A stretch of 32,789 bases of DNA from Nitrospirota bacterium (GTDB lineage Bacteria > Nitrospirota > UBA9217). Made by a program: the position numbers and the translations under genes. Below, piece after piece: positions 1 to 32,789 of the stretch. Every line of letters begins with the position of its first letter. The stretch's first letter is position 1. A model generated the notes under the pieces. It was not told the DNA's origin. It saw nothing but the letters and a program-made list of their open reading frames with translations, and searched no databases. The stretch covers positions 1 to 32,789 of the forward strand of contig JAKAHZ010000023.1 of the NCBI GenBank assembly GCA_021814615.1, written 5' to 3'.

Positions 1-159
1 GAAGGCATCATCCCCGCGCTCGAGAGCTCCCATGCCGTGGCCTATTGCCTCAAGCTCGCGCCCACGCTCGGCAAGGACAAGGTGATCATCTGCAACCTCT
101 CGGGCCGCGGGGACAAGGACGTGATGCAGGTGGCGAAGATCAAGGGCGTGGAGCTGTAA
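1..159 (+). CDS. trpB: Tryptophan synthase beta chain, C-terminal fragment
   Basis: The reading frame is open from base 1 and ends with TAA at 157-159, giving the last 52 residues of a protein whose start lies outside the window. The fragment contains the TrpB C-terminal block with PALESSHA and the glycine-rich LSGRGDKD segment, which in the family contacts the pyridoxal phosphate. TrpB joins indole and serine to make tryptophan and works as a complex with TrpA. trpA normally follows directly, but here it begins only at 3131. The last 52 bases up to the stop are repeated at 845-896, so the inserted DNA left trpB intact. Confidence 0.95.
107..158 (+). repeat. Direct repeat copy 1 (trpB 3' end)
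   Basis: These 52 bases, the end of trpB, are identical to 845-896 in the same orientation, with a 738-bp offset. The pair brackets the nucleotidyltransferase/60-aa gene cassette. Copy 1 is the functional end of trpB. Confidence 0.95.
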
Positions 160-176
160 GGTACAGGCAACCAGAT

Positions 177-665
177 ATGCTCGACTATCTTGGAATATTC
201 GGAGAGCTGAACAACAACAGTATTCGCTATATCGTTGTGGGGGGTACGGCGGTCAACCTGCATGGAGTTCCCCGCATGACCTATGATGTTGATATCCTGC
301 TGGACCTTGAAGACCAGAATATCAGACGGTTTATTCAGCTGCTAACCTCGTGGGGATTCAAGCCTAAGGTTCCGGTGAAGATCGAAGAGTTAGCAGATAG
401 TGCAAAACGGGGAGATTGGATCAAGAACAAGAGCATGAAAGCCTTTAATCTGGTAAATACTTCATGGGCCATCAGGGAGATCGACGTGCTGATCGACTCT
501 CCAATTGACTTTGCCGCTGCGGACCGGAACAAGAAGGTCTTTGACATCAGGGGAGTGCAGATACCGGTCATCGGGATCAAAGATCTTATCGCAATGAAGG
601 AGCATACGGACCGGCAGCAGGACGCAGCCGACATCAGGAGCCTGAAGGAACTTCGCGATGAGTGA
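177..665 (+). CDS. Minimal nucleotidyltransferase (AbiEii/DUF6036-like)
   Basis: A 162-aa protein. Residues 18-40 hold the nucleotidyltransferase signature: VVGGTAV (G22, G23) followed by D37 and D39 in TYDVDILLD, the pattern for metal and NTP binding in MNT/AbiEii-type enzymes. The C-terminal half (IGIKDLIAMKEHTDRQQD) resembles the helical tail of the same group. Such proteins are often half of a toxin-antitoxin or abortive-infection pair; the substrate here is unknown. The ATG at 177 was chosen because the frame runs back into trpB and homologues begin just before the GG motif; the Shine-Dalgarno is weak (AAGG at 158-161). The gene overlaps the next ORF by 8 bp and lies inside the 52-bp direct repeat pair, which suggests acquisition as a cassette. 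Confidence 0.8.
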   Translation: MLDYLGIFGELNNNSIRYIVVGGTAVNLHGVPRMTYDVDILLDLEDQNIRRFIQLLTSWGFKPKVPVKIEELADSAKRGDWIKNKSMKAFNLVNTSWAIREIDVLIDSPIDFAAADRNKKVFDIRGVQIPVIGIKDLIAMKEHTDRQQDAADIRSLKELRDE

Positions 666-840
666 GAACCAACCAAAAAAAGGATTTGATTACTTCGTGG
701 CAAAGGAAACTCTCGAGGAGTACCGACGCACGCCGCCCGAGTTGAAGTTGCAGTGGCTCTATATGGGCAACCAACTGAGAATGGGATACGACGAGAAGAC
801 GATTGAGAAGCAGGATCGCTTTCGGGAAGGGAAGAACTGA
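658..840 (+). CDS. Small hypothetical protein, partner of the nucleotidyltransferase
   Basis: A 60-aa, charged, probably helical protein with no signal peptide or membrane segment. Its ATG lies 8 bp inside the end of the nucleotidyltransferase gene, which implies translational coupling. I do not recognise a named family. Small proteins paired with MNT-type nucleotidyltransferases are often antitoxins or substrates, so that role is possible, but this rests on position only. It ends at 840, five bases before the second copy of the trpB repeat. Confidence 0.6.
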   Translation: MSENQPKKGFDYFVAKETLEEYRRTPPELKLQWLYMGNQLRMGYDEKTIEKQDRFREGKN

Positions 841-844
841 GGTT

Positions 845-896
845 GCGGGGACAAGGACGTGATGCAGGTGGCGAAGATCAAGGGCGTGGAGCTGTA
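845..896 (+). repeat. Direct repeat copy 2 (orphan trpB tail)
   Basis: This is a 52-bp exact duplicate of the trpB 3' end. It has no start and no upstream trpB sequence, so it is a remnant. A TAG stop replaces the TAA of copy 1 at its edge (895-897). It marks the right boundary of the 738-bp inserted or duplicated unit. Confidence 0.95.
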
Positions 897-941
897 GGGA
901 TTGCGGATTGCTGATTATCAATCGGTCAAAGGAGAATTGCG

Positions 942-2267
942 TTGAATAAACGTCTTTCTGCCGTTTCGTTGATGATCTTGATTGGTTTATTGTTCAGCTC
1001 TTGTGCGTCACTGCCCTCGGCCTCTCCTGAAGTGGACCTGAGGGTGAAAAATTCTACTCCTCCGTCCGATATGGCCCTGCTTTTCGTGTACGAGTTAGGC
1101 CAGACGCATGGTGATCCTATCGCATCCGTTACCATCGACGAAAAATTGGCCGGTAATGTCGGTTCGGATCAATATCTAGCATGGTTTCTTGAGCCGGGAC
1201 TGCATAGTATTGCTGTTAAAAGCCCTATAGGCGGCGATTTAACGCTGACATCACTAGAAGCAAAGCCCGGCAGGACATATTATCTGACTTGGAATGAAAG
1301 AAAGGACCGTAATGCCAAGCTTGTACTGAAAGACCAAAAAGAAGGTCAAGAAGCTATGAAATCGTATCGATTAGGCTTGCGTGAAAACGATGATGCTGAA
1401 CATATTCCAACGATATTAGCGGTAAAAAGGGAGCCCATTATTCCTGCTTCAGCTTCAGGTGCATCGCATACAGTTGCATCTACTAAAACGGTCAAATCAG
1501 ATGTTGACGATCTCCCCGTATTAAAATCCAAATCTAACAAGATGTCGTACGCAATCATAATAGGAGTTGAACAGTATCGACAAAAGCTGCCGAAAGCGGA
1601 TTTTGCTGTACAGGATGCACTGCTCGTTTCTAACTACCTTACCGGGGTGCTTGGCTACCCTAAAGAGAATGTGGTCACGCTAACGAATGATAATGCGACC
1701 AATGTTGATCTCGTGAAATATTTCGAAAAGTGGCTTCCGAACAACGTCGAGCCCGGTTCAACGGTCTTCATCTATTATTCCGGCCATGGCGCGCCGAATC
1801 CCACGACCGGCGATGCCTACCTTGTGCCCTATGATGGGGATCCGATGTTCATCGACGAGACGGGGTACTCCCTGAAACGGATGTACGACGCGCTCGGCAA
1901 ACTTCCGGCGAAGGAAGTGCTCGTTGCGCTCGATTCCTGCTTTTCCGGCGCTGGAGGCAGATCGGTGATCGCAAAAGGTGCCCGGCCGTTGGTGATGAAT
2001 CTCAAGAGCACGGCTTCGGTGTCAAAGAACGTGACTGTCCTTGCGGCCTCTTCGGGCGATCAGATCAGCATGTCTTATGATGAGAAGGGACATGGCCTCT
2101 TCACCTATTTTATGCTGAAGGCTATCAAGGACGAGGACGTGGTGCGGCCTGATGGGTCGCTCAAGATGACGAGCTTGTACAACTACATAAAACCGCAGGT
2201 GCAAAGCATCGCCCGGAAGAAGTACAACAACGAGCAAACGCCGCAGTTGATCGAGGGGAAGAAGTAA
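942..2267 (+). CDS. Caspase-fold (peptidase C14) lipoprotein with N-terminal DUF2846-like domain
   Basis: 441 aa. The start is TTG at 942, preceded by AAAGGAG at 928-934. Residues 1-21 form a lipoprotein signal ending in LLFSSC (C21), so the protein should be lipid-anchored in the envelope. Residues about 44-130 look like a DUF2846-type beta domain. Residues about 201-400 are a caspase/metacaspase domain: MSYAIIIGVEQY opens it, the catalytic His is H282 in YYSGHGAP, and the catalytic Cys is C333 in LDSCFSG. Both residues are present, so protease activity is plausible; the substrate is unknown. The next gene (gap 33 bp) is a DUF4384-type protein, and the two families are often found together. 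The pair sits between trpB and trpA. The first half of the gene is clearly richer in A/T than the second half. Confidence 0.88.
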   Translation: MNKRLSAVSLMILIGLLFSSCASLPSASPEVDLRVKNSTPPSDMALLFVYELGQTHGDPIASVTIDEKLAGNVGSDQYLAWFLEPGLHSIAVKSPIGGDLTLTSLEAKPGRTYYLTWNERKDRNAKLVLKDQKEGQEAMKSYRLGLRENDDAEHIPTILAVKREPIIPASASGASHTVASTKTVKSDVDDLPVLKSKSNKMSYAIIIGVEQYRQKLPKADFAVQDALLVSNYLTGVLGYPKENVVTLTNDNATNVDLVKYFEKWLPNNVEPGSTVFIYYSGHGAPNPTTGDAYLVPYDGDPMFIDETGYSLKRMYDALGKLPAKEVLVALDSCFSGAGGRSVIAKGARPLVMNLKSTASVSKNVTVLAASSGDQISMSYDEKGHGLFTYFMLKAIKDEDVVRPDGSLKMTSLYNYIKPQVQSIARKKYNNEQTPQLIEGKK

Positions 2268-2300
2268 CTTCCTGCTATATCGTAGAAGAGAGTCAGACTC

Positions 2301-3113
2301 ATGAAGAAGACCGTGCTGATCTTTGCAATCCTGCTGTTTCCACTGCTGGCCCTGGGCCAGCAGCCCCTCTGGGAAGAGGCGACCGGGGAGTCGCAGATGG
2401 GCGAGATGGACATGCAGAAAGAGGTCAAGGAACGGGCCAGGCGTGACGCCCAGTCCAAAGCCGTGGAAAAGGCCGTCGGCGTTTTCATCAAGTCGCACAC
2501 GCTGGTCTCGAACAATCAGTTGGCAGAGGACCTTATCTTTGCCGCCGTGCGCGGCAAGATCGAGAAGATGAGCGTTCTGCAGGAAGGCTGGGATGAGCGG
2601 GACCGGAGTATCTACCGCGTGAAGATCAAGGCGCTTGTCGCGCCGGTCTTCCCCGAGAAGGGCGAAGGACTGAGTGTAAAGGCGAACCTGCACAAGAGCG
2701 CCCTCAAGGAAGGCGAGGAAACGAAGCTGTCCTACCAGGCGAGCGAGGACTGCTATGTGTACATTTTTTCTATTGCCGCCGATGGCTCCGTGACCCTGCT
2801 CTTTCCGAATTCGCAGAGCAAGGACAACAAAGTAGTCAAAAATATGGTCTACACTTTCCCCGACGAGAAAAGCGGGTTTTCCTTGCAGGCACAGTTTCTA
2901 ACCGGCTTCAAGGGCAACCGGGCCGAAGAAAAAATCAAAATCATCGCCACGAGGAAGGAAGAGGCGCTCATCCCGCTGGGATTCCAGGAAGGCGCTTTTA
3001 AGATCTACGATGCCGGCTCCACGGGAATGATCAACGACCTCGTGAAGAAGCTGAGCCGTATCGAACCGACCGACTGGACTGACGAGACAGTGGCCTATTC
3101 TATTACGCGATAG
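2301..3113 (+). CDS. Secreted protein with FlgT/LPP20-like N-domain and DUF4384
   Basis: 270 aa with a Sec signal peptide at residues 1-20 (KKTVLIFAILLFPLLALG). Residues about 27-118 follow the pattern of the FlgT/LPP20-like envelope module, with an Ala-rich helix containing ARRDAQSKAVEKAVG and then YRVKIKALV. Residues about 122-220 match DUF4384: YVYIFSIAADGSVTLLFPN is its typical core. The DUF4384 domain often accompanies caspase-like or kinase proteins and has no defined activity. It follows the caspase lipoprotein by 33 bp and precedes trpA by 17 bp, so the three are likely cotranscribed. The same N-terminal module is seen in the TPR protein at 30467. Confidence 0.8.
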   Translation: MKKTVLIFAILLFPLLALGQQPLWEEATGESQMGEMDMQKEVKERARRDAQSKAVEKAVGVFIKSHTLVSNNQLAEDLIFAAVRGKIEKMSVLQEGWDERDRSIYRVKIKALVAPVFPEKGEGLSVKANLHKSALKEGEETKLSYQASEDCYVYIFSIAADGSVTLLFPNSQSKDNKVVKNMVYTFPDEKSGFSLQAQFLTGFKGNRAEEKIKIIATRKEEALIPLGFQEGAFKIYDAGSTGMINDLVKKLSRIEPTDWTDETVAYSITR

Positions 3114-3130
3114 CCAGGAATCAAACGACT

Positions 3131-3940
3131 ATGTCCAGAATAAAGAACACCTTCAACCGGTTACAGAAAAAAAACGAAAAAGCGCTGATCCCCTATCTCA
3201 TGGCAGGGGACCCCGATCTTGCCAGGACGAAGGAACTCATCCTGGGCCTGGAGCAGGCGGGCTGCGACATCATCGAGCTCGGCGCGCCTTTTTCCGATCC
3301 CCTGGCCGACGGCCCGGTGATCCAGAAAGCGGCGCTCCGGTCGCTGCAGCATCACACCAGCATCGCCGATGTCCTCGGCCTCGTCTCGGACGTCCGCAAG
3401 GTCAGCAGGATCCCGCTGATCGTGATGACCTATTACAACCTCATCTTCCACTACGGCGAGGAGCGCTTCGTGCAGGACGCGGCTGCGGCGGGGCTCGACG
3501 GCATCATCCTGCCCGATCTGCCGCCCGACGAAGCGGGCGTGCTCATGCCGCTGGCGAAGAAGGCGGGCCTGGACACGATCTTCCTCCTGGCGCCGACGAG
3601 CACCGATGAGCGAATCAAGGTGGTGGCGCGGGCCTCGCAGGGCTTCATCTACTATGTCTCGCTCACCGGTGTGACCGGATCGAGCACCGGGCTCCAGATG
3701 CAGGCGATCAGGGATTCGATCGCCAGGATCAAGGCGCAGTCGGACAAGCCCGTTGCCGTGGGCTTCGGGATCTCCACACCCGATCAGGCGACGGAGATCG
3801 CCTCGCTGGGCGCAGACGGCGTGATCGTGGGGAGCGCCCTGGTCAAGGTGATCGAGCAGAACAGCGGCGCGCCGGACTTGACAGACAAGGTGACTGCTTT
3901 CGCCCGGACACTGAAGGAAGGCGTGCTGGCGGCGAAGTGA
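3131..3940 (+). CDS. trpA: Tryptophan synthase alpha chain
   Basis: 269 aa, the normal length. It cleaves indole-3-glycerol phosphate to indole, which is channelled to TrpB. The two catalytic acids sit exactly where expected, E49 (DIIELGAPFSDP) and D60 (PLADGPVIQ). Later family blocks are YYVSLTGVTG, VAVGFGIS and GADGVIVGSALV, the last two forming the phosphate-binding end of the TIM barrel. The ATG at 3131 has AGGA 11 bases upstream. The separation from trpB by about 3 kb of unrelated genes is unusual, since the pair usually touches or overlaps. Confidence 0.98.
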   Translation: MSRIKNTFNRLQKKNEKALIPYLMAGDPDLARTKELILGLEQAGCDIIELGAPFSDPLADGPVIQKAALRSLQHHTSIADVLGLVSDVRKVSRIPLIVMTYYNLIFHYGEERFVQDAAAAGLDGIILPDLPPDEAGVLMPLAKKAGLDTIFLLAPTSTDERIKVVARASQGFIYYVSLTGVTGSSTGLQMQAIRDSIARIKAQSDKPVAVGFGISTPDQATEIASLGADGVIVGSALVKVIEQNSGAPDLTDKVTAFARTLKEGVLAAK

Positions 3941-4009
3941 TCGGATGGCGCATCGTTCCGGCGAGCGGTCCCTGCAGAGCCAGGGTCGCCGGCTAGAGGA
4001 GCAGTACGC

Positions 4010-5716
4010 ATGGCAGGGAAACGAACAGTCACCGGCGCGAGCGGTTCCGCGAAAAATAGGCGTTCAGTGTCCCCGAAGAAGAAAGGACATGCCGCGACCG
4101 ACCTCGCAGTTCAGTCACGGTCCTTCAAGCAGCTTGCGGCACTCCAGAAGACCAAGCAGACCTTCCTGAAGGGGCCAACGGGAGCGGGCAAGCTCTCCCG
4201 GTTCCTTTCCGACTATCTCGCCGTTATCCTGAAGCTCACCCGCACCGGCGCCGGATCGATCTTCCTGCGGGAAGGCGACGACCTTGTGTTCCGCGCCAGC
4301 CGCGGCCCGCGGTCTGCGCTGCTCTCCGGGCGGCGCATCTCGCTGAACGAGGGGATCGTGGGCTGGGTGGCGACCACGGGCAGGACGCGCGTGAGCTCCG
4401 ACGTGAGCCGGGACCGGCGCTGGAGCAGCAGGATCAGCGCCGAGCTCCGCTATCCGACCACGAGCATCCTGGCGGCACCGCTCCGGACTGCCGACGGCGT
4501 CATCGGCGTCGTCGAGGTGATCAACAGGAAGGACGGCCTCCCCTTCGACAAGGCCGACCGGGAGATGCTCGAGATCCTGGCGGGCCAGATGGCCATCGAC
4601 ATAGCCTACGTGCGGTACCTCGGCGCGAGCCGGCGCGAAGCGGAGCGCAAGGCCATGCAGACCCAGTTCTCCATGATCCTGAACTCCACGCTGGACCACG
4701 TCGAGGTGCGGAAGCGCGCCATGGAAGCGGCCACGAGCCTGATGGACGCCGAGGTGGGATCGCTGCTGCTCGTCGACGAGCAGACGAACGAGCTGTTCTT
4801 CGATGTGGCCTTGGGGGACCGGGGGGAGCAGCTCAAACAAATCCGCCTCCGCATGGGCGAGGGGATCGCCGGCTGGGTGGCGGTGAACGACCAGCCGGCG
4901 CTCGTGAACGACGTGGCCAACGATCCCCGGCACCTGAAGCGGGTGCAGCATATCACGAACTTCGTGACGAGGAACATGCTCTGCGTTCCGGTCCGCTCCC
5001 GCGGCAGGGTGATCGGCGTGCTCGAGGCCATCAACAAGCGGGAGGGCGATTTCACGGAGCAGGATCTCGACGATTTCTGGACCCTTGCCAACCAGGTCGC
5101 CGTGGCGCTGGAGAACGCCAGCCTCTATTCGGGATTGCAGGAAGCCTTCCTGGAAACGGCGGAAGCGCTCGCCGCGGCGGTGGAGAAGAAGGACCCCTAC
5201 ACGGGCGGCCACATCAAGCGCGTAGTGGGGTACAGCCTGGCGATCGCCCGGCACCTGCCGCAGCCGCTTCCTGACCTTGACCAGCTCAAACTCGCCGCGG
5301 TGATGCACGACATCGGCAAGATCGGCATCAAGGACAGCGTGCTGCTGAAGGAAGGGAAGCTGACTGCCGACGAAGTGGCGCACATGAAAGAGCATCCCAT
5401 CGTGGGCGACGACATCCTGGGCCATATCGAGCGGATGCAGGGCGTGCGGAAAACGATGCGTGCGCACCACGAGAAATGGGACGGCACGGGGTATCCCGAC
5501 GGGCTCAAAGGCGAGGCGATCCCGCTGCACGCGAGGATCATCCTGGTCGCCGACACGCTCGACGCGATCACCAGCGACCGGCCGTACCGCAAGGCTGCCG
5601 ATCTGGCGACGGCCATGGAGGAGATCCGGCGGTTCTCGGGCAAGGAGTTCGACCCGGTCATTGCCGAGGCGTTCTTCAGGGCATGCGAGTGCGGGGACAT
5701 CGTTCTCGCTAAATAA
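4010..5716 (+). CDS. GAF-GAF-HD-GYP phosphodiesterase
   Basis: 568 aa, cytoplasmic, no signal or membrane segment. After a basic, low-complexity N-terminus (1-60) come GAF domain 1 (about 64-202) and GAF domain 2 (about 231-372); both carry the EGI(V/A)GWVA and (V/I)GV(V/L)E(V/A)INK/R blocks. The HD-GYP domain (about 378-568) has H433-D434 in VMHDIGKIG, the HH pair at 486-487 and GYP in DGTGYPDG (494-496). All metal ligands visible by eye are kept, so it should hydrolyse c-di-GMP, or possibly 3',3'-cGAMP, under control of ligands on the GAF domains. ATG 4010 follows AGAGGA. It heads a co-directional group with a cyclic-nucleotide receptor and a cyclase. Confidence 0.93.
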   Translation: MAGKRTVTGASGSAKNRRSVSPKKKGHAATDLAVQSRSFKQLAALQKTKQTFLKGPTGAGKLSRFLSDYLAVILKLTRTGAGSIFLREGDDLVFRASRGPRSALLSGRRISLNEGIVGWVATTGRTRVSSDVSRDRRWSSRISAELRYPTTSILAAPLRTADGVIGVVEVINRKDGLPFDKADREMLEILAGQMAIDIAYVRYLGASRREAERKAMQTQFSMILNSTLDHVEVRKRAMEAATSLMDAEVGSLLLVDEQTNELFFDVALGDRGEQLKQIRLRMGEGIAGWVAVNDQPALVNDVANDPRHLKRVQHITNFVTRNMLCVPVRSRGRVIGVLEAINKREGDFTEQDLDDFWTLANQVAVALENASLYSGLQEAFLETAEALAAAVEKKDPYTGGHIKRVVGYSLAIARHLPQPLPDLDQLKLAAVMHDIGKIGIKDSVLLKEGKLTADEVAHMKEHPIVGDDILGHIERMQGVRKTMRAHHEKWDGTGYPDGLKGEAIPLHARIILVADTLDAITSDRPYRKAADLATAMEEIRRFSGKEFDPVIAEAFFRACECGDIVLAK

Positions 5717-5776
5717 TTCGAACAATGCGGCGGGCTACGGCGGAGCCGCGGAACGAACAGTCGGAAGGGGGCAGCT

Positions 5777-6421
5777 ATGGCAGACGTGGCGCAACAGATG
5801 TTCACCCGGTTCGGGAAACGGTTTTCCGCAGGGACGGTGCTGTTCCGGGAGGGGGACCGGGGCGAGGAGATGTTCATCATCCAGTCGGGCAAGGTGAAGA
5901 TCAGCAAGAAGATCCGCGGCGTCGAGAAGACCCTTGCCACCCTCGAAAAGGGCGAGTTCTTCGGCGAGATGGCCATCCTGAACGACAAGCCTCGCTCCGC
6001 CACGGCGGAGGTCGTGGAGGAAGGCGACATGCTCGTCATCGACCGAAAGACCTTCGAGACGCTCCTTCGCAGCAACGTGGAGATCGCGATCCGTTTCATC
6101 AAGCGGCTCGCGGACCGGCTGCGGGAGACGAACGATCAGATGGAAGCGCTGATGATCCGCGACAACACGAGCCGCCTCGTCAACATCCTGGCAAAGCGCG
6201 TGCGGGAATCGAAGGGCGGAACGCTGTCGCTTGCCGTGGACGACGTTGCCGGGATGGCGGGCATCGAAACCGCCCAGGCGAAATCGATTGTCGATAAGCT
6301 GGCGAGCGTCCGGATCGTGGCAGTCTCGCCGGATGGCAAAATCACGATCTCGACGCAGGAGCAGGTGGACCGCCTGCTGCGGTACCTCGAAATGCGCGAG
6401 ATCTTCGGCGAGATGATGTGA
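5777..6421 (+). CDS. Crp/Fnr-family cyclic-nucleotide-binding regulator
   Basis: 214 aa. Residues about 10-120 are a cyclic-nucleotide-binding beta-roll with the phosphate-binding cassette GEFFGEMAILNDKPRSA (E64, R73, S74), which has the acid and arginine expected for cAMP or cGMP binding. A long helix (FIKRLADRLRETN) follows. Residues about 150-202 have the spacing of a Crp winged helix (VDDVAGMAGI, KSIVDKLASVRI, DGKITI), but the usual TRET/S recognition helix is weak. It may be a transcription factor or a diverged one. It has a good Shine-Dalgarno (GGAAGGGGG). Its stop overlaps the GTG alternative start of the cyclase gene, so coupling with cyclic-nucleotide synthesis is likely. Confidence 0.88.
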   Translation: MADVAQQMFTRFGKRFSAGTVLFREGDRGEEMFIIQSGKVKISKKIRGVEKTLATLEKGEFFGEMAILNDKPRSATAEVVEEGDMLVIDRKTFETLLRSNVEIAIRFIKRLADRLRETNDQMEALMIRDNTSRLVNILAKRVRESKGGTLSLAVDDVAGMAGIETAQAKSIVDKLASVRIVAVSPDGKITISTQEQVDRLLRYLEMREIFGEMM

Positions 6422-6441
6422 GGGCAGGCCCGGGGGACCGC

Positions 6442-8328
6442 ATGATCAAGCTGCCGAACAGCAAACGGACAGGCATTATCATCGCTCTCATCGTCGCGAT
6501 CGCGCTCACGATGATGCACCGGTCGCGGGTCAAGTTCTTCGAGGTTCTGGAACTGAAAACGCTCGACCTGGAGTTCGCGCTGCGCGGGCCTGTCGCACCG
6601 GGGCCGGAAACGGTGATTGCGGCGATCGACGAGAAGAGCATCAGCAGGCTGGGCCGCTTCCCCTGGCCCCGCGCGACCTGGGGCAGGATCGTGGACCGCC
6701 TGACGGACGAGGGCGCGAAGGTCGTGGTCTTCGACGTCTTCTTCTCCGAGCAGGAAAACACTGCGTCCGACGAGGTCTTCGAGCGCGCCATCCGGCGCAA
6801 CGGCAGGGTGATCCTTCCCATGGTCTTCGACCTGAGCGGCGCCTATGCGGAATCGGGATTCACGGACAAGCAGGTCGACTTTCTGATCCCCGCCGCCTAC
6901 ACGGTCATGCGGAACACGGAGCAGGATGCCGTGCCCGCTGCGGCCATGGTGCTGCCCACGCTGGAGCGGTTCTCGTCCGCTGCCGGCTCCCTGGCGCACA
7001 TCAACATGGTCCCCGACCTTGACGGCACGCTGCGCTGGGAGATGCTTGCGATCCGGTACCACGACGACTGCTATCCGCCCATCGGCCTGCAGGCTGCCCG
7101 GCTCTACCGGGGCCTTCCCTACGAGAAGATGGTGCTGGATTTCGCCGGGAGCGTCAGCCTGGGCGACACCGTCATCGCCACCGACCGATCGGCACGGATG
7201 CTGATCAATTACCGCGGACCGAATAACACCTTTCCGAGCTACTCGCTCGCCGATCTTCTCGACGGGACGCTGCCCGCGGGCGCGTTCAAGGACAAGATCG
7301 TGCTGATCGGCGCCACGGCCATCGGCATTTACGACCTGCGCGTGACGCCCTTCTCGACCAACATGGCGGGCATCGAGAAGCATGCGAACGTGGTGGACAA
7401 CATCCTGCGCGGCGATTTCCTCCGGCGCGCGGCGGACATCGACATCCCGCTGATCTTCCTGTTTACGCTGCTTCTGGGCGTGCTGCTGCCCCGGCTGGGC
7501 GCCAAGGCGGGCGCGGCGCTCTTCCTCGCGCTCCTGGGGGTCTTTACCGGCGTCGTCTATTATCTCTTCGCGGCCCGCGGCGTCTGGTCCGGGTGGGTCT
7601 ATCCTGCGTCAGCGCTCTTCTTCGGGTACACGAGTCAGACGGCCTACCGGTTTTTCACCGAGGAGCGGCGTGCGCGCGACATCCGCCGGATGTTTTCGAG
7701 CTACGTGTCCAAGCGCATCGTGGACGAGCTGATCCGCGACCCGCGGAAGATGAAGCTCGGCGGTGACCGCAAGGAGCTGACGGTGCTCTTCTCCGACATC
7801 CGCGGCTTTACCACGTTCTCGGAGAAGCACGAGCCCGAGGAGGTGGTGTCGCAGCTGAACGAGTACCTGGGCGCCATGACCCTCGTGGTCTTCGAGCACG
7901 AGGGCACGCTCGACAAGTTCGTGGGCGACGCGGTCATGGCCTTCTGGGGCGCGCCGCTGGACCAGCCCGATCACGCGGTCCGGGCAGTCAGGTGCGCCCA
8001 GGCGATGATCGTGCGGCTCAAGGAACTGCAGAAGAAGTGGGAGGCCGAGGGCAAGCATGTGATCGACATCGGCGTCGGCATCAACACCGGCGAGATGATC
8101 GTGGGCAACATGGGCGCCGAGGGAAAGAAGATGGACTTCACGGTGATCGGCGACAATGTGAACCTCGCCGCGCGGCTCGAAGGCTTGACAAGGCAATACA
8201 ATAGTCATATCATCATATCCCAATATACGCGGGAAAAGATCGGGGACAGCGTTGCGGCGGCGGAACTGGCGTCCGTGACGGTGAAGGGCAAGCAGAAGCC
8301 GGTCACGATCTACGGCGTCGGGGACTGA
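6442..8328 (+). CDS. CHASE2-sensor class III adenylate/guanylate cyclase
   Basis: 628 aa from ATG 6442, which has GGGGGA just upstream; a GTG at 6418 overlapping the previous stop would add eight residues. There is one membrane helix at about 11-25, then an extracytoplasmic CHASE2 domain (about 30-325; IAAIDEKSI and GRFPWPR are typical), then three membrane helices (about 335-405). The cyclase domain (about 445-628) has both metal aspartates, D452 in FSDIRGFT and D496 in KFVGDAVMAFWG, plus TVIGDNVNLAARLE. It should turn ATP or GTP into a cyclic nucleotide in response to an outside signal. Neighbours are a cNMP receptor upstream and a PDE-like protein downstream (23-bp gap). Confidence 0.93.
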   Translation: MIKLPNSKRTGIIIALIVAIALTMMHRSRVKFFEVLELKTLDLEFALRGPVAPGPETVIAAIDEKSISRLGRFPWPRATWGRIVDRLTDEGAKVVVFDVFFSEQENTASDEVFERAIRRNGRVILPMVFDLSGAYAESGFTDKQVDFLIPAAYTVMRNTEQDAVPAAAMVLPTLERFSSAAGSLAHINMVPDLDGTLRWEMLAIRYHDDCYPPIGLQAARLYRGLPYEKMVLDFAGSVSLGDTVIATDRSARMLINYRGPNNTFPSYSLADLLDGTLPAGAFKDKIVLIGATAIGIYDLRVTPFSTNMAGIEKHANVVDNILRGDFLRRAADIDIPLIFLFTLLLGVLLPRLGAKAGAALFLALLGVFTGVVYYLFAARGVWSGWVYPASALFFGYTSQTAYRFFTEERRARDIRRMFSSYVSKRIVDELIRDPRKMKLGGDRKELTVLFSDIRGFTTFSEKHEPEEVVSQLNEYLGAMTLVVFEHEGTLDKFVGDAVMAFWGAPLDQPDHAVRAVRCAQAMIVRLKELQKKWEAEGKHVIDIGVGINTGEMIVGNMGAEGKKMDFTVIGDNVNLAARLEGLTRQYNSHIIISQYTREKIGDSVAAAELASVTVKGKQKPVTIYGVGD

Positions 8329-8351
8329 ACGGGCGCCCGAAGGAGGCTTGC

Positions 8352-9119
8352 GTGAAGGTCAAGGTACTGGGCTGCGCCGGTTCGGAGGCGATCGGTCACA
8401 ATCCGCCGGGGTTCCTGGTGAACGACACGGTGATGCTCGATGCCGGCACGATCACGTCGAAGCTGACGGTCGAGGAGCAGAGCAGGATCACCGACATCTT
8501 CATCAGCCATACGCACCTGGATCACATCAAGAGCCTGCTGTTCCTCGCGGATAATGTGATCGGCAGGATCCAGAAGCCGGTCAGCATCCGTTCGGTCCCC
8601 CCGGTCATCAACGCCATCCGGAAGCACCTGATGAACGACGTGATCTGGCCGGACTTCACGAAGATCCCGACACCGAAGAACCCGGTGCTTGCTTACGCGC
8701 CCATGACCTCGTCGCGGCCCGTTTCGGTCGCCGGGCTCACGGTCAAGGCCGTGCCGATGAACCATCCTGTTCCTGCAGTGGGTTTCGTGGTCAGCGACGG
8801 CAGGACGTCGTTTCTCTATACCGCGGACACGGGGCCGAACGAGCGCATCTGGGCGGAAGCAGCGCGGGCGCGGAACCTGAAGGGCATCATCGTGGACACG
8901 TCCTTCCCGAACATGCTGGACGCGATCGCCGATGCGAGCGGCCACTTCACGCCCGCCCAGCTTGCGGCGGACCTGGACAAGGCGAAGGTCCCGGCGCGGA
9001 TGCCGCTCTTCGTCTATCACATCAAACCGGCGCACCGGAAAAAGGTGATCGCCGAGCTGCGCGCCATGGGAAGGAAGAACGTCACCGTTCTGCAGGAAGG
9101 GAAAACGTACCGGTTCTAA
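8352..9119 (+). CDS. Metallo-beta-lactamase-fold protein, class II cAMP phosphodiesterase-like
   Basis: 255 aa, start GTG 8352 behind a perfect AGGAGG at 8341-8346. Metal ligands of the MBL fold are visible: H53, H55, D57 and H58 in [12 protein letters not shown]138 (MNHPVP), D159 (YTADTG) and H223 (YHIKP). The HxHLDH signature with following hydrophobic residues is that of class II cyclic-nucleotide phosphodiesterases (yeast PDE1 and bacterial CpdP-type). Position directly after a class III cyclase supports a role in degrading the cyclic nucleotide made by its neighbour. A general MBL hydrolase such as an RNase Z relative is the alternative. Confidence 0.82.
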
Positions 9120-9122
9120 CGA

Positions 9123-9149
9123 CGGCTTGCAAGCCGGCAGGCTTGTCGG
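9123..9149. repeat. Palindromic intergenic repeat, GCTTGCAAGC type, copy 1
   Basis: CGGCTTGCAAGCCG at 9124-9137 is a perfect 14-bp palindrome, followed by a partial repeat GGCAGGCTTGTCGG. A related sequence lies at 26258-26294. It is in the gap before accD and shows no U-tract, so it is not a classic terminator. Confidence 0.6.
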
Positions 9150-9172
9150 TTCAAATTTACCGTAGGAGTGTT

Positions 9173-10021
9173 ATGGCCTGGTTCAAGAAAGAACGTCCGG
9201 AAAAGCTCGGCTCCGAGGAGCCTTCAAAGAAGGTCAAGATCCCCGAGGGTCTCTGGGTCAAGTGCGACAACTGCAAGGAGATCATCTACCGGAAGGAAGT
9301 GGAGAAGAACTTCAAGGTCTGCCCCAAGTGCGACTATCACTTCCGGATCACTGCGTCGGAACGCCTTCCTTTCATGGTGGACGAGGGGAGCTTCCTCGAA
9401 GTTGAGGACGGCCTCTCGCCCAAGGACGCCCTGGGATTCAAGGACTACAAGGACAAGCTGAAGAGCAGCCGGAAGAAGACAGGCCTCAAGGACGCGGTCA
9501 TTTCCGGCGAGGCGAAGATCGGCGGCAGGCCGGTGCAGCTGGTGGTCATGGACTTCAACTTCATGGGCGGCAGCATGGGTTCCGTGGTGGGCGAAAAGAT
9601 CGCCCGCGCCGTGGAGCGGGCCATCGAGAAGAAGACCCCCTTCATCGCCGTGGCGTCCTCGGGCGGCGCGCGCATGCAGGAGGGCATCCTGTCGCTCATG
9701 CAGATGGCCAAGACCTCGGCGGCGACGGCGCGGCTTGCCGCAGCGGGCCTGCCCTTCATTTCCATCCTCACGGACCCCACCTTCGGCGGCGTGACCGCGA
9801 GCTTCGCCATGCTGGGCGACCTGATCATCGCCGAGCCGAAGACGCTGATCGGTTTCGCCGGCCCCCGGGTCATCGAACAGACGATCAAACAGCAGCTTCC
9901 CGCCGGGTTCCAGCGCGCCGAGTTCCTCCTGGAACACGGAATGATCGACATGATCGTGAGCCGGAAGGACATGCACACCACGCTGGCCAAGGTGCTGGAG
10001 TTCTTCAGCAATGCTGCCTGA
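9173..10021 (+). CDS. accD: Acetyl-CoA carboxylase carboxyltransferase, beta subunit
   Basis: 282 aa. The N-terminal zinc ribbon is intact: C31, C34, C50 and C53. The carboxyltransferase core (about 95-282) shows [35 protein letters not shown] and [11 protein letters not shown]. With AccA it transfers the carboxyl group from biotin to acetyl-CoA for fatty acid synthesis. ATG 9173 is chosen because TAGGAG lies five bases upstream; the frame stays open further back without a ribosome site. Its end overlaps the DUF2905 start by 11 bp. The more usual neighbour folC is not here. Confidence 0.97.
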
Positions 10022-10232
10022 ACTGGGCAAAGGCCTCATCCTCTTCGGGGCGGTCCTCGTCGTCGTCGGGCTGCTCCTCCTCTTCTCCGGCAAGCTGCCC
10101 TTCCTCGGCAAACTTCCCGGCGATATCGTCATCAAACGCGACAACTTCACCTTCTTTTTTCCCCTTGCCACGAGCATCATCGTAAGCGTCGTGATCAGCC
10201 TGATCCTCTGGCTCATCAATAAATCCCGCTGA
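10011..10232 (+). CDS. DUF2905 small membrane protein
   Basis: 73 aa with two membrane helices (about 7-26 and 50-69) around the conserved motif [10 protein letters not shown], typical of DUF2905. The function is unknown. It starts inside the accD stop region, indicating translational coupling with lipid synthesis. No terminator is visible after it; a promoter for the next gene starts 11 bp downstream. Confidence 0.88.
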
Positions 10233-10242
10233 TCACTCCGCC

Positions 10243-10271
10243 TTGACAACCTTTTCCACCGTGGCTATAGT
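10243..10271 (+). promoter_or_regulatory. Sigma70-type promoter for the DUF362 gene
   Basis: TTGACA at 10243-10248, a 17-bp spacer, and TATAGT at 10266-10271. The start codon is 49 bp further on, with GAGGTGA as ribosome site. Confidence 0.8.
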
Positions 10272-10320
10272 ACAGCATCCTTCCTGTGCACAGTCCAACC
10301 GTCCCGACACGAGGTGACCC

Positions 10321-11217
10321 ATGGACCGCAGACGCTTTCTCAAGACAGCAACGATCGGCAGCATCGGCCTCTCCCTTCCCGCACTCGATCCGCTTTCCAG
10401 CTTGGCAGCAACCGACCGTCCCGACCTTGTTGCTGCAAAGGGTCCGTCACCGGAGAAGCTCGTCCGGTCTGCCGTCGAGGCCCTGGGCGGCATCAACCGG
10501 TTTATCAGCAAGGGCGACGTCGTCGTGGTGAAGCCGAACATCGCCTGGGACCGCACGCCCGAGCAGGCGGGATGCACGAATCCCGAGGTGGTCGCCTCCG
10601 TCGTCAGGCTCTGCTTCGAAGCGGGCGCAAAGACCGTGAAGGTCTTCGACCGGCCGGTGAACGACCCGCGCCGGTGCTACGTGCAGAGCGGGATCGAGGC
10701 TGCGGCAAAGGCCGCCGGAGCGGACGTGTATCACACGGACGACCGGAAGTTCAAGGAGATGGAGATCAACGGCCTGGCGCTCAAGTCCTGGCCGCTCTAT
10801 GCCGAGATCTTCGAGGCGGACAAGGTGATCAACGTTCCGATCGCCAAGCACCACGGCCTGGCAAAACTCACCCTGTCCATGAAGAACTGGATGGGCATGA
10901 TGGGCGGTTCGCGCCGCGTGATCCACCAGAAGCTGGACGAAAGCCTCGTTGACCTTGCCATGAAGGCGAAGCCCTGCCTCACGGTCCTGGATGCCGTGCG
11001 CATCCTGATTGCCAACGGGCCGCAGGGCGGCGACCTCAAGGATGTGAAGAGAATGGACACGGTGATTGCGGGCGTTGACCAGGTTGCCGTCGACTCTTAC
11101 GGTGCGACGCTCTTCGGCATGAAGGGGAGCGACCTGGGCTACGTCAGGATCGCTGCGGAACACAAGTTCGGCGTGATGGATTTGAACAGGCTCAGGATCA
11201 GGAAGATCCAGATGTAG
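10321..11217 (+). CDS. Tat-exported DUF362 protein
   Basis: 298 aa. The N-terminus MDRRRFLKTATIG is a twin-arginine signal (RRRFLK at 3-8), so the protein is likely exported folded. The remainder matches DUF362: VVVKPNIAWD, a central NVPIAKHHGLAKLTLSMKNW block and GVDQVAVDSYGATLFG. The family has an unknown role and is often linked to iron-sulphur proteins; this copy has no 4Fe-4S cysteine motif of its own. The next gene, about 320 bp on, encodes a membrane polyferredoxin, which could be its partner. It has its own promoter (10243-10271). Confidence 0.88.
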   Translation: MDRRRFLKTATIGSIGLSLPALDPLSSLAATDRPDLVAAKGPSPEKLVRSAVEALGGINRFISKGDVVVVKPNIAWDRTPEQAGCTNPEVVASVVRLCFEAGAKTVKVFDRPVNDPRRCYVQSGIEAAAKAAGADVYHTDDRKFKEMEINGLALKSWPLYAEIFEADKVINVPIAKHHGLAKLTLSMKNWMGMMGGSRRVIHQKLDESLVDLAMKAKPCLTVLDAVRILIANGPQGGDLKDVKRMDTVIAGVDQVAVDSYGATLFGMKGSDLGYVRIAAEHKFGVMDLNRLRIRKIQM

Positions 11218-11246
11218 ATGCAGGACACAAATTCAAAAACATGTCT

Positions 11247-11516
11247 GGACACGGATGCAAACGGATCGGCACGGATAAAGAAAAGCGAACGAATTGACGC
11301 GGATGAACGCGGATTGACGCGGATAACGTTGGATACAAAGCCAAGCCTTGATGGGACAGGGATGCACACGGATCGACACGGAACGAATGCAATCAAATGC
11401 TTATAACACGGATAAACGCGGCCAACTTCTTAGGACGCGGATCAAGGCGGATTAACATGGATAACATCGAAGTGATCAAAAGAATTACCCGTGTTCATCC
11501 GTGTTAATCCGTGTCC
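11247..11516. repeat. ACGCGGATGAACGCGGAT-type degenerate repeat cluster
   Basis: The 321-bp gap 11218-11538 holds no gene. It contains many variants of (A/G)CACGGAT and GCGGATGAACGCGGAT on the plus strand, and the reverse form CCGTGTTCATCCGTG at its right end (about 11489-11516). The arms near 11432 and 11489 can pair. The same family recurs at 26789-26820 and 27011-27108. No regular spacers are present, so this is not CRISPR. Confidence 0.75.
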
Positions 11517-11538
11517 AAAAGGAAGCCGATTTTCTTCT

Positions 11539-13095
11539 ATGCAAAACCTCCGCAGAATAAGCCAGGGGCTCTTCCTGCTCTTTTTCCTCTTTCTGTTCCT
11601 CCAGACCGAGACAAAGGGGAATGACGAACTGGGTTATCCGGTCCGGCTCTTTCTCGACTTCGATCCGCTCATCCTTCTCACGACCCTCTTTTCCGCCCAT
11701 GCAGTCGCAAAGGCGTTCTTTTATTCCCTCTTTGTCATCCTGCTCACCATCGTCCTTGGCCGCGTGTTCTGCGGGTGGGTCTGCCCGCTCGGCACGCTGC
11801 ACAACATCGCCGGGATGCTGAACAGGCGTAAGCCGAAGCAGACCCCTGCAAGGGGGGAAGAGAAGAGCCGGCATCGGATCAAGTATTACATCCTGATCGG
11901 CATCATCGCATCATCGATCTTCACCCTCCAGCCGGTCGGGATCATGGACCCGCTGTCGCTCCTGATCCGATCGCTCTCGGTCGGCATCTTTCCGTGGTTC
12001 AACTATGCGGTCCGGTCGACCTTCGATGCGATCTATTCCGCGAATCCTGCAGGCATCACCGCAATTACCGAACCGGTGTATAGCCTGCTCAAGAAGACCG
12101 TGCTGTCCTTCGAACAGGCGCACTTCCGCCAGAGCTTCCTGATCGGCACGATCTTTCTCGGCATCCTCGGCCTGAACCTGATCGAAAAACGGTTCTGGTG
12201 CAGATATCTCTGCTCGCTCGGAGCGCTCTTGGGGCTCCTCTCCCGGTTCTCGCTGCTCAAACGATCGGTGAGCGAAGGCTGCACGGAATGCGGCGCCTGC
12301 GGCAGGGTCTGTCAGGGCAACGCTCAGCCTGATGTGAAAGGGCAATGGAAGGATGCAGAGTGCTACTACTGCTGGAACTGCGACGATGTCTGCCCGAACA
12401 ATGCGGTCAGCTTCGGATTCAGCGGGAAAAAGATCACGCCGGCCATGGACCTGGGCAGGCGACGCGTCATCACTTCCGCGCTGACCGGTATCGCGACGGT
12501 CCCGCTCATCCGAATCACGCCACTCGGCACGGCGAATGCCAAGGACCCGGCATTGCTTCGACCGCCTGGCGCTCTGGAAGAGAAGGAGTTCCTTGCCCGG
12601 TGCGTGAAGTGCGGGGAGTGCATGAAGGTCTGCACGACCAATGGCCTCCAGCCCACGCTCTTCGAGGCAGGCCTCGAAGGCATCTGGTCCCCGGTCCTCG
12701 TCCCGCGCATCGGCTACTGCGAGTACCGCTGCACACTCTGCGGCCAGGTCTGTCCCACCGGCGCGATCAAGCGGCTCTCGCTCGAAGAGAAGGCCAAGGT
12801 CAGGATCGGCCTCGCCATGATCGACCGAAGCCGCTGCCTGCCCTGGGCCCACGGCAGGCCCTGCATCGTCTGCGAGGAGGTCTGTCCGACTTCGAAGAAG
12901 GCGATCTGGCTCGATGAGGCCAAGGTACGCGACCGGAACGGCAGGGTGGTGACCGTGCTCCAGCCGCGCGTGGACCTGGAACTTTGCATCGGCTGCGGCA
13001 TTTGCGAGGCGAAATGTCCCGTACTCGGCAAGCCTGCCATCACGGTGACGAACCTGGGAGAGAGCAGGTCGAAAGAGAACCAGCTCCTGCTGTAG
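11539..13095 (+). CDS. NapH/NapG-like membrane polyferredoxin fusion
   Basis: 518 aa. The N-terminal half is a NapH-type membrane domain with helices at about 8-22, 45-75, 114-135 and 200-216, and the paired cysteine motifs CGWVCPLG (C78, C82) and CRYLCSLG (C221, C225). It then has two cluster-binding blocks (CTECGACGRVC 248-258; CYYCWNCDDVC 275-285). From about 300 it reads like a NapG/MauM ferredoxin, with a buried RRRVITSALTGIA stretch and four more Cys groups (CVKCGECMKVC, CTLCGQVC, CIVCEEVC, CIGCGICEAKC). It probably moves electrons between the quinone pool and a periplasmic partner. ATG 11539 is preferred over a GTG at 11491 because the latter lies inside repeat DNA. Confidence 0.88.
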   Translation: MQNLRRISQGLFLLFFLFLFLQTETKGNDELGYPVRLFLDFDPLILLTTLFSAHAVAKAFFYSLFVILLTIVLGRVFCGWVCPLGTLHNIAGMLNRRKPKQTPARGEEKSRHRIKYYILIGIIASSIFTLQPVGIMDPLSLLIRSLSVGIFPWFNYAVRSTFDAIYSANPAGITAITEPVYSLLKKTVLSFEQAHFRQSFLIGTIFLGILGLNLIEKRFWCRYLCSLGALLGLLSRFSLLKRSVSEGCTECGACGRVCQGNAQPDVKGQWKDAECYYCWNCDDVCPNNAVSFGFSGKKITPAMDLGRRRVITSALTGIATVPLIRITPLGTANAKDPALLRPPGALEEKEFLARCVKCGECMKVCTTNGLQPTLFEAGLEGIWSPVLVPRIGYCEYRCTLCGQVCPTGAIKRLSLEEKAKVRIGLAMIDRSRCLPWAHGRPCIVCEEVCPTSKKAIWLDEAKVRDRNGRVVTVLQPRVDLELCIGCGICEAKCPVLGKPAITVTNLGESRSKENQLLL

Positions 13096-13151
13096 CGGCT
13101 CGCGATATTTTCCCTGACCATCTGCATCTACTTCTTTCCGACAGCATCCTG

Positions 13152-13180
13152 TTGACAACCATTCGGGTATCTGCAATAAT
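13152..13180 (+). promoter_or_regulatory. Sigma70-type promoter for the FN3 lipoprotein gene
   Basis: TTGACA at 13152-13157, a 17-bp spacer, and AATAAT at 13175-13180. The start codon at 13282 implies a leader of about 95 bases. Confidence 0.75.
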
Positions 13181-13198
13181 CAGCCGCGGTAAACAAAG

Positions 13199-13251
13199 CG
13201 GGTAGGTGCGGACGGCGCAATGACCAGGCTGTCCTGTCAGGCTGATACCCG
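13199..13251 (+). promoter_or_regulatory. Possible structured 5' leader
   Basis: Within the leader, CGGGTA (13199-13204) can pair with TACCCG (13246-13251), enclosing GGACGG (13210-13215) paired with CTGTCC (13229-13234). This gives a closing stem with an internal hairpin. It does not fit the c-di-GMP (GEMM) riboswitch consensus. It may be regulatory or chance folding. Confidence 0.3.
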
Positions 13252-13281
13252 TCATTACAAAATAACGGAAGGGAAATCTCC

Positions 13282-14925
13282 ATGCTGAACATTCTTACTC
13301 GCTTCTTGTGCCTGCTCATCCTTGCCGGAATGACAGCCTGCGGGAGCGGCGACGGGAGTTTCGGAACGGCAGGCGCTCCTGTTCCGGCAACGACGATTAC
13401 GACCTTCGAAATCACGCCGACCACGGTACCGCCGAACTCCATTATCGAAGCTCGCTGGAATGCGTCCATTCCTGGAGCTGCGACGCATTATACAACGAAC
13501 TTCACACTCACCGACGGTTCCCTGGAAGTGCCGGTCATTTCCTCCACCTCGACCAAGGACACTGGCGTTTTGGAATATGAAGCGTCGGTCTCGGGCGCCT
13601 ATCAGATAGAGCCGGTCACGGGCAAGCCCACGCTCTCCTTTGCTTATCAGCCAGGAACCGCCCTGCTCGACGGTTTCGATCTCTCGAAGCCCCTCACGGC
13701 TGTTCTGAAGATCTGCAGCGACGATGCTTCCCAGAGCTGCGATACAAAGAGCGTTCAGGTGACCTTTGAGCCCTTCGTCCCCTCGCCGCCTCCACCGGCT
13801 CCGGCTGCACCGACCGGCGTTTCTGCAGTTGCCGGCGACGGACAGGTGAATGTCAGCTGGCAGGCGGTGACCGGCGCGACTTCCTACAATGTATATTCTT
13901 CAACGGTCTCCGGCGTGACCGTGACGAACGGGACAAGGTTGTCCGTTTCGGCAAGCCCCTGCGCTATGACAGGCTTGACGGACGGCACGACCTATTACTT
14001 TGTGGTGACCGCAGTAAGCGACGCAGGGGAAAGCGCGGCATCTGCCCAGGTCAGCGCAACACCCTTCATGACCACACTGGCTCCTCCGTCGGTTCAATGG
14101 ACCCTGCGGACGGCAGGCACCAATTCCTACCTCGTAGGCGTTGCATGGGGGAATAATCAGTTCGTTGCCGTGGGCAGCGCCGGGATCATCGTGACGTCTC
14201 CCTCCGGTTCCGTCTGGACGCCCCAGGCCTCTGGTTCGACGGAAGACCTGCAGAGCGTTGCCTGGTCCGGAGCGAAATACGTCGCTGTCGGCGGCTGGTA
14301 CGGCAACATCCTGACGTCGCCCGACGGTTTGACCTGGACCAAGAAACCCTCGGGTGTGAACAAGTTTCTGCGACATGTCATTTGGGAGAACAATCAGTTC
14401 GTGGCCGTCGGCACGGACACGATCATGACCTCGCTGGACGGAGATGCTTGGACGCCGCGCGTTACGAACGCAGGCAAGGAGATCAGCAACGTAGCCTGGA
14501 ACGGCAGCAAGTTCGTGGCCATCGGCGGATCGAACGGATCGATCTGCTTCACGTCGCCTGACGGCGCGACGTGGACCCAGCAGACCTCGATGCCCAATGC
14601 AGGCATGCTGTTCGGCCTCGCCGCATCGAACGCAATGTTCGTAACGACGGGATGGGGCGGCACGATCCTCAGCTCGCCGGACGGAGTCACCTGGACGTCA
14701 CGGACCAGTGATGCGACAACAAACCTCTCCGGCGTCGTCTGGACGGGCGGTTATTTCTTCGCTGCCGGTGCCGGCGGCGCGATCATCGCCTCAGCAGACG
14801 GCGTGAACTGGCTCGCCCAGGCGACCGGCACCTTGACCACGCTGAACGATATTGCGTGGAACGGCAGCACGCTCGTTGCAGTCGGCGGGACCACGACCAA
14901 GGCGACGATCCTTACATCGCCGTAG
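13282..14925 (+). CDS. Lipoprotein with FN3 domain and Ycf48/BNR-like propeller repeats
   Basis: 547 aa. A lipoprotein signal ends at LAGMTAC (C20). A Pro-rich linker (SPPPPAPAAP) leads into a fibronectin type III domain at about 175-262 (APTGVSAVAGDGQVNVSW through GTTYYFVVTAVSD). From about 270 to the end there are six to seven repeats of about 40 residues with the pattern W-G-x-x-F-V-A-V-G...I-x-T-S-P-D-G-x-x-W-T, as in Ycf48/BNR-like beta propellers. It is probably a surface or outer-membrane protein; the ligand is unknown. Strong ribosome site GGAAGGG. No terminator is seen before the rhodanese gene 30 bp on. Confidence 0.83.
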   Translation: MLNILTRFLCLLILAGMTACGSGDGSFGTAGAPVPATTITTFEITPTTVPPNSIIEARWNASIPGAATHYTTNFTLTDGSLEVPVISSTSTKDTGVLEYEASVSGAYQIEPVTGKPTLSFAYQPGTALLDGFDLSKPLTAVLKICSDDASQSCDTKSVQVTFEPFVPSPPPPAPAAPTGVSAVAGDGQVNVSWQAVTGATSYNVYSSTVSGVTVTNGTRLSVSASPCAMTGLTDGTTYYFVVTAVSDAGESAASAQVSATPFMTTLAPPSVQWTLRTAGTNSYLVGVAWGNNQFVAVGSAGIIVTSPSGSVWTPQASGSTEDLQSVAWSGAKYVAVGGWYGNILTSPDGLTWTKKPSGVNKFLRHVIWENNQFVAVGTDTIMTSLDGDAWTPRVTNAGKEISNVAWNGSKFVAIGGSNGSICFTSPDGATWTQQTSMPNAGMLFGLAASNAMFVTTGWGGTILSSPDGVTWTSRTSDATTNLSGVVWTGGYFFAAGAGGAIIASADGVNWLAQATGTLTTLNDIAWNGSTLVAVGGTTTKATILTSP

Positions 14926-14955
14926 GATCCTGTTGCAAGGGTGAAAGGAGCGGAC

Positions 14956-15273
14956 ATGGGCGGAACGATAACACCTGATGATCTGGAATCGTTGTTGAAA
15001 ACTAAGGATCGTCCACTTGTTCTGGATGTGCGCAGGGCTGCGGATAAGCAGAGCGATCCAGCGACGCTCCCGGGAGCGGCGTGGAAGGATCCGGAAAAAG
15101 CGTCGGAGTGGGGCAAGGATCTGGCGAACCAGGACGTGGTCATCTACTGTGTGCGCGGCGGCTCGGTCAGCAAATCGGTGCAGGAGAAGCTCCTGTCGCT
15201 CAAGGTGAACGTGAAGTACGTCGAAGGCGGACTTGAGGCGTGGAAGAAGGCGGGGAAGGAAGTGATGAAGTAA
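14956..15273 (+). CDS. Single-domain rhodanese
   Basis: 105 aa, cytoplasmic. VLDVRRAAD, LPGA and the active-site loop YCVRGGSVSK with C65 are kept, followed by VEGGLEAWKKAGK. Rhodaneses carry sulphane sulphur on the loop Cys. ATG 14956 has AAGGAG at 14945-14950; an in-frame GTG at 14941 would overlap that ribosome site. It is 21 bp from the next gene and likely cotranscribed with it. Confidence 0.9.
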   Translation: MGGTITPDDLESLLKTKDRPLVLDVRRAADKQSDPATLPGAAWKDPEKASEWGKDLANQDVVIYCVRGGSVSKSVQEKLLSLKVNVKYVEGGLEAWKKAGKEVMK

Positions 15274-15294
15274 TCATGACCAGAGGATAACCCA

Positions 15295-15711
15295 ATGCCC
15301 AAACTTTCCGACATCAAGATCAAAGCCGTTATTCTCGGCGCAGTCGTGGACAACGCGGGGACCATTCTTCTGATGACCATCCTTGCCGCGCTGCTCGTGA
15401 AATCCGGCCTCACCGAAGACGAGGTCATGCTCCGGATGAAGAGCAACGACGGTTTGCTATTGGGCCTCATCCTCGGCATGGGCTGCACTGTCGGCGGCGC
15501 CTTGCTTGCCGGGGTGATGGCGAAAGAAGCCGAGATCCTGCACGGCGCACTGGTCGCTGCGATCGGCATGGTCCTCTCCATCGTCTTCCATGAAAGCGGC
15601 GACCCGCTCTGGTTCCAGATCGCGGGATTCGTCGCCATCCTTCCGGCAGGGGTCTTCGGCGGGTATCTGGCGAAGAAGCGACACGCGAGCCCTCCTGGTC
15701 AGGTCGGATAA
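15295..15711 (+). CDS. Small four-helix membrane protein, unknown function
   Basis: 138 aa with four predicted membrane helices (about 9-36, 52-72, 82-98 and 105-126). Glycine-rich segments such as LGLILGMGCTVGGALLAGV resemble small integral membrane proteins of the YrzE/TIGR04086 type, but I cannot assign a family with certainty. It is preceded by AGAGGAT and paired with the rhodanese gene upstream. An HxSG-like charged turn (HESGDPLW) lies between helices 3 and 4. Confidence 0.75.
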   Translation: MPKLSDIKIKAVILGAVVDNAGTILLMTILAALLVKSGLTEDEVMLRMKSNDGLLLGLILGMGCTVGGALLAGVMAKEAEILHGALVAAIGMVLSIVFHESGDPLWFQIAGFVAILPAGVFGGYLAKKRHASPPGQVG

Positions 15712-15790
15712 TCTGCTTTCAGCGATTTTCCTCTGCTTCTGCCGTTTTTCCGAGCGAAACGATGTAACTCGTCATAACCGCGATCGGGCA

Positions 15791-15832
15791 ACTACGAGAT
15801 TGCCGCGTCGCAAAAACGCTCCTCGCAATGAC
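15791..15832 (-). repeat. CATTGCGAGGAGCG-type repeat, copy 1
   Basis: Read on the minus strand, this 42-bp element matches 28897-28938 with only three differences. It begins GTCATTGCGAGGAGCG and ends CAATCTCGTAGT. It lies in the gene-free gap 15712-15953. Confidence 0.85.
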
Positions 15833-15899
15833 AAAAAGGATTTGTTCGCAAGCTGTTAATGTTGCGTTAGTGTTTATCCGGATTCCGCAGAAATTCCAC

Positions 15900-15940
15900 T
15901 TTACAGCAGTGACAGGTGTGTTATTATAGCGTTATAACAC
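15900..15940 (+). promoter_or_regulatory. Promoter and operator of the AbrB/Doc module
   Basis: TTTACA at 15900-15905 and TATTAT at 15922-15927 with a 16-bp spacer. An inverted repeat GTGTTAT (15918-15924) and ATAACAC (15934-15940), nine bases apart, overlaps the -10 box. That is the arrangement expected for autorepression by the AbrB-type antitoxin. GGAGG at 15944-15948 is the ribosome site. Confidence 0.65.
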
Positions 15941-15953
15941 GTCCGGAGGCGCT

Positions 15954-16202
15954 ATGCACAGGAAGGTCTTTTCCGTTGGAAACAGCAAAGGGGTATCGAT
16001 CCCGGCGGACTACTTGAACAAGCTAGATCTGGCTGTCGGTGCGGAGGTCGATGTCATTCTTGACGAGGACCACGATCGCATCGTGATCGAACCCATTCGC
16101 AAGAAGAAGCTCCCGAAGGGCCTGGACAAGGCGTTCGTCGCGCAGGTCAACGAGTTCATCGAGCAGTATCGTCCCGCCCTCAAGGAACTGGCGAAAAAGT
16201 GA
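15954..16202 (+). CDS. AbrB/MazE-family antitoxin
   Basis: 82 aa. The swapped-hairpin AbrB domain is seen at residues 1-45: KVFSVGNSKGVSIPADYLNKLDL, then VGAEVDVILDED. The C-terminal tail (46-82) is charged and would wrap the toxin. It overlaps the Doc-type toxin gene by four bases (GTGA). It probably represses its own promoter through the palindrome at 15918-15940. Confidence 0.88.
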   Translation: MHRKVFSVGNSKGVSIPADYLNKLDLAVGAEVDVILDEDHDRIVIEPIRKKKLPKGLDKAFVAQVNEFIEQYRPALKELAKK

Positions 16203-16591
16203 GGTATCTCTCCGCCGAACAGGTGCTCTTCATCCACGCAAGAGTGGTCGCCGAGACCGGCGGCGCTCACGGCGTCCGGGATGTGGGGCTGTTGCAGTCC
16301 GCGGTTGCCCGTCCCCAGGCGACATTCGGGGGTGAGGAGCTCTATCAGGATTTTTTTTCGAAGGCCGCGGCTCTCATGGAGTCCCTGGCAAGGAATCATC
16401 CCTTTCTGGACGGAAACAAGAGGACAGCAATTGCCGCAACGGGAATCTTTCTCGGGCTCAACGGCCTCCGGTTTGCGGCGTCCCAGAAAGAACTCGTGCA
16501 GTTTACCCTTGCCGTTGCTGTCGGCAAAACATCGAACGAGGATGCTGCATCATGGCTCAAGCGGCACCGTTTTTCGGAACAGACAAGTTGA
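16199..16591 (+). CDS. Doc/Fic-family toxin (death-on-curing type)
   Basis: 130 aa. The Fic motif is HPFLDGNKRTA: H67, D71, G72, N73, K74, R75. The lysine at 74 is the Doc-type variant, found in enzymes that phosphorylate EF-Tu, while true AMP-transferring Fic proteins have GNGR. The leading GVRDVGLLQSAVARP is also typical of Doc. It starts at GTG 16199, coupled to the antitoxin stop. ribD follows after 23 bp with no terminator. Confidence 0.88.
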   Translation: MRYLSAEQVLFIHARVVAETGGAHGVRDVGLLQSAVARPQATFGGEELYQDFFSKAAALMESLARNHPFLDGNKRTAIAATGIFLGLNGLRFAASQKELVQFTLAVAVGKTSNEDAASWLKRHRFSEQTS

Positions 16592-16614
16592 AATAAGGCG
16601 TAAGGATCCTTCGG

Positions 16615-17757
16615 ATGAACAATCGATCTCGCGACGAACACTATATGTCCCTGGCTCTCCGCCTGGCCGGGAAGGCCAAAGGCCGCACCAGCCCCAACCC
16701 CATGGTCGGCGCGGTGGTGGTGAAGAACGGCAAGGTGATCGCAAAAGGGTACCATCAGAAAGCCGGCGGCCCCCACGCCGAGGCGATCGCGCTCAGGAAG
16801 GCCGGCACGGCGGCCAGGGGAGCCACGCTCTACGTGACGCTTGAGCCTTGCTCGCACACCAACAAACGCACCCCGCCCTGTTCGCCGCTCGTGATCTCGA
16901 GCGGAGTGAAACGCGTGGTCATCGCCATGATCGACCCCAACCCGCAGGTCTCGGGCCGCGGCGTCAAGGCGCTCCGGAAGGCGGGCATTGCCGTCTTCAC
17001 CGGCGTGCTCGAGGCGGAAGCGCGGAAGCTGAACGAGGCCTTCATCAAGTACATGTCCACGGGCATGCCCTTTGTGACGCTCAAGATCGCCCAGACCCTG
17101 GACGGCAGGATCGCGACCTCTCGCGGCGAGTCGAAATGGATCACCGGAGAAGAAGCGCGCAGGGAAGGCCACCGGCTGCGCGATGCGAACGACGCCATCC
17201 TCGTGGGCGTGAACACGGTCCTGAACGACGATCCTTCGCTCACCACGAGGATCCCCGGAGGCAGGGACCCCCTCCGGGTGGTCGTGGATTCCACGCTCCG
17301 CATCCCGATCAAGGCGAAGGTCCTGGCGCAGCGATCAGCCGCAACAACCATGATTGCGACGCTCATGACCGCGAAGGCAGACCGCTTCCACCGGCTTCTG
17401 GAGCGAGGCGCGGAGATCCTGATCACAAGGAGCGCCAGGAAGCGTGTTGACCTCGCCGATCTTATGCGCATGCTCACCACCTTCGGCATCACCTCGGTGC
17501 TGATCGAAGGCGGCGCAGAGGTGAACGCATCGGCGCTGGGTGCGGGCATCGTGGACAAGGTGGTGCTCTTCGTCGCTCCCACGCTCATGACCGGGAAGGA
17601 TTCGCTCTGCTCCGTCGGCGGAACGTCGCCGGTCAAGCTTGCGCATGCGGTGCAGTTACGGGACATCGCCGTTCGGCGGGTCGGGATGGATTTGATGGTC
17701 GAAGGGTACGTGCAGAAAAAGGATGTAACCGCGACACGAAGAAGGCAGAGAACGTAA
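16615..17757 (+). CDS. ribD: Bifunctional riboflavin deaminase-reductase
   Basis: 380 aa. The N-terminal deaminase (1-145) has the zinc motifs HAE at 54-56 and EPCSHTNKRTPPC (C79, C89). The C-terminal reductase (about 150-370) shows KIAQTLDGRIAT, GVNTVLNDDPSLT, LRVVVDS and IEGGAEVNASAL. It carries out steps two and three of riboflavin synthesis. AAGGAT is upstream of ATG 16615. No FMN riboswitch is present; the nearest promoter seen is that of the toxin-antitoxin module. No other rib gene is in the window. Confidence 0.96.
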   Translation: MNNRSRDEHYMSLALRLAGKAKGRTSPNPMVGAVVVKNGKVIAKGYHQKAGGPHAEAIALRKAGTAARGATLYVTLEPCSHTNKRTPPCSPLVISSGVKRVVIAMIDPNPQVSGRGVKALRKAGIAVFTGVLEAEARKLNEAFIKYMSTGMPFVTLKIAQTLDGRIATSRGESKWITGEEARREGHRLRDANDAILVGVNTVLNDDPSLTTRIPGGRDPLRVVVDSTLRIPIKAKVLAQRSAATTMIATLMTAKADRFHRLLERGAEILITRSARKRVDLADLMRMLTTFGITSVLIEGGAEVNASALGAGIVDKVVLFVAPTLMTGKDSLCSVGGTSPVKLAHAVQLRDIAVRRVGMDLMVEGYVQKKDVTATRRRQRT

Positions 17758-17851
17758 ATTCTTCGTAAAATCTTATGATTGTATTTGAATGAGAGAAATG
17801 GCAGCGTTCATCATAAATTTCAGGCCTTTTCTGCGTTGAATAAATCCTCCC

Positions 17852-18529
17852 ATGTATTCATCCGTTCCCGATATTAAGCAAGCCCTCGAAGGTCACGACA
17901 TCTCCCACGTGCTGCTCGACATGGACGGTACGCTCCTGGACCGGTACTTTGACGATTACTTCTGGGAGCATCTCGTTCCCGAGAAATATGCGGATCTGCA
18001 CAACATTTCTTTCGGCAGGGCGAAGGAAGAGCTGCTGGCAAAGTACCGTTCCCAGGAGGAGACGCTGAACTGGACGGACATCGAGTACTGGTCCTGCCAG
18101 CTGGGCATCGACATCCTGGCCTTGAAGGAGCAGATCCGCCACCTGATCGAAGTGCATCCGCATGTCGAGGCGTTCCTCAAGCTCATGCGGGAACGGAAGA
18201 AGAAGATCTACATCGCCACGAACGCCCACGACAAGGTGCTGGCGCTCAAAATGAAAAAGACCGAGCTCGGCAGGTATCTGACCGGCACGATCACCTCGAT
18301 CGAGATGGGTTATCCCAAGGAGCACCAGGAGTTCTGGCGCCGGGCGGAAAAGAGGCTCCAGTTCCGGCGCGAGCATACGCTCTTCGTCGACGATACGGCG
18401 GCGGTGCTTGCCTCTGCACGACGCTACGGGATCCGGTACCTGGTGTTCAAGGCGAAGGGAAATTCAAAGATGCCGCTGAAGAAGAACGACGACTTCGCGA
18501 CGATCGTGGATTTCAACGAACTGATTTAA
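17852..18529 (+). CDS. HAD-family hydrolase, YrfG-like (GMP/IMP nucleotidase)
   Basis: 225 aa. All four HAD motifs are present: DMDGTLLD (D23, D25), T123-N124 in IATNAHD, K156 in GYPKEHQEFW and D180-D181 in LFVDDTAAVL. The segment LLDMDGTLLDRYFDDYFWEH, LNWTDIEYWS and the order of blocks closely follow E. coli YrfG, which dephosphorylates purine nucleotides. The specificity is inferred from this resemblance. It stands alone between ribD and a gene on the other strand. The gap after it (18530-18701) holds only degenerate repeat-like sequence. Confidence 0.85.
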   Translation: MYSSVPDIKQALEGHDISHVLLDMDGTLLDRYFDDYFWEHLVPEKYADLHNISFGRAKEELLAKYRSQEETLNWTDIEYWSCQLGIDILALKEQIRHLIEVHPHVEAFLKLMRERKKKIYIATNAHDKVLALKMKKTELGRYLTGTITSIEMGYPKEHQEFWRRAEKRLQFRREHTLFVDDTAAVLASARRYGIRYLVFKAKGNSKMPLKKNDDFATIVDFNELI

Positions 18530-18701
18530 ATAGAAGTTCAGAGTTCAAAATAAAAAGATAGTGCACGGTACGGAGTACAGAGTACGTCATCTCTCGCAGT
18601 CGCAGAGAAAAGCAAGGCGCTCTTGTCTTTGATCCTGCAGTATCCGCGTCCCATTGCAGTTGCGTTGGAATTCAATCCCTGTCCAATAAGATTCTCGGCT
18701 T

Positions 18702-19586
18702 TCAGATGTTCCCGATGACGGTCAACGCCTTCGGCAGGATCTCGATCTCCAACCGTGTCGTATCCCCCCGATAGATCTCCCCGTCCACATGCACGGGCAA
18801 GGGGCTCGCGCTTTCCACGCGGATCTTCCTCGCCGTTCGCATCGAGGCATACAGCTCAACGCGGTCGAGCGTTCCGTTGATCACTTTCGGCAGGTGCCAG
18901 ATCAGCCGGGGGATTGTGATCGGCTTCACGCGGGTGACATCGAGCAGCCCGTCATCGAGCTTCGCATGGGGTGTAAGCCGGAACCCGCCGCCGCAGGTCG
19001 TGCCGTTCCCGATGGTCAGGAGGAATAGGTTTGCCGACGATGTCTCCCCGTCGATCGTTACCGCGAGCGGAACGGGTGCGTAACTCCCGAGCGTTTTGAC
19101 GAGCGCGATCACGTAGCGGAGCAGGCCCGATGCAGGCCAGCGGAGGCCGTGGCTGTTATGGTTCACCGCAGCATCGAAGCCGATGCCCACCACGTTCACA
19201 AAGCAAAGGCCGTTGATCGTGCCGACATCGATGACCTGTGATCGTCCGGCGAGCAGCACATCAACGGCAGCGGGGATGTTCGTCGGGATCCCGAGCGATT
19301 TGATCAGATCGTTGCCCGACCCGGCGGGAATGATGCCGAGCGGGACCTCGCAGGAGAGCATGGCGCCGGCGACCTCGTGGATCGTGCCGTCACCGCCGAT
19401 GGCAACGATGGCGTCAAAATCCTTGCAGGAGCGGGACGCGATCTCCGCGGCGTGGCGGGGAGCGTTGGTGAACTCGAGGTCGAAGGCCACGTTCTTCCTG
19501 CCGAGCAGCTCGACCACCTGCGACGCGATGCGGCGCGTGCGCTTCGTGCCTGATGCGGGATTGGCGATGAGCTTGAAACGTTTCAT
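18702..19586 (-). CDS. Diacylglycerol/lipid kinase, YegS/BmrU-type
   Basis: 294 aa from the ATG at 19586-19584. Family motifs: LIANPASGTKR at the N-terminus, IGGDGTIHEV (64-73) for nucleotide binding, PAGSGNDLIKSLGIP (87-101), then CGGGFRLTPHAKLDDGLLDV. It would phosphorylate diacylglycerol or a related lipid at the membrane. An ATG nine bases upstream (19595) and a longer frame to 19685 exist. They overlap the likely promoter (-10 at 19594-19599) and so are less likely starts. No Shine-Dalgarno is visible, consistent with a leaderless message. Confidence 0.88.
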   Translation of the reverse strand: MKRFKLIANPASGTKRTRRIASQVVELLGRKNVAFDLEFTNAPRHAAEIASRSCKDFDAIVAIGGDGTIHEVAGAMLSCEVPLGIIPAGSGNDLIKSLGIPTNIPAAVDVLLAGRSQVIDVGTINGLCFVNVVGIGFDAAVNHNSHGLRWPASGLLRYVIALVKTLGSYAPVPLAVTIDGETSSANLFLLTIGNGTTCGGGFRLTPHAKLDDGLLDVTRVKPITIPRLIWHLPKVINGTLDRVELYASMRTARKIRVESASPLPVHVDGEIYRGDTTRLEIEILPKALTVIGNI

Positions 19587-19593
19587 GTCGGGC

Positions 19594-19622
19594 ATTATGG
19601 GGTCTTTGGGAAAGGAAGTCAA
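19594..19622 (-). promoter_or_regulatory. Promoter for the lipid kinase, leaderless arrangement
   Basis: On the minus strand TTGACT (19622-19617), a 17-bp spacer and CATAAT (19599-19594). The ATG at 19586 is seven bases past the -10, where transcription would normally begin. Confidence 0.6.
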
Positions 19623-19680
19623 CCGGGTGGAAGGGAGCGTTTGGACGCGAATGAAGTCAGGTTCTTCGGCGCTGTAACGG

Positions 19681-19718
19681 ATCAAACAAAAAGCCCCGGG
19701 AATTTCTTCCCGGGGCTT
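19681..19718 (-). terminator. Rho-independent terminator of the rhodanese selenoprotein gene
   Basis: Perfect 10-bp arms AAGCCCCGGG (19691-19700) and CCCGGGGCTT (19709-19718) with an 8-base loop. On the minus strand the stem is followed by TTTTTGTTTG. It lies 22 bp after the stop codon of the rhodanese gene. Confidence 0.92.
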
Positions 19719-19740
19719 GAGGTCCTTATTCCTGATCGAG

Positions 19741-21159
19741 CTAGGGCTTCTCGATCTTCGCGTTCCCGTCCTTGTCGATCTCCACCTTGGCGTTCAGGAA
19801 CGAAACGTTGTAGCCCTTTTCCTTCAGCTTGTGGTAGGCCATCTCGGCGCGGACGCCTGTGGAGCAATGGGTCACGATCTTCTTGTCCTTCGGGATCTCG
19901 GCAAAGCGGTCGAGGATCTCCTCGTCCGGAACGAGCAGGGCGCCCTTGATCATGCCGGCGTTGCCCTCGTCCCGGTTCCGCACGTCGAGGATCAGCGTGT
20001 CCGCAGGCGTGCTGGCCATGATCTTCTTGAACTCGTCGATCGCTATCTCGCCGGGGCGCGGCTTGGGAACGTAGACGATGTTCTCCGCCAGCTTGCCGGT
20101 CATGACCGGATAGCCCGCGGCCTTCCATGACTCGAACCCGCCCGACACGACGTCAACGGGAGCGTATCCCGCCGCGATCAGCGCTTTAGCCGCCTTCACC
20201 GCGTCGCCCTCGCCTTTCTGGTCATAGACCATGATCGGCGCTTTCTTGTCCTTGGCCGGGAACTTGGCAAGCGACTTCTCGATCTCCGCCGCGGGGACGG
20301 TCACGGCGCCCTTGATGAATCCGGCTTCGGCTGCCTTGGCCGGCCGCACGTCCACGAGCACGTGCGGGATGTCTTTGTCGATCCATGCTTCCTTCAGGAA
20401 CTGCGTTGACAGCACCAGGTAATTCCGCTTCACCCACTCCGGCACGCCGTCGTGGTAAACCTTGACATTGGTGTAACCAAGCTTCTCCGCCTTACCGGCA
20501 GAGTCGGGGCTCATCGCTCAGGTGATCCCTGCGCAGTAGTAGACGATCAGGCTCGCCTTGTCGGCAGGGAGCTTGTCCTTCATCTTGTCGAAAGCGGGAA
20601 AGGGGATGTTGACGGCAGTGGCGATCGATCCGTCCTGGAACCGGGGCAGGGGCCGCGCGTCGATCAGCAGGTATTTCCCCTTTTCCGGGCCCATTGCCAC
20701 GAGCTTCTCCACGTCCTCGGTCCTGACCTGCTTTTCCGGCGCGATCTTGATCGGCGGCTTGGCGATCAGCGCGCTCGCGAATTTCTTTCCGTCCTTTTCG
20801 GTGTACTCGATCCGTACTTCTTTGCCCTTCTTGAGAGCCCGGAGCGGCTGCTCGGCAATCTCAGCCGCCACCTGGTGGAGATTTTCGATCTTGAGATTCT
20901 CGTCGAACCTCAGGATCTCGGTGGCGTCATCGATCTTGATCTGGATCGACTGGGTCTTGTACGCCACGCTGTCGAAGTTGCCCCGCATGCTCCCGGGTTG
21001 CGGCTGGTGGCAGTTCGCGCAGACCTTGGCCACCGTCGGCTTTGGCTGCGCTGCTGCCGGTGCTGCAGGCGCCGGCGCCTTTTCCTCGGCAAGGGCCGGC
21101 CCGATCGTCAGCGCCGAGACCAATGCGAGGGAAAGGCAGGTAATCCCTTTACGCAACAT
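19741..21159 (-). CDS. Secreted haem-motif triple-rhodanese protein, probable selenoprotein (Sec214)
   Basis: 472 aa if the in-frame TGA at 20520-20518 is read as selenocysteine. ATG 21159 follows AAGGAGG. Residues 1-24 are a Sec signal peptide, and CANCH (47-51) is a c-type haem motif. Rhodanese domain 1 (about 143-245) has the loop YYCAGITU (C209, U214). Domain 2 (about 255-355) has VYDQKG in place of an active Cys and is likely inactive. Domain 3 (about 368-450) has THCSTGVRAE with C432. Sequence on both sides of the TGA is one continuous rhodanese fold in one frame; the downstream ATG (20514) has no ribosome site and would start inside the loop. A stem-loop fitting a bacterial SECIS follows (20503-20485). 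A nonsense mutation is the alternative. The role is probably periplasmic sulphur transfer. Confidence 0.82.
20485..20503 (-). promoter_or_regulatory. Putative bacterial SECIS element
   Basis: On the minus strand, CTCTGCC and GGCGGAG form a 7-bp stem (one G-U pair) around the loop GGTAA. The loop starts 21 bases after the TGA. Bacterial SECIS elements have the loop about 16-37 bases after the UGA, with a G among its first two bases. Both conditions hold. Confidence 0.65.
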
Positions 21160-21347
21160 AGTTTTCCTCCTTACATGAGATGTAAGCCCGAAGGCGTTCA
21201 AACTTGAAACAGCAGCGAACAGGGAAGGCAAATAAATGTCCTTGCGACTTGAAAAAGGGAGAATGTTGTCTTATGTATGTAAAGGAACAGCGGACGGACG
21301 GTCCCAAGCGAAGCAGGGCCTGGATGAACCCATGATTAATAGTTTAT

Positions 21348-21376
21348 ATTATAATTACAGCTTTAGCATTAGTCAA
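21348..21376 (-). promoter_or_regulatory. Strong sigma70-type promoter for the rhodanese selenoprotein gene
   Basis: On the minus strand TTGACT (21376-21371), a 17-bp spacer and a perfect TATAAT (21353-21348). The leader to ATG 21159 would be about 180 bases. The divergent gap 21160-21501 holds this promoter and that of ffh, and no gene that I can support. Confidence 0.78.
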
Positions 21377-21443
21377 CAGTGTTCTAAACTCGATGAGGAA
21401 GCTGTTCCTGCCGTTCGAGGACCGGCTATCGCCGAGAAAATCC

Positions 21444-21472
21444 TTGACAATAAGGGACTTCTCTTTTATTAT
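21444..21472 (+). promoter_or_regulatory. Sigma70-type promoter for ffh
   Basis: TTGACA at 21444-21449, a 17-bp spacer, TATTAT at 21467-21472. The ffh start codon is 30 bp after the -10, without a clear Shine-Dalgarno. Confidence 0.82.
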
Positions 21473-21501
21473 TCTTATTCTTTGCCGAGCCCAGTACTCC
21501 C

Positions 21502-22836
21502 ATGTTCGATGCATTAACGGGCAAACTCGACGCAGTATTCAAGAAACTTCGCGGCCGGGGCGTTCTGAAGGAAGAGGACGTCAAGGAAGCATTGCGCGAG
21601 GTGCGCCTTGCGCTCCTGGAAGCTGACGTCAACTTCAAGGTCGTCAAGGAGTTCGTCGGCAAGGTGCAGGAACGGGCGGTGGGGCAGGAGATCCTTTCGA
21701 GCCTCACGCCGGGCCAGCAGGTCGTCAAGATCGTCCATGAGGAGCTGGTCGGCCTTTTAGGCGGCACGCAGGCCAAGCTGCATCTCTCTCCGAATCCGCC
21801 CACGGTCGTCATGATGGTGGGCCTGCAGGGCTCGGGCAAGACGACGACGGCCGGCAAGCTGGCGAGGAATTTCAAGAAGGACGGCAGGAAGGTGCTGCTG
21901 GTCCCGGCCGACACGCGGCGGCCCGCGGCCATCGAACAGCTGAAGACGCTCGCCCGCCAGGTGGGCGTGGACGCATATAACGCGACCTCGACCGATCCCG
22001 TGGCCATCTGCCGCGACGCGAAGACCCATGCGGAGCGGTCGCTCTTTGATGTGGTGATCCTCGATACGGCGGGCCGGCTCCAGATCGACGAGCCGCTCAT
22101 GGATGAGCTCCGGCAGATCAAGACGTCCGTGAAGCCCCACGAGGTGCTCTTCGTCGCCGACGCGATGACCGGCCAGGAGGCCGTGAACATCGCCGAGAAG
22201 TTCAACGTCGACGTGGGCTTCGACGGCGTGGTGCTCACCAAGATGGACGGCGACGCCCGGGGCGGCGCGGCGCTCTCGGTCAGGGCGGTGACGGGCAAGC
22301 CGCTCAAGTTCGTGGGCATGGGCGAAAAGCTCGAAGCCATCGAGCCCTTCTTCCCGGACCGCATGGCATCGCGGATCCTGGGCATGGGCGACATGCTGTC
22401 GCTCATCGAGAAGGCGCAGGAGACGGTCTCCCGCGAGGAGGCGGAAAAGCTCGCCAAGAAGCTCCGGAAGAGCGAGTTCACGCTCGAGGACTTCAAGGAC
22501 CAGCTGAAACAGGTCAGGAAGATGGGCTCCCTCGAGTCGCTTTTGGGCATGATCCCCGGCATGAGCAAGCTCAAGATGGCCGATGCGGACATGCAGAAGG
22601 GCGAGGAGGAGCTGAAGCGCGTGGAGGCGATCATCAACTCCATGACGCCCAAGGAACGGAACAACCACACGATCATCAACGGCAGCCGTAGGTCGCGCAT
22701 CGCCAGGGGCAGCGGCACGCAGGTCCAGGACGTAAACCGGCTCCTGAAGCAGTTCGCCGAGATGCAGAAGATGATGAAGATGATGAAGGGCGGGAAGGCC
22801 AAGAACATCGGCCGGATGCTCGGAGGATTCCGGTAA
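21502..22836 (+). CDS. ffh: Signal recognition particle protein Ffh
   Basis: 444 aa, normal length. An N-terminal helical bundle (1-85) precedes the GTPase domain with GLQGSGKTTTAGKLA (P-loop), PADTRRPAA, LDTAGRLQ and TKMDGDARGGAAL. The methionine-rich M domain (about 300-444) has LLGMIPGM, SRRSRIARGSG for 4.5S RNA binding, and a Met/Lys tail. With 4.5S RNA it delivers nascent membrane proteins to FtsY. It opens the rpsP-rimM-trmD-rplS cluster and has its own promoter. Confidence 0.98.
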   Translation: MFDALTGKLDAVFKKLRGRGVLKEEDVKEALREVRLALLEADVNFKVVKEFVGKVQERAVGQEILSSLTPGQQVVKIVHEELVGLLGGTQAKLHLSPNPPTVVMMVGLQGSGKTTTAGKLARNFKKDGRKVLLVPADTRRPAAIEQLKTLARQVGVDAYNATSTDPVAICRDAKTHAERSLFDVVILDTAGRLQIDEPLMDELRQIKTSVKPHEVLFVADAMTGQEAVNIAEKFNVDVGFDGVVLTKMDGDARGGAALSVRAVTGKPLKFVGMGEKLEAIEPFFPDRMASRILGMGDMLSLIEKAQETVSREEAEKLAKKLRKSEFTLEDFKDQLKQVRKMGSLESLLGMIPGMSKLKMADADMQKGEEELKRVEAIINSMTPKERNNHTIINGSRRSRIARGSGTQVQDVNRLLKQFAEMQKMMKMMKGGKAKNIGRMLGGFR

Positions 22837-22842
22837 AAACCT

Positions 22843-22970
22843 AAGCACCAAACAGCAAGCATCAAATAACAAGGAAACGCCAAATTCCGATTTTCAATCA
22901 CCGAACGAGCAAATTGGAACTTGGTGCTTGACCATTATTTGGGATTTGTAATTTGTGATTTGGAATTTTT
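22843..22970. repeat. AT-rich AATTCCAAAT-type inverted repeat, copy 1
   Basis: The ffh-rpsP gap is filled by an imperfect inverted repeat. AAGCACCAAACAG and CCAAATTCC occur on the left; TTTGGGATTTGTAATTTG and TTTGGAATTTT on the right. It belongs to the same family as 24636-24727. It is very AT-rich compared with the genes around it. Confidence 0.7.
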
Positions 22971-22986
22971 CACAAGGAGAAAGAAC

Positions 22987-23253
22987 ATGTCAGTCAAGAT
23001 TCGGCTCAAGAGGATCGGAACGCACAAGAAGCCCTACTATCGCGTGGTCGTGGCGGATTCCCGCTCGCCCCGTGACGGCCGCTTCATCGAGATGATCGGC
23101 ACCTACGATCCGCTGAAGCAGCAGGGCGGCACGGCCTTCGATCAGGAAAAGACCTTGGGCTGGCTCAAGAAGGGCGCGGTCCCGACCGACACGGTCCGGG
23201 CCCTGCTCTCCAAGGCCGGCATCATGAAGCAGCACGCGACTGCAGCGAAGTAG
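22987..23253 (+). CDS. rpsP: Small ribosomal subunit protein bS16
   Basis: 88 aa. [34 protein letters not shown] and IGTYDPL are the bS16 signature. ATG 22987 has AAGGAGAA upstream; an in-frame TTG at 22921 lies in repeat DNA and is rejected. A binding protein of 16S rRNA during 30S assembly. rimM follows after 25 bp; the KH-domain gene khpA that often lies between them is missing. Confidence 0.98.
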
Positions 23254-23278
23254 CCCGCCCGCCTGCACGATACCTGCA

Positions 23279-23782
23279 ATGCTGATCACCATCGGGAAGG
23301 TGCAGAAACCCCATGGCGTGAAAGGCGAGGTCAAGGTGGAGCCGCTTACCGATCACCTTGATCGATTCCGGAAGCTGCGGAGGGTGTTTCTTACAGCGTC
23401 GGACGAAAAAACGCAGGAATGCGCGGTCAAGGCCGTCCGGTACCTCGATTCGATTCCGCTGCTGCAGCTCGCGGGCTACGATTCCCCCGAGCGGGCGCGG
23501 GAGCTGAACGGACGGCTGGTCCAGATCCCCGAGGAGGAGGCCGTCCCCCTTCCCGAAGGCCAGTACTACTGGTTCGAACTGATCGGGATGGAGGTCCTGT
23601 CCGAGGCGGGCGAGAAGCTCGGCAGGATCGTCGACATCTTCCAGACGGGCAGCAACGACGTCTATGTCATGCAGTCCGGGAAGCGCGAAATCTATCTTCC
23701 CGCGACGAAAGAGATCGTGAAGCAGGTGGACCGGCAGGCGAAGCGCATGGTGATCCATGTGATGGAAGGTTTGCTGGACTAG
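23279..23782 (+). CDS. rimM: Ribosome maturation factor RimM
   Basis: 167 aa. The N-terminal RimM domain is marked by IGKVQKPHGVKGEVKVEPLTD. The PRC-barrel part has YYWFELIGMEV, LGRIVDIFQTGSNDVYVM and IYLPATKEIVKQVD. It helps late 30S assembly around bS19 and the 16S head. Position between rpsP and trmD is standard. The ATG has only a weak ribosome site (ACGATAC region), suggesting coupling to rpsP. Confidence 0.96.
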   Translation: MLITIGKVQKPHGVKGEVKVEPLTDHLDRFRKLRRVFLTASDEKTQECAVKAVRYLDSIPLLQLAGYDSPERARELNGRLVQIPEEEAVPLPEGQYYWFELIGMEVLSEAGEKLGRIVDIFQTGSNDVYVMQSGKREIYLPATKEIVKQVDRQAKRMVIHVMEGLLD

Positions 23783-23790
23783 GACGATTT

Positions 23791-23867
23791 TCACCACGGA
23801 GGCACAGAGGTCACGGAGAAGAAAGAAACTCCGGTCGTTCTCAGTGTTCTCCGTGGCCCCGTGGTGA
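23791..23867. repeat. CACCACGGAG-type inverted repeat, copy 1
   Basis: Left arm from TCACCACGGAGGCACAGAGG (23791-23820) pairs imperfectly with the right arm ending CCCCGTGGTGA (23839-23867). It fills the rimM-trmD gap and ends six bases before the trmD start codon. The family recurs at 26901-26981. Confidence 0.78.
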
Positions 23868-23873
23868 GCTTAC

Positions 23874-24635
23874 GTGGGAACGCTCAGATTCGATGTGTTG
23901 ACGCTGTTCCCGGGGATCTTGGCCGGCCCGCTGAACGAGAGCATTCTGAAACGGGCGCAGGAGAAGGGCCTCCTGGATGTCCGGCTGCGGAACATCCGGG
24001 AGTTCGCCGAGGACCGGCACCAGAAGGCCGATGACGCGCCCTACGGCGGCGAGGCCGGAATGGTGATGAAGCCCGAGCCGGTGTTCAAGGCCGTTGATGC
24101 GGCCAAGGCCGGGTCTCCGGGCGCGGGTTTCCTGACAATCCTCCTCTCACCCCAGGGAAGGATCTTCACTCATCGCGAAGCCGAGCGGCTTTCGCGGGAA
24201 GAACGCAGGATCATCCTGCTCTGCGGCCACTACGAGGCCATTGACGAACGGGTGAAGGAAGAGCTGGTGGACGAGGAGCTGTCCATCGGCGATTATGTAC
24301 TGACCGGCGGCGAGCTGGCCGCGCTCGTGGTGATCGACGCGGCGATCCGGCTGGTGCCGGGGGTTCTGGGCGACGAGGAATCGGCCTACCGCGATTCCTT
24401 CGGCGACGGATTGCTGGACCATCCGCATTACACACGGCCGGCGGAGTTCCGGGGCAGGAAGGTTCCCGAGGTGCTGCTCTCGGGCAACCATGATGCGATC
24501 TGGAAATGGCGGCGCCGCGAATCGCTCAAGGCCACGCTGCTCAAACGGCCGGATTTGCTGGAAACGGCCGAGCTGACGAAGGAGGACCGGAGGGTCCTGG
24601 AAGAACTGAAGAAGGAACTGAACAAACACCAATAA
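23874..24635 (+). CDS. trmD: tRNA (guanine-N1)-methyltransferase
   Basis: 253 aa. It methylates G37 of tRNAs. [11 protein letters not shown] opens it; the trefoil-knot SAM site is seen in [22 protein letters not shown] and [20 protein letters not shown], and [11 protein letters not shown] near residue 180 is the flexible loop. GTG at 23874 is the only plausible start in frame close to the conserved N-terminus. The inverted repeat just before it would hide or replace a ribosome site. Confidence 0.97.
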
Positions 24636-24727
24636 CCAAGCACCAAATTCCAAATAAGCACCAATTTCCAAATTCGAATTTGGCAATTGGGATTTATTTG
24701 TCATTTGGACATTGGGATTTGGAATTT
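24636..24727. repeat. AATTCCAAAT-type inverted repeat, copy 2
   Basis: The centre CCAAATTCGAATTTGG at 24668-24683 is a perfect 16-bp palindrome. The flanks continue as imperfect arms with AGCACCAAATTCC on the left and GGGATTTGGAATTT on the right. It occupies nearly the whole trmD-rplS gap. Confidence 0.8.
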
Positions 24728-24749
24728 GTATTTATCGAGGAGGTTTGAA

Positions 24750-25142
24750 ATGAGCAACGTCATTCTGAACGCGATCGAGAAGCCCCAGATGAAGTCGGGC
24801 ATCCCGAGCTTCCGTGTCGGCGACACGGTGAAGGTCCACGCAAAGGTCGTGGAAGGCGACAAGGAGCGCATCCAGGTGTTCGAGGGAGTGGTCATCGGGC
24901 GCCAGGGTTCGGGCATGCGCGAGGCGGTTCGCGTGCGCAAGCTTTCCTACGGCGTGGGCGTCGAGCGTCTCTTCCCGCTCCACTCGCCGATGGTCGACAA
25001 GATCGAGCTGGCGAAAGAGGGCAAGGTGCGGCGCGCCAAGCTGTACTACCTCCGCGAGCTGCGCGGCCGTGCATCCCGCATCAAGGAGAAGGAGCGGGTC
25101 GTGACGCCCGCATCGGGCGCTGCAGGGGCTGCTAAAGCCTGA
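24750..25142 (+). CDS. rplS: Large ribosomal subunit protein bL19
   Basis: 130 aa. [49 protein letters not shown] and [17 protein letters not shown] are the bL19 blocks. It sits at the 30S-50S interface. ATG 24750 has a strong GAGGAGG upstream; the earlier in-frame start lies in the repeat. A short Ala/Gly tail ([10 protein letters not shown]) is unusual but minor. Confidence 0.98.
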
Positions 25143-25197
25143 TCGTTCCGCACGCGTTCCTTTGTCGTTCGAATTTCCTGTATTCGTCGAGGTCCCC

Positions 25198-25884
25198 ATG
25201 CCCCCTGGCGGCATCCGCCCGCGCGAACAGCGGCCTGCGGGCGCGGACAGCCTCTTTGACCTGGCGTGCGACCCGCTCGCTTTCGAGCGGGCCGCGCATG
25301 ATTCCGGCTACCGGCGCGTCGCCGGCCTCGACGAGGCGGGCCGCGGCCCTCTTGCCGGTCCCGTCGTCGCCGCTGCCGTCATCCTTCCCGAAAGCCTGCT
25401 CATCCCCGGGCTCAACGATTCGAAGAAGCTGACCGCCGCGCAGCGCGATCGGCTCTATCAGGTCATCGTGGACAGCGCGGTCGCCTACGGCATCGCCGTG
25501 GCGGACGAACGGACCATCGATGAGATCAACATCCTCGAAGCCTCGATCGTCGCCATGGAGCGGGCGCTTCGCTCCATCGACCCCGCCCCTGATTATCTCC
25601 TGATCGACGGCAACTTCACCCTTGCCCGCGTCCGCCTTCCTCAGCGGCCCATTGTTAAGGGAGACAGCCGCAGTCATTCCATCGCAGCTGCATCGATCCT
25701 GGCCAAGGTGACGCGCGACCGTCTTATGGTCGAGCTGCACGACCGCTATCCCCAGTATAATTTCAAAAAGCACAAGGGCTACGGCACGGCCGAGCACCTG
25801 GCGATGCTCCGGGAGCATGGCCCCTGCGAAGCGCACCGCCGGAGCTTCAAGCCCGTGGCAAGCATGTGCCGGGAGGAGCGGTGA
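25198..25884 (+). CDS. rnhB: Ribonuclease HII
   Basis: 228 aa. GLDEAGRGPLAGPVVAAAV holds the first catalytic acids D45 and E46. LNDSKKLTAAQR, LLIDGNF, KGDSRSHSIAAASILAKVTRD and YNFKKHKGYGTAEH follow. It cuts RNA in RNA-DNA hybrids and removes misincorporated ribonucleotides. The first 40 residues extend beyond the minimal enzyme. ATG 25198 with GAGGT upstream is preferred to an in-frame TTG at 25162. Confidence 0.95.
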   Translation: MPPGGIRPREQRPAGADSLFDLACDPLAFERAAHDSGYRRVAGLDEAGRGPLAGPVVAAAVILPESLLIPGLNDSKKLTAAQRDRLYQVIVDSAVAYGIAVADERTIDEINILEASIVAMERALRSIDPAPDYLLIDGNFTLARVRLPQRPIVKGDSRSHSIAAASILAKVTRDRLMVELHDRYPQYNFKKHKGYGTAEHLAMLREHGPCEAHRRSFKPVASMCREER

Positions 25885-26255
25885 GCCTGCTCACGAAGCT
25901 CCTGGGCAAAAGCGGCGAGGACCGAGCGGCAAAGCACGTCGAACGCCTGGGCTACCGGATCACGGAACGGAATTTCCGGACTCCCATGGGGGAGATCGAC
26001 CTGATCGCCCTGGACGGCGACACCATCGCTTTCATCGAGGTAAAGACGCGGACGAGCAACGCTTTCGGCACGCCCGAGCTGGCTGTGGACCCGCGGAAGC
26101 AGGGTCGGATGGTGAAGGCGGCCCTGGCATATCTGAAGCGCAAAGGCCTTCACCAGATGTCTTGCCGCTTCGACGTGGTGGCAATCAGCGGGCCGGAGGA
26201 GGACCAGGTGCAGCTCATCCGGAACGCCTTCGAGATGGACCGGAGAAGATACTGA
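25881..26255 (+). CDS. UPF0102 protein, YraN-type nuclease-like
   Basis: 124 aa. The restriction-endonuclease-like core is visible: GEDRAAKHVERLGYRI, RNFRTPMGEIDLIALDG and FIEVKTRTSNAFG (acid, then E-x-K). The biochemical role is not settled. It starts at GTG 25881, overlapping the rnhB stop (GTGA), behind GGGAGG; a GTG at 25866 is possible. rnhB-yraN is a common order. Confidence 0.92.
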   Translation: MSLLTKLLGKSGEDRAAKHVERLGYRITERNFRTPMGEIDLIALDGDTIAFIEVKTRTSNAFGTPELAVDPRKQGRMVKAALAYLKRKGLHQMSCRFDVVAISGPEEDQVQLIRNAFEMDRRRY

Positions 26256-26257
26256 AT

Positions 26258-26294
26258 CAGCTTGCAAGCGGACAAGCTGGCAAGCTTGCAGCTC
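26258..26294. repeat. GCTTGCAAGC-type palindromic repeat, copy 2
   Basis: Starts CAGCTTGCAAGCGG and ends GCAAGCTTGCAGCTCG, an imperfect inverted repeat related to 9123-9149. It lies in the yraN-cNMP gene gap. Confidence 0.6.
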
Positions 26295-26314
26295 GCGCAG
26301 TTCAGGAGAACCTC

Positions 26315-26773
26315 ATGATCCAGCTGCTGAAGAAGATCAATCTTTTCGAAACGCTCCTCGAATCCGAGCTGGGCAAGATCGCGAAGATCTGCCGGCTCGA
26401 AGCAGCGCAGAAGGGCGCCGCCATCTTCAAGGAAGGCGATGCCGGAGACCGGTGCTACATCATCATGAAGGGCGAGGTCCGGATCAGCAAGTTCATTCCC
26501 AACATCGGCGAGGAGGCCCTGGCGGTGCTGAAGCCCGGCGATTACTTCGGCGAGATGGCGTTGATCGACAACTTCCCGCGCTCGGCCCATGCGATTGCGA
26601 ACAGCGATGTGGAGATGCTCGGCATCAACAAGACCGAACTGGACAAGATCCTGATCATGGACCACGAGCTGGGATACAAGCTTCTCTGGGCTTTCACCAA
26701 AACGCTATCGAAGCGGCTGCGCGAGACGAACGAGAAGATGGCGAACTTTCTCGCGATGACCGGCGGGTTCTGA
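26315..26773 (+). CDS. Stand-alone cyclic-nucleotide-binding protein
   Basis: 152 aa, one cNMP-binding domain: AIFKEGDAGDRCYIIMKGEV, then the phosphate-binding cassette PGDYFGEMALIDNFPRSAHA with the expected E and R. After the C-helix (KTLSKRLRETNEKMANFL) it stops, with no DNA-binding domain. It resembles the N-terminal part of the Crp-like protein at 5777, including the RLRETN(D/E) helix. AGGAG six bases before ATG 26315. It may act by binding another protein; the target is unknown. Confidence 0.85.
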   Translation: MIQLLKKINLFETLLESELGKIAKICRLEAAQKGAAIFKEGDAGDRCYIIMKGEVRISKFIPNIGEEALAVLKPGDYFGEMALIDNFPRSAHAIANSDVEMLGINKTELDKILIMDHELGYKLLWAFTKTLSKRLRETNEKMANFLAMTGGF

Positions 26774-27141
26774 AAACGAAAACGTTCGGACAGGGATCAA
26801 ATCGGACGAACACGGATAAGCGAACATCAGCAGCAGGAAAATTGCTCTCCGGAAAAAACAGAACAAAAAGCAATTGATGGATTCGTAAGAATTCAAAACT
26901 TACCACAGAGACACGGAGGCACAGAGAAAAGCTATCTGAAAATACGAGGATTTTCTCAGCGTCCTCAGTGTCTCCGTGGTAATAATCAACTTCTTGCGAC
27001 TATATCAATTGGACGCGGATCAAATCTGATGAATGCGGATATGACGAGAACAGGCAAACCGCTTGAACGATTGAAATCCCAGAACTGATCCGCGTTCATC
27101 CGCGTCCCATTCGTTTTCTGATCCTTCCTCCGCATCTTCTG
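26774..27141. repeat. Gene-free gap with two repeat families
   Basis: No gene is supported here. TACCACAGAGACACGG (26901-26930) pairs with CTCAGTGTCTCCGTGGTA (26951-26981), about 30-bp arms and a 20-base loop, a second copy of the CACCACGGAG family. GGACGCGGAT at 27011 pairs with ATCCGCGTCC ending at 27108, as in the 11247-11516 cluster; a further GGAT-type copy is at 26789-26820. Confidence 0.8.
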
Positions 27142-27171
27142 TTGCAACTTCTCTCTCCGCTGCAGTAAACT
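27142..27171 (+). promoter_or_regulatory. Possible promoter for rimO, leaderless arrangement
   Basis: TTGCAA (27142-27147), an 18-bp spacer and TAAACT (27166-27171). The ATG at 27178 is six bases past the -10 and has no Shine-Dalgarno. Confidence 0.45.
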
Positions 27172-27177
27172 GTCTTT

Positions 27178-28524
27178 ATGACAAAACGTTCCACGAAAAT
27201 CGGCATGATCTCCCTCGGCTGCCCCAAGAACCAGGTTGACGCCGAGCAGATCCTTGGCGTCCTCGCGGGTCAGGGTTTCGAGATCACGCCGGAGCAGGCC
27301 GATGCTGACGTGATCGTGGTGAACACCTGCGGGTTCATCGAGTCGGCCAAGGATGAGTCCATCGAGGCGATCCTCGACGCGGCGGCCATGAAGAAGCGGG
27401 GCAAATGCCGCGCCCTGATCGTTGCCGGCTGTCTCGCCCAACGGTACAAGGACGAGCTCTCGAAGGAGCTGCCCGAAGCGGACGCCATCATCGGCACCGC
27501 CGAGATCCCGAGAGTGGCGGAAATCGCGAACCGCGTGCTGGGGAGGCACGAACAGGTGGTGACGGTCTCGGCGCCGTCGCTCGTTTTCGGGCTCCCGCGC
27601 GTGAGCACCACGCCGCGCCATTACCGCTACCTCAAGATCGCCGAGGGCTGCAGCAACCGTTGCTCCTACTGCGCCATCCCGCTCATCCGCGGCAACTTCG
27701 CGAGCAGGCCCGCGGAGTCGATCCTCGACGAGGCGAAGCGTCTCGCCGACGAAGGCACGAAGGAACTGGTCCTCCTTGCCCAGGACTCGACCCAGTACCG
27801 CCACGCCACGATCGATTTGCCGAAGCTCCTCAGGAAACTGACAAAGGTGCGTGGCCTCGCCTGGATCAGGCTCATGTACGTCTATCCCGGCAAGGTAACC
27901 GACGAACTGATGCACGTTCTGGCGGAGGAGGAAAAACTTTGCCGGTATCTCGACATCCCGGTACAGCACATCGACGACCGCATCCTTGCTGCCATGAACC
28001 GGCGCGGCACTTCCGATGATATCAAGCGCACCATCGACCGGCTCCGGAAGAAGGTCCCCGGCATCAGCCTCAGGACGTCGCTCATCACCGGATTTCCCGG
28101 CGAGACCGAGGCTGCTTTCAGGCGGCTCCTTGCTTTCGTGAAGGAGTACGAGTTCGATCATCTGGGCGTGTTCACCTATTCTCCCGAGGAGGGGACGACG
28201 GCGGTCGATCTGCCCGGCAGGGTGCCGGAGGAAACCGCCGAAGACCGGCGGGGCCGGATCATGCGGGCCCAGGCGGCGATCTCGAAGAAGAAGAACCGCG
28301 CGCTGATCGGATCGCGCCGGCAGGTCCTGGTGGACGGCATGGAGGATATGGCGATCATCGGCAGGATGGAGACCCAGGCGCCGGAGATCGACGGCGTGGT
28401 CTATCTTTCCGAGCTGGAAGCGCTTCCCGGCGAGCTCGTGGAGGCAGTCATCACCGACGCCAGCGAGTACGACCTCGTGGGGAAAGGCATCGACGTGATT
28501 TCGGGAACCCGGCGTCGCCGATAA
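27178..28524 (+). CDS. rimO: Ribosomal protein uS12 methylthiotransferase
   Basis: 448 aa, full length. The N-terminal MTTase domain binds one 4Fe-4S cluster through C15, C51 and C85. The radical-SAM motif is CSNRCSYCAIP (C158, C162, C165). YLKIAEGCSNRCSYC, LLAQDSTQY and DIPVQHIDDRIL are the RimO rather than MiaB pattern, and the C-terminal TRAM part (about 380-448) is present. It adds a methylthio group to an Asp of S12. It begins a new unit after the repeat-rich gap. Confidence 0.95.
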   Translation: MTKRSTKIGMISLGCPKNQVDAEQILGVLAGQGFEITPEQADADVIVVNTCGFIESAKDESIEAILDAAAMKKRGKCRALIVAGCLAQRYKDELSKELPEADAIIGTAEIPRVAEIANRVLGRHEQVVTVSAPSLVFGLPRVSTTPRHYRYLKIAEGCSNRCSYCAIPLIRGNFASRPAESILDEAKRLADEGTKELVLLAQDSTQYRHATIDLPKLLRKLTKVRGLAWIRLMYVYPGKVTDELMHVLAEEEKLCRYLDIPVQHIDDRILAAMNRRGTSDDIKRTIDRLRKKVPGISLRTSLITGFPGETEAAFRRLLAFVKEYEFDHLGVFTYSPEEGTTAVDLPGRVPEETAEDRRGRIMRAQAAISKKKNRALIGSRRQVLVDGMEDMAIIGRMETQAPEIDGVVYLSELEALPGELVEAVITDASEYDLVGKGIDVISGTRRRR

Positions 28525-28540
28525 AACGATCTTCTGCCCC

Positions 28541-28569
28541 TTGACCCTGGACGAATTCTCTTGCATACT
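28541..28569 (+). promoter_or_regulatory. Sigma70-type promoter for the 59-aa gene
   Basis: TTGACC at 28541-28546, a 17-bp spacer, CATACT at 28564-28569. It lies 16 bp after rimO and 62 bp before the next ATG. Confidence 0.65.
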
Positions 28570-28630
28570 TTCAGTAGAGCGTGCAAGGGAAATCAATCAC
28601 CTGAATCAGGTGCCAGCCAAGGAGGCTTCC

Positions 28631-28810
28631 ATGAAGATCGAGATCGAGGGAACGCTGCTCAAAATGACGCCGGAGAACGCCAAGGAGAAGGATCAGCTGT
28701 TGAACCTCTGGAACATCGTGGTGGGATGCATCCGCGACAACAAGAAGCTGGTTCCTGTGGGCCAGTATACGCCGGGCGTGAAGGATGTGGCGATGTTCAA
28801 TATCGAATAG
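28631..28810 (+). CDS. Small conserved-looking hypothetical protein
   Basis: 59 aa, soluble, no signal peptide. The sequence is mixed charged and hydrophobic (MKIEIEGTLLKMTPENAK, then LLNLWNIVVGCIRDNKK) and ends in VKDVAMFNIE. I do not recognise a family. A strong AAGGAGG before ATG 28631, its own promoter and a perfect terminator make it a convincing gene despite its size. Confidence 0.78.
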   Translation: MKIEIEGTLLKMTPENAKEKDQLLNLWNIVVGCIRDNKKLVPVGQYTPGVKDVAMFNIE

Positions 28811-28832
28811 CCGGCTGCTTTTGTGAAAACGA

Positions 28833-28866
28833 AGAGGGGCCCCGGATGACCGGGACCCCTCTTTTT
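28833..28866 (+). terminator. Rho-independent terminator
   Basis: AGAGGGG-C-CCCGG, loop ATGA, CCGGG-A-CCCCTCT, then TTTTT. Twelve base pairs with a single internal mismatch. It lies 22 bp after the 59-aa gene. Confidence 0.95.
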
Positions 28867-28896
28867 GTCCACCATTTGCTGAAAAAGTCCTTGCTT

Positions 28897-28984
28897 GTCA
28901 TTGCGAGGAGCGTTCTTGCGACGAAGCAATCTCGTAGTGCCTTGAAATTCTTGACTACGAGTTTGCTTCGCTTCGCTCGCAAAG
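28897..28984 (+). repeat. CATTGCGAGGAGCG-type repeat, copy 2, with inverted arm
   Basis: 28897-28938 matches the minus strand of 15791-15832 with three differences in 42. A second, inverted and diverged arm (CTACGAGTTTGCTTCGC onwards) follows from 28954, so the whole can fold into a long hairpin. Confidence 0.85.
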
Positions 28985-29029
28985 ACAGGCTCAAGACTTC
29001 TTCAGTGGCCTGCTAAAATGTTGGGGAGA

Positions 29030-29413
29030 CTACCTCGCATCGACATTGAAGGTCGCGCTCGAATCGCCCACGGTGACTTCGATTTTCCACCCGCCCTCCA
29101 TGGGGATGTCGGCGCTCATGTTGTATTCAGAACCTTTCAATACGGGCTTGGCGGTGTATTCCATCGGCGCCATACCGGGCATGGGCGGCATGAAGTAGCG
29201 CACCGAAACCGCTGCGTTCGTGACCGCCTTGCCGGCCTTGTCCGTGACGATCACCGTGACCGAATTGTTTCCCTTTACGAGCGGGTAGCTTCCCACCTTG
29301 AGCGTCACCTCATATTTCCCTGCGGCCTTCTTCGCCTCATATCCCTTGGCCCACGCGAGCACCGGGCTCATTACCGCAAGCAGCAGCACTACAATACCGA
29401 GTTTCCTGAACAT
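29030..29413 (-). CDS. Secreted YtkA/FixH-like immunoglobulin-fold protein
   Basis: 127 aa. Residues 1-22 are a signal peptide (LGIVVLLLAVMSPVLAWA). The remainder fits a YtkA/FixH-like beta domain: VTLKVGSYPLVKGNNSVTVIVTD, AAVSVRYFMPPMPGM and IPMEGGWKIEVTVGDSSATF. The PPMPGM Met/Pro stretch is typical and may bind copper or face a metal site. AAGGAGG lies upstream of the ATG at 29413. A possible -10 TATACT lies further upstream with no good -35. It stands alone. Confidence 0.8.
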   Translation of the reverse strand: MFRKLGIVVLLLAVMSPVLAWAKGYEAKKAAGKYEVTLKVGSYPLVKGNNSVTVIVTDKAGKAVTNAAVSVRYFMPPMPGMAPMEYTAKPVLKGSEYNMSADIPMEGGWKIEVTVGDSSATFNVDAR

Positions 29414-29611
29414 GTCTTTCCTCCTTGGATGGAATTAATACTGCGAACATCCCCAAGTATAGCACTCTTCATGCCTGATTCACGATGAGCCTAACCCATT
29501 GAAAATATGTGATAGGAAATTAAGCGCCCGGGGAATGATGGAGCAAAGCATGAAAGACTTTCAGCATTTGCTACAGTAGGAGTGGGCCGGAGCGGAGAAA
29601 GGGGAGGGAAG

Positions 29612-29890
29612 TCAAGGGCGATTCCTGATTATTCGGTAGGTTTCCTCATAAATGCTCTCTCTCGGTCCGATGGCGATGAGTTCGACATCGTTCTTGGCCG
29701 TTATTCGGTAAATGATCCTGAAACGGCTTACACGGAAACTTCTGAACCCAGCGAGCTCGTCGAGCAGAGCTTTGCCCGCGTGCGTATCGTCAAGAATGTA
29801 TTTGAGAGAGGAGCGGACTTTCTTCTTGAGATGAGGATGAAGGTTCCGGATGCATGCAGCCACGTCGTCGGGGACAATGAGCTTGGGCAT
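29612..29890 (-). CDS. RelE/ParE-family toxin
   Basis: 92 aa. KKKVRSSLKYILDDTHAGKALLDELAGFRSFRVSRFRIIYRI is spread over residues 22-63 and follows the RelE pattern: helix-helix, then G-x-R-x-x-R-V-x-x-x-R-I-I-Y. The basic strands would cut mRNA on the ribosome. Nine bases separate it from the Phd-type antitoxin gene upstream. Confidence 0.88.
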   Translation of the reverse strand: MPKLIVPDDVAACIRNLHPHLKKKVRSSLKYILDDTHAGKALLDELAGFRSFRVSRFRIIYRITAKNDVELIAIGPRESIYEETYRIIRNRP

Positions 29891-29899
29891 GGCGGCAGT

Positions 29900-30160
29900 T
29901 TAGCGAAACAGCTCTTCGAGCGAATAGATCTTCGCTTTGTTCTTCTTGAGCGCGGCAACGCCTTTCCTGATCTCCGCCATCAGCTGGGCATCGCTCCTGA
30001 CCGCAATGGTCTCCTTGAGGCTTTCGAGCTCATCGGGGCTGATCAGGATCGCGGCGGGGCGGCCGTTCTTCGTTATCATCACTTCTTCATCGGAGGATTC
30101 CACCAGGTCGACCAGGCCGCTCAGCTTCATCTTGGCTTCGGAAAGGGACAGGGTCTTCAT
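29900..30160 (-). CDS. Phd/YefM-family antitoxin
   Basis: 86 aa. The N-terminal Phd fold: MKTLSLSEAKMKLSGLVDLV, EVMITKNGRPAAILISPDELESL. The C-terminal tail (KKNKAKIYSLEELF) should bind and block the toxin. ATG at 30160 has GAGGT upstream. A longer frame to 30229 would start within the promoter. It precedes the RelE-type toxin as in usual phd-relE operons. Confidence 0.9.
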   Translation of the reverse strand: MKTLSLSEAKMKLSGLVDLVESSDEEVMITKNGRPAAILISPDELESLKETIAVRSDAQLMAEIRKGVAALKKNKAKIYSLEELFR

Positions 30161-30183
30161 GTCATCTGACCTCAATTTAGGCT

Positions 30184-30229
30184 GGTCTGAATTCTGACCA
30201 ATTATAGCGCCGAATGTCGTATCGGTCAA
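30184..30229 (-). promoter_or_regulatory. Promoter and operator of the Phd/RelE module
   Basis: On the minus strand TTGACC (30229-30224), a 17-bp spacer and a perfect TATAAT (30206-30201). Directly after the -10, the 16-bp near-palindrome GGTCTGAATTCTGACC (30184-30199, one mismatched pair) covers the transcription start. That suits autorepression by the antitoxin. Confidence 0.8.
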
Positions 30230-30466
30230 TTAAGAAGTAGCGCAATGTGCAACGGAGAATGTACGTGGGTGGCAGGCCGTCTCGCTTCCGATCGACTGAA
30301 AACTTGACTACCGCGATGGACTTCTATATCCTAGCGCTAACGGGGGCAGTGACGAACCCTTTGAAGCGAAAGGTGGAGAAGAGGGCGCAGTGAAGACGAC
30401 ATTGAGACAAAGCCTCGACTGAAACATTCAATCCTGATTCTCAGCGCCACTGGAGAAGAAATTATT

Positions 30467-32668
30467 ATGCGATTCATATGCGCGTTTCTGCTGGCAGTAA
30501 TTGCAATCATTTCGCACGGCGTAGCGATCGCCGAGGTCAAGGTGATTATCACTGAAGGAACCTATAACATGGGTGATGGCGAAACACCTAGTGTGGCCGA
30601 AAGTCGAGCTTTGCTGAAGGCAAAACAAATAGCAGTAGAGCAGGCAGGAACGTATGTTGAAAGCTATACAAAGATACATGATATGTCAGTCGTTGAAGAT
30701 GATATTGAAGTTCTGGCAACGGGCATAATGGAAATAAGAATACTCGACAAGAAACGAATGATCGCAGAAAACGGTATAAAATTTTGGGTCAAAATCGAAG
30801 CTAAAGTGGAATCCAATAAGCTGTCTGAAGCTGCTAGAAAGTTGAAGGATAGAATCTTCTCGCAGGACGTTCGAAAGCTGAAGGACGACTACTCTACGAG
30901 CCAAAGAGAAATTGAAGATTTAAAGCGACAATTGGCAAAAGAAAAGAAAAAGGGAAAGAGGAGGCAGATAGAAAAAGAGATAGCAAGCAATGAAAAGTCA
31001 TTTGCCGCGACGGAGTTGGTATCAAATGCAAATCAATATATTGAAAATAAGGAGTACGAAAAAGCTGAAGATGCATTAGGGAAGGCAATTCAATTTAATC
31101 CTAAGTATGTGTTTGCCTATCTAAAACGAAGTTTAATTTATGCATCGACGAAATCATATGATAAGGCTTTGAAGGATGCAAATACTGCGATTAGCTTAGT
31201 GGCAGATGAGCCAACACCATATGCAATAAGAGGCTATATATACATGAACAAAGGGGAACTCGAAAAAGCGATTGATGATAATAACATGGCTCTCTCGTTA
31301 AAGCCAACGGAACAGGAAGCGTTGTGGTCTTATAAGATATTGACTCAGGCATATTTCAATATTGGCTTGTATGATGATGCAATAAAGACGGCCTCACGTT
31401 TCCTCGCAGTGGCACAAAATGACTCAGGCATATATTATTTGCGTGGGCGTTCTTTTGCAGCGAAGAAACAAAATGAACATGCCACAAAAGATTACACAGC
31501 CACGTTATCTATTGATCCAAATTCGGCGTTCGCATACTTGGGGCGATGCAAAGCTGTTGCTGACAACGACGACGCGCTAAAGGGCTGGGCCGAGGCTATG
31601 CCTGACTGTGCAAAGGCCTGTTCTTTAGGCTTAACAGATGCGTGTACTCTCGTGAAATTGGCGCGCAAGGCATATCCGCATGGACGCGTGATTGAAGCTC
31701 TACGAAAGAAGGCAGATGAGTACAGGTCTAGGAAAGACTATGACAAGGTAATCGAAACCTGTACTCTTGTTATTGCCGACGATCCGAGAGACTGGGATTG
31801 TTATTACAGTCGGGCCGAGGCCTATATAAACAAAGATGAATGTGGAAATGCATTTGATGATTATGCTAAGGGAATCCAGTTTGCACCTACAGAGAAGCTT
31901 AGAACAGATATGATGGAATTGAAGACGACAGCAGTATCTCTGTGTGGAAGCCGACTTGCAGAGCGCGGTGGTCAATTGTATCAAAAGGGGAACGATGATG
32001 AGGCACTTGATTTTCTAGGCAAGGCTATAGAATTGGAGCCGACGGAAGCAGCATATTATCATGTGCGAGGTGAGGTTTTTTTGGGGAAGAAAGACTATGG
32101 CAGCGCAATTAGGGATTTCGACAACGCACTTACGTATAGGTATCAATCCGATTTATACAAGAATGTTGCTGCAGATGTCATAGTCGCGGAGATATATCTT
32201 GGCAGAGGACTGGCATATTCTAATTTAGGCAATGATCAGCAGGCTAAGAAAGACTATGAAAAAGCACTAGAAATGCGACCTAACATAGGAGCTGATTTGT
32301 TTTCTCGGGCGAATTCGGGCGCCAAATCTGGAAGGTTTAGGGAATCATTATTTGACTATGACAAAGTCCTTGCATTAAAACCGCGCCTTGCGGAGGCATA
32401 TGTACGAAGAGGTACGGTTCTGCAAAAGCTAGGAGAAATGACACAATCTGCCAATGATTGTGGCAAGGCAATAGCGCTTGATTCTCATCTAGAGGAGGCC
32501 TTCTTGTGTCGTGCGAATGCATGGGCTGCGACCGGCAATTTCGATGATGCAATACAAGACTATAAGAAGGTAATAGATCTAGACCCGAAAAATGAAATAG
32601 CCTATAATCTGCGTGGTCTTGCATATGCCAGATCAGGAAATCATAGGGCGGCAAAATGGGATTTTGAA
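30467..32668 (+). CDS. Secreted TPR-repeat protein with FlgT/LPP20-like N-domain, cut by an IS element
   Basis: 734 codons are open from ATG 30467 (GGAGAAG upstream); the frame then continues into inserted DNA without a stop to the window end. Residues 1-23 are a signal peptide. Residues about 24-118 repeat the envelope module of the protein at 2301 (ESRALLKAKQIAVEQAG, FWVKIEAKVES). A coiled coil (about 130-180) follows, then some ten or more TPR units with typical YxxRGxxY and A-(I/L)-x-D-x-x-x-A-(I/L) spacing (KAEDALGKAIQFNP, SAIRDFDNAL, DDAIQDYKKVIDLDP). The last TPR stops at AKWDFE, where the IS begins. Codons such as AAA, ATA and GCA are used heavily, unlike the GC-rich genes around it. 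Confidence 0.8.
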
Positions 32669-32789
32669 CTGACCCCCTCCGTTTGGACAAATATGGTAGA
32701 GTGCCAGACAGGATCCAAGGCCCGGAACGGGCGGAAAGGATCTTGTCATGAAGAAACAGAGGTCGTTCAGTTCCGAGTTCAAGCGTCAA
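32665..32789 (+). mobile_element. Left end of an IS3-family-like insertion sequence
   Basis: The TPR coding pattern breaks at about 32668 into TGACCCCCTCCGTTTGGACA (from 32670), which looks like an IS3-family terminal repeat, followed by a short GC-rich leader and an OrfA start. The exact first base is uncertain by about five bases because the other end is outside the window. Confidence 0.75.
32748..32789 (+). CDS. Transposase OrfA, N-terminal fragment (IS3/IS911-type)
   Basis: Only 14 residues are in the window (MKKQRSFSSEFKRQ). This is the usual opening of the HTH_Tnp_1 protein of IS3-family elements (typically M-x-K-x-R-x-F-x-x-E-F-K). GGAAAGGA lies seven bases before the ATG. It is in a different frame from the interrupted TPR gene. 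Confidence 0.78.
   Translation, partial: MKKQRSFSSEFKRQ

Follow-up and report, generated by a model that had tools for sequence, protein, structure and literature searches.

The question raised by this locus is whether a TGA triplet in the middle of a rhodanese gene ends the protein or is read as an amino acid. The gene lies in the window (the whole stretch of DNA that was analysed, 32,789 nt) and, judged from its sequence and that of its relatives, very probably encodes one secreted selenoprotein in which UGA 214, located in the loop of rhodanese 1, stands for selenocysteine (Sec). The features of the gene are the following:

19741..21159, minus strand: whole gene of the predicted selenoprotein, 472 amino acids with TGA read as U, stop TAG; full-length orthologues are in one frame
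21164..21172 (approximate), minus strand: Shine-Dalgarno-like AAGGAGG upstream of ATG 21159, read directly in CATGTAAGGAGGAAAACTATG
21088..21159, minus strand: putative signal peptide, residues 1-24 (MLRKGITCLSLALVSALTIGPALA), recognised by eye; model confidence is low for residues 1-36
21007..21021, minus strand: CxxCH motif C47-A-N-C50-H51, possible haem c site, invariant in a 32-sequence alignment
20761..20991, minus strand: beta-rich domain, residues 57-133, from the AlphaFold model
20428..20691, minus strand: rhodanese domain 1, residues ~157-244, loop YC209AGITU214AMS; PF00581, 53.5 bits across the TGA
20518..20520, minus strand: TGA codon 214 of 472, read as selenocysteine on the basis of translation, homologue codons and hairpin
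20116..20373, minus strand: rhodanese domain 2, residues ~263-348, VYDQKGEGD at the catalytic position (no Cys); PF00581, 59.2 bits, and alignment
19792..20037, minus strand: rhodanese domain 3, residues ~375-456, classic loop HC432STGVR with C432 invariant; PF00581, 54.7 bits

The frame runs from ATG 21159 to TAG 19743-19741 and is uninterrupted but for the TGA at 20520-20518. The original prediction had given the coordinates of this codon correctly, and the peptides it quoted on either side match the translation. The span it assigned (20485-21159) contains the TGA but not the whole gene, which continues to 19741, is about twice as long and includes two more rhodanese domains. The single domain that it saw split by the TGA is confirmed by the PF00581 match running across the codon. 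A gene caller would split this selenoprotein gene into two broken genes. In the window the gene's neighbours are a YegS-like lipid kinase and ffh, which give no clue to its function. The window also contains, at 14941-15273 on the plus strand, another rhodanese of one domain that has no TGA; a small membrane protein follows it.

One genome per species was scanned for relatives, which gave 40, and more were added by searching 60 relatives, 76 genomes from the family to which a Geobacter MAG (G065) belongs, and 296 genomes from the phylum. The triplet corresponding to codon 214 is TGA in 29 distinct sequences of more than 43% identity (down to 44%, the window's own included) and in 9 further, more distant ones, and it is a Cys codon (TGT or TGC) in 53 others, each of them one uninterrupted frame; the alignment thus agrees with the Cys that had been expected from homologues. 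The 29-sequence group is nearly all Nitrospirota, the exception by name being a MAG labelled Deltaproteobacteria (L043), whose gene is placed inside the Nitrospirota clade of the window, either as a mislabelled genome or by transfer. Most of the Cys forms belong to Geobacterales and Betaproteobacteria; two are Nitrospirota tips (L138 and L152). Other residues at this position were seen once each: Asp (GAT) in L124 and Trp (TGG) in a divergent relative, L078. On a tree of 92 rows the Sec/Cys label requires five changes, a repeated exchange at the end of the rhodanese loop, where the classic enzyme has Arg. In nine orthologues Ks is far above Ka before and after the TGA (in L026, Ka 0.13 and Ks 0.93 before, Ka 0.12 and Ks 0.83 after), and selection, estimated from these substitutions, is purifying on both sides.

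These relatives bear on the reading in which UGA really terminates translation and a second start at ATG 20514 yields a double-rhodanese protein beside a truncated one. The window does have an in-frame ATG one codon past the TGA, and some start codon occurs within five codons in 15 of 37 TGA sequences; the remaining 22 have none, so the downstream ATG is not conserved. No Shine-Dalgarno-like sequence precedes ATG 20514-20512, as had been noted from the start, unlike ATG 21159 with its AAGGAGG. The cut would land within the loop of the domain 1 active site, dividing a continuous PF00581 match, and the 53 Cys orthologues are not interrupted there. We regard two genes as very improbable. Still less credible is a pseudogene or a sequencing or assembly error, with a Cys codon lately turned into TGA: the source is a draft assembly and TGC to TGA is one base change, but the same TGA, with no other stop, recurs across many independent assemblies, single-contig genomes included, and Ka stays well below Ks downstream of it. 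The original prediction had named a TGC or TGT on resequencing as the finding that would speak against it, and the conservation of the triplet gives no sign of such an error.

Decoding as Sec calls for a signal in the messenger, and one region is a candidate:

20482..20517, minus strand: bacterial SECIS-like region, stem 20503-20497 with 20491-20485, loop GGUAA 20496-20492

The hairpin has seven pairs (one U.G) and its GGUAA loop, with a G in the loop, begins exactly 21 nt after the TGA, just as described in the original prediction. Taken alone it is unexceptional against shuffles (z -1.5 for a 51-nt stretch) and an Rfam scan of the window gave no match at gathering score; its significance, as a sequence argument, comes only from comparison with relatives. 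The stem was compared column by column, no gaps being needed in the region. Stem pairs are formed in 94% of cases in TGA orthologues versus 64% in Cys orthologues, a contrast that is partly a coding effect as the amino acids of the hairpin region also differ between the two groups. When the same peptides were recoded with synonymous codons, TGA sequences had 6.6 of 7 pairs observed versus 4.6 expected, and Cys sequences 4.5 versus 3.6. One stem pair covaries among TGA sequences (U-G, C-G and U-A), and in the Nitrospirota Cys revertants L138 and L152 the hairpin is weaker than synonymous recoding predicts (z +1.5 and +1.9). Compared with the 94/64 contrast, cleaner tests are provided by the synonymous control and by these revertants. 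In some single TGA sequences (e.g. L077, L142 and L151) the hairpin energy is not better than the null. A hairpin of the right spacing, conserved with covariation only in TGA carriers, is thus the outcome of the folding that had been proposed for this region, and the two revertants, in which the hairpin has decayed, offer clean evidence from nature of how a SECIS disappears together with its UGA.

The machinery that would read this signal was identified in the source genome (3.49 Mb, 94% complete, 211 contigs), where the original prediction had suggested looking for four genes and all four were found: selA (602 bits), selB (372 bits), selD (379 bits) and one tRNA-Sec, the selC product (60.8 bits versus a gathering score of 47, anticodon TCA, UCA in the RNA). 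The selD gene carries one in-frame TGA of its own at SHGAGUACK, a known Sec site of the SelD family, and so provides an internal positive control. Among the Nitrospirota genomes with the TGA form that were tested, selA is present in 10 of 11, the eleventh assembly being 74% complete, and it is absent from most of the tested Betaproteobacteria with the Cys form. UGA 214 would then be decoded as selenocysteine by SelB, tRNA-Sec and the hairpin that lies within the 36 nt following it. Decoding as another, selenium-free residue (Trp, or Cys by mis-decoding) can be set aside as hardly credible, since, apart from the TGG of L078, the residue found in place of Sec is overwhelmingly Cys, only TGA carriers conserve the hairpin, the genome has the Sec machinery, and other genes of the window end normally in TGA, which means that the genetic code has not been reassigned overall.

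TGA-bearing rhodaneses were also identified elsewhere. The source genome has a second, small secreted rhodanese (L004, contig C205, 1405-1830, plus strand) with a TGA at 1684-1686 in the same loop position (FYCRGVGUSLSR); its relatives have TGA (L081) or TGT (L079 and L080) there. A genome of the window's genus contains a rhodanese with VFYCKGPKUTKS and TGA (L136, 300-977). In the Geobacter family set, a distant triple-rhodanese group (L126-L132, L134 and L135) has TGA at the same loop position in all members, with loops WCGGPTUPFS or WCGGITUGMS and, in L128, a lipoprotein-like signal; the distant Sec lipoproteins lack CxxCH in the alignment. Finally, three small rhodaneses of the same set (L176, L180 and L184) have YCSG(T/S)TU with TGA.

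Reading codon 214 as Sec, the protein has three PF00581 stretches (159.3 bits in total versus a Pfam cut-off of 22.2), and in its AlphaFold model the pLDDT averages 87 over the whole length. Domain 1 is modelled with a strand at 204-208, a loop and a helix at 216-226, residues 209-215 being the strand-loop-helix active-site loop. A Cys at the catalytic position is invariant in domains 1 and 3 (C209 and C432) and lacking in domain 2, which is probably inactive. In classic rhodaneses the loop-end residue (C+5) is Arg or Thr, and here this is the position of the TGA. The original prediction of a rhodanese with Sec in its active-site loop is supported, with the correction that the catalytic Cys is C209 and the TGA codon the loop end; it had also missed the catalytic Cys of the third domain, the inactive-looking second domain and the CxxCH motif. 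U214-A-M-S217 forms a UxxS motif inside the rhodanese domain, S217 being invariant in the 32-sequence alignment. CxxCH occurs once in the protein and the Pfam cytochrome match is weak (E 0.071, below cut-off); haem at C47-H51 is a possibility suggested by the motif. Foldseek against the PDB returned nothing but generic multi-rhodanese proteins, whose TM-scores over the full length were low.

The function of the Sec residue was considered by analogy with the yeast rhodanese RDL2, in which a persulfide is formed on Cys106 and the loop-end Arg111, which is needed, drives thiosulfate decomposition (PMC8533005). Sec214 occupies the position of Arg111, which is Cys in the BH2092 rhodanese, and from this we infer that it may resolve a persulfide. 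Cys209 would accept sulfane sulfur as a persulfide, the donor being thiosulfate, polysulfide or a comparable compound. Sec214, an efficient nucleophile, would attack the persulfide, whereby sulfide would be released and a Cys-Sec bond would form, to be reduced again; alternatively, the sulfur could be passed on to Cys432 of rhodanese 3. Resolution of a Cys209 persulfide by Sec214 is the most likely chemistry by inference, at moderate to low confidence. Counting against it are the lack of a PhsA-like partner in the source assembly and in most other Sec-form genomes tested, a CxxCH that is single and goes unrecognised as a cytochrome by Pfam, and the missing CxxCH of the distant Sec lipoproteins.

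The genomic context of the Cys orthologues touches the same subject. Among the loci compared from Geobacterales and Betaproteobacteria the Cys orthologue is often (at 13 loci) near a PhsA-like (thiosulfate-reductase-like) molybdoenzyme, and some loci also contain NrfD, an Fe-S protein, a DUF3373 protein, an octaheme cytochrome of the tetrathionate-reductase family or a sulfur transporter. Such neighbourhoods point to respiratory sulfur chemistry outside the cytoplasm for these predicted proteins. A search of the source assembly gave no PhsA-like enzyme, and of 11 other genomes with the Sec form that were tested only 2 had it, one of these being distant. As a functional link here the PhsA-like partner was rejected: the synteny is good for the Cys forms, but the partner is missing from the source assembly.

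The protein could also be a selenoprotein in which Sec serves redox or metal chemistry (reduction of disulfides or peroxides, handling of oxyanions or metals) and not the release of sulfane sulfur. Most known Sec residues are redox catalysts, and the rhodanese-like ExtH belongs to a Geobacter cluster affecting selenite reduction (PMC5877670). Against this are the sulfur-oriented neighbours of the Cys orthologues (the PhsA-like molybdoenzyme, NrfD, a YeeE-type sulfur transporter and the octaheme cytochrome) and the classic sulfurtransferase loop retained in the third domain, so that we consider such a role possible, though the less likely one. Within the persulfide reading, a more ambitious proposal is a new family of exported selenoenzymes with a haem motif and three rhodanese domains, in which the loop-end selenol would resolve the persulfide and be re-reduced by electrons via CxxCH, the enzyme acting as a sulfane-sulfur reductase and not as a transferase; this we hold to be rather unlikely as a whole. 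The repeated Sec/Cys exchange at the Arg position of the rhodanese loop end makes selenium-assisted rhodanese chemistry testable.

Selenoproteins with rhodanese domains are already catalogued in five forms (PMC13188914). Form 1 is a rhodanese-like domain-containing selenoprotein (PF00581, UxxS, WP_010941598.1; PMC13188914) and, compared by motif only, it shares with the window protein the rhodanese domain, the U-x-x-S motif (here U-AMS) and bacterial Sec insertion; the window protein differs in having three rhodanese domains and CxxCH. The small single-domain Geobacterales rhodaneses with TGA, L180 and L184 (YCSGSTUGQS), may be form 1, and L176 is likewise a possible member. Among NCBIfam selenoprotein models the best match for domain 1 is TsoB (NF045694; rhodanese/DsbD fusion-like, UxxxxU, form 5, PMC13188914), which has the same spacing of chalcogen residues; the score is 76.5 bits versus a cut-off of 805, the first residue of the pair is here Cys, and no DsbD-like part was detected in the window protein. 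The model rhodanese_LYCAU (NF041203; CxU, form 3) has a rhodanese fold with optional Sec and matches domain 2 with 84.3 bits versus a cut-off of 115, its CxU differing from the CxxxxU found here. The BH2092 rhodanese (PDB 3nhv and 3o3w) is related to domain 1, has a solved structure and carries Cys in both positions of the loop (YCWGPAC), although it is a single domain and lacks Sec. Two proteins of Geobacter sulfurreducens were likened by description (PMC5877670, PMC6148476): ExtH, exported, rhodanese-like and of ~49 kDa, is described without Sec, and ExtKL, with selenocysteine and haem motifs, is described without rhodanese; no ext-type cluster was recognised around the loci examined. No NCBIfam model was above cut-off for a CxxCH and triple-rhodanese protein, and the literature search returned no paper describing such a selenoprotein, a prior description by Haft and colleagues being possible. 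We therefore call the window protein a variant within the already catalogued rhodanese selenoproteins, to which it contributes a multi-domain family that is well supported and occurs in many Nitrospirota.
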